Of a DNA stretch of 64,000 nt, positions 1 to 64,000 are shown piece by piece; the stretch's first letter is position 1, and each line of letters opens with the position of its first letter. Position numbers and translations under genes: made by a program. Under the pieces are notes generated by a model. The model saw only the letters and a list, made by a program, of their open reading frames with translations. It was not told where the DNA came from and did not search any database. The stretch is from Candidatus Kapaibacterium sp. (GTDB lineage: Bacteria > Bacteroidota > Ignavibacteria > Kapaibacteriales > UBA2268). Location: NCBI GenBank assembly GCA_938031175.1, contig CALHGZ010000008.1, positions 186,001 to 250,000 of the forward strand. Reading direction: 5' to 3'.

Positions 1-435
1 ACTATAATTAGTTATTTCAAATTTTTCAATTGGTCCTGCATAAGCAATTCTATTGCCCTCAAAATCAAATAAATCAATATCTGTAAAAGCATCGCTATCT
101 TTTCTTAATCTTTCCAGATATTCGATCATTAGTGCTGAATCAGGCGGAAATTTAAATTTTGGGTCATCAATTAGATTAATTAAATTGACAACACGCTCAT
201 TCATAAATAAATCGAGCATATTCGATTTATTCTCAGCTATTGACTTGATATGTAGCGAATCGCTTTCTTGAATCAGCTCGGTATATTGCAGTTGGAAATA
301 AATTATTAAGATAATCATCGGCAAAAGGTAGGTAACCGATAATCGAATAATGTGCTTAATTTGAAGTCCTTTGTAGTAGCGTTCTGTCTGCAAAGTATCC
401 TTATTGACGATATCGGATTTTTTATTATCGTCCAT
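1..435 (-). CDS. Sensor histidine kinase, N-terminal part (cut by window edge)
   Basis: This is the first 145 codons of a gene that runs off the left edge; it is open throughout. After a short cytoplasmic N-terminus there is one clear membrane helix (about residues 29-47), then a region of about 95 residues expected to lie in the periplasm, reading like the start of a Cache-type sensor domain (SIAENKSNMLDLFMNERVVN, then a later FDFEGNRIAYAGP segment). From memory, this pattern is common in Cache histidine kinases, but the kinase core itself lies outside the window, so the call is an inference. It starts 13 bases after the receiver gene at 449-937 and would be the last visible gene of that operon. 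Its likely role is to sense an external signal and phosphorylate the two receiver proteins encoded upstream. The ligand cannot be told. Confidence 0.7.
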   Translation of the reverse strand, partial: MDDNKKSDIVNKDTLQTERYYKGLQIKHIIRLSVTYLLPMIILIIYFQLQYTELIQESDSLHIKSIAENKSNMLDLFMNERVVNLINLIDDPKFKFPPDSALMIEYLERLRKDSDAFTDIDLFDFEGNRIAYAGPIEKFEITNYS

Positions 436-448
436 CACTTAATCGCCT

Positions 449-937
449 TTACTGGTCTTCATCATCAAGTTTTCTCATTTCTCTTAAAATATCAATAGGA
501 CTTCTTCCTAATGCTAATTGCGATAATTTTTCGAGACGTAATTGATCAGCTTCGAATTTTTTCTTTAATCTTGCTTCATAAGCATCTTTCAATACCTCAA
601 TTAATTTTTCAAATTCGTATGGTTTAGGCAAATAGCCATAAGCCCCCAGCTTTGTACATTCAACAGCTGATTCCAAAGAACCATGACCAGTTAGCATTAT
701 TACTTCAATAAATTTATGCTCGCGTTTTAGTATTTCGAGTACCTCTTTGCCATCCATTCCGGGCATTTTTAAATCTAGCAAAGCAAGATCAAATTTCATG
801 TTTTTTGCATAGTTTATTGCATCAGTTCCATTTGTTGCTTTTGTTACTTCGAATTCACGCATTTCGAGCCTTCGAGCTATAGAATCAAGAAATTTCTCCT
901 CATCATCTACTATAAGCAATTTTATTTTTCTTTCCAT
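449..937 (-). CDS. Stand-alone response regulator (receiver domain)
   Basis: A 162-residue receiver protein. The acidic pair is D11-D12, the phospho-acceptor is D55 (LALLDLKMPG), the conserved threonine is T83 (MLTGHG) and the conserved lysine is K105 (PKPYEF). The receiver ends near residue 120 and is followed by a charged helical tail of about 40 residues with no DNA-binding or enzymatic output domain. It probably acts by protein contact or as a phospho-relay. It lies between the receiver-SLC13 fusion (22-base gap) and the sensor kinase (13-base gap) and is close in sequence to the fusion's own receiver, so both may be phosphorylated by the same kinase. The partner assignment is inferred from gene order. 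Confidence 0.9.
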   Translation of the reverse strand: MERKIKLLIVDDEEKFLDSIARRLEMREFEVTKATNGTDAINYAKNMKFDLALLDLKMPGMDGKEVLEILKREHKFIEVIMLTGHGSLESAVECTKLGAYGYLPKPYEFEKLIEVLKDAYEARLKKKFEADQLRLEKLSQLALGRSPIDILREMRKLDDEDQ

Positions 938-959
938 TTTTTATCCTTTTAAAATAAAC

Positions 960-3053
960 TTAAATAATCTTTAATATCATCCCCCAGTATATGAATATGG
1001 TCCATATCCAGAGTACTGCAAAAGATAATAATAATACAATTGCACCGTGCTTAGCTAAATCCGCTAATGTTATTACCCTTTCGCCTGTAATAGGATTTCG
1101 TGATAATGCAAAAACAATTGCATTATTAGGAGTACCAGGTAAGAACATATGGGCAAAAGATGATGCAAATGCTGTTGCCAAGCCGACAACCCAAGGATTT
1201 GTATCAGCAATCGTTGCCATTGGTACCGTAATTGGTCCAATGGAAGCTACTGTAGCTCCATCACTCATAAAATTAGTTATAACACCAGTTATAAAGCTTG
1301 CCGCCATAGCCAATCCCTGTCCACTTTTCATAAATTCAGGCAATAATCCGACAAAGGCATCTGCTAAATATAAAGCAGCACCTGTTGAAGCTAAACCACT
1401 ACCCATCGCTGTCGCTCCTGCATAAAGGGCAACGACTTCCCATTGTATTCTAGATACATCTTTCCAGGTTAATATTCCAAATATGTTCATTAATATAATC
1501 GCTAATATCACTGGACCACCCATTCCCCACATACCTGTTTCGCCGGATAAGATCCATAGTGTTACTAACAGAATCATTATAGCTGCTGTTATGTATTCTG
1601 TTTTAGTCATCGGTCCTATTTTCTCTGAAGCTTGTACAACCATGGTTGAAATATCAACCTTTTTAACCTTCATTTTGCGATAGCAGATAATATAAAAATA
1701 AATCCCAACTACAATAGCAGCAACAGGAACAAAGGGCAAGCCCATCATTACCCATTCACCGAAAGAAGGAGCACCACCATAATCAGCTAGAATTCCGAGC
1801 ATTACAGTATTACGACCTCCTGCAGCTGGTGATCCCGGACCACCTAAATTAGCTGCGAAATTCAATGATAATACTAAAAGAATAGCTAACTTCGGGTCTT
1901 CTCTAACTCCGGCAGCTTGAGTCGATGATGCATAAACCATCATCAAAATTGGCATCATAAAAGCTACCATTGCATGTTCAGATAAAAATGAACAGGTGAT
2001 TCCAAACATTGGTAAAAATAAGAACAAATACAAACTTAAAGATTTAGTTGGTTTCAATAGTAAAACACCTATTCTTCTATCTAAACCTGTTTTATGAATG
2101 GCTATTGCAACCGCCAAGATCCCAAATATAAAAATTACCGAGTCTTTGCCATAAGCAGCAGCAACATCGTCTGGACGATATACATTAAAGAAATACATTA
2201 CCAATCCTACTAGGAGAGCTGTTAAACCTATTGGCATTGCACCGGTTGCCCAAAATAGTGCTGCTACAACCAGTAATGCAATCATTACTTTTGCCCGGAA
2301 GACTCCATCATCAACTGATAAATTAAATACTTCTTTTCCGTCTTTGTCTTTGATCGGTTTTCCCCATTCATCTACAACTAAACCAATTCGCATTTTTGAA
2401 CTATAATAATCAATAATGCTCTGGCCTTGTTTCATCTTTGCATAATCTTTATATCCAAGATTCAATTCTTTCAACTTCGCTTCTTCGGAAAGCTCGTTTA
2501 TGTTCGGAACAGATTTCTTGAAGGAAAGTATATCAACAAGCCTTTGTGGAGCGGGCAAAAGGACTATTGCTGTAAAAATTATTAATCCTATTAATAAAAA
2601 ACCTGGACGATAATTATGCACTCCCATAAACCATTTTTTAAAAGAGCCTTTCTCGACATATGGTATTTCGTGTTTTTCCATAGCATGCTTTTTTTCTCCA
2701 CGAGCACCTTCAATTGTACTTATTAATTTTTCAAGCTCAATAGGTTTTTGTAAATATGCATAGGCATCCAGTTTACCTGCTTCTACTGCAGAATCAACGT
2801 CACCATAGCCGGTAAGCATAATAACCTGTATTTCGGGCTTCAATGATTTCACTTCCTTTAAGACTTGCTCACCACTTAATCCGGGCATTTTACGATCAAG
2901 CACAATAACATCAATATCAGATTCAACGCGTATTGTCTTTAATGCATCTTTACCACTATCAAGGGTAATAACATCATAACCACGAAGCTTTAGTCGATTT
3001 GCTAAAGACTCTCTAAATTCATTTTCATCGTCAATCAGTAAAAGTTTACCCAT
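960..3053 (-). CDS. Receiver domain fused to SLC13/DASS-type sodium-anion transporter
   Basis: A 697-residue fusion. Residues 1-115 are a complete receiver: D8-D9, phospho-acceptor D53 (VLDRKMPG), T81 (MLTGYG) and K103 (LQKPIE). A linker follows, then a membrane helix near 150-165, a soluble loop, and from about residue 250 a full multi-helix transporter of the SLC13/DASS (divalent anion:sodium symporter) family. Family-like features are the GGRNTVMLGI segment in the first half and the LPGTPNNAIVFA segment in the second, matching the paired SNT-type substrate and sodium sites. Known relatives import dicarboxylates, sulfate or similar anions; the substrate here is unknown. The next genes encode a CBS protein (2-base gap upstream), a receiver and a kinase. 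I infer a transporter gated by phosphorylation. The frame is continuous, so this is not two genes joined by a misread stop. Confidence 0.92.
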   Translation of the reverse strand: MGKLLLIDDENEFRESLANRLKLRGYDVITLDSGKDALKTIRVESDIDVIVLDRKMPGLSGEQVLKEVKSLKPEIQVIMLTGYGDVDSAVEAGKLDAYAYLQKPIELEKLISTIEGARGEKKHAMEKHEIPYVEKGSFKKWFMGVHNYRPGFLLIGLIIFTAIVLLPAPQRLVDILSFKKSVPNINELSEEAKLKELNLGYKDYAKMKQGQSIIDYYSSKMRIGLVVDEWGKPIKDKDGKEVFNLSVDDGVFRAKVMIALLVVAALFWATGAMPIGLTALLVGLVMYFFNVYRPDDVAAAYGKDSVIFIFGILAVAIAIHKTGLDRRIGVLLLKPTKSLSLYLFLFLPMFGITCSFLSEHAMVAFMMPILMMVYASSTQAAGVREDPKLAILLVLSLNFAANLGGPGSPAAGGRNTVMLGILADYGGAPSFGEWVMMGLPFVPVAAIVVGIYFYIICYRKMKVKKVDISTMVVQASEKIGPMTKTEYITAAIMILLVTLWILSGETGMWGMGGPVILAIILMNIFGILTWKDVSRIQWEVVALYAGATAMGSGLASTGAALYLADAFVGLLPEFMKSGQGLAMAASFITGVITNFMSDGATVASIGPITVPMATIADTNPWVVGLATAFASSFAHMFLPGTPNNAIVFALSRNPITGERVITLADLAKHGAIVLLLSFAVLWIWTIFIYWGMILKII

Positions 3054-3055
3054 AC

Positions 3056-3628
3056 TTACTCCTTATAATTCTTAGCACATTCACACTCATTTAATAAAAA
3101 ATTTGCTACTTCTTTATATAAATCAGATAATCTCAAGATTCCTACAATTTTACTCCCATCGGTAACAAGAATTGAAAGGGTTTGCCACATTATTATTTTA
3201 TGTACAGCTTCAGCAATCGATGCTTCCTGTGAAATATTCTGAATGATGGGCATCATTATATCTTTAATATAAATATTATGAGCTTTAGCACAAATATCAA
3301 AAAAGTTGTCACGCCATAAATCATAATGGTCCATTATTGTTTCGATAAATTCTGAACTTAAATTCACTTGCGTTAATTTATCTATATCAATTAAAATATT
3401 ATATTTAGGTTCGAGTGCTTTCAAAAATGATAAATGACCTATTTTACCAATTATTTTCCCTTCATCATCTACAACAAGTACTGCTCGATATGGTTCTATT
3501 TCAGATGACCTATGTTTTTGGGCATTTTCTAATGAACGTACTGCATCTAATAGGGTTCCGCTTATATGCACAGTTGGATATGTTGATATAGGCAACATAA
3601 CATCTTTAACTTTTTTTTGATATTTCAT
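3056..3628 (-). CDS. CBS-domain pair protein
   Basis: A 190-residue soluble protein with two CBS motifs: the first at about residues 7-70 (VKDVMLPISTYPT to DDEGKIIGKIGHLSFLKAL), the second at about 120-178 (IKDIMMPIIQN to DGSKIVGILRLSDLYKEV). A helical insert of about 50 residues separates them, so the pair is less compact than usual. CBS pairs bind adenosine-containing ligands such as AMP, ATP or SAM and often control transporters. Its stop lies 2 bases before the start of the receiver-SLC13 gene, so the two are almost certainly co-translated. It is the first gene of the four-gene operon. A regulatory role on the transporter is an inference. Confidence 0.85.
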   Translation of the reverse strand: MKYQKKVKDVMLPISTYPTVHISGTLLDAVRSLENAQKHRSSEIEPYRAVLVVDDEGKIIGKIGHLSFLKALEPKYNILIDIDKLTQVNLSSEFIETIMDHYDLWRDNFFDICAKAHNIYIKDIMMPIIQNISQEASIAEAVHKIIMWQTLSILVTDGSKIVGILRLSDLYKEVANFLLNECECAKNYKE

Positions 3629-3693
3629 AATTTAGTCCTTATTATTTGAAATATTTACATTTATTGATTATACAAACTTTATGGTATAATTTA

Positions 3694-3715
3694 AATATAA
3701 AAAAAAATTTATATT
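3694..3715. repeat. AT-only inverted repeat in divergent intergenic region
   Basis: An 8-base arm (3694-3701) is repeated inverted at 3708-3715 around six A residues. It lies in the 192-base gap between two divergently transcribed CBS-protein genes, where both promoters must be. It could be an operator, but in such AT-rich DNA it could also be chance. No Bacteroidota -7 motif stands out beside it. Confidence 0.25.
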
Positions 3716-3820
3716 AAAGATTTATTTATGTTGTAACCTTATTGTGATATAATAAATTCAGATTTTTTTTTCTTAATTTTACATTACAATAATTTATTTT
3801 AAAATTATATAGAGGTTTCT

Positions 3821-4258
3821 ATGAAAGTTAGAGATATTCTTAACCAAAAAGGTCCCGAAGTAATTACAATCAGTTCAAAAAAAACAATTCGCGAAGCAAT
3901 ACAAAAGCTTGTCAATAACAATATCGGTAGCCTTTTAGTCTTAGATGAAAATGCCAAATTAGCCGGCATTATAACCGAGCGAGATATTTTGCGTCAAAGT
4001 GCTATTGACCCTGAAAATTATCAAAACCTCCCTATAAACAACGTAATGACAAAAAAATTAATAATTGTCGAACCTGAAGATGACATTGAATATGTCGAAA
4101 ATACAATGACTGTTAATCGAATCCGCCATTTACCCGTTGTCAATAACAAAGTTTTAGTAGGTATAATTTCCATCGGTGATGTTGTTAAATATCAATTAAA
4201 AGAAGTCAAACAGGAAAATAAGTATTTAATGGATTACATCAGCGGGAGAGTATCTTAG
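3821..4258 (+). CDS. CBS-domain pair protein
   Basis: A 145-residue protein made almost wholly of two CBS motifs: residues 1-58 (MKVRDILNQKGPEVITI to LAGIITERDILRQ) and about 72-135 (INNVMTKKLIIVEPED to LVGIISIGDVVKYQL). This is the common compact stand-alone CBS pair, usually a nucleotide-sensing regulator with unknown partners. AGAGG lies 8 bases before the ATG. The gene is divergent from the receiver-transporter operon and ends directly against hemA, which converges on it with no spacer. A link to the neighbouring operon rests only on position and on the shared CBS theme. Confidence 0.9.
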   Translation: MKVRDILNQKGPEVITISSKKTIREAIQKLVNNNIGSLLVLDENAKLAGIITERDILRQSAIDPENYQNLPINNVMTKKLIIVEPEDDIEYVENTMTVNRIRHLPVVNNKVLVGIISIGDVVKYQLKEVKQENKYLMDYISGRVS

Positions 4259-5467
4259 TCATAATGGGTTTGAGTCTTCCTTTAATAAAATTTTGATAAA
4301 AACGGATTGCAAGCGGTGAAGCAATTGACGCGATATTTTATCAATTTTTTCGAAATCGCTGTTTGTAAAATAAGGACTATTTTCCTGAATAACTTGTTGG
4401 CGAATAAGTTCAAACTTTTCGCTATAAGGAGCGAGTATATCACTAATTTGATTGTCTGACCAGGCTTTAAATAAATCAAATTCATCATTAATTATTTTTT
4501 CAGCAATTGGAATTTCACTTTCTAATGTTGATTTTTGTTTTTCAATAATTTTTTGAATAGCGCCGAGGTCGTAATATTTTACTTTTTTCTCTAAATCTCC
4601 AATTTCGATATCTCTGGGTATTGCTAAATCCATAATAATTTTAGGACATTTATCAATTTCAAATAATTTATTCAATAAAGAAGATTTAACTATATAATCT
4701 GGTGCACCTGTTGATGAGCAGAGAGCATCAGTATTAGCAAGCACATTTTCCAAATCATTCATACTGTAAGCTTTACCATTATACTGAGTTGCAAGCATTT
4801 CAGCTTTATAGTAAGTACGATTAATAAAGTTCAAATTTTTATAACCGTTCTTAAATAAACCTTCTGCAAGAATCTTTATATTTTCATTGACACCAATAAA
4901 TGAAATAGATGCATCTTTGTTCAAAAGTCCACTCAAAATTTTTATCGTTGATCTACTGACAGAGTGTTGAGCTTTGCCGAAAGAAGTTTCATTTCTGACC
5001 TTTTTACCTGTTCGGAAAGCTGAGTGAAATAATTTATGCATAATACCTGTAACTGTCTTATATTGACAGGAAAGGCTATATGCATCTTTCACCTGTCCCT
5101 GGATTTGATATTCACCCAAGACAAGTGAGTCAAGTCCTGAAATTACTCTGAACAAATGCTTGACTACATTATCACCAACAATAGTATAGAAGTGATTCTT
5201 TGAATTGTAAATATCAATATTATAATTCTCAAGATAAAATTTACCTACCAAATTGAATGGGTTTATTTTATGCTCTATGAGAAGGTAAATTTCAAATCTA
5301 TTGCAAGTTGATAAAATGACAACACTTTCAACACCTTCGTAACTAAGTATGGATTTCAAGGCATTTGGGATTTCTTTACGGCTAAGAACAAATTGCTCTC
5401 GCTCATCAATAGCTGAAGTCCTATGGCTTATTCCTACTAATGCTAATATATGATTTTCATCAATCAT
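4259..5467 (-). CDS. hemA: Glutamyl-tRNA reductase
   Basis: HemA (402 residues, normal length) reduces glutamyl-tRNA(Glu) with NADPH to glutamate-1-semialdehyde, the first step of C5-pathway tetrapyrrole synthesis. The N-terminal catalytic domain has GISHRTSAI, the active-site cysteine C55 in ILSTCNRFE, and the GLDSLVLGEYQIQGQVK block. The NADPH domain follows (ASISFIGVNENI), with IIMDLAIPRDIE next to the C-terminal helical dimerisation domain. It starts 5 bases after the stop of the CoA-disulfide-reductase-like gene and is probably co-transcribed with it. Its usual partners hemC, hemD and hemB are not nearby. The use of HemA implies the C5 rather than the ALA-synthase route to heme. Confidence 0.96.
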   Translation of the reverse strand: MIDENHILALVGISHRTSAIDEREQFVLSRKEIPNALKSILSYEGVESVVILSTCNRFEIYLLIEHKINPFNLVGKFYLENYNIDIYNSKNHFYTIVGDNVVKHLFRVISGLDSLVLGEYQIQGQVKDAYSLSCQYKTVTGIMHKLFHSAFRTGKKVRNETSFGKAQHSVSRSTIKILSGLLNKDASISFIGVNENIKILAEGLFKNGYKNLNFINRTYYKAEMLATQYNGKAYSMNDLENVLANTDALCSSTGAPDYIVKSSLLNKLFEIDKCPKIIMDLAIPRDIEIGDLEKKVKYYDLGAIQKIIEKQKSTLESEIPIAEKIINDEFDLFKAWSDNQISDILAPYSEKFELIRQQVIQENSPYFTNSDFEKIDKISRQLLHRLQSVFIKILLKEDSNPL

Positions 5468-5472
5468 AATTT

Positions 5473-7143
5473 TTATTCTTCTAAGTCTAACATCTTTTTG
5501 TACATTTGAACTCCGCCACCTAAATATGCAACATTTTTCGCTCCAATTGACTTGAAGTACTTTGCAAATTCATAAGAACGTGGTCCTTTTTGGCAAACAA
5601 AAACTAAGTGTTTATTTAAATCAATTTGACTTTTAACCTGTCTTATTTCATTAATTGGAATCCTTTTGCTAGCAAAATCAATTGGAGCCGATTCGATCTC
5701 ATCTTTTTCACGCAAATCAATAAATTCAGCATCTTCTAAATTTACAATATTATCGGGATTTAAACAGATAACATCATTTTTTTCTTGTTCGATAGCTAAA
5801 GCTGATAAAAAATTCAAGGGATTCATTGGAGATGAATGTGGAGGTGTATAGCAATGCTCAAAATTTAGCAATTCTTCGACTTTTGCAGTATTTTTTAAAT
5901 ATACAGCAAAGGCATCGCAATATCTTGTAACTTCACCTCTGCCCAAAATCTGCAATCCGAGTAATTTCATATCTTCTTTTTTATAAACCATTTGTGCGAA
6001 AAGTAATTTACTTTCAGGCATATAATCCGGTCTATCATACCAGCAACCACAAACGGAAGCACAATTTATTCCGGATAATTTTGCTTTGTTTTCTGTAATT
6101 CCGCAAGCAGCAGTTATTACACCGAAAATTTTAAGCGATACACTTCCTACGGCTCCATCAAAATGAGAATTAATTCCAGCTATATTATCAGCAGCAACTC
6201 TTCCCTGCCTATTAGCCAATGAACCAAGTGGCAAAACTTCGCTTGTCCCGGTGACTAAATCTTTAATTTCAACACAATCGCCCACAGCATATATATTCGG
6301 AATACTTGTTTGCATTTTTTCATTTACTAATATACCCCCATTTACTCCTAAATTCAAGCCTATATTTTCAGCAAGAAAAGTATTAGGCTTAACTCCAGGG
6401 CAAATAAACACATAATCCGATTGAATTGCACTTGAACCAAAATTCACTACTGGCTTACCATTTTCTTGAGTAATTGATTCAACTTTGCTATTCTTGAAAA
6501 TTTTAATTCCGTTTTCTTGAATAATTTTTTCTAAAAGAGATGCAATCAAATTATCGAAAGATTTTGGGATTATTCTGCTTCCCATTTCTATCATACTAGT
6601 TTCTATTCCCCAAAGGCTAACTAAAGCTTCGGTCAATTCGCAACCAATATAACCACCGCCAATTATCACTGCTTTCTCAATTTCACCCCTTTGTGCTTTT
6701 TGTTTGAAAAGCCTTGCATCTTCTGGCGAATGAAAATATCGCACATTATCGGATATCTCAAATGGATGTTGAATCGGAATTGATCCAGTCGCTAAAACAA
6801 GATAATCGTAGGGGAATTCAATGATTTCCTTATTTTTAGAATTAAAACCAAAAGCTTTGCAATCGTCAGGCATAATTTCAATGATCTTAGTATTCAAATG
6901 AACATTAATATTTTTAACCTTTTCGAAGTAATCAGCATCCCGAACAACTCCCCAAGGTGTTTTTGCTAAATCATAAAAATCATCTATATCGCCGGAAGCA
7001 TAAAATGGCATACCACAACTGCCATAAGAAAGAAAATCTTTTTCTTCGACAATAGTAATATCCCATTCGGGTTTTAATCTCCTAAGACGTGCTGCAGTTT
7101 TGCAACCGCCTGCCATTCCACCTATAATTAATACCTTTGGCAT
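5473..7143 (-). CDS. CoA-disulfide reductase / persulfide reductase with C-terminal rhodanese domain
   Basis: A 556-residue flavoprotein. Residues 1-440 form a class III pyridine-nucleotide-disulfide oxidoreductase: FAD-binding GGMAGGCKTAARL at the N-terminus, the single redox cysteine C43 in SYGSCGMPFYASGDI, an NAD(P)H motif (VIIGGGYIGCELTEAL) and the second FAD motif IYAVGDCVE. From about residue 465 a rhodanese domain follows with active cysteine in CQKGPRS. Characterised members with this arrangement reduce CoA-disulfide or CoA-persulfide/polysulfide and handle sulfane sulfur in the cytoplasm. The exact substrate cannot be read from sequence. It lies directly upstream of hemA, and 249 AT-rich bases precede it. 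The fusion is a known architecture. Confidence 0.9.
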   Translation of the reverse strand: MPKVLIIGGMAGGCKTAARLRRLKPEWDITIVEEKDFLSYGSCGMPFYASGDIDDFYDLAKTPWGVVRDADYFEKVKNINVHLNTKIIEIMPDDCKAFGFNSKNKEIIEFPYDYLVLATGSIPIQHPFEISDNVRYFHSPEDARLFKQKAQRGEIEKAVIIGGGYIGCELTEALVSLWGIETSMIEMGSRIIPKSFDNLIASLLEKIIQENGIKIFKNSKVESITQENGKPVVNFGSSAIQSDYVFICPGVKPNTFLAENIGLNLGVNGGILVNEKMQTSIPNIYAVGDCVEIKDLVTGTSEVLPLGSLANRQGRVAADNIAGINSHFDGAVGSVSLKIFGVITAACGITENKAKLSGINCASVCGCWYDRPDYMPESKLLFAQMVYKKEDMKLLGLQILGRGEVTRYCDAFAVYLKNTAKVEELLNFEHCYTPPHSSPMNPLNFLSALAIEQEKNDVICLNPDNIVNLEDAEFIDLREKDEIESAPIDFASKRIPINEIRQVKSQIDLNKHLVFVCQKGPRSYEFAKYFKSIGAKNVAYLGGGVQMYKKMLDLEE

Positions 7144-7392
7144 AGTTGATGAAAATCAATTATTAAATTTTTTAAATCGAATCTTATGAATACGAACTAT
7201 TATATAAAAATTTATATTATTCAGTTTACTATTTATTTTCAATCATTAATGTAATTTTAAATCACTTGATTTTGAATTAATTTCGTGATGTTAAATTAGT
7301 ATTAAATTATCTGTTTATTAATTTGCTTATATAAACAAAAAAATAGATGTAATCTTGACGTGTTTTTAAATCTTTGAATAATTGGAATGTTA

Positions 7393-7920
7393 TTAAGAAC
7401 CAACCTGTTTTTTATATCCTTGTTTGAGGAATATGGCTGTATATGCAGATAAAACTACCGTTACAATTAATTGATTAATAAAAGGAGTTGAATGAAGTGG
7501 TTTATCATAAAGGTTGATTTGTATCAGAATAAAGAGAATAAAATAGTATAAAGCTTTACTTAATGCAATTGCAAGGAACATATTCAAAAATTTAATTTTA
7601 AGGAATTTATCCAAAAATAAAAAAAACCATACATTCACGATAAGTTCAGCTGAAATTACAAGCATTTTAGGGAAAATAGGATGTCCTGACAATAAAAAAG
7701 ACACAATTGGCAAAGTGGCAGCTAATATATAAGTATTTTCCTTCCTTGTATGTGCCAAAGATAAAATAATCATTATCCTCATCGGCTCAAATAGATAAAT
7801 AGGTACGCCAAAATTATGGGAAATTGCTGGAATCAAATAAACACAGGAAATCGCTAATATATTAAAAATTATTGCTTTAATATATTCGCGTTTTTTGATG
7901 ATTGCAGCTGACTCACTCAT
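7393..7920 (-). CDS. Small integral membrane protein, ECF transporter S-component-like
   Basis: A 175-residue protein with about five or six hydrophobic helices and very few charged residues outside the ends. The stretch PIVSFLLSGHPIFPKMLVIS followed by AELIVNVWFFLF resembles the proline-rich loop and ELATYG-like helix of ECF-type vitamin transporter S-components, which fits the size. No ATPase (EcfA) or EcfT gene is adjacent, as is usual when one shared energising module serves several S-components. A possible -7 element (TATTTTTG, minus strand, 7951-7958) lies about 31 bases upstream, but no good -33 partner is seen. The substrate is unknown, and a general uncharacterised membrane protein is the alternative. 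Confidence 0.5.
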   Translation of the reverse strand: MSESAAIIKKREYIKAIIFNILAISCVYLIPAISHNFGVPIYLFEPMRIMIILSLAHTRKENTYILAATLPIVSFLLSGHPIFPKMLVISAELIVNVWFFLFLDKFLKIKFLNMFLAIALSKALYYFILFILIQINLYDKPLHSTPFINQLIVTVVLSAYTAIFLKQGYKKQVGS

Positions 7921-8084
7921 CTTTTCATTCCCTTTTGAACTATTCTACTGCAAAAATACTCATATTTGTCCAATTATTATCTTTTATAAATTTTCTTTAT
8001 TCACTTTGACGAATTTTATTATATTGCTTTATTTTATGCTTTGACAATATTATAAATATATCACAAATAAATTTACTGGACTAT

Positions 8085-9578
8085 ATGGCAACTTACATTA
8101 TTTTCATTCTCCTTTACCTAATCGGGTTAACGATCTTCAACTTCATTCAAGCCAAAAAAGTCAAAACACAAGATGATATGATGGTAGCCGGTCGTAGCTT
8201 GGGAGTTACCAAAATGGTGTTTACATTAGTTTGCACTTGGATTGGATCAGGTACTTTTATAGCTGGGGCTGAATTTGCATTCAAAGCAGGCTGGAGTTCT
8301 TTATGGATGCCTGCAGGTGCTTGGGTCGGTATATTTCTAATATATTTCCTGGCTGGAAAAATTCGAACTTTTGGACAATATACAATTGGCGATATATTAG
8401 AAGTGCGATACGGCAAATTCGCTCGTCTCTTTGGGGCAATAGCTCTCATCATTGCTTTTACAACTATAGTTTCCTACCAATTTCGTGCTGGAGGTTATAT
8501 ACTAAACGTTTTAACCAACGGAGAGGTTTCCGTTGAGGTGGGACAAGCCTTAGCCGCTGGTTTTGTGATACTTTTTACTGCATTAGGTGGTATGATAGCA
8601 GTTGCTCATACTGACCTGCCAAACGGAATTATAATTGTCCTTGCTTGCATTGTATCTGTTCCCTTCGTTATTGCTACTTCACTATCCATTGGTAACCCAA
8701 CAGAAGTTTTGCCTCCAACACATTTCCAGATTTTCTCCTCAGAATTTGGGGAGTTCCCTGCCTTAAAAGCATTATCTTATTTCCTTGCAACAATGCTTTT
8801 GTTACTAGGAGTGCAAAGTATGTACCAAAAATTTTACAGTGCTCGCACTCCAGCCGATGCTAAAAAAGCTGTTGTCCTTTGGATAATTGGAACAATAATT
8901 GTTGAGACAGTAGTTGTTGCAATTGCAGTTTTTGCATCAGTAAAATATTGGAATGCAGACCCTCCGATTGACCCTGCATCTGTAGTATTAGCTGCAGCTA
9001 GAGACATGGTGCCTGAAATTGTCGGGCTTCTCTTAATTGGTGCTGCTGTTGTAGTTGTAATATCAACAGGGATGAACTATCTGCTCAGTCCTTCAACTAA
9101 CATTATACGGGACATTTATCAATCTATGATAAATAAAAATGCGGATCCCAAAAAACTTGTAGCTTTACAAAAAATATTCATTGTTATTTTAGGATTGATT
9201 GCATTTATGATGATTTTCATACCAACATATTTCAAATTGCCAATTTCGGTACTTAAATACGCATACTTTGCTTATACAATTTATGGAGTAGCATTGACAC
9301 CATCACTTATTGCTGCACTTGCTTGGAAACGTGCAAGCAAAGCCGGCGGTTTAACAAGTATAATTACCGGCACTATAGTTGTTGTCCTATTTGATATCGT
9401 CATTCCTTATGCCTTCCCATCAGTGATGGTCGGAAATGATTTAGCAGGATATGACCCATGGGGAATACCAAGCATTTATCCAGCCGCAATTGCTTCTATT
9501 GGTACTCTGATAATTGTCAGCTTGTTAACACCTAAACCTGATGATGAACAATTAAAAAAATTATTTCCTGATACATAA
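8085..9578 (+). CDS. Sodium:solute symporter (SSS family)
   Basis: A 497-residue membrane protein with about 13 hydrophobic helices. Family features are GRSLGVTKMVFTLVCTWIGSG after the first helix, the TIGDILEVRYGKFARLFGAI segment and the LLLGVQSMYQKFYSARTPADA block typical of SSS (LeuT-fold sodium-coupled uptake) proteins. Members import amino acids, pantothenate, sugars or carboxylates; the substrate cannot be predicted here. It starts a rightward run with peptidase T (28-base gap) and an OPT peptide transporter, so uptake of a peptide or amino acid is a reasonable guess. No strong Shine-Dalgarno is visible before the ATG. Confidence 0.9.
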   Translation: MATYIIFILLYLIGLTIFNFIQAKKVKTQDDMMVAGRSLGVTKMVFTLVCTWIGSGTFIAGAEFAFKAGWSSLWMPAGAWVGIFLIYFLAGKIRTFGQYTIGDILEVRYGKFARLFGAIALIIAFTTIVSYQFRAGGYILNVLTNGEVSVEVGQALAAGFVILFTALGGMIAVAHTDLPNGIIIVLACIVSVPFVIATSLSIGNPTEVLPPTHFQIFSSEFGEFPALKALSYFLATMLLLLGVQSMYQKFYSARTPADAKKAVVLWIIGTIIVETVVVAIAVFASVKYWNADPPIDPASVVLAAARDMVPEIVGLLLIGAAVVVVISTGMNYLLSPSTNIIRDIYQSMINKNADPKKLVALQKIFIVILGLIAFMMIFIPTYFKLPISVLKYAYFAYTIYGVALTPSLIAALAWKRASKAGGLTSIITGTIVVVLFDIVIPYAFPSVMVGNDLAGYDPWGIPSIYPAAIASIGTLIIVSLLTPKPDDEQLKKLFPDT

Positions 9579-9606
9579 ATTTTGTTAATTAATAAATGGA
9601 ATTGTT

Positions 9607-10860
9607 ATGAAACAAAGAGCATTAGAGAGATTTTTAAATTATGTCAAAATTGATACTCAATCAAAAGAAGATTCTTCAACAACTCCAAGTACACACAAAC
9701 AATTTGACTTAGCCCGCCTTTTAGAAAAAGAACTACATCAACTCGGATTAAGTGATATCGAACTCGATGAACATTGCTACCTTATGGCTACATTAAAAAG
9801 TAACATACCTGAAAATCATCCCGCATTTGGTAAAGTTCCTGTAATCGGTTTTGTTGCTCATCTAGATACCTCGCCCGAGGTTACTGCAGAAAACGTAAAT
9901 CCTCAAATAATTGAAAACTATCAGGGTGGGGATATTGTTCTACCAGCTGATCCAAATGTCGTCATTAGGGAATCGGAAAATCCCAATTTAAAAAAATGTA
10001 TCGGACATACAATTGTAACAACTGATGGGACTACACTACTTGGTTCAGATGATAAATCAGGAATAACAGCAATTATGATGGCTCTCGAATACTTTGTAAA
10101 TAATCCAGAAGAATTGCACGGCGATATCAGAATTTGTTTTACACCTGATGAAGAAATTGGACAAGGGACAAAATACTTCGATTTGAATAAATTCGGAGCT
10201 AAATATGCATATACCATAGATGGAGATTTGCCTGGGGAACTCAACAAAGAAACATTTAGCGCCAACACAGCAGTAATTAAAATATTTGGACGTGACATAC
10301 ATCCCGGTACAGCAAAAAATATCATGGTAAATTCCATAAGAACTATGGCTGATATCATTGCACGCTTGCCGCGTGATATGGCACCCGAAACCACTGAAGG
10401 CTATGAGCCATACATACATCCATATACAGTCGAAGGTTCTGTTGCCAAGTCAACTATAAAAATCTTGCTCAGGGATTTTGTTACCGAAGGCTTAGATAAA
10501 CAAAGAGAAATGATTGAAAAAATTATTGACGAAGTCAAAGGAATTAATCCCAAAGCTGTGATTGAACTTGAAATTATTGAAATGTACCGCAATATGCGTG
10601 AAATTCTTGAAAAAACTCCAGAAGTACTAGATAATCTCTGGGAAGCTGCCATACGTACCGGTATAGAACCATATTGGAAACCAATCAGAGGTGGAACTGA
10701 TGGTTCTAAATTATCCGCAATGGGTTTACCAACCCCAAATATCTATACAGGTGGTCAAAATTTCCATAGCAGAACAGAATGGTTATCGGTTGATTTTCTT
10801 GTCAAAACAATCGAAACTATTATCAATCTTATCAAAATCTGGGTAGAAAAAGCTAAATAA
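9607..10860 (+). CDS. pepT: Peptidase T (tripeptide aminopeptidase)
   Basis: A cytoplasmic M20-family zinc metallopeptidase of 417 residues, the usual length for PepT, which removes the N-terminal residue of tripeptides. Zinc and catalytic motifs are visible: H85-x-D87 in VAHLDTSPEV, the metal-bridging aspartate in LGSDDKSGITA, the catalytic glutamate pair in TPDEEIGQGTKYFD, an aspartate in YTIDGDLPGE, and the C-terminal histidine in GGQNFHSRTEW. It lies between a sodium symporter and an OPT oligopeptide transporter, which fits a peptide import-and-digest unit. Confidence 0.95.
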   Translation: MKQRALERFLNYVKIDTQSKEDSSTTPSTHKQFDLARLLEKELHQLGLSDIELDEHCYLMATLKSNIPENHPAFGKVPVIGFVAHLDTSPEVTAENVNPQIIENYQGGDIVLPADPNVVIRESENPNLKKCIGHTIVTTDGTTLLGSDDKSGITAIMMALEYFVNNPEELHGDIRICFTPDEEIGQGTKYFDLNKFGAKYAYTIDGDLPGELNKETFSANTAVIKIFGRDIHPGTAKNIMVNSIRTMADIIARLPRDMAPETTEGYEPYIHPYTVEGSVAKSTIKILLRDFVTEGLDKQREMIEKIIDEVKGINPKAVIELEIIEMYRNMREILEKTPEVLDNLWEAAIRTGIEPYWKPIRGGTDGSKLSAMGLPTPNIYTGGQNFHSRTEWLSVDFLVKTIETIINLIKIWVEKAK

Positions 10861-10890
10861 TCTGATGACCTTATTATAGAATAAATATTT

Positions 10891-10894
10891 GGAG
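10891..10894 (+). promoter_or_regulatory. Ribosome binding site deciding the OPT transporter start
   Basis: GGAG sits five bases before the ATG at 10900. An upstream in-frame GTG at 10894 overlaps this GGAG and would have no spacing, so the ATG is the better start. Confidence 0.7.
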
Positions 10895-10899
10895 TGAGT

Positions 10900-12909
10900 A
10901 TGGAAATTGAAACATCAAAAAGCGGACTACCAGAGAATGCATATCGTGAACTAAATCCCGGTGAGGAGTACACACCAGTAATGTCACCACAATATACATT
11001 CCCTGAAGTAACGCCTTACTCTGTATTTTTAGGATTAATAATGGCTGTAATTTTTTCTGCAGCTGCCGCTTATTCAGGATTAAAAATTGGTCAGGTGCTC
11101 GAAGCAGCTATACCTATATCTATAATAGCTGTTGGTCTATCCTCAATTTTAAAAATTAACAAGTCTCTGGGTCAAAATGTAATCGTTCAATCCATAGGTG
11201 CAAGTTCAGGTGTTATTGTTGCTGGTGCAATCTTTACTATTCCTGCGCTCTATATCCTTGGCTTGGATGTTAACTTTTTCCAAATATTTCTCTCTTCGCT
11301 ACTTGGTGGCTTTTTAGGAATATTATTCCTTATACCCTTCCGCCGCTATTTTGTAAAAGATATGCACGGCAAATTTCCATTCCCCGAAGCTACTGCTACA
11401 ACCGAAATATTAATCACAGGCGAAAAAGGTGGCACTCAAGCCGGTGTGCTTGCTATTAGCGGACTTATCGGAGGTATCTATGATTTCTTCTTCTCTGCAT
11501 TAAAATTATGGGAAGAAGTTTTCACTTCAAGAATAATCGCTGCTGGTGAATATATCGCCGAAAAATCCAAAATACTCTTTACCTATAATGTCAGTTCCCT
11601 AATTATAGGATTTGGATATCTTATAGGTTTGAAATTTGCAACTATTATCGTTTGCGGTTCATTATTATCGTGGTTTGTATTGATTCCTCTAATTAATTCC
11701 ATTGGCAATATTGCCGTTGGTTTGGGTGGAACTAATCCATTTGCTGATATGTCCCCTGAAAAAATTTTCATAGAATATGTAAGGCATATTGGTATCGGTG
11801 CCATTGCTATGGCTGGAATTATTGGAATTCTCAAATCATCAAAAATTATTGGCGGGGCTTTTTCGCTTGCTATTTCTGGTATATTCGGGAAAAAAACAGG
11901 CAAAACCGAAAAGCAATTAAGAACAGACAGGGACATAAAAATTACATTCAATATATTTTTAATCATATTAACTGCAATTGCAATTCTGATATTCTTTATT
12001 ACAGGTGTAAATATTACATTAGGTCAAGCAATTGTTGCCTTCTTAACAGTCGTAATTATAGCATTTCTATTTACTACAGTCGCCGCTAATGCAATAGCAA
12101 TAGTGGGAACTAATCCCGTCTCAGGTATGACGCTCATGACTTTGATAGTATCATCCTTTGTCCTAACTCAAGTTGGTTTGCAAGGTGAACAAGGTATGCT
12201 AAGTGCAATTATAATTGGTGGCGTGGTTTGCACTGCACTATCTATGGCAGGCGGTTTCATTACTGATTTGAAAATCGGATATTGGCTTGGCTCAACTCCT
12301 CTCAAACAGCAATCATGGAAATTTTTAGGAACCCTTGTCTCAGCTGCTACTGTTGGTATTGTTATATTTATTTTAAATCAAACTTACGGATTTGTTGTAA
12401 CACCAGAGACACCTGAACCATTAGTAGCTCCTCAAGCCAACGCAATGGCTGCTGTCATCAAGCCTCTAATGTCGCCCGGTGCAGAAGTCCATTGGATGCT
12501 ATATTTTATAGGAGCAGTAATAGCAATTTTGCTAAATGCACTCAAAATTTCTCCTCTTGCTTTTGCTCTAGGTATGTATTTACCCTTGCATCTAAATACA
12601 CCATTAATAATAGGTGGCTTAATTTCACACTTTGTTAAGAAAAGTACTAAGGATGAGGCTCTTGTCAAAGCCAGAAGCAATCAAGGTACCTTAATTGCTT
12701 CTGGATTTATCGCTGGTGCTGCTATTTTTGGTGTAATAGGTGCTTTAATCAAATTTGCTGGATTTGATCTAAGTATCAATATCTGGGATCCAAATCTAAT
12801 TACGCACGAACAAATACTCAAAAATAAAGAAATGATAGCCATTATTACGTATATATTTTTAATTGGCTATTTCATTTGGCATATTTTCCGGGCTAAGAAA
12901 GAAAGTTAA
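10900..12909 (+). CDS. OPT-family oligopeptide transporter
   Basis: A polytopic membrane protein of 669 residues with about 14-16 helices, matching the OPT family. N-terminal marks are ELNPGEEYTPVM and the first helix followed by AAYSGLKIGQVLEAAIPISI; the central VKDMHGKFPFPEATATTEIL segment is a typical OPT loop. Bacterial members import oligopeptides or metal-chelate compounds using the proton gradient. It follows peptidase T after 39 bases and precedes the flippase-like gene by 18 bases, suggesting co-transcription. The ATG at 10900 is chosen over the GTG at 10894 because of the GGAG placement. Confidence 0.9.
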   Translation: MEIETSKSGLPENAYRELNPGEEYTPVMSPQYTFPEVTPYSVFLGLIMAVIFSAAAAYSGLKIGQVLEAAIPISIIAVGLSSILKINKSLGQNVIVQSIGASSGVIVAGAIFTIPALYILGLDVNFFQIFLSSLLGGFLGILFLIPFRRYFVKDMHGKFPFPEATATTEILITGEKGGTQAGVLAISGLIGGIYDFFFSALKLWEEVFTSRIIAAGEYIAEKSKILFTYNVSSLIIGFGYLIGLKFATIIVCGSLLSWFVLIPLINSIGNIAVGLGGTNPFADMSPEKIFIEYVRHIGIGAIAMAGIIGILKSSKIIGGAFSLAISGIFGKKTGKTEKQLRTDRDIKITFNIFLIILTAIAILIFFITGVNITLGQAIVAFLTVVIIAFLFTTVAANAIAIVGTNPVSGMTLMTLIVSSFVLTQVGLQGEQGMLSAIIIGGVVCTALSMAGGFITDLKIGYWLGSTPLKQQSWKFLGTLVSAATVGIVIFILNQTYGFVVTPETPEPLVAPQANAMAAVIKPLMSPGAEVHWMLYFIGAVIAILLNALKISPLAFALGMYLPLHLNTPLIIGGLISHFVKKSTKDEALVKARSNQGTLIASGFIAGAAIFGVIGALIKFAGFDLSINIWDPNLITHEQILKNKEMIAIITYIFLIGYFIWHIFRAKKES

Positions 12910-12927
12910 TTCAGCAGTGTCAAGCAA

Positions 12928-13950
12928 ATGAGCGATAACATAAAAAAATTTCTAAAGTATTCAATATCATTTATTCTTGTTATCTTATCTGTATATCTTG
13001 TATCTATTGGTATAGATTACAATGAATTGTGGATAGCGATTATATCAGCTAACTACATTTGGGTAATTGTTCCAATACCTATTATGCTATTATCTCATTT
13101 ATTTAGGGCTATGAGATGGAGAACAATACTCAAACCTTTTATGCAGCCCAAATCTTTATTCAATCTTTTCTCTGCTGTTATGGTCGGTTATGCCATAAAT
13201 AATATATTACCAAGGGGCGGTGAATTTGTCCGCCCCTATGTCTATGCTAAAAGGGAAAATGTATCTTATACAAGTGTTTTTGCAACTATAATTGTTGAAA
13301 GAGTAATTGATGTTATTACCTTACTTATACTTTTTGCTATATCATTTCTTCTACTCAAAGATAAAATTATTTCAGCACTACCTCCAAATATACATCCAGA
13401 AAATTTTTTTTACATTACCGTCCCATTAATAACAATAATTATTTTAAGTCTTTACCGCCCATTTTTCGAAACTGTTTTGAAATTATTCATAAAGCCCTTC
13501 TCTGAAAAATTACATAATATCATCCTTGATAAATTTAACAAATTCAGAAAGGGACTCGGTATTATCAAAAAGCCGGGTGAATATGCTAGAATATTGATTG
13601 AATCTACTGCTATTTGGATTTGTTACGCTTTACCGATGTATATTATGTTTTACTCATTCAATTTTACTGAAAAATACGGACTTGGCTTAGATGATGCATT
13701 GTTACTCTTGATTATCGTCGGTGTTGGTGTTACCATAGCTCCGACTCCTGGTGCAATAGGTGTTTATCACTGGCTCATTTTAACTGCAATGGTCAGCCTG
13801 TACAAAATCGAAAAAGAATATGCTCTTGCATATGCAACTGTCACCCATGGCATCAATTTCCTTGTTCAGATTATTTTCGGCGGATTATTTATTTTGCGTG
13901 AAAGAATCACAAAAATTCCAACGAATGAATTAGCCGGAACTGATGAATAA
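12928..13950 (+). CDS. Flippase-like membrane protein (YbhN / LPG-synthase transmembrane family)
   Basis: A 340-residue membrane protein with eight or so helices. The segments HLFRAMRWRTILKP, MVGYAINNILPRGGEFVRPY and the late VTIAPTPGAIGVYHW block are characteristic of the flippase-like (DUF/UPF0104) family that shares the transmembrane domain of lysylphosphatidylglycerol synthase. No aminoacyl-transferase domain is attached, so it is not a full MprF. The function of stand-alone members is poorly known; lipid or glycolipid handling is presumed. It sits 18 bases after the OPT gene and 18 bases before rlmI. Confidence 0.85.
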   Translation: MSDNIKKFLKYSISFILVILSVYLVSIGIDYNELWIAIISANYIWVIVPIPIMLLSHLFRAMRWRTILKPFMQPKSLFNLFSAVMVGYAINNILPRGGEFVRPYVYAKRENVSYTSVFATIIVERVIDVITLLILFAISFLLLKDKIISALPPNIHPENFFYITVPLITIIILSLYRPFFETVLKLFIKPFSEKLHNIILDKFNKFRKGLGIIKKPGEYARILIESTAIWICYALPMYIMFYSFNFTEKYGLGLDDALLLLIIVGVGVTIAPTPGAIGVYHWLILTAMVSLYKIEKEYALAYATVTHGINFLVQIIFGGLFILRERITKIPTNELAGTDE

Positions 13951-13968
13951 ATTTAATTTTTAAGCCAA

Positions 13969-15141
13969 ATGAATATTTCCCATTTACCGAAAATAATTAT
14001 CAATAGCCAGGCTTATCACAATTTGCAAAATGCTTACTTGTGGATTTTCAGCAACCAAATAAAAGAGCATCTCGATATTGAAAATGGCTCTTTTGTCGAA
14101 ATTCTCAGTCCAAGTAAAGGTAGTCTTGGAGTCGGTTTTTACAATCGAAATTCACTTATTTCTGTCCGCGCATTGATGTATGATTCCCTACCTGACACAA
14201 CATTCTTTATCAATAGGATCAATAAGGCTTTTGAGTATCGCAAGAAAATTTTCCCTAACAAAAAAATAATTCGACTTGTTTTTGGCGAATCTGACTTCTT
14301 ACCTGGATTAATTATAGATAAATATGAAAATTATTTCGCTTTGCAAATCTTATCTGCAGGTATGCAAAAATGTATAAATCAAATAGTCGAAAGCCTAATA
14401 CATATTTTCCCGGAAACTAATGGTATCATCGAAAAGAATCAAAGCTACTTCCGACAATATGAAGGATTAGAGCTTTACGAATCTATTATTTATGGCAAGA
14501 TTCCAGATTTTATACCAACTGAAGAATTTGGTATAAAAATAAATATTTCATTAAAAGAGGGACAAAAAACCGGTTATTATTTAGACCAATCCCTAAACAG
14601 ATTATCTATCAGAAACATTTCACAAAATCTTAAAGTCTTGGATTGTTTTACAAATCAAGGAGGTTTTGCTTTAAGCGCAGCTTATGCTGGTGCTGATGAA
14701 GTTTTAGCGATTGACTCATCCAAATTAGCACTGAGTATTGCTGAAATGAATATTGCTACTAATAAATATACTAACATAAAATTGATAAATGCAGATGTTT
14801 TCGACTTTTTGAAAGAATCAAATGAAGAATGGGATATGATAATTCTCGACCCCCCATCATTTACAAAAAACAAGAAATCAATAAAATCAGCAAAACAAGG
14901 ATACTTTATCCTTAATCGTTCTGCAATGCGGAGAATTAGAAGCGGTGGTTATCTTGTAAGTTCAAGTTGTTCACAACATATTGATGAATTTACTTTTATC
15001 GAATTAATTTCAAAAGCTGCTAAGGATACGCAAAAAAAATTAAGGATGGTACATAGAGGCATGCAATCTCCCGACCATCCCATATTATTATCAATGCCTG
15101 AAACTCAATATTTAAAATTCTTTATTTTTCAAGTTTTATAA
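13969..15141 (+). CDS. rlmI: 23S rRNA (cytosine-5)-methyltransferase RlmI-like
   Basis: A 390-residue class I SAM-dependent methyltransferase. An N-terminal PUA-type domain (about residues 5-75, with AYLWIFSNQI) is followed by an RlmI middle domain and the methyltransferase core: SAM-binding VLDCFTNQGGFALSAAYAGA, the acidic loop residue in AIDSS, motif IV IILDPPSFTKNKKS and SSCSQHI. The family methylates C1962 of 23S rRNA in E. coli; the exact target here is inferred. It ends one base before the convergent glyA stop, so no separate terminator is visible. Confidence 0.9.
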   Translation: MNISHLPKIIINSQAYHNLQNAYLWIFSNQIKEHLDIENGSFVEILSPSKGSLGVGFYNRNSLISVRALMYDSLPDTTFFINRINKAFEYRKKIFPNKKIIRLVFGESDFLPGLIIDKYENYFALQILSAGMQKCINQIVESLIHIFPETNGIIEKNQSYFRQYEGLELYESIIYGKIPDFIPTEEFGIKINISLKEGQKTGYYLDQSLNRLSIRNISQNLKVLDCFTNQGGFALSAAYAGADEVLAIDSSKLALSIAEMNIATNKYTNIKLINADVFDFLKESNEEWDMIILDPPSFTKNKKSIKSAKQGYFILNRSAMRRIRSGGYLVSSSCSQHIDEFTFIELISKAAKDTQKKLRMVHRGMQSPDHPILLSMPETQYLKFFIFQVL

Positions 15142-15142
15142 T

Positions 15143-16441
15143 TTACCACTCGCCAGCAAATAATGGGAACTTTGAAGTGAATTCCTTAACTTCATTTTCG
15201 ACTTCTCTGTAAACCTCTTCTTTTCCGACATTGCTCAAGACTTTGTCTATTAAATCAGCAATTAATTTCATATCCCTTTCTTTCATGCCTCGCGTTGTTA
15301 CAGCAGGCGTTCCTATTCGTATGCCAGAAGTAATCAGAGGTGGGTTGGGATCGTTAGGGACAGCATTTTTATTGCATGTAATACCAGAATTGTCAAGAGC
15401 CACTTCTGCATCTTTACCTGTAATCCTTTTATTCTGCAAATCAATTAACATTAAATGATTATCCGTTCCTCCACTGACTAAATTATAGCCTTTCGAAATC
15501 AATGCATCTGCCAAGGCTTTTGCATTTTTTAAGACTTGCTGGATGTATCTGTCAAAATTATCCGTCAAGCATTCACCGAATGCAACAGCTTTTGCAGCAA
15601 TAACATGCATAAGCGGTCCTCCCTGAATGCCGGGCATTACCCACGAATCAATTATTTCGCTCATCATTTTAATACGCCCGGATTTTGGAGCAGTCAAACC
15701 GAAGGGATTTTCAGTATCTTTGCCAAGCATAATTACACCTCCACGTGGTCCTCTTAGCGTTTTGTGAGTAGTACTCGTAATAACATCGCAGTAAGGTAAT
15801 GGGTTATTCAAATAACCTTTAGCTATTATTCCTGCGGGGTGAGCTATATCGGCAAACAAAAATGCACCAACAGAATCGGCAATTTCTCTAAATACTTTGT
15901 AATCAATATCTCTAGGATATGCCGATGCTCCAACAGTTATTAATTTTGGTCTGTACTCCTTGGCAAGGTCAGCAACTTTATTATAGTCAATTCGGCCTGT
16001 TTTCGGATCTAATTCGTATGGTATAAATTTATAAAAACGCCCAGAAAAATTAACCGGTGAGCCGTGTGTCAAATGTCCACCGTGTGCGAGTGACAAGCCC
16101 ATGACAGTATCGCCATAATTCAAAAAAGTAAAATAAACAGCCATATTAGCACTGCTTCCGCTATGCGGTTGGACATTTACGTATTCAGCACCAAATAGTT
16201 TCTTCAATCTATCCCGTGCCAAATCCTCTGCCACATCTACCCATTCACAGCCTCCATAGTATCTTTTTGCTGGATAACCCTCAGCGTATTTATTAGTTAA
16301 TACCGAGCCCTGGGCTTCCATCACTGCATTGGATACAAAATTCTCGCTCGCAATTAACTCGATTTTCTCACGTTGACGATTATATTCGCCTATCAAAGCT
16401 GAGTATAACTCAAAATCATTTTGTTTTACTTGTTCATACAT
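15143..16441 (-). CDS. glyA: Serine hydroxymethyltransferase
   Basis: A PLP enzyme of 432 residues, close to the bacterial norm, that interconverts serine and glycine with tetrahydrofolate and feeds one-carbon metabolism. The PLP-binding lysine is K227 in [13 protein letters not shown]; other marks are [33 protein letters not shown] and the [11 protein letters not shown] segment. The gene starts 11 bases after the T9SS cargo gene's stop and may share its promoter. Confidence 0.97.
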
Positions 16442-16452
16442 TGCTTCAGCTC

Positions 16453-17358
16453 TTATTGTTCTATAATAACTGGTTTAATTATATTTCTGTTGTAACTGGA
16501 ATAACGTATAAAATATATACCAGGTCTAAAATTCGCTAATGGTACTGAAATTATTTGTCCTTCGAGCTTTAATTCATAGCTTGGAAAAACTTTGAGAACC
16601 CGACCTAATTCATCATATAAAGTTACATCGAAATTCTCTTTAAAAGTAGCACCTATGATATAAACTATATCCTTTGCTGGATTTGGAAATATCTCGAACT
16701 CATTTTCAATGTCTTTTACATAATCAACAGAGACAAATTTAAGACAAATTGTACTAGCATCTGTTGCATGAACAAAACAAGATATTGTTGCAGTTGTATC
16801 AGATATCCCCCTGAATATCCCAGACCAATAAGGCTCATCATTTTTTAAAAGAGGATTGATTTTATTAATTCCGAGACCAAGCATAATAAGGTCACTACCA
16901 TTATATGTCTTAACAAAATCAGAGTAATCGCTGTAATTTTTCAAGATTGACATCAATTCATCACTGTCTATCCACTTGTCTGGCAGTTGAGTATCAGGTT
17001 CAATAGGTAATCCGTTTACTAGTTCAGATGGCAACTGTATCGGGAAAAACAATAACATACGGAATACCGCAATAACGCGAATATCATTAGGATTGTTCAA
17101 ATCTTTGATCACATAGACCCAGACCGTAGATGTACCTTTATTTTCATCAAAATCAAGTGTTAAATTCATTGTCCCAGTTGGTAACATTCCTGTCATTGTC
17201 CCAACAAATACCATCACTGGCTTGACCATACCAGAATCCTTAGCAAGATTAATCGCGGTTTGCATACCTTGAGAAGCTTTGAATTGCTGTAATAATTGCT
17301 GGGAGAAAACCACATTGCTGGCCAATAATATCGATATTATGTATAAATAAACTTTCAT
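16453..17358 (-). CDS. Secreted protein with type IX secretion C-terminal sorting domain
   Basis: A protein of 301 residues with a signal peptide ending near FSQ and, over the last 80 residues, a type A T9SS sorting domain: [23 protein letters not shown] and [12 protein letters not shown] with a short C-terminal strand. The middle region (about residues 25-215) is not recognised. T9SS cargo crosses the outer membrane and is usually anchored or released there. An in-frame TTG at 17364 would extend the protein by two residues, but AAAGG at 17366-17370 is seven bases from the ATG at 17358, so that start is used. A good Bacteroidota promoter lies just upstream. This gene is a main reason for placing the organism in the FCB group. 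Confidence 0.85.
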
Positions 17359-17365
17359 AATCAAA

Positions 17366-17370
17366 CCTTT
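17366..17370 (-). promoter_or_regulatory. Ribosome binding site for the T9SS cargo gene
   Basis: AAAGG on the minus strand lies seven bases from the ATG at 17358 and only one base from the alternative TTG at 17364, so it supports the ATG. Confidence 0.55.
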
Positions 17371-17392
17371 TTATGAATTTTCAAACTTTTGA

Positions 17393-17422
17393 CAAATATA
17401 TTCAATATTCATTAGATACAAA
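17393..17422 (-). promoter_or_regulatory. Bacteroidota-type promoter for the T9SS cargo gene and glyA
   Basis: On the minus strand TTTG (17419-17422) is followed after 18 bases by TATATTTG (17393-17400), matching the Bacteroidota housekeeping pattern TTTG/TAnnTTTG. The start codon lies 34 bases downstream. Transcription would begin around 17386. Confidence 0.6.
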
Positions 17423-17461
17423 AATAATATGATTTACACGTTCAAGAATATAAATTTTTTA

Positions 17462-17469
17462 TAATTTTG
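17462..17469 (+). promoter_or_regulatory. Candidate -7 promoter element for the helicase gene
   Basis: TAATTTTG fits TAnnTTTG and lies 23 bases before the ATG at 17493. No clear -33 TTTG is seen at the right distance, so this is a weaker call. Confidence 0.35.
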
Positions 17470-17492
17470 ATTATTATTAATAGATTTCAGAA

Positions 17493-19481
17493 ATGAAAAA
17501 GCTAACACTTAAAAAACATACCAGTAAACAAAATTATAGTCGAATAGCTTATAAAATAGCTTATCAAGAGATTTTAAATCCCGCTCAATATGAAGCAGTC
17601 ATACATCAAAACGGTCCCGCACTCGTCATTGCCGGTGCAGGTACGGGCAAAACACGAACCTTAGTTTATCGCGTATCATATTTAATCGAAAATTCAATTC
17701 CACCTGAACAAATCGTTTTACTGACATTTACCCGTAAAGCAGCCTCAGAAATGCTTAGGCGCGCAGCCTCATTGCTCGACGGCAGATGCGAAAAAGTATC
17801 CGGTGGTACCTTTCATTCATTTGCTCTACTACTGCTTCGTCAATATGCACATCTACTCGGCTTTGAATCCTCTTTCAGTGTCATTGATCAAAGCGATTCG
17901 GAAGATACTATAAATTTGATTCGAAACCAATTTAAATTCGATAAATCCAAAAAACGCTTCCCACAAAAAAATTCTTTACAAGACATATATTCGCTCTCTG
18001 TTAATAAAAGGGAAAGTTATAAGCATGTTGTCGAGACCTATTATCCTGCTTTCATTGATTACTTAGAGGAAATACAACTCATTTTTGATGAATATAAAAT
18101 TTTCAAGAAAAAGCACAATCTGATGGATTATGATGATTTACTTTTTAATTTACTTGATTTATTAAAAAACCAGCCTAATGTTGCAGATCAAATAACTTCA
18201 AAATATCGCTGGCTCCTGATTGATGAATATCAGGATACTAACCGTCTGCAACACGAAATTGTTCTTTTACTTGCAGGTAAAGAACAGAATGTTATGGCAG
18301 TCGGTGATGATGCGCAAAGTATCTATTCCTTCAGGGGAGCTGATTTTCAAAATATATTGTTTTTCCCCGAATCATTTAATAATTGCAAAATTTATAAAAT
18401 TGAAGAAAACTATCGAAGTACCCAAGCAATTTTAAATTTAACTAATGTCATAATCAAAGATGCCATTTATAAATATGAAAAAGAATTGTACTCACGAATC
18501 GTCGGAAATGAAAAGCCAAAAATTATTCAAGCAAAAGACGAACGTCAGCAATCGGAATTTGTTACCCAACAGATACTTGAACTCAGGGAAGAGGGAATTC
18601 CCCTCAGGGAAATAGCAGTTCTATTTAGGTACTCATTCCATTCATTCGACCTGGAGATTGAGTTAAACAAATCAAACATTCCTTTTGTGAAATTCGGTGG
18701 AATGAAATTCATCGAAACAGCTCATATTAAGGATTTGCTTGCCTACCTTAAAATCATAGCCAATCCCAAAGATGCAGTCAGCTGGCAAAGAGTTCTGCTC
18801 TTGCTTGAAGGAGTCGGACCAAGAACAGCCAACAAAGTTATCAATTCCATTACTTCAGATAAATCAATTAATGATGTATTAAAAGAAATACAAAAATCAA
18901 AAGACGCTATTAAATCTTTATTTGAAATATTTGAAGAATACCGCCATAAAAAAATTTCTCTTCAAGAAATTACAACCCACTTTGCTGAATATTATAAACC
19001 ATTATTGGAAAACAAGTATGATGATGCTAAACGCCGTTGGAGAGATATTGAAACCCTTATCGCAATCACTCAAAGATATAAATCAATCAACGAATTTTTA
19101 AATGAGATTACCATTGATCCACCAAATGAATCATTATCCGATATGGAGCCAGAATCAAAAGAAGACGAAATTTTAACTCTTTCAACAATCCATTCAGCCA
19201 AAGGGTTGGAATGGAAAGTTGTTTTTTTAATATGGGCTTTGGAGGGTAGGTTCCCCGGCTCAAAATCAATTGATTCTATTGATTCAATTGAAGAAGAACG
19301 TCGTCTTTTCTACGTTGCCTGTACTCGTGCTAAAACACTGCTCTATATTACATATCCTATTAATATTTTCGATCGCTTTTCCGGTTCCGTACTTTCTGAA
19401 CCCTCCAGATTTATAAGAGACATTAATGAAAGCATTGCTGAACATTACATTCTCGTAAATGAAGAATTAAATACAAATTAA
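17493..19481 (+). CDS. UvrD/Rep/PcrA-type ATP-dependent DNA helicase (superfamily 1)
   Basis: A 662-residue SF1A helicase. Motifs in order: Q-motif LNPAQYEAV, Walker A AGAGTGKTRTLVYRV, Ia LTFTRKAASEM, Walker B WLLIDEYQDTNRLQ, III VGDDAQSIYSFRGAD, IV IEENYRSTQAIL, V LSTIHSAKGLEWKVVF and VI EERRLFYVACTRAK. Such enzymes unwind DNA 3' to 5' in excision and mismatch repair and in clearing stalled forks. It is a little shorter than PcrA/UvrD and ends soon after motif VI, closer to Rep in size. Which paralogue it represents cannot be settled from this window. Confidence 0.92.
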   Translation: MKKLTLKKHTSKQNYSRIAYKIAYQEILNPAQYEAVIHQNGPALVIAGAGTGKTRTLVYRVSYLIENSIPPEQIVLLTFTRKAASEMLRRAASLLDGRCEKVSGGTFHSFALLLLRQYAHLLGFESSFSVIDQSDSEDTINLIRNQFKFDKSKKRFPQKNSLQDIYSLSVNKRESYKHVVETYYPAFIDYLEEIQLIFDEYKIFKKKHNLMDYDDLLFNLLDLLKNQPNVADQITSKYRWLLIDEYQDTNRLQHEIVLLLAGKEQNVMAVGDDAQSIYSFRGADFQNILFFPESFNNCKIYKIEENYRSTQAILNLTNVIIKDAIYKYEKELYSRIVGNEKPKIIQAKDERQQSEFVTQQILELREEGIPLREIAVLFRYSFHSFDLEIELNKSNIPFVKFGGMKFIETAHIKDLLAYLKIIANPKDAVSWQRVLLLLEGVGPRTANKVINSITSDKSINDVLKEIQKSKDAIKSLFEIFEEYRHKKISLQEITTHFAEYYKPLLENKYDDAKRRWRDIETLIAITQRYKSINEFLNEITIDPPNESLSDMEPESKEDEILTLSTIHSAKGLEWKVVFLIWALEGRFPGSKSIDSIDSIEEERRLFYVACTRAKTLLYITYPINIFDRFSGSVLSEPSRFIRDINESIAEHYILVNEELNTN

Positions 19482-19579
19482 AAATTCAATTTAAATTAAA
19501 TCATAATCAACTGACTTTTGTATTTTAATTATTAAATTGCATCTTTAGAAAATTTTTTATTAACAATAAGTGTTTAATA

Positions 19580-20767
19580 TTGAACATTTTATTCTTAACT
19601 CCCCGATTTCCCTATCCTTTAATTGGTGGCGACCGCATAAAACCTTATAATTTATTGAAATATCTTTCAAAAAGTCACAATGTACATCTTGTTACTTTTT
19701 ATCAAGGTGGTACTCCTCCGAAAACTTATATTAAAGAAATTAATGAGTTGGGCATAAATTTAAATGTTATTCCATTGTACCCAATTGATGCAGGCTTGAG
19801 AACAGTAAAAAGTCTTTTCAATCTTCTTCCCCTCGAAGTTGCATATTATACGCAAACAAGCTATAAAAAAGTTGTAAATGAACTTTTAAAAACAAAAAAA
19901 TTCGACCTCGCTTTTGCTTTTTTTATGCGAACTTCAGAATATATTAAAGAAGTTAATATCAAAAAAATTCTAATTGCCGAGGATTGCCGTACACTATACC
20001 AATATCGCTCATATAAAGAAAGCAGGAACATATTACAAAAATCTGTCCGTTTTTGGGAATACAATAAATTAAAAAAATACGAACCCATTATAACATCATA
20101 TTTTGATATTACCACTTGCGTTACAGATGTAGATTTAGAAGCTCTACGTAAATTAAATCCTAATGCGCAATATCGTTTATTGACTAATGGAGTTGATATT
20201 AATAAATTTGTTCCACCAAAAGATAATTCACAACGTAGATACATAATATTTACCGGGAAACTCAATACCTGGGCAAACGTTCTTATGATACAAACAATCG
20301 TAAACGAGATTTTCCCTATAATAAAAAAGCAAATACCCGAAATCGAATTGAAAATTGTAGGTTCCCATCCACTTCATCAGATAACCAATATTTGCAAATC
20401 TGATGACAAAATAGAATTAATTTCGGATGTACCCGAAATCGTACCATATCTTCAATCAGCGAAACTATTTCTGCACCCTCACTCCGGCGGTTCAGGTATT
20501 CAAAATAAATTGCTTGAAGCTATGGCTTGTGGTTGCTCTGTCGTAACTACTCCAACTGGTATTCAAGGAATTGATGCAAAACATGGCGAAGATGTTCTCA
20601 TCGGTAACAATCCCAAGGAATTAGCTAAGCTTTGCATCGAAATACTCTCGAATCAGGAATTAGCAAATAAATTATCCAAAAATGCAAGAGAAGTGATTGT
20701 CAATACCCATTCCTGGCAAATCGTCTTTAAGGAATTAGATGATATCATAAATGAGCTATTCTCATAA
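19580..20767 (+). CDS. Glycosyltransferase, GT4-like (sugar transferase)
   Basis: A 395-residue GT-B fold glycosyltransferase. The N-terminal FLTPRFPYPLIGGDRIKPYN segment and the C-terminal HPHSGGSGIQNKLLEAMACG donor-binding region (with the E of the E-x7-E type motif) place it among GT4-like transferases resembling the PEP-CTERM/exopolysaccharide Stp1 group. The start is a TTG at 19580: no other start codon precedes the conserved NILFLTPRFP, and no Shine-Dalgarno is visible. It is followed after 13 bases by a HAD phosphatase and then a DedA protein, suggesting an envelope polysaccharide or lipid role. Donor and acceptor are unknown. Confidence 0.85.
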   Translation: MNILFLTPRFPYPLIGGDRIKPYNLLKYLSKSHNVHLVTFYQGGTPPKTYIKEINELGINLNVIPLYPIDAGLRTVKSLFNLLPLEVAYYTQTSYKKVVNELLKTKKFDLAFAFFMRTSEYIKEVNIKKILIAEDCRTLYQYRSYKESRNILQKSVRFWEYNKLKKYEPIITSYFDITTCVTDVDLEALRKLNPNAQYRLLTNGVDINKFVPPKDNSQRRYIIFTGKLNTWANVLMIQTIVNEIFPIIKKQIPEIELKIVGSHPLHQITNICKSDDKIELISDVPEIVPYLQSAKLFLHPHSGGSGIQNKLLEAMACGCSVVTTPTGIQGIDAKHGEDVLIGNNPKELAKLCIEILSNQELANKLSKNAREVIVNTHSWQIVFKELDDIINELFS

Positions 20768-20780
20768 GAAATAACCGAAA

Positions 20781-21311
20781 ATGAATAATAGAGCTATTTT
20801 CTTCGATAGAGATGGGATTGTCAATAAAAGAATCATTGGTGGCTACGTTACCTCAAAAGATGAATTTATTTTCCTGCCTAAATTCTTCGAACTATTTAAA
20901 ATTATTAAACAGCAATTCATCGCTATACTGATAACAAATCAACAAGGAATTGGAAAGCGATTAATGACTGATGAAGATTTATTCGAAATACATAATTTTA
21001 TGCAGCAACAACTACTTATTAATGCAGGATACAAATTCGACGATATATTCTACTGTCCTGATTTAGCCGAGTCAAATAGCTTTAGAAGAAAACCAAATCC
21101 CGGTATGTTATACGAAGCTATTGAGAAATGGAAAATTAATCCAAGTGACTCTTATATGATTGGAGATAGTGAAAGCGATTATTTTGCCTCCGTCTCCGCA
21201 AGAGTAAATCCAATTTTAGTTGGTAATTTCATTACATCACTATATCCTAAAGCAATCAAAATAGTTAAGAATTTAGATGAGCTTATAACATATTTTAAAG
21301 CTATTATTTAA
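20781..21311 (+). CDS. HAD-IIIA phosphatase, GmhB-like
   Basis: A 176-residue HAD hydrolase with catalytic FFDRDGIVN (nucleophile and acid aspartates), LITNQQGIGK, the lysine region RRKPNPGMLYEA and the metal-site IGDSESDYFAS. It most resembles D-glycero-beta-D-manno-heptose-1,7-bisphosphate 7-phosphatase (GmhB), which acts in making ADP-heptose for LPS core. The usual GmhB zinc loop with several cysteines and histidines is missing: only one cysteine remains in FYCPDLAES. Histidinol-phosphatase-type or other sugar-phosphate substrates are therefore possible. It lies 13 bases after a glycosyltransferase. Confidence 0.75.
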   Translation: MNNRAIFFDRDGIVNKRIIGGYVTSKDEFIFLPKFFELFKIIKQQFIAILITNQQGIGKRLMTDEDLFEIHNFMQQQLLINAGYKFDDIFYCPDLAESNSFRRKPNPGMLYEAIEKWKINPSDSYMIGDSESDYFASVSARVNPILVGNFITSLYPKAIKIVKNLDELITYFKAII

Positions 21312-21325
21312 TTTGTTGAGAACCG

Positions 21326-21946
21326 ATGTTAGAGACAATCATAGAAATAGTTCAACAAGTCCCCTGGTACTGGATATTAGTTATAGCTGCCTTCGTAACT
21401 TTTCTTGAAAATGTGTTTCCTCCATCGCCAAGTGATACTGTGCTTGTATTTATTGGAAGTCTTATACCATTAAATGCAGTAGATTTTGTTCCTTTATTAA
21501 TTTCCTCAACTATTGGTTCAGCACTGGGCTTTATTTTTATGTTCTGGCTTGGATACAAGTTTGGCGTAAAAATTATAGATGCCAATAGATTCAAATTCAT
21601 AAGCAGAGAGACCCTTAAAAAACCTGAAGAATGGTTCCAAAAGTGGGGTTATTTAGTCATACTCATAAATAGGTTTTTATCGGGTACAAGATCTGTTATA
21701 TCCTTTTTTGCAGGAATATCAAAGTTAAATATTCATAAAACCACAATCTTTTGTATAATTGGCTCCTTAATTTGGAATTCTCTTTTAATTTGCCTCGGTA
21801 TATTTTTTGGAAATAACTGGGAATTAGCTGATTATTACATTGAACTATACGGTTGGATTATTGCTTCCATCTTGGCATTTGTGATTGCTTATTTTGCTGT
21901 CAGATGGATTTTATCACTAAAAAAACAAAAAAATAATTCTGATTAA
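21326..21946 (+). CDS. DedA-family (VTT domain) membrane protein
   Basis: A 206-residue inner-membrane protein with the DedA/VTT pattern: ENVFPPSPSDTVLVFIGSL near the start, EEWFQKWGYLVILINRFLSGTRSVISFFAGIS in the middle (the conserved arginines R-x4-R and G-x3-G region) and a hydrophobic C-terminus ending in a lysine-rich tail. DedA proteins act as lipid scramblases or transporters, in several bacteria for undecaprenyl phosphate or phosphatidylethanolamine. It ends 2 bases before the convergent lptB stop. Confidence 0.88.
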   Translation: MLETIIEIVQQVPWYWILVIAAFVTFLENVFPPSPSDTVLVFIGSLIPLNAVDFVPLLISSTIGSALGFIFMFWLGYKFGVKIIDANRFKFISRETLKKPEEWFQKWGYLVILINRFLSGTRSVISFFAGISKLNIHKTTIFCIIGSLIWNSLLICLGIFFGNNWELADYYIELYGWIIASILAFVIAYFAVRWILSLKKQKNNSD

Positions 21947-21948
21947 TT

Positions 21949-22701
21949 TTATTCGTAGCTGTATCTATCGAGAGTAAACGTTTCGCCGAGATACAATCTT
22001 CTTACTTCTTCATTTGATGCAATTTCTTCGGCAGTACCAGAAGTAAATATATTTCCATCAATTAATATATAAGCACGGTCTGTAATTGACAAAGTCTCGT
22101 GAACATTGTGGTCAGTTATCAATACTCCGATTCCATTTTTTTTTAATGCTCTGACCATTCTCATAATATCTTCAACTGCGATAGGGTCAATTCCTGCAAA
22201 TGGTTCATCCAAGAGAATAAATTTTGGATCCATTGCTAATGCACGTGCTATTTCGCAGCGTCGGCGTTCTCCCCCAGAAAGCATATATCCTTTGTTTTTT
22301 CTTACATGATTTATACCAAAATTTTCAATTAATTCTTCTAATTTTGCTTTCTTTTGTTGAGCTGTAGCTTTTTTAAATTGTAGCACTGCCTTAATGTTCT
22401 TTTCAACAGATAACTTTCTAAAAATTGAAGGTTCCTGTGGAAGATAACTAATTCCCAATCGCGCTCTTTTAAACATTGCTTTTGTTGTGATTTCTTTATC
22501 GTCTAATAACACTTTCCCTTTGTTTGGCTTTATCATACCTACAATCATATAAAAAGTTGTTGTTTTACCTGCACCATTTGGACCGAGCAATCCAACAACT
22601 TCACCTTGCCTTAAATAAAGTGATACGTTTTTAACTACTTCACGCTTTTTAAATTTTTTTGTTAAGCCAATTGCTCTTAATTCACTTATATTATTTTCCA
22701 C
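21949..22701 (-). CDS. lptB: LPS export ABC transporter ATPase LptB
   Basis: A 250-residue ABC ATPase. Walker A is [15 protein letters not shown], the signature is [16 protein letters not shown], Walker B is [13 protein letters not shown] and the switch is [12 protein letters not shown], all as in LptB, which powers extraction of lipopolysaccharide from the inner membrane with LptF, LptG and LptC. The start is a GTG at 22701. It follows the HtrA gene by 3 bases, so the two are one transcript. lptA, lptC and rpoN, common neighbours elsewhere, are not here. Confidence 0.92.
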
Positions 22702-22704
22702 AGT

Positions 22705-23925
22705 TTATCGCCTTGTACTTGTCAATTCTATTGTTCGTTCTATTGTTCTATCGTCTCTCAAAATTTCACATTTTAATTTATCACCGACCATAGAATCAAG
22801 TATTACTATTAAATAGTCATCTTCCCTAATAATTGCGGTATCGTTTATTTTCAAAATAATATCACCGGGTTCTATTCCAGCAGCCATTGCTGGAGAATTG
22901 TGTCTTACACTTGTAACTACCACACCTTCGCTGCTTTTCAAATTAAAATATTTTGCTATTCTATCATCATTTTTCTTCACTTCCATCCCGATTGAAAAAT
23001 CTCGGTTGACTTTACCCTTTGAAGCTAATATATCTAGAATTTTCTTAACTCTATTAATAGGTATGGCAAATCCGATTCCGATACTTCCAGCACCTTCTCG
23101 GCTTTGGGCAGTTGATTTAATAACGGTATTAACACCAATAACTTCACCTAAAGTATTTAAAAGTGGACCCCCAGAATTACCGGAACTTATAGCAGCATCA
23201 GTTTGTATCATATCTTTATAGACGCGGTATTTACTTATATATCGTCTGCCGGCGAATACTCTGTCCTCGTAATAAAAATTTACACCCCTATTCGAAACTA
23301 CACCAACTGTAACAGTTGGTTTTGAGTTAATATCGAATAACCCAAATGGATTACCAAATGCTATTACCCATTCCCCTACTATTACTTCATCAGAATTAGC
23401 AAATTTTAGATATGGCAGATTTTTTGCGTTAATTTTTAGTAATGCCACATCGCTTATTTCATCTGAGCCGATAATTTCAGCTTCGTATGTTTTACCATCT
23501 GTTGTAGTTATAACAATTTTAGTCGCATTACCGGCAACATGATGATTGGTCAAAATATAGCCATCCGGTGAAATTATAAATCCAGACCCAACACCACGCA
23601 CTTCATATTGCTTGTATCTGGGTGCACGTTCTCCGAAAAAATACCTGAAGAATGGATCGTCAAAGAATGGATTACTATATTGAACTTCGACCACTTCAGT
23701 TACATTGATACCTACAATAGCAGAACTTGCCATTTCAACAACTCTGGTTATCGCATTTCGCCGGATATTCGATATTGAATCACTAATTAAGGAAGTAACA
23801 CTTGACGGTTTAGATTCAAAATATATTTTTGAGTTGGATACTAAATGTGCTTTTGACTCATCTCCATTAGTATTACATCCAGAAAAAAGCAACAGTAAAA
23901 TTAAGGAAAATATCTTTTTTTTCAC
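22705..23925 (-). CDS. HtrA/Deg-type serine protease, lipoprotein, one PDZ domain
   Basis: A 406-residue trypsin-like periplasmic protease. The N-terminus is a lipoprotein signal (LLLLLFSGCNTN, lipidated cysteine C17). The catalytic triad is H129 (LTNHHVAGN), D159 (ISDVALLKI) and S251 (SSGNSGGPLL). One PDZ domain follows at about residues 320-400 (SSEGVVVTSVRHNSPAMAAG, then IEPGDIILKIND). One PDZ domain gives a DegS-like layout, shorter than DegP with two. A lipid anchor means it acts at a membrane surface of the periplasm in protein quality control. It is co-transcribed with lptB, which hints at envelope stress coupled to LPS export. Confidence 0.9.
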   Translation of the reverse strand: MKKKIFSLILLLLFSGCNTNGDESKAHLVSNSKIYFESKPSSVTSLISDSISNIRRNAITRVVEMASSAIVGINVTEVVEVQYSNPFFDDPFFRYFFGERAPRYKQYEVRGVGSGFIISPDGYILTNHHVAGNATKIVITTTDGKTYEAEIIGSDEISDVALLKINAKNLPYLKFANSDEVIVGEWVIAFGNPFGLFDINSKPTVTVGVVSNRGVNFYYEDRVFAGRRYISKYRVYKDMIQTDAAISSGNSGGPLLNTLGEVIGVNTVIKSTAQSREGAGSIGIGFAIPINRVKKILDILASKGKVNRDFSIGMEVKKNDDRIAKYFNLKSSEGVVVTSVRHNSPAMAAGIEPGDIILKINDTAIIREDDYLIVILDSMVGDKLKCEILRDDRTIERTIELTSTRR

Positions 23926-23996
23926 AACTCAACTCCATCTATATAATTTATATGTATCTAATTGACGAATTTAAATTCCACTGATTTCTCAAATTA

Positions 23997-24033
23997 ATAA
24001 AAAAACCTGCTCAATGTAAATATTGAGCAGGTT
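23997..24033 (-). terminator. Rho-independent terminator after the peroxiredoxin gene
   Basis: A perfect 12-base stem (24004-24015 with 24022-24033) and a six-base loop are followed on the minus strand by a run of seven T residues. It lies 20 bases past the peroxiredoxin stop and ends the perR-dps-peroxiredoxin transcript. Confidence 0.88.
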
Positions 24034-24053
24034 AAAAGTATAAAATTTTGTGA

Positions 24054-24713
24054 TTATTCTTTGGCACCTAATTCTCGATAGCAGAACCACCAATCATAGT
24101 TATCATATTTTTCCTGCTTGAATCGAGCAGCTTTAATATCAGTAGCTGGCGGGACAATAACTTTATCACCGATTAATTCATTGTTTGGCCAGTTTGCAGG
24201 CATCGCAACTTTTTCTTTATCTGAAATTTGCAAAGCTTTGACCATTCTCAAAATCTCATCAAAGTTTCTACCAAGTTCTTGTGGATAATATAAAATTGCT
24301 CTTAAAACTCCATTTTCATCGACTATGAATACTGCACGGATAGTGTTTTTCCCCTTACCGGGATGTATCATCCCAAGTAGTTTCGCAATAGTACCATCAT
24401 CGGCTATGATTGGGAATTCAATATTTACTTTTAGATTATCATTTATCCAATCCACCCACTTAATGTGAGAAAACACTTGGTCAATACTCAAACCAATCAG
24501 CTCTGTATTTAGCTTGCGAAATTCATCATATCTTTTCTGAAATGCAACAAATTCTGTTGTACAAACTGGTGTGAAATCTGCAGGGTGGCTGAAGAGTATG
24601 AACCATTTACCTGCATAATCTTTGGGGATACTTACTTTTCCTAAGGTCGTTTGTGCTTCAAATTCCGGAAATTTCTCTCCGATTCTTGGTAATTGAATGT
24701 TTTGATCTTCCAT
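24054..24713 (-). CDS. Peroxiredoxin (Prx6 / archaeal-type AhpC-TSA)
   Basis: A 219-residue thiol peroxidase that reduces hydrogen peroxide and organic peroxides. The peroxidatic cysteine is C51 in [14 protein letters not shown], with the catalytic threonine and the later arginine region conserved. The length and the extended C-terminus ([15 protein letters not shown]) match the Prx6 group. A second cysteine, C211 in WWFCYRELG, lies where archaeal relatives carry resolving cysteines, so it may work as a 2-Cys enzyme. It is the last gene of the perR-dps-prx operon, 25 bases after dps. Confidence 0.95.
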
Positions 24714-24738
24714 AAAATCCTCCTTTTTTAGTTAAAAA

Positions 24739-25215
24739 TTAGTCATTTAAATAAGCTGAATACATCCAGACAAGTTTTTCTTGTTCTCTGATATAATCAC
24801 TCATCAATGCATTTGTTCCCTCATCGCCGGCATCAGCAGACATATCGAGTAACTCACGCTGTTTAGTTATTATGATTTTAAAGCTTTCTAAAATTGAGCG
24901 TACACACTGCATTCCATCACTGATATTTTTAGCTTCCTTGACCTCAGCTGTATTCATATAATCTGAATAACTATGCATAGGCACCTTGTTCAAGGTTAGT
25001 ATTCTTTCTGCTATTTCATCAATCTTGATAACAAGATCATTATAAAGCTCTTCGAATTTAAGGTGCAATTCGAAAAACTTATCTCCACGAATGTTCCAAT
25101 GAAATCCACGAACATTCATATAAAATACTTGATAATCAGCAAGAAGTTTATTCAAACCTTCTGCTAATTTATCCGATTTTGCTTTATCAAGCCCAATGTT
25201 ATTTAAATAATTCAT
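24739..25215 (-). CDS. dps: Dps-family ferritin-like protein
   Basis: A 158-residue four-helix protein. The inter-subunit ferroxidase ligands H39, H51, D66 and E70 have the same spacing (12, 15, 4) as H51, H63, D78 and E82 of E. coli Dps, and RGFHWNIRG matches the family signature. Dps dodecamers oxidise iron with hydrogen peroxide and store it, protecting DNA. No lysine-rich N-terminal DNA-binding tail is present. The gene lies 11 bases after perR. Confidence 0.95.
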   Translation of the reverse strand: MNYLNNIGLDKAKSDKLAEGLNKLLADYQVFYMNVRGFHWNIRGDKFFELHLKFEELYNDLVIKIDEIAERILTLNKVPMHSYSDYMNTAEVKEAKNISDGMQCVRSILESFKIIITKQRELLDMSADAGDEGTNALMSDYIREQEKLVWMYSAYLND

Positions 25216-25226
25216 TATTTGATCCT

Positions 25227-25649
25227 TTACTTGTTATTGAACTTACCTATAAATTGAATTTGAATTTCTTTTATTTCAAATCCTTCGATTTTATTTTTAT
25301 GTATGTAGTCTAAAACGATTTTTTCAAGATTTTCATCAAAATAATCAGCAATTTCATTGGTATCTTGTGAGTATAAATGAAAGTGCTTCTGAAGAACCGC
25401 ATCATATCTTGCACAATCATTTGACATTCTTATAACCCTGACTAATCCACTTTTTGTAAATAAATCAAGTGTATTGTAGATAGTTGCAAGCGAAATTGTT
25501 GGATATGTTTTGCGTAGATAATTATACAATTCTTCAGCTGTCGGATGTGAACGCAATTTGATTAAAGCATCCAATATCGCTATTCGTTGATGAGTAGCTT
25601 TTAAACCGCTCTCTAATATTAAATTCTTTATGTTTTCTAACTTTTTCAT
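25227..25649 (-). CDS. perR: PerR-type peroxide-sensing regulator (Fur family)
   Basis: A 140-residue Fur-family repressor with an N-terminal winged helix (recognition helix region ISLATIYNTLDLF) and a C-terminal dimerisation domain. The regulatory metal ligands H35, D83, H89, H91 and D102 have the same spacing as H37, D85, H91, H93 and D104 of B. subtilis PerR; the last Asp, rather than Glu, marks PerR over Fur. The four cysteines that hold structural zinc in PerR are absent. It heads an operon with dps and a peroxiredoxin, the classic PerR regulon, and probably represses its own operon through the upstream inverted repeat. Confidence 0.9.
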   Translation of the reverse strand: MKKLENIKNLILESGLKATHQRIAILDALIKLRSHPTAEELYNYLRKTYPTISLATIYNTLDLFTKSGLVRVIRMSNDCARYDAVLQKHFHLYSQDTNEIADYFDENLEKIVLDYIHKNKIEGFEIKEIQIQFIGKFNNK

Positions 25650-25680
25650 TATTTTTTTTATTATTACAGGTTTATAAACG

Positions 25681-25711
25681 TTCTAAAAAAATAATTATTT
25701 TGCTTTTAGAA
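25681..25711. promoter_or_regulatory. Candidate PerR operator
   Basis: TTCTAAAA (25681-25688) and TTTTAGAA (25704-25711) are inverted copies flanking a perfect 14-base palindrome AAAATAATTATTTT (25688-25701). It lies 32-62 bases before the perR start, where an autoregulatory box would be expected, and its AT-rich TTnTAAT-like content resembles PerR boxes. No exact 7-1-7 Per box match is present. Confidence 0.4.
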
Positions 25712-25802
25712 TAATTTTTTACAAAAAATCTTTTTTATTTTATAATAAACGACAATTGCTTGCTTATTTGATACCCCATTCAGATTTTAACAAATTAAAC
25801 GT

Positions 25803-25833
25803 CAAATTTAAAAATATGATTAATTTTGCTCAA
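25803..25833 (-). promoter_or_regulatory. Candidate Bacteroidota promoter for perR operon
   Basis: On the minus strand TTG (25831-25833) is followed after 20 bases by TAAATTTG (25803-25810). This would leave a leader of about 150 bases before perR, placing the palindrome downstream of the start site as a roadblock operator. Confidence 0.35.
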
Positions 25834-25984
25834 TTTAAGTTAAATTTTATAATTCGAAATGGCTACAATAGTATGTTTTAAAAAAAGTAAAAAATATAGT
25901 TTTTAAAATTTATCCAAAAATTATTTTGTATTATCACAATTTTAAAAGTAACAAATTTTCTTTTTTCAATTCGATCAAATCTAA

Positions 25985-28498
25985 ATGAGCTTATACTTTA
26001 ACATAGCATTACCAATCAATAATGATAAATTATTCACTTATGAACTCGATGATGCTTACCTTCCATCGAATTACGTAGGTTGCCGTGCTGTTGTACCTTT
26101 TGGTAAAAGAACTCTTACCGGAGTTATTGTAAAAGAGACAAAAAAGCCAAGTGATATAGCGACAAAGAAAATCATTAAAATCCTTGATGAAGAGCCAATT
26201 ATCAGCAAGGAACTATTTAAGCTTTCTGAATGGCTTTCGCAATACTATATTACACCACTCGGTGATATACTTAAATTATTCTTTCCACCATCAATCTCTC
26301 CACATTCTTTAGTTAAAATTCTTCCAATTAAGAAAATTGACACTGAAGAATTAGAATTAATAAAGCGAAAAGCTCCTAAAAGAGCTAAAATTCTCGAATT
26401 CATAAATGGAAAAACAAATGAAATATCCGTAAAATATCTTGAACAGAAATTGAAAATTAAAAATATCTCAAGTCAATTAATAGCATTAGAAATATCAGGA
26501 TATATCGAGATTATCAAAAAAATTTCATCTACACCACAAGAAAAATACATTAAAACTGCCAAAATCCCCGATAAAATATTTAATGATGATACATTAATTC
26601 AAAATATTATAAACAAGCTCGACAAAACAGCAATCAAACAATCTCTGATTTTTAGCGAAATATATCTCAGGATGAAAAATCATAGGCAACCTATTGAAAT
26701 AAACAACTTAACGAAAGAACTAAATTGTTCTCTATCATCAATTCAATCTTTACAAAAAAAAGGTTACATCGAAATAATTCAAATACCTATTAATAGAGCT
26801 TTATTACCTGATAAAGATCTACTTCATTTTAAAGATGAAATTAATTTGGCACTGACAAATGAACAATTATATGCATTGAAAGTAATTCGTGATTGTTTTA
26901 GAGATGATCACAAACCTGTGCTACTTTTTGGAGTTACCGGAAGTGGTAAGACATTGATTTATATGCATCTTATCAAAGATATCCTTTCTAATGGGAAATC
27001 AGTCATTTATATAGTCCCTGAAATTGCCTTAACTCCACAATTAACTGACCGATTAAAAAATGCTTTTCATGACAAAATTGTTGTCGTTCATAGTAAACTA
27101 TCCGAAGGTGAACGATACGATACTTATAGATCTATCCGCAAAGGCAAAGTCTCAATAGTTTTAGGAACACGCTCTGCTATATTCTCACCGATAAAAAACT
27201 TGGGTTTAATCATAGTTGATGAAGAACATGATAGTTCACTTAAACAAGAATCTCCCCCACCTTATTACCATGCTCGTGATACTGCAATAATGCGGGCTAA
27301 ATTTGAGAATGCAAATGTTATATTGGGTTCTGCCACCCCATCAATTGAAAGTATGTATAATGCAAAAATTGGCAAATACACATTGATCGAGATTAAACAT
27401 CGTGCCGATGGAGCTCAATTACCACAAATTGAAATAATTAACTTAATACAAGAGAAAAAAGAAAAGCGAATTATAAAAAACTTTTCAATTCAACTAATCG
27501 ATTCAATTAATGAGAGACTGAATCGGAAAGAAGGTATAATATTATTGTATAATAGGCGCGGTTATTCGACTCATCTTGAATGCCCTGATTGTGGAAATGT
27601 ACCGCAATGCAAATACTGCTCTGTTAGCTTAACTTATCATAGACAAAAAGACGTCTTGCGTTGCCATTACTGCGGTTACACAATTAAAGCATTTCATATT
27701 TGTAACGTTTGTGGATACCCGGAAATGAAAAAAATTGGTACTGGCACTCAAAAAATCGAAGCAGAACTTGAAGAAGTTCTCCAAATTTATGGACAAACTC
27801 CAGCAATTAAACGACTCGACCTAGATACTGTCCGAAAAAAAGGAGTTCACAAAAAAGCTCTTTACGATTTTGCTAATGGAAATATTGATATTCTGGTTGG
27901 AACGCAAATGATCTCGAAAGGATTAGACATTGAAAGAGTTACTTTGGTTGGTATAATAAACGCAGACCAGCAACTATACATTCCCGATTTCAGAGCTAAT
28001 GAAAGAACCTTTCAACTCATTACACAAACCGCCGGCAGAGCTGGGAGAACCGCTGATAAACCCGGCTTAGTGATTATTCAAACTAAGCATCCTGATAATT
28101 ATACGATTAAATATGCTGCCAACAATGACTATGAAAATTTTTTCAATACTGAGATAAATTTCAGAAAAGAACTTAAATATCCACCATTTTCAAGATTCAT
28201 ATTGATTGAATTTACCTCGACTGACGAAAAAAAAGTTATTGAGCATATAGATTTATTTAACAGTTATTTGCCCAATAAATCCGATTTTTTCCAGAAATTA
28301 GGACCAACAAGCCCTACAATTTTTAAACTAAAGAATTACTATCGCAGGATAATTATCATTAAAAGCTTCAAAGATAAAGATCCATCTGCTAAAATCATAA
28401 GGCAAATAATTAGCGATGCTTTGAATAAGTATCGCTCGAAACACTTCAATTCATCAATAAGAATCAAAATCGATGTGGACTCATATTCTTCAATATAA
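25985..28498 (+). CDS. priA: Primosomal protein N' (replication restart helicase PriA)
   Basis: An 837-residue PriA, which recognises stalled forks and reloads the replicative helicase. The N-terminal 3'-binding domain starts FNIALPINNDKLFTYEL. The helicase core has Walker A LLFGVTGSGKTLIYM, Walker B LIIVDEEHDSS and GSATPSIESM. The zinc-binding insert follows with eight cysteines in four pairs (CPDCGNVPQCKYC, then CHYCGY and CNVCGY). Motif VI is TQTAGRAGRT. It is somewhat longer than E. coli PriA because of a lysine-rich linker between the N-terminal and helicase parts (about residues 130-290). It stands alone with its own upstream region. Confidence 0.96.
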   Translation: MSLYFNIALPINNDKLFTYELDDAYLPSNYVGCRAVVPFGKRTLTGVIVKETKKPSDIATKKIIKILDEEPIISKELFKLSEWLSQYYITPLGDILKLFFPPSISPHSLVKILPIKKIDTEELELIKRKAPKRAKILEFINGKTNEISVKYLEQKLKIKNISSQLIALEISGYIEIIKKISSTPQEKYIKTAKIPDKIFNDDTLIQNIINKLDKTAIKQSLIFSEIYLRMKNHRQPIEINNLTKELNCSLSSIQSLQKKGYIEIIQIPINRALLPDKDLLHFKDEINLALTNEQLYALKVIRDCFRDDHKPVLLFGVTGSGKTLIYMHLIKDILSNGKSVIYIVPEIALTPQLTDRLKNAFHDKIVVVHSKLSEGERYDTYRSIRKGKVSIVLGTRSAIFSPIKNLGLIIVDEEHDSSLKQESPPPYYHARDTAIMRAKFENANVILGSATPSIESMYNAKIGKYTLIEIKHRADGAQLPQIEIINLIQEKKEKRIIKNFSIQLIDSINERLNRKEGIILLYNRRGYSTHLECPDCGNVPQCKYCSVSLTYHRQKDVLRCHYCGYTIKAFHICNVCGYPEMKKIGTGTQKIEAELEEVLQIYGQTPAIKRLDLDTVRKKGVHKKALYDFANGNIDILVGTQMISKGLDIERVTLVGIINADQQLYIPDFRANERTFQLITQTAGRAGRTADKPGLVIIQTKHPDNYTIKYAANNDYENFFNTEINFRKELKYPPFSRFILIEFTSTDEKKVIEHIDLFNSYLPNKSDFFQKLGPTSPTIFKLKNYYRRIIIIKSFKDKDPSAKIIRQIISDALNKYRSKHFNSSIRIKIDVDSYSSI

Positions 28499-28525
28499 AT
28501 TAAAATATAATTGAAATATCGGTAT

Positions 28526-29443
28526 TTAATTGAGTGGCAAAATATAGGATAGGTTTATTGCAGCTGAGTAATTATTTGCCAATTGCTTACCATTGTAATA
28601 CTTATAAATCGGATAATCAAATATCAGGGTGATATTAAAACTATCAAGATTGTAATTTAATTGAGGGCAGATAAATAATAAGATACTACCTGAATTCGGC
28701 ATCAATTTATCATTAAGTTTGTCCTTCGTTTTGATCTCATTACGAAGTTGAATTAAACCAGATAAGTTTTCAATTATGAGTTGTGATAAAAATATGCTTG
28801 TTAAGTATACTTCTCCATAAGTATAATTTGCATTATTATGATTGTTTATTTCACTCCTATGTATTAAAAATAATTTGGCATCATCATTTAAATCATAACT
28901 AGAAAACAAATGAACAGCAAAACCAATAGCACCGGTTGTGGGTTGCAGGTCGTATGGAACAACAACATTGCGATAGGCAAATGGTTCGCTTGTAAAAGGA
29001 AATTTAAAACCAACACCAAAGGTAAGTTCAATACTATTGTCGAATTTGTTAATTATGTTATATTTAAGGGACACAAGATGATTTGTAAATCCATATGCTT
29101 TAATAATATCTATTTCGTATTCCTGAGACTTGCTAAAAAAATATCCGCCCTCGAACTCTAATAAAAATTTATTTGATAATCCAAGACCGACATTATATCC
29201 CAAAAATTTAAATTCCCCATTTTTCACCAAACCATTTGGAATTTTTATATCTCCTGTATAATAATCATCTGATTTACTAAAACGATAAAATACATTTGCT
29301 CTGATAGTTTTTTCTGATAATATGCCAAGATTTGTTGTACCGCCACTGGGTATCCCAACGCTACAACATTGACTTTTGCAATTGTATCTAAATAAAATAA
29401 AAATACATAGAGTTGCAAATAAAATCGAATATAAATTTCTCAT
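28526..29443 (-). CDS. Probable outer-membrane beta-barrel protein
   Basis: A 305-residue exported protein. A hydrophobic signal segment (LFATLCIFILF) is followed by a vicinal-cysteine motif (CKSQCCSVGIPSGG). The rest alternates short amphipathic strands rich in aromatic and glycine residues (GYNVGLGLSNKFLLEFEGGY; TFGVGFKFPF) and ends in a strand with LSYILPLN, as in small outer-membrane barrels. I do not recognise a specific family; barrel transporters of unknown substrate are the closest idea. It lies upstream of a small lipoprotein gene (29520-29876) in the reverse sense and is read after it. Confidence 0.6.
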   Translation of the reverse strand: MRNLYSILFATLCIFILFRYNCKSQCCSVGIPSGGTTNLGILSEKTIRANVFYRFSKSDDYYTGDIKIPNGLVKNGEFKFLGYNVGLGLSNKFLLEFEGGYFFSKSQEYEIDIIKAYGFTNHLVSLKYNIINKFDNSIELTFGVGFKFPFTSEPFAYRNVVVPYDLQPTTGAIGFAVHLFSSYDLNDDAKLFLIHRSEINNHNNANYTYGEVYLTSIFLSQLIIENLSGLIQLRNEIKTKDKLNDKLMPNSGSILLFICPQLNYNLDSFNITLIFDYPIYKYYNGKQLANNYSAAINLSYILPLN

Positions 29444-29519
29444 ACACCTGAAATTAAATTTTTGCTGATGTTTTTACTTAGTGAAATTAATCTCGTTTTA
29501 ATTTGAGACATTATTGGTG

Positions 29520-29876
29520 TTATTCAACAACAGTGATTTCTATGGATTTACTTGCCCTATTGCCTGATTTATCAATTATTGTACATATTATTTTAGGTTT
29601 GGAGGCACAACAATTTGAGTAATATACAGTCTGCCCCGATCCCATGATTGCACCTTCAGTTGCTTTCCATTGATATTCAAGAGATATTGTCGGTGGAGTA
29701 ATTACTGCTGTGATTTCTGTTAAATTCCCAATTTTAATCTCATATTCACGTGCAAATAAACTGAATTCTAATATACCCGGTGGCAACTTTATAGTCGTAT
29801 CATCGTCAGGTTTAATTGATTTTTCGCATGCTATAGTTAATATTAAAATTGCTATTAAAAAAATTAACTTTTTCAT
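29520..29876 (-). CDS. Small lipoprotein with Ig-like/PKD-like domain
   Basis: A 118-residue protein with a lipoprotein-type signal (IAILILTIACEKS, cysteine C17) and a single beta-sandwich-like domain: LTEITAVITPPTISLEYQWKA, then IICTIIDKSGNRASKSIEI, the pattern of PKD or Ig-like repeats. A vicinal cysteine pair (SNCCASKP) lies in the domain, as in the neighbouring barrel protein. The -3 residue of the lipobox is threonine, which is not ideal. The function is unknown; it may be a surface or periplasmic partner of the barrel protein 76 bases downstream. Confidence 0.6.
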   Translation of the reverse strand: MKKLIFLIAILILTIACEKSIKPDDDTTIKLPPGILEFSLFAREYEIKIGNLTEITAVITPPTISLEYQWKATEGAIMGSGQTVYYSNCCASKPKIICTIIDKSGNRASKSIEITVVE

Positions 29877-29947
29877 ACGGCTTTAAGATGTATAAAATAT
29901 AATTTATCTAAAACTAATTAAATTTATGCTAATTTGCAAATTAATTT

Positions 29948-30643
29948 TTAAGTAGTGACAATTTGCCCATCAGACATTTTCAGAATTCTATCGGAATTTT
30001 TTGCTACTTCGTTGCTGTGCGTGGCTACTATAAGGGTAAGTTTATACTCGCTTTGCAATTCTTTCATCAACTTTATAAACTTTTGTGCATTTACTGAATC
30101 TAAATTGCCGGTTGGTTCATCTGCTATAAGTATTTCTGGATTATTTATCAATGCTCGGGCAATGGCAACTCTTTGTTGTTCTCCACCTGATAACTCTGAT
30201 GGTTTTTGATCTTTTATACTTGCTACACCTACTCGCTCGAGTAAATAAAAACCTCGATGTAGTGCTTCGCTATATGAAATATTTCGTATCAGTGCTGGTA
30301 TCATCACATTTTCTATTGCTGTAAATTCTGCTAAAAGATGATGGAATTGGAAAACAAATCCTATGTTTTTGTTCCTTATTTCGGATAGTTTTCCTTCGTT
30401 AACTCTGGAGTAATCATAAATACTGCCGTTCAGATTCAATATTACATTTCCACTGTCCGGTTTTTCAAGTGTTCCAAGTATATGTAGCAATGTACTTTTA
30501 CCCACACCTGATGGACCAACTATACTGACAAATTCTCCTTTGAGAATTTCTAAATCAATATTACGCAATACTTCATTTACAATACCAGTTTTGGTAGTAT
30601 ATGTTTTCCAGATTGCCTGAGCTTGTAAAATTAAATCTTTCAA
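29948..30643 (-). CDS. lolD: Lipoprotein-release ABC transporter ATPase (LolD-like)
   Basis: A 231-residue ABC ATPase of the MacB/LolD class: Walker A VGPSGVGKSTLLHILG, signature ELSGGEQQRVAIARAL, Walker B ILIADEPTGNLDS and the switch histidine in VATHSNEVA. With LolC/E it moves lipoproteins toward the outer membrane, though other FtsE/MacB-type roles cannot be excluded because no permease is adjacent. The start is a TTG at 30643 with no visible Shine-Dalgarno. It lies beyond the terminator of the ribosomal block and so probably has its own promoter or relies on read-through. Confidence 0.8.
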   Translation of the reverse strand: MKDLILQAQAIWKTYTTKTGIVNEVLRNIDLEILKGEFVSIVGPSGVGKSTLLHILGTLEKPDSGNVILNLNGSIYDYSRVNEGKLSEIRNKNIGFVFQFHHLLAEFTAIENVMIPALIRNISYSEALHRGFYLLERVGVASIKDQKPSELSGGEQQRVAIARALINNPEILIADEPTGNLDSVNAQKFIKLMKELQSEYKLTLIVATHSNEVAKNSDRILKMSDGQIVTT

Positions 30644-30660
30644 CTAAATTAAAAATTTGT

Positions 30661-30687
30661 TATAAAAAAAGCGTCGCTAAGGACGCT
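30661..30687 (-). terminator. Rho-independent terminator of the alpha operon
   Basis: AGCGTC (30670-30675) pairs with GACGCT (30682-30687) around a six-base loop, and on the minus strand the stem is followed by seven T residues. It lies 34 bases past the rplQ stop and closes the long ribosomal block. Confidence 0.88.
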
Positions 30688-30720
30688 GTTTAAAATTTTC
30701 AAATGATTAATACTTCAAAT

Positions 30721-31482
30721 TTATTCTTTGTTTTTGGTTTCTTCATCATTGGATGATTCTGTTTCCTTAGTTTCGCCAAAGGAGTTATCGTCAATTTCAG
30801 CTTTTTCAATTTCTGCACTCGCTTCTTCTTCAGTAAGTTCAATTTTGTCTTCAGGTTTTGTAGTTTCAATATTGCTTTCTACCTGTTGTATAGTTTCTTC
30901 TATTTTTTCTGCCGTTTGGATATTGCTTAAATCAGTTTGATTTTGCTCAAGAAATTCTCCACTTGTTGCTGTAACTGTTTCTTTGGAAGTTTCTTTAGTT
31001 TGTTCTTTTTCTTTGACAGTCTTTTTAGTTTTTGTAGTCTTTTTCTTTCTTCTGAGTGAAACAGCCCCATCTTGGGGTTGTGACCAATCAACAAGCTCAA
31101 TTATTGCTAATTTAGATGCATCACCACGCCTAGCACCCAATTTTACAATTCTAGTATAACCGCCAGGTCTTTCTGCAACGGTTGGTGCTATTGTTTCGAA
31201 CAGCTCTTGTAAAACTGCTTTACTTTTAAGATATTTAGCGACGATGCGTCTGTTATGTATATCAATTTTTTGGCCTTCGGGCAATAATCCCTGTTGTTCA
31301 CGAGCAAGAGCATTTTTTGCTTTTGTTATTAATCTTTCAGCAAATGGTCTCAATTCCTTTGCTTTGGCTTCGGTCGTCTTTATTCTTTTATGTTCAAATA
31401 AAGCTGTTGCCAAATTTGAAAGCAATGCTTTTCTGTGACTGCTCGTTCTGTTTAATTTTCTACCTTCTTTTAAATGCCTCAT
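30721..31482 (-). CDS. rplQ: Ribosomal protein bL17 with long acidic C-terminal tail
   Basis: Residues 1-142 are a normal bL17 of the large subunit ([20 protein letters not shown]; the [12 protein letters not shown] block). About 110 further residues follow, first lysine-rich ([11 protein letters not shown]), then strongly acidic and rich in Glu, Thr and Ser with few hydrophobics, likely disordered. FCB bacteria often have somewhat extended bL17, but this tail nearly doubles the protein. It is the last gene of the alpha operon, directly after rpoA and before the terminator. Confidence 0.96.
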
Positions 31483-31505
31483 AAATATTTTCCGCTTAAA
31501 TATTA

Positions 31506-32522
31506 CTAATCATTGGAATCTGATTTGGGATCATCCTTAAGATAATGTTCAACATTCATACCGAACTCCAATCCATAATTGGCAACTACTTCAGCAAGTT
31601 CAGCAAGGGATTTTCTGCCGAAATTCCTGAATTTTAGCAATTCGGATTCCTGTAAACTCACAAGTTCAGATAAATTTTTTATATTAGCTGTTTTTAGACA
31701 ATTATAAGCTCTCACTGATAATTCCAATTCCTCAACAGGAGTTGTTAAGATCTTACGTAGTCGCTCCCTTTCGACCGACTTAACTTGGTCCTCTATTACT
31801 TCGACTAAAGGTTCATCATTTACTGGTTTATCATCGAAAGAGATAAACAAATTAATATGATCGCTAAGTATTTTAGCTGCGAGATGAAGCGCTTCCTCAG
31901 CTGTAATGGTACCATCAGTAAGAATATCAAGAATTAATTTTTCATAGTCTGTTTTTTGTCCAACTCTGAATGGTTCGACATTAAATATTACATTTTTAAT
32001 TGGAGTAAACACAGCATCAATTGGCATCATTCCAATTGGATAATCAGATATTTGCTGTTCTTCTGCGGGTAGATAACCTTTACCTTTTCCTATTCTTAGT
32101 TCGACTTCAAATTCAGCATCTTCTGCTAAATTTGCTATTACATGGTCAGGATTAATAATCAAAATTTGATTATTACTTTCTTGGATATCGCGTGCAGTCC
32201 ATTGACCGGGACCTTTTAAGTGAAGTAAGACCTTTAGCATTTTTTTGTCGTTCATAGTAAGTCTTACTTCTTTTAAATTTAAAATAATTTCTGAAACATC
32301 TTCGATAACTCCAGGTATAGTCTGAAATTCATGCAGTACGTCGGTTATTTTAACACCTATTATTGCTGCTCCAGGAATTGATGATAAAAGCACTCTCCTC
32401 AAGGAATTGCCAATTGTAACACCAAATCCCTGCTCCAAAGGCTGGAGAATGAATTTGCCGTGAAAATTGGTTGATGTTTCGTCAATTATTACCCTTTCGG
32501 GCATTTGCATATGAACATTCAT
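31506..32522 (-). CDS. rpoA: RNA polymerase alpha subunit
   Basis: A 338-residue alpha subunit. The N-terminal assembly domain has [20 protein letters not shown] and GYLPAEEQ; the C-terminal domain (about residues 260-325) has [19 protein letters not shown] and [11 protein letters not shown], the part that contacts promoters and activators. It lies 23 bases before rplQ and 51 bases after rpsK. In most bacteria rpsD sits between rpsK and rpoA; here it does not. Confidence 0.98.
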
Positions 32523-32573
32523 ATTATTTCTTTATATATATGATTCATAATAATTTCGATTATATTTAAATTT

Positions 32574-32954
32574 TTATACTCTTCTTCTTTTCGGAGGTCT
32601 ACAACCATTATGAGGAATTGGTGTTTTATCTATAATACTATGGATTTCCAATCCCGCTTGTGCCAATGCTCTTATTGCTGCTTCTCGACCAGCTCCAGGT
32701 CCTTTGACAATTACATCAACTTTTCGCAAGCCCATATCATAAGCTTCTTTAGCTGCTTTTTCAGCTGAGACCTGCGAAGCATAGGGTGTATTTTTCTTCG
32801 AACCTTTGAACCCATTTCGACCTGCTGATGACCAGCAAAGTACATTACCATACATATCTGTTATGGTAACTATGATATTATTGAAAGATGCCTTAATAAA
32901 TGCCTTGCCGTGAATATCAGCAACTATTTTTCTTTTAGTTTTCTTCTTAGCCAC
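32574..32954 (-). CDS. rpsK: Ribosomal protein uS11
   Basis: A 126-residue uS11, at the 30S platform. Marks are [24 protein letters not shown] and the C-terminal [16 protein letters not shown]. Normal length. It lies 35 bases after rpsM. Confidence 0.98.
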
Positions 32955-32989
32955 TTCTCAGTTTTTCCAATTAATTAAACATCAAAATA

Positions 32990-33367
32990 TTATTTCTTCG
33001 CAGCTTTCTTCTTACCTGCGATTGTTTTCTTGCGTCCTTTACGCGTTCTTGCATTTGTCCTCGTTCTTTGACCTCTGACAGGCAATCCTCTTTTATGCCT
33101 TTGTCCTCTGTAGCAATTTATATCCATTAATCGCTTAATATTCATTTGAACTTCTGATCGAAGTTGTCCTTCGACTTTCATATCTTGGACAATCTGTCTT
33201 ATCCTTCCAATTTCGTCATCATTCCAATCCGCGATTTTTTTCGTTGGGTCAACGTTAGCTTGCTCGAGTATTTTCGAGGCTGTATATCGACCAATGCCGT
33301 AAATATAGGTCAGACCGATTACTCCGTGTTTATTCTTTGGTAAGTCTATTCCCGCTATTCTTGCCAA
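32990..33367 (-). CDS. rpsM: Ribosomal protein uS13
   Basis: A 125-residue uS13, of the 30S head and intersubunit bridges. It begins [19 protein letters not shown], contains [11 protein letters not shown] and [20 protein letters not shown], and ends in a lysine-rich tail. It follows rpmJ by 19 bases. Confidence 0.98.
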
Positions 33368-33386
33368 TTTCTGTCTCCTTTATTTA

Positions 33387-33503
33387 TTATCCTTGTCTTT
33401 GTTTAAATCGGGGATTTTTTTTATTTATAATGTAAATCCTTCCTTTCCTCCGGACAATCTTGTCATCAGGATTCCTTTTCTTTACTGATGCTTGGACTTT
33501 CAT
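33387..33503 (-). CDS. rpmJ: Ribosomal protein bL36 (zinc-free form)
   Basis: A 38-residue protein starting [20 protein letters not shown] and ending PRFKQRQG, clearly bL36 by sequence and place between infA and rpsM. The zinc ligands of the classic form (three cysteines and a histidine) are all replaced, so it belongs to the cysteine-free type seen in Bacteroidota, here without even a single cysteine. Confidence 0.97.
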
Positions 33504-33515
33504 TTGTACACCTTT

Positions 33516-33734
33516 TTATTTATATCTATAAACTATTCGTCCTTTTGTCAGGTCGTAAGGTGATAATTCAACTGTTACCTTATCGCCCTGCAAAATTTTT
33601 ATAAAATTCATTCTCATTTTCCCTGATATATGAGCAAGTACTTTATGCCCATTTTCGAATCTAACTATAAACTGGGTATTGGGTAGTGTTTCTTCAATTA
33701 TTCCATCAATTCGTATTAAATCTTGTTTCGCCAT
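33516..33734 (-). CDS. infA: Translation initiation factor IF-1
   Basis: A 72-residue OB-fold protein that binds the 30S A site during initiation: [40 protein letters not shown] and the C-terminal [10 protein letters not shown]. An upstream ATG at 33740 overlaps the map stop codon by one base (TAATG) and would add two residues. The start at 33734 gives the conserved MAKQ N-terminus, but translational coupling from 33740 is possible. Confidence 0.97.
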
Positions 33735-33739
33735 ATCCA

Positions 33740-34540
33740 TTAATCCCGCATCGTTAGTATTAATGGTTTATTATTATTGACGATTATCGTGTGTTCAAAA
33801 TGTGCTGCCGGGCTTTTATCAGCTGTACATACAGTCCAATAATCTTTTTTTGTTATCACTTCTTTAGCACCCATATGTACCATTGGTTCTATTGCAAGAG
33901 CCATACCGTTAATTAATTTCACGTTTGGATAGCGATTTCGATGTAAAAGCAATGGTACAAAATTTGGAACAGGTGGTTCTTCATGTAAACTTTTGCCAAT
34001 ACCATGACCAACTAATTCTCTCGTTACTGAGAATCCATGTTTTTCAACATAGTTTTGTATTGCGCGGGAAATATCATAAATTTTATTCCCTTGGATTGCC
34101 TGCGATATGCCTTCATATAGAGCTTGTTCAGTTACTTCAAGTAGCTTTTGCTTTTCGAGTGATATTTTACCGACTGGGAATGAAACTGCACTATCGCCGT
34201 AATATCCATCCTTTTCTACACCGCAATCAATGGATACTATTTGTCCTTCTTCGAGTTGTCGCTCTGATGGTATGCCGTGAACTACTTCTTCATCAATGGA
34301 AATACATAATGTGTTCGGATATTTTCTTTTATCAACAATATAGCCTTTAAATGCAGGTCTGGCATTTTTTGAAAGTATATAATCCTCAGCTATTTGGTCG
34401 AGTTCAATTGTTTTTATACCGGGTTTAATGTATTTTGAAAGTAACATATGCACTTCTGCAACGATTCTACCAGCTTTTTCCATAAGGGTAATTTCGGTAT
34501 CTGTTTTGATATAAGGCGATATTAATTTTTCTGCTCTCAT
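33740..34540 (-). CDS. map: Methionine aminopeptidase, type I
   Basis: A 266-residue enzyme that removes the N-terminal methionine of new proteins. Metal ligands are visible in [20 protein letters not shown] (two aspartates), [20 protein letters not shown] (histidine), ALAIEPMVH and FEHTIIVNN (glutamates). It starts 11 bases after secY and abuts infA. There is no adk gene between secY and map. Confidence 0.97.
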
Positions 34541-34551
34541 AATTAATCGTA

Positions 34552-35895
34552 TTAACTTCCTGCTCCAACTCGTCCACGTATTTTACCGCTTTTCATAAAG
34601 CCATCATAATGTCGCATAAGTAAATATGATTCAATCTGCTGTAATGTATCAAGTGCAACACCGACAATAATTAACAAACTTGTACCGCCAAAAAATGATG
34701 CGAATGCAGGTGTTACATTGAATAAATTACTGACAAAAGTCGGTAAAATTGCTATAAGTGCTAAAAACATAGCTCCGGGCAATGTGATTCGTGTCAATAT
34801 ATTATCTATATAATCTGAGGTTGTTTTACCGGGTCTGATTCCGGGAATAAATCCACCTTGCTTTTTCATGTTATCAGCTATGTCTTTTGGATTAAATACA
34901 ATTGCTGTATAAAAATATGCAAAAAAGATAATTATTATACTGTATATACCTGCATATATAAATGACTGCTCATTAAATATTCGTGCTACCCAATGGAAGA
35001 AATTTGTTTCAGGAAAGAAGCTAGCTATTGTGTTAGGAATAAACATCAGGGATTGTGCAAAAATAATTGGCATAACTCCAGCAGTATTTACCCTCAATGG
35101 AATGTATTGGGTTGTGCCTCCAAATATTTTCCGACCAACCTGTCGTTTAGCATATTGAACGGGGATACGTCGTGCTCCTTGGGTAACTAATATTACAGCA
35201 GCTATTATTCCTACTAAAAACACTAAAATGATTAACTCTACAACGATATTTCGTGAACCTATTTGTACCATGGTAAATTCTTGAATTAACGAGGCTGGTA
35301 ATCGGGCAATTATACCAATAAAGATTATTAGAGAAATACCATTGCCTATACCTCTTTCGGTAATCTGTTCGCCAAGCCACATTAAGAATATCGTACCTGA
35401 TGTCAAAAGAATAACGGTTGTAATGGTAAATAGTGCAGGTGGGGCTGCAACAACTGGGACTCCTGCCGCTGTCTGATTCAATAATTTTATGCTAACTCCC
35501 CAGGATTGTAATGCAGCTATTAATACGGTAAATACTCGGGTATATTGATTGATTTTACGGCGTCCTTCTTCACCCTCTTTTTGCATTTTTTGAATTTCTG
35601 GGATTACAACCCCTGCTAGCTGAAAGATAATTGAAGAAGTTATATAGGGCATGATTCCAAGTGCAAATATTGCCGCATTGGAGAAAGCGCCGCCTACAAA
35701 CATATCAAAAAGTCCGAAGAGGGTATTTTCATCTGCATTTGCTACGGATGCTTCTAGAGCTACAACATCTATGCCCGGCAGTGTTATATGTGCACCCAAT
35801 CTAACTACAACAAGGATACCGAGCGTAAATAATATTCTTTGTCGAAGCTCCTCGATTCTGAATATATTCTGTATTGTTTGTATGAAATTAGCCAT
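34552..35895 (-). CDS. secY: Preprotein translocase subunit SecY
   Basis: A 447-residue channel of the Sec translocon with ten membrane helices. Marks are LGIMPYITSSIIFQL, RIPVQYAKR, LRVNTAGVMPIIFAQSL (plug and pore region) and GGFIPGIRPGKTTSDYI. It overlaps rplO by eight bases, giving translational coupling. SecE is encoded at the far end of the block (62931-63122). Confidence 0.98.
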   Translation of the reverse strand: MANFIQTIQNIFRIEELRQRILFTLGILVVVRLGAHITLPGIDVVALEASVANADENTLFGLFDMFVGGAFSNAAIFALGIMPYITSSIIFQLAGVVIPEIQKMQKEGEEGRRKINQYTRVFTVLIAALQSWGVSIKLLNQTAAGVPVVAAPPALFTITTVILLTSGTIFLMWLGEQITERGIGNGISLIIFIGIIARLPASLIQEFTMVQIGSRNIVVELIILVFLVGIIAAVILVTQGARRIPVQYAKRQVGRKIFGGTTQYIPLRVNTAGVMPIIFAQSLMFIPNTIASFFPETNFFHWVARIFNEQSFIYAGIYSIIIIFFAYFYTAIVFNPKDIADNMKKQGGFIPGIRPGKTTSDYIDNILTRITLPGAMFLALIAILPTFVSNLFNVTPAFASFFGGTSLLIIVGVALDTLQQIESYLLMRHYDGFMKSGKIRGRVGAGS

Positions 35896-36346
35896 TTAAC
35901 CTTATTGTACCTCCGGCTGTTTCAATTTTCTGTTTAGCTGTTTCTGAAAATTTGTCCGCTGTAATGTTTAAAGCAACTGTCAATTCTCCTTCACCTAAAA
36001 TTTTCAAAGGTAAATTTTTATTTTTTATTACCCCTGCTGCGATTAGTTCGTCTAATCCAATTGATTGCTGAATTTTCCCATCCTCATGTAACTTTTGTAA
36101 CTGGCCTACATTGACTATTTGATATTCCTTGCGATTTCTATTATTAAAGCCGAATTTGGGTATACGTCTGAGTAAAGGCATCTGCCCACCTTCAAATCCT
36201 CGTGGATGTTTATAGCTTTTTCTCGATTTTTGTCCTTTGTGACCACGAGTTGATGTGCCACCGTAACCAGAGCCTTCACCACGACCGATGCGTTTCTTGC
36301 GGTGTTTGGAACCTTCGTTGTATTGTAAATTTCCTATGTGCTTCAT
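35888..36346 (-). CDS. rplO: Ribosomal protein uL15
   Basis: A 152-residue uL15 with the glycine-rich arginine/lysine N-terminus (KRIGRGEGSGYGGTSTRGHK) and GGQMPLLRRIPKFGF. It overlaps secY at its 3' end and follows rpmD by 15 bases. Confidence 0.98.
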   Translation of the reverse strand: MKHIGNLQYNEGSKHRKKRIGRGEGSGYGGTSTRGHKGQKSRKSYKHPRGFEGGQMPLLRRIPKFGFNNRNRKEYQIVNVGQLQKLHEDGKIQQSIGLDELIAAGVIKNKNLPLKILGEGELTVALNITADKFSETAKQKIETAGGTIRLNG

Positions 36347-36361
36347 TTTTTTGCCGTTATA

Positions 36362-36547
36362 TTATTCATTAATCTCTTCTACTTTGATTAAATGTTTTAC
36401 TACTTCTATCATTCCTCTTGTTTGAGGATTATCCGGTAATACTGCAAAATAATTAGGACGTCCGAGTCCGAGTGCTTTTATTGTCCTTTTTTGTTTTTCT
36501 TTGCACTTAATTATACTTCGCAATTGTGTGATTTTGAGCTTTTTCAT
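36362..36547 (-). CDS. rpmD: Ribosomal protein uL30
   Basis: A 61-residue uL30: MKKLKITQLRSIIKCKEKQ, LGLGRPNYFAVLPDNPQTRG. A longer reading from 36592 would overlap rpsE and add 15 unrelated residues. The ATG at 36547 fits the family start and the operon layout. Confidence 0.96.
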   Translation of the reverse strand: MKKLKITQLRSIIKCKEKQKRTIKALGLGRPNYFAVLPDNPQTRGMIEVVKHLIKVEEINE

Positions 36548-36557
36548 TGTTTCACCG

Positions 36558-37061
36558 TTAACCTTTGATGACTTTTTCAATCGATATACCACGTCGTGCA
36601 GCTACTGCAGCTGCATCTTCTAATTCAAGTAATCCTCTTAATGTTGCTTTTACTGTATTATGTGGATTGGATGAACCAAGACTTTTAGTTAAAACATCCT
36701 GAACTCCAGCCAATTCTAATATTGCACGCACTCCACCTGCAGCAATTACACCCGTACCGGGTGTCGCTGGTCGTAACAGTACTTTTGCTGCTCCAAATTT
36801 ACCGATTACTTCGTGTGGAATTGTCGTCCCCTGTAATCGTACCTTGTGTATATTCTTTTTTGCTGCCTCTGTTGCCTTTGTAACTGCATCTATGACTTCT
36901 CCGGCTTTTCCTAAACCGTAACCAACATGTCCTTGACCATCGCCAACTACTACTATTGCAGAAAAGCTGAATCTTCGTCCTCCTTTGACAACTTTGGCTG
37001 TTCTGCCGACATATACTAATTTATCTTTTAATTCTAATTCTGATGCTTTTACTTTTGCCAC
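36558..37061 (-). CDS. rpsE: Ribosomal protein uS5
   Basis: A 167-residue uS5 involved in decoding fidelity and mRNA entry. Marks are [32 protein letters not shown] and [20 protein letters not shown]. It lies 19 bases after rplR. Confidence 0.98.
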
Positions 37062-37080
37062 AATTATTCCTCTTATTTAT

Positions 37081-37452
37081 TTAAAATTTCAAACCATTTT
37101 CTCTGGCAGCTTCTGCTAGTGCTTTTACTCTGCCATGATACAAATAACCGTTGCGGTCGAAAACGACTTTATCTATATTATTATTTATTGCACGCTTGGC
37201 TAGTTCTGCTCCGATAAGTTTGCTTAAATCTGTCTTTGTCATTTCAGGTTTTATTTTTTCTCTAATCTCTTTGTCCAATGTAGATGCTGACACGAGCGTT
37301 CTGTGAACAGTGTCGTCAATAATTTGAGCGTAAATATGACGAGCGGTTTTTGTTACAGTAAGTCGTGGGCGCTCGCTTGTTCCTTTTATCTTTTTTCTGA
37401 TATGAAACTTTCTTCTTAATCTTCTTTTTAATTTTAATTCTAACCTGTTCAT
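37081..37452 (-). CDS. rplR: Ribosomal protein uL18
   Basis: A 123-residue uL18 that binds 5S rRNA with uL5: [20 protein letters not shown] and the C-terminal [20 protein letters not shown]. It begins 26 bases after rplF. Confidence 0.97.
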
Positions 37453-37478
37453 AAAACTTCTCTTTAAATGTATTTCAA

Positions 37479-38018
37479 TTATTTACTTGCAGTTTTACCG
37501 GCTTTACGTCTTATGTATTCACCTTCGTACCTTATCCCTTTACCTTTATAGGGTTCCGGAGGTCTAATTGCTCTAATTTTTGAAGCTACAGCTCCAACAA
37601 GTTGTTTATCAATTCCTGTTACTTTTATTGTATTCGGATTAGGAACTTCAAGTGTTATATTATCCGGTGGCAATATTAGAACCGGATGGGAAAAGCCTAT
37701 ATTGATTAATATTCTCTTGCCTCTTTGTTCAGCTTTGTAGCCGACTCCTTCAATTTGTAGCACTTTGGTATATCCATTGGTTACTCCTTCGATTATATTT
37801 GCGCTTAGTGCTCTAATTAATCCGTGCAATGCTCTAATGGCTTTATCATCGCTTGTTCGAGTAAATTTAATCTCGTTTCCTTCAACTGTTGCTTCTACAC
37901 CGGATGGGATAGTAACCGACAGTTCGCCTTTGGGGCCCTTAGCTTTTAAGATTTTTCCCTCAAGGGTAACATTAACTTTTTGAGGGATAACAATTGGTTT
38001 ATTTCCTATTCTCGACAC
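37479..38018 (-). CDS. rplF: Ribosomal protein uL6 (GTG start)
   Basis: A 179-residue uL6 near the factor-binding site: [34 protein letters not shown] and [20 protein letters not shown]. The start is a GTG at 38018; AGGAG lies seven bases upstream and the next codons encode the conserved SRIGNKPI, so the GTG is well supported. Confidence 0.97.
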
Positions 38019-38035
38019 TTTTCAGCTCCTATAAA

Positions 38036-38431
38036 TTACCATACTGAACAAATTATTTCACCGCCGACATTGTATCTTCTTGCTTCCTTGTCGGGCATAA
38101 CACCTTTTGATGTGGAAATTATTGCTATTCCCAAGCCATTTCTCACACGTGGCAATTTATCTACCGGTGCATATATTCTTCTACCGGGTTTACTGACTCG
38201 TTTAATTTCACGTATTGCATGTTGCCGGTTGTAGTAACGCAAGGTGATGCTAATTTGGTTCTGGGGCTCGCTCTGTATTATTTCACAATCTGTTATGTAT
38301 CCTTGCTCTTTTAATATCTGGCTTATTGCCCATTTAAGCTTTGAATGCGATACAATGATTTTTTTGTGACCAGCTTTGCCGGCATTACGAATACGTGTTA
38401 AAAAATCTCCTATTGAATCTGTTACAGGCAT
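38036..38431 (-). CDS. rpsH: Ribosomal protein uS8
   Basis: A 131-residue uS8, a primary 16S rRNA binder and in many bacteria the spc-operon repressor: DSIGDFLTRIRNAGKAGHKK and the C-terminal STSKGVMPDKEARRYNVGGE. It lies between rpsN and rplF in the normal order. Confidence 0.98.
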   Translation of the reverse strand: MPVTDSIGDFLTRIRNAGKAGHKKIIVSHSKLKWAISQILKEQGYITDCEIIQSEPQNQISITLRYYNRQHAIREIKRVSKPGRRIYAPVDKLPRVRNGLGIAIISTSKGVMPDKEARRYNVGGEIICSVW

Positions 38432-38452
38432 ATATTCCTATCCTTTAAATTT

Positions 38453-38722
38453 TTACCAACTTGCCTTACGAATACCTGGTATTTTGCCCTCGAGGGCCAT
38501 CTGTCTGAATATATTTCTACACAGACCGAATTTTCTGTAAACACCCCTACCGCGACCTGTTATGCTACATCTGTTCCTAAGGCGTACAGGCGAACTGTTG
38601 CGGGGTAATTTCTGTAATTCTAAATAGTCGCCGTTTGCTTTTAACTCAGCTCGTTTAGCTGCATATTTAGCTACTAATCTTTTGCGTTTTTCGTTGCGTG
38701 CTATTACACTTTTTTTAGCCAT
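38453..38722 (-). CDS. rpsN: Ribosomal protein uS14 (zinc-free form)
   Basis: An 89-residue uS14 of the long type without a CxxC-x12-CxxC zinc motif: [17 protein letters not shown] and the C-terminal [20 protein letters not shown]. It lies five bases before the rplE stop in the standard order. Confidence 0.97.
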
Positions 38723-38727
38723 AGTTA

Positions 38728-39369
38728 TTAATCTCGTTTTGTAAATGGAAATCCAAATTCTGATAATAAAGCATACGATTCCTCGTCGCTTTTTGATTTT
38801 ATTACAAATGTTATGTCTAATCCGGAAATTCTTGCAACTTTATCTACATCTATTTCCGGGAAAATTATTTGCTCTTTAATTCCAATTGAGTAGTTGCCTC
38901 TACCGTCAAAACTTTTATCCGAGAAGCCACGAAAGTCGCGAATTCGGGGAGCTGCTATGTTTATAAATCTATCTAAAAACTCGTACATATGTGCTCTTCG
39001 TAGTGTTACTGTACAACCTATTGGCATTCCTTGACGTAATTTAAAGTTTGAAATCGCTTTCTTGGCTTTTTTTATTACTGGACGCTGTCCACTTATTAAC
39101 TCAAGTTCATTTATAGCATTTTGCAAGAGCTTAGGGTCTTGCGTTGCTGCACCTATACCCATATTTAATACAATTTTTTCAAGTCGTGGTACTTGCATTA
39201 CTGATTTGTAAGCAAATTTTTTCATCAAATTCGGTATTATCTGGTTTTTATAATATTCAAACAACCGTGGTGGTGGTATCTCCTTGTCTTTAACTTCATC
39301 GAGCCGCTTACCCTCGGGTTTGAATACATGTTTTTTTGATTCCGGTTGTTTTGTCTTGGTCTTTCCCAT
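38728..39369 (-). CDS. rplE: Ribosomal protein uL5 with N-terminal extension
   Basis: A 213-residue uL5 (usual length about 180). The family part begins near residue 34 ([19 protein letters not shown]) and continues with [35 protein letters not shown] and the C-terminal GLDITFVIK. The first 33 residues are lysine- and proline-rich ([14 protein letters not shown]) and have no alternative start codon before the conserved part, so the extension appears real. Confidence 0.96.
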
Positions 39370-39387
39370 AATTACTTTATTTTTCTG

Positions 39388-39708
39388 TTATAAATCTTTT
39401 CCGTTAGTTTTTGCATATCTAATTGATTGCCTTTTGTTACCTTTTTTTTCGATTCTGATCCCTATTCTAGTTGGATTTTTATCAGAATCAAGTATCATCA
39501 CATTGGAATAATGGATTGGCATTTCCTTACTTTTAATTCCACCCTTTGGGTCTGCTTGTGTCGGGCGTGTGTGTTTTTTTTGAATATTTACGCCTTCGAC
39601 TAATATTTTCATTTTCTTTGGATAGACAAGCATTACTCTTCCGGTTTTACCTTTGTCATCACCGGTTATTACCTGAACTATATCACCTTTTTTAATTTTT
39701 AATTTCAT
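39388..39708 (-). CDS. rplX: Ribosomal protein uL24
   Basis: A 106-residue uL24 assembly initiator: [20 protein letters not shown] (KOW motif) and [19 protein letters not shown]. Normal length; 10 bases after rplN. Confidence 0.97.
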
Positions 39709-39718
39709 CTTTATTACC

Positions 39719-40087
39719 TTATAATACTTCGGGAGCTAATGATACTATTTTCATAAAATTTTTGTCTCTTAGTTCTCTTGCCACTGGTCCAAAAATACGG
39801 GTGCCGCGTGGTTCGAGCTGATTATTGAGCAGTACTGCTGCATTATCGTCAAACCTTATGAAAGATCCGTCTTTGCGTCTTACTTCTTTTTTTGTGCGTA
39901 CAACTACTGCTCTAACGACAGTTCCCTTTTTGATATTTGAATTTGGTATAGCCGATTTAACAGTAACTACTATTAAATCGCCGATTGTGGCTGTTTTTTT
40001 GCCATGACCACCGAGTACACGGATGCATCTTACTCTGCGTGCTCCTGAATTATCGGCTACTACTAAATCTGTCTCTTCCTGTATCAT
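39719..40087 (-). CDS. rplN: Ribosomal protein uL14
   Basis: A 122-residue uL14 at the subunit interface: [34 protein letters not shown] and the [20 protein letters not shown] block ending in [11 protein letters not shown]. First gene of the classical spc order. Confidence 0.98.
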
Positions 40088-40097
40088 ATTTTCACCT

Positions 40098-40442
40098 TTA
40101 TTTTGCTCGTTGAACTATTTCTATTAATTCCCATCTTTTTCGGGCGCTTAATGGTCTGCATTCTCTGATCCTTACTATATCACCTGTGTGAGCATCATTA
40201 TTTTCGTCATGTGCCATTAGTTTTTTGCTTTTCTTGTAATATTTCTTATAAATTGGATGCGAAACCTGTCTTTCATATTTTACTATAATTGTTTTATGTG
40301 GTTTATCTGATACAACCACACCTGTAATTATTCTTTTATGTGGTTTTTTTTCTTTCACTGTTTTTTGTTCTAATGCTCCGGATAGAGTATCATCAGTTTG
40401 TTTAATTTCTGCTATTTCGCTTATGTTTGTATTTTCCTCCAT
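40098..40442 (-). CDS. rpsQ: Ribosomal protein uS17 with N-terminal extension
   Basis: A 114-residue uS17 (usual length about 85). The OB-fold core starts near residue 36 ([20 protein letters not shown]) and ends [20 protein letters not shown]. The first 35 residues are acidic and polar ([19 protein letters not shown]) with no internal start codon before the core. Confidence 0.96.
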
Positions 40443-40457
40443 CTTTTAACCTTTGTT

Positions 40458-40658
40458 CTATTTAGTTTTTCTTTGATTGATTATTGTTTTCATTCTTGCA
40501 ATATCTTTTCTTAATATTTTCAAATAAGCTGTATCTTGCAATTGCTTTAGTGCATGCTGGAATTTTTGTTTTGCTAATGTTTCTTGGGAATCTTTTAGCA
40601 GTTCCAGCAATTCTTCATTTGTTAATTCAGCTAAATCCTTTGCTTTACGGGGTTTCAT
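40458..40658 (-). CDS. rpmC: Ribosomal protein uL29
   Basis: A 66-residue helical hairpin protein at the peptide exit: [20 protein letters not shown] and [17 protein letters not shown]. The ATG at 40658 overlaps the rplP 3' end by 14 bases. A reading from 40673 would overlap further and add five unrelated residues. Confidence 0.95.
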
Positions 40659-41076
40659 CGTATACCAAATCAATACGTGTTACAAATTTAGTTTTAATCG
40701 GTAATTTATGGGAAGCAAGGCGAAGAGCTTCCTGAGCCGCTTCTTTTTTAACTCCGTCAACTTCAAATAATATTTTACCAGGTCTTACAACAGCAACCCA
40801 ACCTTCTGGACTTCCTTTACCTTTACCCATACGGGTTTCTAATGGTTTTTTTGTAAATGGCTTATCCGGAAATACTCGGATCCATAATTTCCCATCGCGT
40901 TTTAAATATCTGTTTATTGCAATTCTTGCAGCCTCAATCTGTCTGTTTGTCATCCAGCAAGGTTCGAGTGCTTTAAGTCCATATGCTCCGAATGCTATCT
41001 GGGAACCACGAAAAGATTTACCTTTCCGTCGCCCACGCATTGTTTTTCTATATTTTGTCCTTTTTGGTAATAACAT
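40645..41076 (-). CDS. rplP: Ribosomal protein uL16
   Basis: A 143-residue uL16 near the peptidyl-transferase centre: [36 protein letters not shown] and [25 protein letters not shown] lies seven bases before the ATG. It overlaps rpmC by 14 bases. Confidence 0.98.
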
Positions 41077-41091
41077 TTTCTATCTCCTATC

Positions 41092-41727
41092 TTATTGTTG
41101 TTTGCCGATTATTTCGCCTCTACAAATCCAAACCTTTACACCAATAATTCCATAGATCGTTTTTGCATGATAAACAGCATAATCGATATCGGCTCGTAAT
41201 GTATGCAAAGGTATTCGTCCCTCTTTGTATTGTTCAGTGCGTGCCATTTCAGCACCACCAAGACGACCGGAGCACATCACCTTTATTCCTACTGCTCCCA
41301 TTCTCATTGCTGCTGAAACTGCCTGTTTCATTGCCCGTCGGAATGAAATTCTACCTTCAATTTGCTGGGCTATATTCTCAGCTACTAAATAGGCATCTAA
41401 TTCGGGGCGTTTAATTTCGCTTATTAAGATCTTTACGTCTTTACCTGTTAATTTCTTTAATTCTTCTTCCAGTTGGGTTATATCTTTACCAGATCTACCT
41501 ATTATTACGCCTGGACGAGAGGTGTTGATTGTAATCCGAAGTTGCTTAGCTGTTCTTTCTACTAATATTCTCGAAATTCCTGCTCTTTTCTTTCTTGTCA
41601 TTATATAATTTCTAACCTTAAAATCCTCGCTAAGCTTGGCTGCAACGTTGTCCTCGTCGAACCAATTAGCATCCCAACTGCGGATAATTCCGAGCCTTAA
41701 ACCTATTGGATTTGTTTTTTGTCCCAA
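41092..41727 (-). CDS. rpsC: Ribosomal protein uS3 (TTG start)
   Basis: A 211-residue uS3 with KH domain: GQKTNPIGLRLGIIRSWDAN, VIIGRSGKDITQLEEELKKL and VKVMCSGRLGGAEMARTEQY-like segments. The start is a TTG at 41727. The following GQKTNPIG is the universal start of the family, and AAGGAG at 41734-41739 gives six-base spacing. Confidence 0.98.
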   Translation of the reverse strand: MGQKTNPIGLRLGIIRSWDANWFDEDNVAAKLSEDFKVRNYIMTRKKRAGISRILVERTAKQLRITINTSRPGVIIGRSGKDITQLEEELKKLTGKDVKILISEIKRPELDAYLVAENIAQQIEGRISFRRAMKQAVSAAMRMGAVGIKVMCSGRLGGAEMARTEQYKEGRIPLHTLRADIDYAVYHAKTIYGIIGVKVWICRGEIIGKQQ

Positions 41728-41737
41728 ATTTATCTCC

Positions 41738-42085
41738 TTATTGTTCTTCTGCTTCTACAACTATGGTTAAATGATTTGAGCGTTTTCTTATTCTATAGGC
41801 ACGCCCCATCGGAGCGGGTCTAATTCTTTTCATTGTCGGTCCTTGATTTACATAAGCCTCTTTAACTGTGATTTTATCATTATCTGGTACATAGTCTTCA
41901 TTTTTTGCTGTTAGGTTTGAAATGGCTGATTTAAGCACCATTTCAGCATCTCGGGCTGCTAATTTCTCAACAAATTTCAAAATTGTAAATGCTTCGGATG
42001 CTTTTTTCCCACGTATTAAATCGATGACCAACCTCATTTTTCTAGGTGATGATCTTATATACTTTTTTAATGCTTTTGCTTCCAT
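41738..42085 (-). CDS. rplV: Ribosomal protein uL22
   Basis: A 115-residue uL22 lining the exit tunnel: MEAKALKKYIRSSPRKMRLV and RIRPAPMGRAYRIRKRSNHL. The ATG at 42085 is chosen over one at 42091 because AAAGGAG (42092-42098) would have no spacing from the latter. Confidence 0.97.
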   Translation of the reverse strand: MEAKALKKYIRSSPRKMRLVIDLIRGKKASEAFTILKFVEKLAARDAEMVLKSAISNLTAKNEDYVPDNDKITVKEAYVNQGPTMKRIRPAPMGRAYRIRKRSNHLTIVVEAEEQ

Positions 42086-42091
42086 TGTCAT

Positions 42092-42098
42092 CTCCTTT
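42092..42098 (-). promoter_or_regulatory. Ribosome binding site deciding the rplV start
   Basis: AAAGGAG on the minus strand lies six bases from the ATG at 42085 and directly abuts the other ATG at 42091. Confidence 0.75.
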
Positions 42099-42387
42099 AT
42101 TTTTTAGCTGCTGCTCGTTGTTCTTTTCTATGGCCCGAATGCCCACGGTATGTTCTCGTTAGTGCAAACTCGCCCAATTTGTGCCCAACCATATTTTCTG
42201 TTATATATACTGGTATAAAGTTTTTACCATTATGCACTGCTATTGTATGACCGACAAAATCCGGTGTTATAGTCGATGCTCTTGACCAGGTCTTGATTAC
42301 GGTTTTTTTATTACTTTTATTCAATTCCTGTATTTTTTCGAGTAATTTAAAATGTACAAATTCTCCTTTTTTCAGCGAACGAGCCAT
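42097..42387 (-). CDS. rpsS: Ribosomal protein uS19
   Basis: A 96-residue uS19: [39 protein letters not shown] and [20 protein letters not shown]. It ends in the Shine-Dalgarno region of rplV. Confidence 0.98.
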
Positions 42388-42400
42388 AACGTTTCCTTAA

Positions 42401-43240
42401 TTATTTAGATTTTCTTGAACGTATTATAAATTTATTAGATAATTTTCTTTTTTTACGCGTTTTATAGCCTTTAGTTGGCTTGCCCCAAGGTGTTGACGGA
42501 TGCTGTCTTCCGCCGCCTGATTTTGATCTGCCTTCACCTCCTCCCATTGGGTGGTCAATTGGATTCATAGCCATTCCACGGGTTTGTGGTCTTATTCCAA
42601 GCCATCTGTTTCTTCCAGCTTTACCTAAAAGAATGTTTTCATGGTCAATATTACTTACTACGCCTAAGGTAGCATAACAATCGCTTGGTATTAATCTTAT
42701 TTCACCTGATGGCATTTTTATTTGTGCATATTTACCGTCAACGGCTACTAGTTGAGCGTATGTTCCTGCACTTCTAGCTATTTGACCGCCTTTGCCCGGC
42801 TTCATTTCTATATTATGTATTGATAAACCTACTGGTATATTTTTCAGTGGCAATGCATTGCCATCTTTAAAATCTGCATCAGGACTGGCAAGAATTTTAT
42901 CGCCAACTTTCAATTTATCTGGTGCTAAAATGTAGCTGTATTCGCCATCATCGTATTTAATTAATGCAATTCTTGCTGAACGGTTAGGGTCGTATTCTAT
43001 TGTCTGCACTGTTGCAGGAATATTGATTTTCTTTCTTTTAAAATCAATTACTCTATAAAGACGCTTATGCCTACCACCTCTATGGCGTGATGTTATACGT
43101 CCAGTATTATTACGCCCTCCTGTTCTTTTTAATGGCTTCAATAATTTTTTTAACGGTTTATCCGTTGTTATTTCTTCGAACGTGCTGATTGTATAAAATC
43201 TCGTTCCGGGCGTTATTGGTTTTAATTTTCTAAGTGCCAT
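42401..43240 (-). CDS. rplB: Ribosomal protein uL2
   Basis: A 279-residue uL2 required for peptidyl transfer: [36 protein letters not shown] and the C-terminal [20 protein letters not shown] with the conserved histidine. Normal length. Confidence 0.98.
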
Positions 43241-43262
43241 TTCTATTCAATGTTAAGTTTAA

Positions 43263-43562
43263 CTATGTTCCTTGAACTCCTGTTACTATATCTATGCTTT
43301 GTCCTTCTTTCAAAGTAACATAAGCTTTTTTTATCAATGGGGTTTTGCCACGCATTATGCCACGTCTGGTTAACCTTGTTTTAATCTTACCTTTGATGCG
43401 TGCTGTCCGAATGCTAACTACATTTACTTCGAACATTTCTTCTATTGCTTTTTTTATCTGGATTTTGTTCGCTTTCGGATCTACCGAAAATACATATTGA
43501 CCCTTTTCGGTAAATCGCATAGCTTTTTCTGTTATCAAAGGTTTTTTAATTATTGTTGACAT
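43263..43562 (-). CDS. rplW: Ribosomal protein uL23
   Basis: A 99-residue uL23, docking site for SRP and trigger factor at the exit tunnel: IIKKPLITEKAMRFTEKGQY and DPKANKIQIKKAIEEMFEVN. It lies 12 bases after rplD. Confidence 0.97.
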   Translation of the reverse strand: MSTIIKKPLITEKAMRFTEKGQYVFSVDPKANKIQIKKAIEEMFEVNVVSIRTARIKGKIKTRLTRRGIMRGKTPLIKKAYVTLKEGQSIDIVTGVQGT

Positions 43563-43574
43563 TTTTCTTCATTC

Positions 43575-44201
43575 TTATTGTTTTAATGATTCGTTTAACT
43601 TTTCGACTGCACCACTGAATAATAACAGCTTTTTATGTGAAAGTATGTCGTATGTTGATATTTTATCCCATTCATTTACTGATACGTTTGGTATATTTCT
43701 GGAGGAAAGGTATATTTTCCTGTCGTATTCAGGTAATAATACCAATATTTTATCTCCATTTAAGTCCAGGTTCTCTAAAATTGCCACAAATTCTTTGGTT
43801 TTTATTTCATCAAGGCTGAAATTTTCAACAACTTTGAGATTGTTTTCCATAGCTCTTAATGATAGAGCTGATTTTTTTGCTAATCGTTTGACTTTTATTG
43901 GAATATCGATATTATATTTATGTGGTTGTGGTCCAAATATCGTCCCACCACCAATCCAAAGTGGTGATCTAATACTACCGGCTCTGGCAGTTCCTCTGCC
44001 TTTTTGACGCCAAGGCTTTTTTCCACCACCACTAACTTCGCTTCTGCCCTTGGTTTTATGTGTACCTTGTCTTTGATGTGCAAGATAGACGATTACAGAT
44101 TTGTGCATTGCTTCCTCATTTGGTTTTATTTCAAATACTTCGGGAGCAAGCTCTATCTTGCCAATTTGTTCGCCTTCCTTATTATATAAATCCACTAACA
44201 T
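43575..44201 (-). CDS. rplD: Ribosomal protein uL4
   Basis: A 208-residue uL4 of the exit tunnel, in some bacteria also the S10-operon repressor: HKTKGRSEVSGGGKKPWRQK and GTARAGSIRSPLWIGGGTIF. It lies nine bases after rplC. No S10-type leader is visible because rpsJ follows tuf closely. Confidence 0.98.
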   Translation of the reverse strand: MLVDLYNKEGEQIGKIELAPEVFEIKPNEEAMHKSVIVYLAHQRQGTHKTKGRSEVSGGGKKPWRQKGRGTARAGSIRSPLWIGGGTIFGPQPHKYNIDIPIKVKRLAKKSALSLRAMENNLKVVENFSLDEIKTKEFVAILENLDLNGDKILVLLPEYDRKIYLSSRNIPNVSVNEWDKISTYDILSHKKLLLFSGAVEKLNESLKQ

Positions 44202-44210
44202 TGTCGAGCC

Positions 44211-44831
44211 TTATTGCTTTGTTATTTCTAATAATGAATTAATTGCGCCTGGAACACTACCTTTTACCAGCATTAAATTTCTATCAGGTAAAATATCAAT
44301 TATGGTTAAATTCCTCACCGTAGTACGTTTCCCACCCATTCTTCCTGCCATTCTCAATCCTTTGAATACTCTCGATGGATACGATGAAGAACCAATTGAA
44401 CCCGGCGCTCTTGGCCTATCAGATTGACCATGTGTAGTCATTCCAACACCACCGAAGTGATGCCTTTTTACTACACCCTGAAATCCACGTCCCTTAGATT
44501 TACCTGTAATTTTGATTTTATCCCCTTTACTGAATTGCTCAACTGTTACAAGATCTCCAGGCTTTACATCTAAGTGCATGCTTCTGAATTCCCTTATATA
44601 TCTAGTAGGGTTGACTTTTGCTTTTTTGAAATGCCCTTTAAGAGGTTTATTAACAAGTTTCGGTTTTATTTCCCCAAAACCTAATTGGACGGCGTTATAG
44701 CCATCGTTATCAACAGTTTTCACCTGAATTACAGGGCACGGACCCGCTTCTATAACCGTACAGGGTATCTGGACACCGTCTTCGGTAAATATACTTGTCA
44801 TTCCTATTTTTCTGCCTAATATTGCTGACAT
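44211..44831 (-). CDS. rplC: Ribosomal protein uL3
   Basis: A 206-residue uL3: AILGRKIGMTSIFTEDGVQI, GKSKGRGFQGVVKRHHFGGV and the RPRAPGSIGSSSYPSRVFKG block with the methylatable glutamine region altered as usual outside gamma-proteobacteria. It lies 15 bases after rpsJ. Confidence 0.98.
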   Translation of the reverse strand: MSAILGRKIGMTSIFTEDGVQIPCTVIEAGPCPVIQVKTVDNDGYNAVQLGFGEIKPKLVNKPLKGHFKKAKVNPTRYIREFRSMHLDVKPGDLVTVEQFSKGDKIKITGKSKGRGFQGVVKRHHFGGVGMTTHGQSDRPRAPGSIGSSSYPSRVFKGLRMAGRMGGKRTTVRNLTIIDILPDRNLMLVKGSVPGAINSLLEITKQ

Positions 44832-44846
44832 TTTTCTAACTCCTTA

Positions 44847-45155
44847 CTATACTTTAACCTCGACATCTACTCCTGCGGGTAATTCCAAACGCATCAACGC
44901 ATCCACTGTCTTTTGAGTCGAACTGAATATATCTATTAAGCGCTTATGTACACGCACTTCGAATTGTTCTCTTGATTTTTTATCAACGTGTGGTGAGCGA
45001 TTTACCGTATAAACTGTGCGTTGCGTAGGTAATGGTATTGGTCCTGACACAACTGCACCTGTTTGTTTTACCGTCCTTACGATTTTCTCTGATGATTTGT
45101 CTATCAGATTATGGTCGTAAGCTTTTAATTTTATTCTTATTCTCTGTGTTGCCAC
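44847..45155 (-). CDS. rpsJ: Ribosomal protein uS10 (GTG start)
   Basis: A 102-residue uS10, also NusE in transcription antitermination: [20 protein letters not shown] and [20 protein letters not shown]. The start is a GTG at 45155, preceding the conserved ATQRIRIKL. It follows tuf by 31 bases, joining the str and S10 operons. Confidence 0.98.
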
Positions 45156-45186
45156 TTATATACCTTTTTTCATATTAATCATAATA

Positions 45187-46395
45187 CTATTCTATAATTT
45201 CAGTTACAACTCCAGCACCAACTGTTCGACCGCCTTCGCGAATGGCAAATCTTAATCCTTGTTCCATTGCGACCGGAGTAATAAGTTCAATTGTGATTTT
45301 ATCTAAGTTATCACCTGGCATAACCATCTCTACTCCAGCTGGTAAAGTCAATGAGCCTGTAACATCCGTCGTCCTGAAATAGAATTGAGGTCTATAGCCG
45401 CTGAAAAATGGAGTATGGCGTCCACCTTCTTCTTTTTTCAATACGTAAACCTGTGCATTAAATTTGTAGTGTGGTGTAATTGAACCGGGCTTTGCAATAA
45501 CCATTCCGCGTTCGAGTTCATTTTTATCTATACCACGCAATAATAGTCCAACGTTGTCACCTGCTTGCCCTTCGTCAAGAATTTTTCGGAACATTTCTAC
45601 TCCTGTGCAGGTTGTCTTTTTTTGTAAGCCGAAACCAACTATTTCTACTTCATCATTTACTCTAATAATTCCACGCTCGATTCTACCTGTTCCTACTGTA
45701 CCACGGCCTGTTATAGAGAATACGTCTTCAACTGGCATCAAGAACGGTTTATCAATTTCACGTTTTGGTGTGGGGATATAGCTGTCAACAGCATCCATTA
45801 GTTCATATATACATTGAAGTCTTGGATCATCCGGTCCGACTGATGGATCAGCTCCTGCCTCTAATGCCTGCAAAGCTGAACCCTTTATGATAGGAATCTC
45901 ATCGCCCGGAAATTCATAAGAAGTCAAAAGTTCACGCAATTCCATTTCGATAAGTTCCAATAATTCCGGATCAGCAATATCAACTTTGTTCATAAATACA
46001 ACTATACGTGGAACACCAACTTGCCTAGCCAATAGTATATGTTCACGAGTTTGTGGCATTGGTCCATCGTCAGCTGCACAGACAAGTATAGCACCGTCCA
46101 TCTGAGCTGCCCCAGTTATCATATTCTTAATATAGTCTGCGTGCCCGGGGCAATCTACGTGGGCATAATGCCTGTTAGCTGTTTCGTATTCAACGTGTGC
46201 AGTAGCGATTGTGATTCCACGGGCTTTCTCTTCAGGAGCGTTATCAATGGAGTCAAATGTTCGTACCTGTGCCAAGCCCTTTTTAGCTAGTGCCATTGTA
46301 ATCGCTGCTGTTAATGTAGTCTTACCGTGGTCAACGTGACCGATTGTTCCAACATTGACGTGTGGTTTAGTTCGATCGAATTTTTCTTTTGCCAT
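45187..46395 (-). CDS. tuf: Elongation factor Tu
   Basis: A 402-residue EF-Tu delivering aminoacyl-tRNA. G1 is [10 protein letters not shown], the effector loop ends [16 protein letters not shown]3 is DCPGHADY, G4 is MNKVD and G5 is GSALQALE; domains 2 and 3 are complete. AGGAG lies nine bases upstream. It is the only tuf gene in the window: the common extra copy between tRNA-Thr and tRNA-Trp is absent. Confidence 0.98.
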
Positions 46396-46447
46396 ATATT
46401 AATACTCCTTGGATATTTGTTGAAAATTTATCAATCTATTTTAAGTT

Positions 46448-48496
46448 TCATTGTTTTCTAATTGATTGTTCATAATGTGAAAATAGCATTGAGTAGCTTG
46501 CTCGCCCTTGACTGAGAGATCGCAAGCGTGTTACGTAACCAAACATTTCTGATAGAGGTACTATTCCTTTTATTACCTGCATAATACCCTTTTGGATTAT
46601 ACCTTCTATTCTACCGTGCCTTGCGTTTAAATCGGAGATTATATCTCCTACATATTCATCCGGCGATACTACTTCCAATTCAAAATACGGCTCGAGCAAT
46701 ACCGGTTCTGCTTTTCTACAGGCTTCCCTAACAGCAATTGTTGCAGCAATTTTATGTCCCAATTCTGTCGAATATTCATCGTGAAGTTGTGATTCTAAAA
46801 CATTGGCTTTTATATCTATTAACGCATATCCAAGTGGTCCAATCTGTAAACCATCCTTTATTCCTGTCTCTATGCTATCAAGAATTAATTTTGGAAATTT
46901 TTTATCCTGGATTTGGTTGCTTATAATTATACCGCTGCCACGAGGTGCTGGTTCTATACTTAATTTAACATGTCCCCACTGTTTTTTACCAGCTGTAATT
47001 TTATCGAAAACAGCTTCTTCTATTACTTCTTTCGATATAGTTTCTCTATAAGCTACTTGTGGCTTACCAACTCTGGCGGGTATATTAAATTCCCTGTTGA
47101 GCCGATCTACGATAATTTCGAGATGAAGCTCTCCAACTCCGCTCATTATCAATTGACCACTTTCTTCGTCATATTGCAATGAAAATGTTGGATCTTCATC
47201 TTCAAATTTTCTTAAGGCTTCTATTAGTTTGTCTTGGTCTGCTAATGTTTTAGCTTCGATGGATTGCTTTATGACAGGTTCGGCGAATTTAATTCTTTCG
47301 TAAATAATCGGATGCTTTGCATCACAGAGAGTATCACCTGTTCGTGTAAATCTTAAACCAGGAATTGCTACTATCTCACCGGCTGATGCTGATTCTATTT
47401 CATCCCGGCGATTTGCGTGCATCCTTAAAATTTTTAATATTTTTTCCTGCTTCCCGGCGTTGGAATTCAATACTGATTGGCTTATCTTTAAACTTCCAGA
47501 GTAAATTCGTATGAAAGTTAATCTGCCAACAAATTGGTCTGTTATGATTTTGAATGCTAGCGCCGAAAATGGCTCATTTGCAGATGGTTCACGCAGCAAT
47601 TTTTTCCCGGGGTCATTGATATCAAATCCTTGAATTTTGCTTTTATCAATTGGTGATGGTAAGTAATCTATGATAGCATCTAACAACAATTGAACACCAA
47701 TGTTTTTTAGCGAAGAGCCACATAAGACTGGTACTATTTTATTTGCGATTGTAAGTTCACGGATTGTTGATTTGAGTTCATCTATAGTTATTTCTTCACC
47801 GTTTAAGTACTTATTCAACAATTCATCTTTATTTTCAACTATTGACTCTATTAGCAATGTTCTATATTTCTCTGAGATAGAGAGATTTGAATTAGAAATC
47901 GGCTCTTCAAAATAATCAGTTCCCTGTGTTTCAGAATCCCAATAGATTTCTTTCATTTTAATTAAGTCAATGACACCTTGAAAAGTATCTTCTTGACCGA
48001 TTGGGATATTTATTGCAATGGGATTAGCCCCTAATTTCTCTCTAATCATATCGAGCGTCCGGTTGAAATTGGCTCCAAGCCTGTCCATTTTATTGACATA
48101 AGCTATACGCGGTACTTCATACATATCTGCCTGATGCCATACTGTCTCTGATTGAGGTTCGACTCCACCCACTCCACAAAAAAGTGCTACTGCACCATCT
48201 AATACTCTTAATGAGCGTTGTACTTCAGCGGTAAAATCAACATGTCCTGGTGTATCAATGATATTTATTTGATATTCTTTCCAGTGGCATGTTGTCGCAG
48301 CGGATACAATTGTAATTCCACGTTCTTTTTCCTGTATCATATAATCCATAAAAGCTGTTCCTTCATCTACCTCGCCGATTTTGTGCAGTTTACCTGTATA
48401 AAAAAGTATTCGCTCTGTTGTGGTTGTTTTACCTGCATCAATATGAGCCATTATGCCTATATTCCGCAGCCTCGATATTGCATCTAACCGTGACAT
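46448..48496 (-). CDS. Elongation factor G paralogue, EF-G2/spdEFG2-like
   Basis: A complete translational GTPase of 682 residues: G1 [16 protein letters not shown]2 [13 protein letters not shown]3 DTPGHVDF, G4 NKMD, G5 GSSLKN, then domains [43 protein letters not shown] and [20 protein letters not shown] resemble mitochondrial EF-G2 and the bacterial spdEFG2 group, which act with RRF in ribosome recycling rather than translocation. Domain IV reads [12 protein letters not shown] in place of the usual SGGxGQ loop, also as in that group. The start at 48496 ([14 protein letters not shown]) is preferred to an upstream TTG at 48523. The assignment is from memory of the families; a plain housekeeping EF-G is the alternative. 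It lies between rpsG and tuf. Confidence 0.9.
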
Positions 48497-48537
48497 AATT
48501 TTGTCAGGCAATCCGTTTGACAAAGAACATTCTCATT

Positions 48538-49005
48538 TTACCACTTGAAATGAGCAAAAGCTTTATTGGCTTCAGCCATTCTATGCGTATCATCTTTTTT
48601 CTTCACTGATGATCCTTCACCTTTGGAGGCAGCCATTAATTCGGCAGCCAGCTTAAGCGACATTGATTTATCCCTTCTGGCTTTTGCATAAGTTTTAATC
48701 CATCTCAATGCTAATGCTATTCTTCTATCTTCTCTAACCTCCATTGGTACTTGATAGGTTGCACCACCCACTCTTCGTGATCGAACTTCTAAGATTGGTG
48801 CTACATTTGAAATTGCTTTTTTAAAGATTTCCATCGGATCTTGTTTTGACCGCTCGTGGATTATATCAAAAGCTTCGTATACTATTTTTCTTGCAACATT
48901 CTTTTTCCCTGATTTCATTATACAATTTATCATTCGTGATACGATATGATCATTGTATTTTGGATCTGGAGTTAATGGTCTTTTTTCTGCTCTTCGTTTT
49001 CTCAT
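48538..49005 (-). CDS. rpsG: Ribosomal protein uS7
   Basis: A 155-residue uS7, nucleating the 30S head: [40 protein letters not shown] and [20 protein letters not shown]. It follows rpsL by 18 bases. Confidence 0.98.
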
Positions 49006-49023
49006 GTTAATTAAGCCATTATT

Positions 49024-49410
49024 TTACTTACTTGCTGCTTGTTTTGGACGTTTAGTACCATATTTAGAGCGTCCCTGTTTTCTCCCATCAACACCTTGCG
49101 TATCAGCAGTTCCTCTTATGATATGGTAGCGTACTCCCGGTAAATCTTTTACTCGACCGCCGCGTATATATACCATTGAGTGCTCTTGGAGATTATGTCC
49201 TTCGCCCGGTATATATGCTGTTACTTCATAACCAGATGATAATCTTACTCTCGCTACCTTTCGTAGTGCTGAATTCGGCTTCTTTGGTGTTGTTGTATAT
49301 ACTCTTGTACATACACCTCGTCGTTGTGGACATCCCTTAAGAGCTGGTGATTTGCTCTTATATTTTACTTTCTTTCTCCCTTTACGAATTAATTGACTTA
49401 TTGTTGGCAC
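49024..49410 (-). CDS. rpsL: Ribosomal protein uS12 (GTG start)
   Basis: A 128-residue uS12 of the decoding centre: [37 protein letters not shown] and [17 protein letters not shown]. The lysines at the streptomycin-linked positions are the normal ones. The start is a GTG at 49410, with GGAG six bases upstream. Confidence 0.98.
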
Positions 49411-49449
49411 TTAATTCTCCAAAATTTAATTATTTTATAATAGAGCTTA

Positions 49450-49457
49450 CAAAAATA
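49450..49457 (-). promoter_or_regulatory. Candidate -7 promoter element before rpsL
   Basis: TATTTTTG on the minus strand fits TAnnTTTG and lies 39 bases before the rpsL start in the 85-base gap after EF-G1. No -33 element at normal spacing is seen, so it may be chance. Confidence 0.3.
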
Positions 49458-49495
49458 AATAATTTAATCCAATTTTAAAAATATTTTTTAAATTT

Positions 49496-51580
49496 TTATG
49501 ATTTTTTTTGCTTTTTGTATTCTTCTATAATTTCATCTTGAATATTTTTAGGTGCTGGGGCATAATGTAAAAATTCCATCGAAAATTCTCCTTTACCTTG
49601 TGTCAAACTTCGCAAATCATTTGAATAGCCAAACATTTCTTTTAGCGGAACTTCTGCTTCTACAATTACATATCCTGCATCAATATTTGTATTAATAATT
49701 ATACCTCTGCGTTGGTTAATTTGTCCGATTACAACTCCTTGGAATTCTTCTGGTGCAGTTGTTTCCAATTTCATTACCGGTTCCAGAATAATTGGTTTGC
49801 ATTTGGGGAGTGTTTCTTTTAGCGCAAATTTCGAAGCTGTTTTGAATGCCATTTCTGATGAATCTACAGGATGGGTTTGGCCATCATTTAAAACAACACG
49901 GAGACCAACAACTGGTTGACCTATCAAAATACCCTCTTGAACTTGCTCCCGAAAGCCCTTTTCGCAGGCAGGAATATATTCCTTGGGAATAACTCCACCA
50001 ACAATTGCATTTACAAATTCTATTGAATCTTCTGACTTATTTGTCATTGGTTCAATATAACCAGCAACCCGAGCAAATTGTCCGGCTCCACCGGTTTGCT
50101 TCTTATGAGTATAGTCAAAGTCTGCTTTTTGAGTTATTGTCTCCCGGTAAGCTACTTTAGGTTTACCTACAATTACCTCGCAATTATATTCGCGTTTTAT
50201 ACGCTCAAGGTATATATCAAGGTGCAATTCTCCCATACCCTTAATTATTGTTTCTCCGCTATCTTCATCTCTTGTTACCTGAAATGTTGGGTCTTCTTTC
50301 ATAAATCTATTCAATGCCTTTGAAAAATTAACTTGAGAGGCTTTTTCCGCTGGTGCCACAGATAATTCAACTACTGGTATAGGTACGTACATGGACTCCA
50401 TTGTATAGTTCAATTTGCCGTCTGTGAATGTATCTCCTGAAGCACATTCAACTCCGAACATTGCAATAATATCTCCGGCAATGGCTTCTTCGATATCATG
50501 CATTTCGTTTGCATGCATCCTGACAAGTCTTGGTACCTTTATTTTTTTGCCATCACGTGCATTGTAAATCACATCGCCTTTTTTTATTCGTCCCTGATAT
50601 ATTCGCATATAAGTCAATTGACCAAATCTACCATCTTCGAGTTTGAAGGCGATCATTAGTAACGGCTCATTCGGGTCGGGGTATATTTGTACTTTTGATT
50701 CGTTATTATCTTTGTCTAAAGCATAGTTTACTACTTCTCTTGGGCTAGGTAAGTATTCACAAACGCCATCGAGAAGGGTTTGAATTCCTTTATTTTGTTT
50801 TGCGGTTCCTACAAATACTGGTGTTATCCTCAAATTTATTGTTTCACGTCGTATGACTTTCTTAATTTCTTCTGAACTTATTTCCTCATCAGCCAAGAAT
50901 TTTTCAGCAATATCATCATCAAAATCGGCAAGTTTTTCGATCATTATTGAACGTCTCTTTTTTGCTTCTTCGAGCAAATAGGGGGGAATATCTTTACGAA
51001 CCACATCTTTACCACTTTCACCTTCGTAATAGACTGCTTGCATATTAATTAAATCTATTACTCCTTTAAATTGATCTTCCAAACCTATTGGCATTGTTAA
51101 CAGTACTACTCTATGATTTAATTTTTCTTCCATTTGACGCAAAACACGGTCGGGATTAGCACCTGAACGGTCAACTTTATTAATGAAAGCTATTCTGGGG
51201 ACATTATATCTTTTCATTTGCCTATCAACAGTCAAGGACTGACTTTGTACGCCAGCAACAGCACACAATACGAGAATAGCTCCATCTAATACTCTTAAAG
51301 CCCTTTCCACTTCAACTGTAAAATCAATATGGCCAGGGGTATCAATCAAATTAATGTGATAATCTCCCCAGGTGCAGTAAGTAGAGGCTGATTGTATTGT
51401 TATGCCCTTTTCTCGTTCGAGTTCCATAGAATCCATCGTTGGACCAGCACCACTTTTACTACGAACTTCAGTGATCTGGTGTATTTTACCCGTATAGTAT
51501 AGTATCCTTTCGCTCAATGTCGTTTTGCCTGAATCAATATGGGCAGCAATACCAATATTTCTTAATTTTGTTATGTCCAT
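49496..51580 (-). CDS. Elongation factor G paralogue, EF-G1/spdEFG1-like
   Basis: A translational GTPase of 694 residues: G1 [15 protein letters not shown], switch [19 protein letters not shown]4 NKVD, followed by domains [56 protein letters not shown] and [16 protein letters not shown]-like stretches are strikingly close to mitochondrial EF-G1 and bacterial spdEFG1, the translocation-specialised member. An in-frame TTG at 51589 precedes the likely ATG at 51580 ([10 protein letters not shown]). It opens the str operon ahead of rpsL, after the rpoC terminator. The division of work with the second EF-G is inferred from these family resemblances. Confidence 0.92.
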
Positions 51581-51670
51581 CTTTAACAATCTTAATTAAT
51601 TCTTTATAATATAATGAGTTAGAAATAAAATAAAAAATATAAAAAATTATATAGAATTAAGTAGACTATC

Positions 51671-51703
51671 TTATTTTATTTTTATTTTATAAAAATAAAA
51701 TAA
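51671..51703. repeat. Perfect AT-only inverted repeat
   Basis: A 15-base arm (51671-51685) is repeated inverted at 51689-51703 around three T residues; every base is A or T. It directly adjoins the rpoC terminator stem and shares two bases with it. It may make the terminator work in both directions or form part of the EF-G1 promoter region. Confidence 0.7.
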
Positions 51704-51723
51704 GCCCGATTTTTATCGGGCTT
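51702..51723 (-). terminator. Rho-independent terminator of rpoBC
   Basis: AAGCCCGAT (51702-51710) pairs with ATCGGGCTT (51715-51723) around four T residues. On the minus strand the stem is followed by TTATTTTATTTTTAT. It lies 23 bases after the rpoC stop and separates rpoBC from the EF-G1-str operon. Confidence 0.85.
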
Positions 51724-51745
51724 TGTTAATAAATTTCTATTTTTA

Positions 51746-54700
51746 TTATTGTTCGAGTATTGGAGTTTTTGTAGTGGTTGTCATTTCATCGGATGGCGTA
51801 ATTTCAGTAGTAGTTGGTTTGCGATAACCGAATATATTGCCTACCTCGCTTTGTATTAGCATTTCCTGATATTGCCTCAATCCTGTTCCAGCAGGTATGA
51901 GCTGGCCTAAAATGATATTCTCTTTCAATCCTACTAAATGATCGACTTTTGCAGCTACTGATGCATCGGATAGCACTCTCGTTGTTTCTTGGAATGACGC
52001 TGCTGATAACCAACTTTCAGTTGTTAAAGATGCCTGTGTGATCCCGAGAAGCACTGGTTCTGAAATTGCTGGTATTGCCGGACGTGACTCTGCAACTTGT
52101 TTCTCTTTCTTCTTTAACTCCATATTTATTTCACGTAATTTTCGCTTCTGAACGAGTTGACCAACTTTGAATTTACTATCCCCTTTGTCGGTTATGACTA
52201 CCATATTTTTTAATTTCATGTTTTCTTCAATGAACCTATGCCTATCAACATTGTCATTCTCAAGGAAGGATGAATCTCCAGGATCAACTATTTTTACTTT
52301 TTGTAGCATTTGTCGGACTATTACTTCGATATGCTTATCGTTAATTTTAACACCCTGCATTCGGTAAACTTCTTGAATTTCATTAACAAGATATTCTTGC
52401 ACGGCATTTGGTCCTTTGATACGTAAAATATCGTGCGGGTTAATTGGACCTTCTGTCAAGCGGGTCCCAGCTTTTACATGGTCGTCAGCTTGAACCAAAA
52501 TATGCTTACCAATAGGAATATTGTATTCCATCTTGGTTTGTCCATCGTCGCTTGTAATAATTAATGTCCTCTGCCCACGTTTTTGACCTTCAAAACTAAC
52601 TACACCATCAATCTCTGCTACAATTGCAGGATTGTGTGGTGCTCTTGCTTCAAATAGCTCGGTTACCCTTGGCAAACCACCTGTAATATCCCTCATTCTA
52701 CCCAAATCTCTTGGAATTTTTGCTAGTGATGTACCTATTCCAACATAATCACCATCTTCAACGCGCAATTGTGCCCGTGTTGGCATTATATAACTCTTCA
52801 ATATATTACCATTATCGTCTAATATCAACAGTGATGGTGTTTTGCTTTTATCTTTCGAATCAATTACAACTTTTGATATATGTCCGGTTGTTTCATCATT
52901 AATTTCACGATAAGTTGAATTTAATATAAGATCTTTAAATTTTACAATACCGGATGCTTCGGTGATAATAGTTGAATTATATGGATCCCATTCGTAAATC
53001 ATATCCCCTTTATTGACTTCCTGCCCATCTTTAACCTTCAATATAGCACCATAAGTAGCATCATATTTTGTTAAAACGCGATTACTGTCCTTGCCTATTA
53101 TATTAATTACACCGCTACGGCTGACTACAACCTGTACTTCACCTTCTTCACCTTCGTAGGTAACTACTCTCATATTTTCAAATTGTATTATACCGTCGAA
53201 TTTAGCAAATATTGATGATTGAGATGCTACAAGAGTGGCTGTACCACCTGTGTGGAATGTTCGAAGTGTTAGCTGGGTACCCGGTTCACCAATTGACTGG
53301 GAAGCAATTGTTCCTACAGCCTCGCCTACATCTACAATTTTGCCTGTAGCTAAATTTCTACCATAGCATTTTGCACATACTCCGCGTTTTGATTCGCAAG
53401 TTAGCACCGAACGTATGGTTACAGCTTCGATCGAACTTTGTTCGATTTTTTGTGCGATTTCTTCATCAATTACTTCACCGCCTTTGACTAGTAGTTCCTC
53501 TGTAATCGGATCAATTACATCGTAAAGGGCAACACGGCCTAAAATTCGTTCATAAAGTGTCTCTTTGACTTCTTCACCATCTTTCAAAGCCCGCATTTCA
53601 ACACCTCTGACGGTGCCACAGTCATTTTCTGAAATTATAACATCCTGTGCAACATCGTGCAATCGTCTGGTCAAATAGCCAGCATCTGCTGTTTTCAATG
53701 CTGTGTCAGCTAAACCTTTCCTTGCTCCATGGGTGGATATGAAATACTCAAGGATTGATAAGCCTTCTTTAAAATTTGATATTATAGGATTTTCAATTAA
53801 TTCACCTGTTGAACCTGATAAGGACTTCTTCGGTTTAGCCATTAAGCCACGCATTCCAGCAAGCTGACGTATTTGCTCCTTTGAACCTCGTGCTTGAGAA
53901 TCAAGCATCATCCAGAAAGTATTGAATCCTTGGGAATCTTTAGCTAATTCAGAATAGAGTTTGTCGGCTATCCTATTTGTTGCTGTTGACCAGTTATCTA
54001 TAATTTTATTATATCGTTCGCCGCTACTTATGACTCCATTACGATATGCATTCTCAATTTCGTCAATTTTTTGCTGTGCCTTCTGAATGATTATTTCTTT
54101 CTCATCGGGTATTATAACGTCTGTTATACTAACTGATAATCCGCCATTTGTTGCATAGTTAAATCCAATTTCTTTTAATGCATCTAAAAATTCAACTGTT
54201 TTGGCTATTCCTGCTTTTCGGAAGCATATTCCAATTATCTGCCTTAATCGTTTTTTTGTTAATAATTCGTTAATAAATCCAAGCTCTTCTGGAACAATTT
54301 GATTAAATAGTACACGTCCCGTTGTAGTATCAACAAGTTTATTGTTAATCCTAACTTTAATACGTGCGTGTAGATCGACTTTACCAGAATTATAGGCGAT
54401 TATCACTTCGTCTTGAGAGGCGAATACTCTGTTTTCGCCAAATGCACCTTTTCGTGTTTTAGTTAAATAATAGACTCCAAGTACCATATCCTGTGAGGGT
54501 ACTGCTATTGGGTCTCCATTCTGAGTATGCATTATGTTATGCGGTGCAAGAATCAATAGAAGTGCTTCCAATTGTGCTTCATAGCTGATTGGTACGTGGA
54601 CTGCCATTTGGTCGCCATCAAAGTCAGCGTTGAATGCTGTACATACGAGTGGATGCAATTGAATTGCTTTACCTTCGATTAATCGCGGTTGAAAAGCTTG

Positions 54701-56026
54701 AATACCTAATCGGTGAAGTGTTGGCGCGCGGTTTAATAGAACTGGATGACCATCTATTACTTTTTCTAGTATATCCCATACTTCATTTGTCTTTTTCTCA
54801 ACAGTCTTTTTTGCACTTTTAACTGTCCTGACATGTCCACGCTCAATTAATTTGCGGATAATAAATGGTTTGAAAAGTTCAACAGCCATTTCCTTTGGCA
54901 ATCCACATTCGTGTATCTTCAACTCTGGACCGACAACTATAACTGATCTACCCGAGTAATCAACTCGCTTTCCTAAAAGATTCTGCCTAAATCGGCCAGT
55001 TTTACCTTTCAATGTATCTGCAAGAGATTTAAGGGCTCTTTGTGATTCACTTCGTACCGCACGCCTACTATTATCAAAGAGTGCATCAACTGACTCTTGC
55101 AACATCCTCATTTCATTACGAAGAATGACAGCTGGTGCTTTTATATCCAAAAGTCGCTTTAATCTATTATTCCTGATGATTACACGCCTGTAAAGATCAT
55201 TCAAATCAGATGTAGCAAAACGACCACCTTCAAGAGGTACCAAAGGCCTTAAATCCGGTGGTGTAACGGGTATTACATCAAGTACCATCCATTCGGGTTT
55301 ATTTGGTATTTCACCATTTTCCCTTGGGCGAAAGGCTTCCAAAATTCGCATTCTCTTGAGCATATCAGCTTTTTTCTGTTGAGAAGTTTCGTTTGACAAT
55401 GCTTCTTTCAATGCCAGATATTCGGTCTCGGGATCAATCCGTTTTAACAATTCTTTTATAGCCTCCCCCCCAATGAGAGCAATGAATTTTTGTGGGTCGT
55501 CATCATCTAATTCAAGTTCTTTTGGGGATAAACTATTTAATACTTCCAAATATGTTTCTTCAGTTAGTAAATCCCCTTTTTTAAGCTCTGTTGTTCCGGG
55601 CTGAATTACAACATAAGATTCATAGTATGTTATTCGTTCGACATCTTTGGTTGGCATACCCAAAACAGCGCTGATTTTACTTGGCAATGACCTTAAAAAC
55701 CAGATATGAACAACTGGTACAGCAAGCATAATGTGTCCCATTCGTTCCCTACGCACTGATTTTTGGGTTACTTCGACTCCACATCTATCACAGACTATCC
55801 CTTTATATCTAATTCTCTTATATTTTCCGCAAGCACATTCCCAATCACGTATAGGCCCGAAAATCTTCTCGCAAAATAATCCGTCTTTTTCCGGACGAAA
55901 TGAGCGATAATTTATAGTCTCAGGCTTTGTTACCTCACCATGAGAGCGATTGAGTATGTCATCCGGTGATGATATCTTTATCGATATTTTCCTGAAACCC
56001 CTTCTCGGTATTGATAATGGTTGCAT
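51746..56026 (-). CDS. rpoC: RNA polymerase beta' subunit
   Basis: A 1426-residue beta' subunit. The N-terminal zinc domain is [20 protein letters not shown]. The catalytic magnesium loop is [12 protein letters not shown]; the trigger-loop region is [20 protein letters not shown], and the second zinc site is [16 protein letters not shown] long inserted region after the trigger loop (from [12 protein letters not shown]) is typical of this part of the tree. AAAGGAG lies six bases before the ATG. It follows rpoB by 28 bases. Confidence 0.98.
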
Positions 56027-56054
56027 TGGAACTCCTTTTATTATTTATTAATTT

Positions 56055-59000
56055 TTATTCAATTTTAACGTCAAGGCAAAGACCTTCCAATTCCCGAACA
56101 AGAACATTGAACGATTCAGGAATATTTGGTTCAGGCATATTGTCTCCTTTGACAATTGCCTCGTACATTTTAGCTCTACCTTGAACATCATCGGATTTCA
56201 TTGTTAACATTTCCTGCAAGGTATGAGCTGCACCATAGGCTTCGAGTGCCCAGACTTCCATCTCTCCCAATCTTTGCCCTCCAAATTGTGCTTTGCCACC
56301 TAATGGTTGCTGTGTTATCAATGAATATGGACCGATCGAGCGGGCATGAATTTTGTCCTCGACTAAGTGTGAGAGTTTGAGCATATAAATAACGCCGACT
56401 GTTATTTTTTCTTTAAATGGCTCGCCTGTACGACCATCATACAGCGTTATTTTACCATCGGCAGGTAATCCGGCTTTTTGAAGATATTCGCTGACTTGTT
56501 CCCAATCGGCTCCGTCAAAAATTGGTGAGGAAAAATACACTCCAAGTTTTGAACCAGCCCAACCTAATGCCGTTTCAAACAATTGACCAAGATTCATACG
56601 GGATGGAACACCCAATGGATTCAGTACAATATCAACCGGGGTGCCATCAGGTAGAAATGGCATATCTTCAACTTTTACTATTTTAGAAACTATACCTTTA
56701 TTACCGTGTCGTCCTGCCATTTTATCACCAACTTGCAATTTTCGTTTCTTTGCGATATAAACCTTAGCCATTTGTAGTATTCCGGGCTGTAATTCATCGC
56801 CAGCTGCTAATTTATTTCTTTCTGCTTTAAATGTGGATACAACATCTTCCCAGTATTTTTTATAATTGCTGATCATTGTGCGGAATAACTGGCTTTTCTC
56901 CTTATCAGCTGATACATCTTCAGTTGTATCTATCATATGCGGTTTCAAGTCCTCATCTTTGAATTTTTCAAGGAGTAATTCTCTGGAAACTTTTGTACCA
57001 CTACGTAATATAACTCTGCCATCGATTTGCTTCAGTCCTAGAACTTTTTCATTTTCGAGTAATTTTGCAATTCGTTCAACACAATCATGTTCAATTGCAC
57101 GCAAGGTTCTCTTCTCACGTGCTTCGAATTCCTCCTGTTTTTTCTTTTCTTCTTGCCTGTGTTCTTTATCGAGGGATAATAATCGACGGGTAAACAATTT
57201 TGTGTTTATTACAACTCCACGCAATCCTGGGGTTGCTCGCAATGAAACATCTTTCACATCGCCTGCTTTATCCCCAAATATGGCTCTTAATAATTTTTCT
57301 TCTGGGGTTGGGTCGGTTTCGCCTTTGGGTGTAATTTTACCTATTAATATATCGCCTTCATTAACTTTTGAACCAACGCATATTATACCATTTTCATCCA
57401 AATCTTTTGTTGCTTCTTCGCTGACATTAGGAATCTCTCTCGTAAATTCCTCTTCTCCACGTTTAGTATCCCTAACTTGAAGAGTAAATTCCTCAATGTG
57501 TATTGAAGTAAATAGATCTTCGGCAACGAGCTTTTCTGAAACAATAATAGCATCTTCAAAATTGTAACCACGCCAGGGCATAAATGCACATAATATATTT
57601 TGCCCCAAAGCAAGCTCACCGGCATCAGTCGAGGCACCATCTGCTAATGGCATGCCCTTGAATACTCGTTGTCCTTTTTTGACTATCGGTTTTTGGTTTA
57701 TGCAAGTATCCTGATTGGTTCTAAAAAATTTCAAAAGCTTGTATTCTTTTACTTTTTGTTGACCAAAAGTTACAAGTTTTTTAACTTCATCCTCAGGTTC
57801 CTCATAAATAACCCTTATATAATCTGCACATACATAATCAACTACGCCATCGCCTTCAGCCAATAATAATGTTCTTGAATCACGGGCAACACGGGCTTCC
57901 ATTCCGGTACCAACTATTGGTGCTTTTGGCCTTAATAAAGGTACTGCCTGTCGCTGCATATTTGAGCCCATCAAAGCTCTATTTGCGTCGTCATGCTCGA
58001 GAAATGGAATTAATGAAGATGCTGCGCTTGTAATTTGGTCTGTTGAGATATCAATGTAATCTACCTGTTCAGGTGTTACTACAACAAAATCACCTGAATG
58101 GCGTGCTTTGACCTTTTCGCCCATTATTTTACCATTTTCATCAACAGGAGTTGAAGCTGGTATTATGAATTTATCGTCTTCTTTTTCGGCTGTTAAATAT
58201 ACTATTTTATCTGTAACATAACCATTTTCAACCACATAGTATGGAGTTTCAATAAAGCCTAAATCATTAATTCTGGAGTGAATGGCAAGTGACGATATCA
58301 ATCCAATATTAGGACCTTCCGGCGTCTCTATAGGGCATAGTCTTCCATAATGTGTATAATGGACGTCCCTTACCTCGAACCCAGCACGTTCGCGAGTCAA
58401 TCCCCCAGGTCCCAAAGCTGATGTCCTTCGTTTATGTGTAAGTTCAGCTAATGGATTTGTTTGGTCCATAAACTGGGAAAGTTGATTTGTACCAAAAAAT
58501 TGATTAATCACAGAGGTTATTGTACGTGCGTTGACTAGCTCGACTGGTCTTAACTGCTCCCCATCGTTTATACTTAACCTTTCTCTAATAGTTCGCGCCA
58601 TACGAGCTAAACCCACATTGAATTGAGCTGTCAATTGCTCACCTACCGTTCTTACTCGCCTGTTCCCCAGATGATCTATATCATCACCGGTTTGCTTGCG
58701 ACTATGTAAATAAATCAAATGTTTAATAATTGAAACAATATCTTCAACTGTTAGCGTCGTATGTTCAGGATCAATATTTAGCTTTAGTTTATCATTGATT
58801 TTGAATCGTCCTACAATACCTAAGTCATATCTTTTTGAATTAAAGAAAAGTTTATCCAAAAGTTGTTCTGCTGCTTCCAAATCTGGTGGTTCGCTCGAAC
58901 GTAATTGCCGGTATATTGCTTCAAGAGCATCTTCTCTTGTACGTGTTGTATCTTTTGCCAATGTACGTGCAATTAGTGGTTCATCATTTGGATCTTTATA

Positions 59001-59912
59001 TTTATACAATTTTAGTGGCGTAATTTCAGTATTTTTGAATATTTCTAACAATTGTTCAGTCATGATCATATCGCGATATGCTATAATTTCACCTGTTTGC
59101 AAATCAACCACATCCGAGGCAACCTTTCTATCAAGAATTGATTCATTTAATTTATGCGGCGGTATTTCCTCAGCAAGTTCAAACAAATTGATTATTTCCT
59201 CATCTGAGGAATAACCCAAAGCCCTAAGCAAGGTTGTTACTGGGAATTTCTTTTTTCTGTCAATATATGCATACATTACTTCATGGATATCAGTTATAAA
59301 TTCGATCCACGACCCCCGCAAAGGTATTATACGTGCCGAATAAATTCTTGTACCATTGGGATGGATTGTATCATCGAAAAATACGCCGGGTGAACGGTGT
59401 ATCTGGCTAACGATTACCCGTTCAGCGCCATTTATGATAAATGTACCTCGCGAAGTCATTGTCGGTATATTGCCAAGATAAACATCCTGCTCGATAGCTT
59501 CCATATAGTCTTCACTACCTTTCTCGGCTTTGCTGGATAGTCTTAACTTGGCTTTTAATGGCTTGGCGTAGGTCAGCTCCCTTTCACGGCATTCTTCTTC
59601 TGTATACTTGGGTTTTTCTAAATAATATTCTAAAAACTCGAGTTGATATAATGCCTGTGAATCCTCAATCGGGAAGTTATTTTTAAATGCAAGTTGCAAA
59701 CCAATCGGTTTGCGTTGAGATGGCTCTACATCTTCCTGTAGAAAGTCCCTAAAGGATTTTAATTGAACATCCAGTAAATCATCATAAAAATGACAGGGAC
59801 GTGAGCGTGCAAAACTTATTCGTTTTCTCAATCGCACAACTCCGTCTTCAAAAATATAATTATTTACGGGGTGCTCCTGAGATTGGTTTTCGCTGAGTTT
59901 TGTTTTCTCCAC
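56055..59912 (-). CDS. rpoB: RNA polymerase beta subunit (GTG start)
   Basis: A 1285-residue beta subunit. The rifampicin region reads [20 protein letters not shown], then [13 protein letters not shown], with the sensitive-type Asp, His and Ser. [15 protein letters not shown] and [20 protein letters not shown] near the C-terminus are catalytic and beta'-contacting blocks. The reading frame stays open to 59978, but that part lies inside an RNA hairpin. The GTG at 59912 has AGGAG seven bases upstream and is the better start. Confidence 0.97.
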   Translation of the reverse strand: [1285 protein letters not shown]

Positions 59913-59919
59913 TGCACAA

Positions 59920-59924
59920 CTCCT
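59920..59924 (-). promoter_or_regulatory. Ribosome binding site deciding the rpoB start
   Basis: AGGAG on the minus strand lies seven bases from the GTG at 59912. No comparable site precedes the more distant in-frame start at 59978. Confidence 0.75.
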
Positions 59925-59941
59925 ATATAAATGAAGAAATT

Positions 59942-59985
59942 GGACTTTTTGAATATTCCGAAATATCGGAATAGTCAAAAAGCCC
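59942..59985 (-). promoter_or_regulatory. Strong hairpin in rplL-rpoB spacer, rpoB leader
   Basis: Two arms of 20 bases (59942-59961 and 59966-59985) pair with only two mismatches around a four-base loop. It ends 30 bases before the rpoB start and is not followed by a T-run, so an RNase processing site or translational control element fits better than a terminator. Confidence 0.65.
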
Positions 59986-60059
59986 GATCCATTAATATTT
60001 AGTAATCAGGATTTGCTCCTGTAATATTTTTATTTTCATAAATGTTTCTAAAAATAATA

Positions 60060-60085
60060 GGAGAAGCGGAAAGTTTCCGCTCTCC
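60060..60085 (-). terminator. Probable attenuator between rplL and rpoB
   Basis: A 12-base-pair stem (60060-60072 with 60074-60085, one bulged A) lies 22 bases past the rplL stop and is followed on the minus strand by TATTATTTTT. The imperfect T-run suggests partial termination, which would lower rpoBC expression relative to the ribosomal proteins, as known for the rplL-rpoB gap of E. coli. Confidence 0.65.
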
Positions 60086-60107
60086 ATATATTTACAATAT
60101 TCTCTGC

Positions 60108-60491
60108 TTACTTCAAGGTAACTTTTGCACCAGCTTCTTCTAATTTCTTTTTGATTTGTTCGGCTTCTTCTTTGGAAACGTTATCTTTGACAACCGACGG
60201 TGCGCCTTCAACTAGGTCTTTTGCTTCTTTTAGTCCTAAATTGATTAACTCACGAATAGCCTTGATTACCTGTAACTTTTGACCTCCGACCTCAGTAAGT
60301 TCAACGGTAAATTCTGTTTTTTCTTCTTCCTGAGCTGTTTCGGCTGCTGCGGGTTGCATTCCACCTGCCATCATTACTGGTGCTGCTGCCGTTACTCCAA
60401 ATTTCTCTTCAAGTGCTTTTTTTAATTCGGCTGCTTCAACTAAGGTTAATGAGGAAATTTTTTCTACTAATTCTTCAACTATTGTTGACAT
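60108..60491 (-). CDS. rplL: Ribosomal protein bL12 (L7/L12)
   Basis: A 127-residue stalk protein: N-terminal dimerisation helices ([20 protein letters not shown]), an Ala/Met-rich hinge (about 32-52) and the factor-binding C-terminal domain ([38 protein letters not shown]). It recruits EF-G, EF-Tu and IF2. It follows rplJ by 33 bases. Confidence 0.98.
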
Positions 60492-60524
60492 TATATTTTC
60501 TCCTAATTGTTTCTAAAATTAATT

Positions 60525-61055
60525 TTATGCTGCCTTCTTTTTGGCAACTTCTTCAATCAAATACGCTAAATCGCGCATAACTGCATTCATTGCACCAACT
60601 ATACCTGAAACAGGTGCGTGAATGCTACCAATTATACTGGCTATCATATCTTCGCGAGAAGGTAATAAAGCCAATTCTTTAAGCCTTGAGCCGTCGTAAA
60701 GCTGCTTTTCGATTAATGCTACCTTCAATACCGGTATTTCTGACTTGGTTTTATCAAGATACTCTTTCAATACTTTTGCCGGCTGGGATGGATCATCATA
60801 ACTAAATATGATACCTGATGGACCACGTAAATAATCATCGGGTAAATCAAATTGGCCAGATGCATCCAGTGCTTTGCGAATTAGTGAATTTTTGGCAATT
60901 TTATATTCCAATCCCTTTGATTTGAATGCTCTTCGCAAAGCGATAGTGCTTTCGACATTCATGCCGGCAAAGTTCAAAAGATAAAGACCGGTAGTCTTTT
61001 TGAGCTTTTCAGCAAGCATTTCGACTACTTCTTTTTTCTTTTCTTTTGTAATCAT
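60525..61055 (-). CDS. rplJ: Ribosomal protein uL10
   Basis: A 176-residue uL10, the base of the bL12 stalk: GLYLLNFAGMNVESTIALRR, EYKIAKNSLIRKAL and a C-terminal helix for binding bL12. It probably represses its own operon by binding the structured leader just upstream. Confidence 0.97.
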   Translation of the reverse strand: MITKEKKKEVVEMLAEKLKKTTGLYLLNFAGMNVESTIALRRAFKSKGLEYKIAKNSLIRKALDASGQFDLPDDYLRGPSGIIFSYDDPSQPAKVLKEYLDKTKSEIPVLKVALIEKQLYDGSRLKELALLPSREDMIASIIGSIHAPVSGIVGAMNAVMRDLAYLIEEVAKKKAA

Positions 61056-61079
61056 AATTTCCTATCAATTTATATTAAA

Positions 61080-61137
61080 CTACTTTAAGGCAACATATCA
61101 GGAATAACTGATAAGAGAAGCTTTGCCTTTTGAGTAG
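61080..61137 (-). promoter_or_regulatory. L10-type autoregulatory leader
   Basis: Three nested stems are visible between rplA and rplJ: CTACT/AGTAG (61080-61084 with 61133-61137), AAGGCAA/TTGCCTT (61087-61093 with 61123-61129) and TATCAG/CTGATA (61096-61101 with 61108-61113). The asymmetric internal loop (2 against 9 bases) is where the L10 leader of other bacteria has its kink-turn. It ends 24 bases before rplJ. Confidence 0.6.
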
Positions 61138-61155
61138 AGTGCGTAATATTCATTT

Positions 61156-61857
61156 TTAATCTTTTGCTGATATTGTAGCTTCATTAACAGCAATACCAGG
61201 TCCCATTGTAGAACTGAAAAATACACTTTTAATATATTTACCTTTAGCTGAAGTTGGTTTAGCTTTTAAAACACTATTATAAAATGTTACTATATTATCT
61301 TTTAATTTTTTCTCGTCGAACGAGCATTTGCCAATCGCTGCATGTACATTTCCTGTTTTATCAACTCTATACTCAATTTTTCCTGCTTTTACGTCCTGCA
61401 CTGCTTTAGCTACTTCGAATGTAACTGTTCCGCTTTTTGGATTGGGCATCAAACCACGCGGTCCTAAAATACGTCCAAGTTTTCCGACTTCACCCATAAC
61501 ATCAGGGGTTGCTATTATTACATCTACATCGGACCAACCAGCTTTAATTTTCTCAATGTATTCATCAAAACCAGCGTAATCGGCCCCTGCTTCTAAAGCT
61601 TCAGTATCCTTTGGTGGCTTTGCCAAAACCAATACTCTTACTGTCTTACCCGTTCCATGAGGTAATGATACTGTTCCTCTGACCATTTGATCAGCTTTCC
61701 GAGGGTCAACTCCTAATTTTATAGCAATTTCGAATGATTCGTCAAATTTCGCAGTTGCATTCTTTTTTACAAGCGATACTGCTTCTTCGAAAGGATATGA
61801 TTTTTTGAGATCTAATGTTTTTAATTGATCCCGTAATCTTTTGCCATAGCGTTTCAT
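61156..61857 (-). CDS. rplA: Ribosomal protein uL1
   Basis: A 233-residue uL1 of the mobile stalk by the E site: [50 protein letters not shown] and the C-terminal [15 protein letters not shown]. It starts 26 bases after rplK and may also repress the rplKA message. Confidence 0.98.
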
Positions 61858-61883
61858 AGTAATTTATATGAATTAATTTAACA

Positions 61884-62312
61884 TCAATTTTCTTTTACAA
61901 CAATGCCCATACTTCTTGCGGTTCCTTTAATCATGTTTATCCCGGCTTCGATTGTATCGCAATTAAGGTCATCCATCTTGATTTTTGCAATTTCCTCGCA
62001 CTGGGCTAATGTTACTGTTGCAATTTTTTTCTTATTCGGTTCAGGGGAGCCTTTCTCGATGTTAGCTGCTTTTAATAGTAATACAGAAGCGGGAGGTGAT
62101 TTAATTATGAATGTGAAGGATTTGTCAGAGTAATATGTAATCAGGCAAGGTAGGATCATCCCAACTTGCTTTGCTGTTTTTGCATTGAATTGCTTGACAA
62201 ATTCCATTCCATTTAGTCCTCTTTGCCCAAATGCAGGACCTACTGGTGGAGCCATTGTCGCTTCGCCAGCTTTTAACTGCAATTTGAAAGTTCCAACTAT
62301 TTTCTTTGCCAT
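61884..62312 (-). CDS. rplK: Ribosomal protein uL11
   Basis: A 142-residue uL11 of the GTPase-associated centre: [20 protein letters not shown], the [15 protein letters not shown] segment and the C-terminal [20 protein letters not shown]. Prolines of the thiopeptide-binding N-terminal domain are normal. It follows nusG by 35 bases. Confidence 0.98.
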
Positions 62313-62347
62313 TTTTATCTACTCTATTTAGTTAAATAATTATCAAA

Positions 62348-62920
62348 TCAATGATTTTCTAATTCAACTTGACTGAAATCAAGTTCGACAGGTGTTTTTC
62401 GTCCTAATATACCAACTTCAACTTTCAATTTTTGTTTTTCGTAATTTACTTCCCTAACCGTCCCATTGAAATTTGTAAACGGTCCGTCAATAACCCTGAC
62501 AGGATCGCCTAAGGCAAACGAAGTAACTATTCTTGAAACCCCTTTTCGTTCCTCGACTCTGCCTATTATTCTTTCAACTTCTTGTGGCTGAAGCGGTACG
62601 GGATCTTTCTTTCTACCGACAAAACTTACCACAGATGGGATATTATTCAACAAATCCTGTATTTTCTTTGTTAAACAAACTTGCACTAATATGTAGCCCG
62701 GTAGAAATGTTTTTTCTTTAGTTTTTTTCTTACCACCACGAACCTCAAATACAGTTTCCTTTGGTATAACAACTTCAAGGACATAGTCCTGTATATTGAG
62801 TCGTTTAACTTCAGCCTCAATTGATTTTTTTACCTTTTCTTCATGCCCGGTGTATGTTCTTAAAGCATACCATTTAGGCTCAGGTTTTTTGTCTTTATGT
62901 TCGTCGTAATCGTAAATCAT
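62348..62920 (-). CDS. nusG: Transcription termination/antitermination factor NusG
   Basis: A 190-residue NusG. The NGN domain begins WYALRTYTGHEEKVKKSIEA and includes FLPGYILVQ; the C-terminal KOW domain is FALGDPVRVIDGPFTNFNGT. The frame is open to 62974, but that would overlap secE, so the ATG at 62920 is chosen. NusG couples transcription to translation via uS10. There is a weak ribosome site, suggesting coupling to secE. Confidence 0.96.
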   Translation of the reverse strand: MIYDYDEHKDKKPEPKWYALRTYTGHEEKVKKSIEAEVKRLNIQDYVLEVVIPKETVFEVRGGKKKTKEKTFLPGYILVQVCLTKKIQDLLNNIPSVVSFVGRKKDPVPLQPQEVERIIGRVEERKGVSRIVTSFALGDPVRVIDGPFTNFNGTVREVNYEKQKLKVEVGILGRKTPVELDFSQVELENH

Positions 62921-62930
62921 AAAAGCCGAA

Positions 62931-63122
62931 CTATGAGAATAATGCAGTAATGATTTTTGTAAAAACAGTATCAAATAGCCAAGTTATGGCGGTAATAATA
63001 ATAGTAACCACAATAACTACTACAGTTGATTCACGGAGTTGTTCCTTCGTAGGCCAGGAAACTTTTTTCATTTCCGCTACAACATCAGAGGCAAAATTTT
63101 TGATTTTTTTAATCATAACCAT
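62931..63122 (-). CDS. secE: Preprotein translocase subunit SecE
   Basis: A 63-residue single-helix SecE: VVAEMKKVSWPTKEQLREST, the conserved cytoplasmic clamp, followed by one membrane helix (VVVIVVTIIITAITWLF). A second ATG two codons in (63116) is also possible; neither has a clear ribosome site. It lies between tRNA-Trp and nusG, the usual place. Confidence 0.96.
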   Translation of the reverse strand: MVMIKKIKNFASDVVAEMKKVSWPTKEQLRESTVVVIVVTIIITAITWLFDTVFTKIITALFS

Positions 63123-63141
63123 TCACTTTTGTTTTACTAAG

Positions 63142-63214
63142 CAGGGGCGGCAGGAATCGAACCCGCAGCCTACGGTTTTGGAGACCGTCGCTCTGCCAAT
63201 TGAGCTACGCCCCT
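63142..63214 (-). tRNA. tRNA-Trp (CCA)
   Basis: A 73-base cloverleaf with a seven-pair acceptor stem (AGGGGCG/CGCCCCT), anticodon CCA within a five-pair stem, GGTTCGATTCC T-arm and discriminator G, which is normal for tRNA-Trp. CCA is not encoded at the 3' end. Confidence 0.96.
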
Positions 63215-63224
63215 AAATTTGCAG

Positions 63225-63297
<73 letters not shown>

Positions 63298-63308
63298 TTT
63301 AATTAACG

Positions 63309-63381
63309 AGCGGGAAACGGGGATCGAACCCGCGACCCTCAGCTTGGGAAGCTGATGCTCTACCAACTGAGCTACTCCCGC
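63309..63381 (-). tRNA. tRNA-Gly (CCC)
   Basis: A 73-base cloverleaf starting GCGGGAGTAGCTCAGTTGG; anticodon CCC in the TCAGC/GCTGA stem. It is almost identical to the tRNA-Gly(TCC) 86 bases upstream, with differences in the anticodon loop, T-arm and last acceptor pair (a G-T wobble here). CCA is not encoded. Confidence 0.94.
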
Positions 63382-63467
63382 TTAGCGTTTATTTAGCTCA
63401 GGTCTAACTATAACATTTCCCAAAACCCGATGCGCCCGCTGTTTATTCCACTTTTCAAAATACTATG

Positions 63468-63540
63468 AGCGGGAGACGAGACTCGAACCCGCGACCCTCA
63501 GCTTGGAAGGCTGATGCTCTACCAACTGAGCTACTCCCGC
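63468..63540 (-). tRNA. tRNA-Gly (TCC)
   Basis: A 73-base cloverleaf with fully paired GCGGGAG/CTCCCGC acceptor stem; anticodon TCC in the TCAGC/GCTGA stem. The first 31 bases are identical to the tRNA-Gly(CCC) gene. CCA is not encoded. Confidence 0.95.
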
Positions 63541-63546
63541 ATTCTG

Positions 63547-63630
63547 TGGGCAGGGAAGGATTCGAACCTCCGTAGGGTGTTACCCAGCAGATTTACAGTC
63601 TGCCCCGTTTAACCGCTTCGGTACCTGCCC
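63547..63630 (-). tRNA. tRNA-Tyr (GTA)
   Basis: An 84-base tRNA with a long variable arm, acceptor stem GGGCAGG/CCTGCCC, anticodon GTA in the GCAGA/TCTGC stem and discriminator A. It is the first gene of the tRNA-secE-nusG transcript. CCA is not encoded. Confidence 0.96.
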
Positions 63631-63644
63631 CAAAGTTTAGCTTA

Positions 63645-63675
63645 CAAATTTAATAAATTGTTTACAAATAACAAA
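63645..63675 (-). promoter_or_regulatory. Bacteroidota-type promoter of the tRNA-secE-nusG transcript
   Basis: On the minus strand TTTG (63672-63675) is followed after 19 bases by TAAATTTG (63645-63652). The tRNA-Tyr 5' end lies 14 bases further on, so transcription would begin about seven bases before the tRNA, as expected for a tRNA promoter. Confidence 0.7.
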
Positions 63676-63839
63676 AATTATTATTTAATTATTTAAATTT
63701 TATTAAAAAAACTATTTTTTATTTCTGGCTATTTCATATTGCATTAAAATAAATTTTTCCAATTGTTACATCCAATTCACATAATTAATTTACTCATTCT
63801 AAATATTATTTTCATCAATATATAAATACCGAAATTTTT

Positions 63840-63847
63840 TATCTTTG
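63840..63847 (+). promoter_or_regulatory. Candidate -7 promoter element for the right-edge reductase gene
   Basis: TATCTTTG fits TAnnTTTG and lies 42 bases before the ATG at 63890. No clear -33 TTTG is present at the usual distance. Confidence 0.45.
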
Positions 63848-63889
63848 CATAATTGAAATTTATTGAATTAAAACAGGAGTTTTTAGTCA

Positions 63890-64000
63890 ATGTCGGAATC
63901 ACCTTATAATGCAACTATAACTGGTAAAATTTTAATCACACCTGACTTAATGATTTTGAGAATCCGTACTGATGAACCTCGAAAAGAATTCAAAGCTGGT
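63890..64000 (+). CDS. Ferredoxin/flavodoxin-NADP reductase, N-terminal part (cut by window edge)
   Basis: The first 37 codons of a gene that runs off the right edge: MSESPYNATITGKILITPDL, then MILRIRTDEPRKEFKAG. The pattern (NAT-I, ITPDL-ILR-R-D, F-AG) matches the start of the FAD-binding domain of bacterial ferredoxin-NADP reductases, with the following GQY flavin motif expected just beyond the edge. The enzyme moves electrons between NADPH and ferredoxin or flavodoxin. AGGAG lies 11 bases upstream. It is divergent from the tRNA cluster. Confidence 0.7.
   Translation, partial: MSESPYNATITGKILITPDLMILRIRTDEPRKEFKAG

Follow-up and report, generated by a model that had tools for sequence, protein, structure and literature searches.

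Sulfate-breathing bacteria of two distant phyla carry a switch of the gene-control type built onto an anion transporter, probably one for sulfate. This switch, the receiver domain, is a bacterial phosphorylation switch which usually controls genes. We have found it fused to the N-terminus of a transporter with the DASS (SLC13) fold and encoded beside a histidine kinase. A receiver attached to a transporter next to its own kinase suggests control of uptake through phosphorylation of the transporter itself. In our estimation there is a somewhat better than even chance that the protein is a response regulator with a transporter as its output: The kinase of the operon would phosphorylate D53 and uptake would be altered. 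Each of the modules is known, the combination is widespread and apparently undescribed. Our literature search found no paper which brings together receiver domain, response regulator and SLC13; subscription literature and the InterPro architecture tables were outside this search, and an earlier mention is possible.

The window, that is, the whole stretch of 64,000 nucleotides that we have analyzed, corresponds to C8:186001-250000 of a 2.69-Mb genome of Candidatus Kapaibacterium sp. The fusion gene is found at 960..3053 on the minus strand, where the parts of the protein and the genes of its operon are also located. Open reading frame, Pfam matches and structural model agree on a single protein of 697 aa: The frame is intact, starts with ATG and has no internal stops. 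The receiver takes up residues 1–118 (2700..3053). Pfam places Response_reg (PF00072) at residues 5–114 with 86.5 bits, against a cut-off of 30.2, and residues 1–129 of an AlphaFold2 model match receiver structures with Z ~22 and 1.7 Å. The initial annotation had proposed a receiver with all its key residues joined to an SLC13/DASS transporter, and both parts of this description are borne out. The acidic pair D8-D9 (3027-3032), the phospho-acceptor D53 (2895-2897), T81 (2811-2813) and K103 (2745-2747) are at the positions given there, which supplies the acidic residues, acceptor Asp, Thr/Ser and Lys characteristic of the family. A degenerate receiver is thus ruled out. We have not detected any recognized output domain in the fusion, be it DNA-binding, enzymatic or similar: Apart from the receiver, Pfam matches above cut-off are limited to Na_sulph_symp and its relative CitMHS.

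The second half of the protein is a complete transporter. Na_sulph_symp (PF00939) is found at residues 254–694, with 117.8 bits against a cut-off of 27. The AlphaFold2 model of the fusion, built from a 34-row alignment (mean pLDDT 87, pTM 0.76), matches DASS structures over residues 136–697, which includes the first transmembrane helix of the fold. These structures include NaCT (Z 39.8), human NaS1 (Z 37.2) and VcINDY (Z 34), and Pho90 is also among the matches. The NCBIfam cut-off for TIGR00785, the DASS family of sodium-coupled anion symporters, is missed (163.4 versus 198.6 bits). On the basis of Pfam and structure we classify the transporter as DASS-fold and leave it outside the TIGR00785 subfamily. 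When compared with VcINDY, NaS1 and NaCT, the fold is equally complete, but the fusion differs in its substrate motifs, in an extra loop and in the N-terminal receiver.

The receiver is connected to the membrane by a short linker, residues 119–146 (2616..2699), which in the model extends helix alpha-5 (107–126) towards the membrane. A hinge at residues 128–134, between the end of alpha-5 and TM1, is poorly predicted, with low pLDDT, so the model is silent on contacts between receiver and transporter. The first transmembrane helix, residues 147–173 (2535..2615), is visible by hydropathy, and the fold alignment to NaS1 and VcINDY starts at 136–143. It is followed by an inserted TM1-TM2 loop of about 75 residues (174–248, 2310..2534), found by alignment and in the model, which is missing from the shorter fusions described below. 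The loop is probably periplasmic, judging from the N-in topology of the family. The DASS core comprises residues 249–697 (963..2309), as defined by Pfam and fold match. Both paired substrate-site segments were expected from the initial annotation. The two hairpin-tip segments are indeed present at their positions, but their SNT signatures, the canonical paired substrate and sodium motifs, are replaced. When aligned with VcINDY, S358-E359-H360 (1974..1982) stands for the first SNT motif and S597-D598-G599 (1257..1265) for the second one. These replacements are a stable feature of this DASS type: SEH is retained in 28 of 29 rows and SDG in all 29. The fusion would carry out cation-coupled transport of a divalent anion, probably sulfate to judge from the genes of its hosts and the distribution of its clade.

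The fusion is part of an operon which continues beyond the window. The order of genes is CBS pair (190 aa), fusion, receiver (162 aa), dCache_1 kinase (568 aa), another CBS pair (178 aa) and an unfused DASS transporter (504 aa), with intergenic gaps of 2, 22 and about 10 bp. The first gene, a CBS-pair protein by Pfam at 3056..3628, is separated by 2 bp from the fusion and occupies the same position in 10 of the 10 fusion loci of Kapabacteria. The free-standing receiver is at 449..937 (Pfam); in the receiver tree it belongs to the clade which accompanies the fusion in both phyla. The dCache_1-HisKA-HATPase_c histidine kinase starts at 1..435, and the remainder lies outside the window (L007:10731-12437). 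No DNA-binding regulator is found in the operon: Its only regulator genes are the fusion and the single-domain receiver.

A few other genes in the vicinity should be mentioned. Another CBS-pair protein, divergently oriented, adjoins the operon at 3821-4258. A 175-aa membrane protein at 7393-7920 has no match in Pfam or NCBIfam. The gene at 5473-7143 codes for a pyridine nucleotide-disulfide oxidoreductase with a C-terminal rhodanese domain, of the CoA-disulfide-reductase type, which is probably ordinary. The same genome also contains a second locus with fusion, receiver and Cache kinase, in this case with the short DASS type (L008:5171-8985, which corresponds to C7:191170-194985); the 5' start of its fusion is lost in an N gap. 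A PPDK_N/PEP-utilizer protein, a TauE/SafE protein or a CitMHS_2 transporter is found near the operon in three Kapabacteria genomes (L036:2269-3300, L036:3-2207, L038:10763-13405, L039:677-6428).

We have detected the fusion at 32 separate loci, 10 in Kapabacteria and 22 in Desulfobacterota (the 33 entries of our fusion table reduce to 32, since L093 and L158 are identical). A full-length homologue with 74% identity is found in another genus of the same family. Other Kapabacteria genera have a shorter type of about 590 aa, without the inserted loop, and the order CBS, fusion, receiver, Cache kinase is common to the 74% homologue and to the short-type loci. The fusion type of the window is also present, with whole-length matches, in at least 22 of the 291 genomes in the class of Desulfatitalea alkaliphila (Desulfobacterota), a cultured isolate (strain M08but) which itself carries the full fusion at L157:8022-10097. 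D8, D9, D53, T81 and K103 are kept in every fusion row, 32 of 32 loci. Loss of D53, which in most fusion homologues would have refuted the proposal of the initial annotation, is not found at any of them.

Nor do we find the other pattern considered there, homologues split in two genes with a consistent frameshift in the window. A frameshift or misassembly joining neighboring genes might be suspected, since many Desulfobacterota clusters have separate receiver and DASS genes next to each other. Independent assemblies nevertheless show a continuous frame at 32 loci, some of them on contigs as large as 3.9 and 5.2 Mb, and the unfused homologues form separate clades. The homologues thus refute such an artefact, and the probability we would leave for it is practically nil. 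Some frames of 700 aa at first matched the DASS part only. On inspection, these frames, such as those from G520, G563, G499 and G495, turned out to be unfused open reading frames of 537–544 aa, except for the one from G490, which is a real fusion. A mobile or viral origin has also been discarded: A scan of viral contigs gave nothing beyond unrelated receivers and one partial match to the transporter.

A Cache histidine kinase adjoins the fusion at 29 of the 32 loci, in reply to the question of neighboring kinases raised in the initial annotation, and these kinases belong to a specific clade. At two of the remaining loci, L037 and L135, the contig breaks off. The only true exception is L178, where the roughly 8 kb to each side of the fusion (L178:8008-10053) contain no Cache kinase.

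The same modules are also found separately. In unfused members of this DASS type, which have about 550 aa, only the receiver and the linker are missing. Clusters in Desulfobacterota contain the modules as separate genes, as REC-CBS fusions and as REC-Cache-HK fusions. This mixture of separate and variously fused modules is a Rosetta-stone pattern. The REC-CBS proteins (about 300 aa) and the REC-Cache-HK proteins are found in L187, L189, L193, L165, L089 and others; the same receiver family is in this way joined to partners of three kinds.

Phylogenetic trees show how these parts are related. The fused receivers form a single clade, apart from the free receivers which accompany them, with SH-aLRT 95 in a large tree and 100/99 in a careful one. 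The free partner receivers from the two phyla also cluster with one another (SH-aLRT 98). In the kinase tree, a single clade of 25 rows (SH-aLRT 100) unites the kinases beside fusions, and kinases from unfused DASS clusters fall outside it. Direct adjacency to a full-length fusion is found in 21 of these rows; in the other four the fusion is interrupted by a gap or by the end of a contig (L008, L159), lies one gene away (L039) or is divergent (L169). The fused proteins are split over two DASS clades in the transporter tree, each with unfused relatives. With one kinase clade and one fused-receiver clade on two DASS subfamilies, we conclude that receiver and kinase were kept and the transporter was exchanged at least once. 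As to which of the Kapabacteria types had its transporter replaced, both the long-type clade (p 0.47) and the Kapabacteria clade (p 0.33) are compatible with an AU test on the receiver tree.

The reading best supported by these data appears to be that phosphorylation gates transport directly. An effect on the transporter is favored because the acceptor site is strictly kept, its sole covalent partner is a transporter and the operon has no other output, and also because receiver and kinase have persisted through a transporter exchange. The existence of unfused members of the same DASS type, without any fused receiver, counts against it. The proposed sequence of events is as follows. The Cache kinase would sense a ligand outside the cytoplasm, which is probably sulfate or some similar anion, and autophosphorylate. 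The phosphate would pass to D53 of the cytoplasmic N-terminal receiver on the putative sulfate transporter, and also to the free receiver; that this is the cognate kinase is suggested by its adjacency and by the co-inherited kinase clade. A change in the receiver would then be transmitted through the extended alpha-5 helix and the short linker to TM1 and might alter the rate of anion uptake. By analogy with the SPX domain of Pho90, our guess would be that uptake is restrained in one of the two states of the receiver.

Signals might also flow in the opposite direction, with occupancy of or flux through the DASS domain altering the gain or loss of phosphate by the receiver and feeding back to the kinase, the free receiver being the true output. 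The altered SEH/SDG motifs and the conserved free receiver alongside the fusion in both phyla would fit such a transceptor. There is also a precedent for transporter domains in two-component signalling in the SLC5-STAC-kinase fusions CbrA and CrbS (PMC9100948, PMC7096432). However, the DASS core and its hairpins are well conserved, the receiver stays while the DASS subfamily changes, the host lives by sulfate import, and the free receiver likewise has no output domain. We regard a transceptor as unlikely.

CheY1/CheY2 are a known phosphate sink system, with two receivers per kinase. The operon has this same layout and the linker is flexible, so the fused receiver could act as a sink, or as a docking site which keeps kinase and free receiver at the transporter, with transport unchanged. 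Yet a sink has no need of attachment to a transporter, and attachment has been kept through transporter exchange across two phyla, which makes this possibility quite improbable. Gating of uptake by the fused receiver remains our preferred reading.

The distribution of the fusion in relation to sulfate respiration points to its substrate. The genome of the window has sat, aprBA, qmoC and dsrAB in one cluster, and sulfate reduction has been described for its family, UBA2268 of the Kapabacteria (PMC10591310). Of 60 relatives, nine have dsrA; the fusion is present in seven of these nine genomes and in none of the other 51. Fisher tests, both of which ignore phylogeny, give p 9e-8 for the 60 relatives and 4e-6 within the family. 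This association, together with the sat-aprBA-qmoC-dsrAB cluster in the window genome, makes sulfate a likely substrate: The fused transporter likely carries an anion, namely sulfate. The nearest solved folds include the Na/sulfate transporter NaS1. The fusion is not found in every sulfate reducer of the family, as shown by the two dsrA genomes without it (G020 and G025). G025 has a cluster of receivers and histidine kinases beside a SulP-like transporter gene, named by eye (L041:1-6000), and a cluster in a similar style is found at L042:1-1400. The Kapabacterium G028, which has no dsrA, contains a lone unfused short-type DASS gene (L073:8457 region) with no adjoining receiver or kinase. It looks like the receiver was lost here together with sulfate reduction.

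Some of the genomes may correspond to well-studied species. G607 may be Desulfobacterium autotrophicum, G471 Desulfococcus oleovorans Hxd3 and G489 Desulfobacula toluolica Tol2, identifications which serve as leads only; if the last one is right, the G489 fusion could be TOL2_19410. The TOL2_19410 protein has been detected in the membrane protein fraction, and the DASS genes HRM2_38230 and HRM2_38300 of D. autotrophicum are reported to reach high expression when sulfate is low (PMC5840216). Sulfate respiration begins with the uptake of sulfate, which has a strong effect on the rate of the process, and the same survey of sulfate transporters in sulfate reducers nowhere mentions response regulators (PMC5840216).

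Several known systems resemble this fusion in part. The yeast transporters Pho87, Pho90 and Pho91 also have a soluble cytoplasmic regulatory domain on the N-terminus of a DASS-fold transporter. In their case it is an SPX domain, which responds to inositol pyrophosphates, whereas the N-terminal domain of the fusion is a receiver, open to phosphorylation, which comes with a histidine kinase of its own. Removal of the N-terminal SPX domain from Pho87 or Pho90 raises uptake up to eightfold, which indicates that SPX restrains transport (PMC7381174). CbrA and CrbS also combine a transporter and a two-component domain in one polypeptide, but they join the transporter to a kinase, on the sensor side and with transcription as output. 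Our fusion has instead a DASS fold, a receiver on the output side and no kinase in the same protein. Single-domain response regulators such as CheY, which act by contact, likewise have a receiver without DNA-binding or enzymatic output; unlike them, the fused receiver is covalently attached to its presumed target.

Another parallel is found in Desulfobacteraceae, for which a paper of 2025 describes clusters that combine DASS transporters with two-component systems, Cache kinases and CBS proteins (PMC11887813). The types of parts are the same as in the window operon, and the hosts are also sulfate reducers. The main text does not mention the words fused, fusion or receiver. In those clusters, WalR-type regulators are proposed to act on promoters. 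No such DNA-binding regulator is found in the window operon, where the receiver is part of the transporter. It might be argued that here too activated regulators act on promoters, the fused receiver being incidental. This is the published model for related clusters (PMC11887813), and NtrC-type DNA-binding regulators are found near some fusion loci in Desulfobacterota, so that transcriptional control may coexist. Nevertheless, the regulators of the Kapabacteria operon are limited to a single-domain receiver and the fusion, the small receivers of such clusters mostly consist of a single domain, and the fused receiver has strictly retained its acceptor site. We consider control by promoters alone very unlikely; the fusion points to the transporter as output.

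To our knowledge, there is no established mechanism for post-translational control of sulfate uptake in sulfate reducers. A receiver attached to a transporter offers a direct handle on the question of whether histidine-aspartate phosphorylation serves to gate a secondary transporter in bacteria. The published clusters of DASS, two-component and CBS genes should also be read differently, with the transporter as the likely target of their many single-domain receivers. A broader proposal, to which we give barely better than even chances, is that these proteins are a class of response regulators with an integral-membrane secondary transporter as output. A kinase-receiver-CBS cassette present in two phyla would directly control sulfate import and could be moved between transporter subfamilies, and the lone receivers of unfused clusters would dock on their transporters in the same way.
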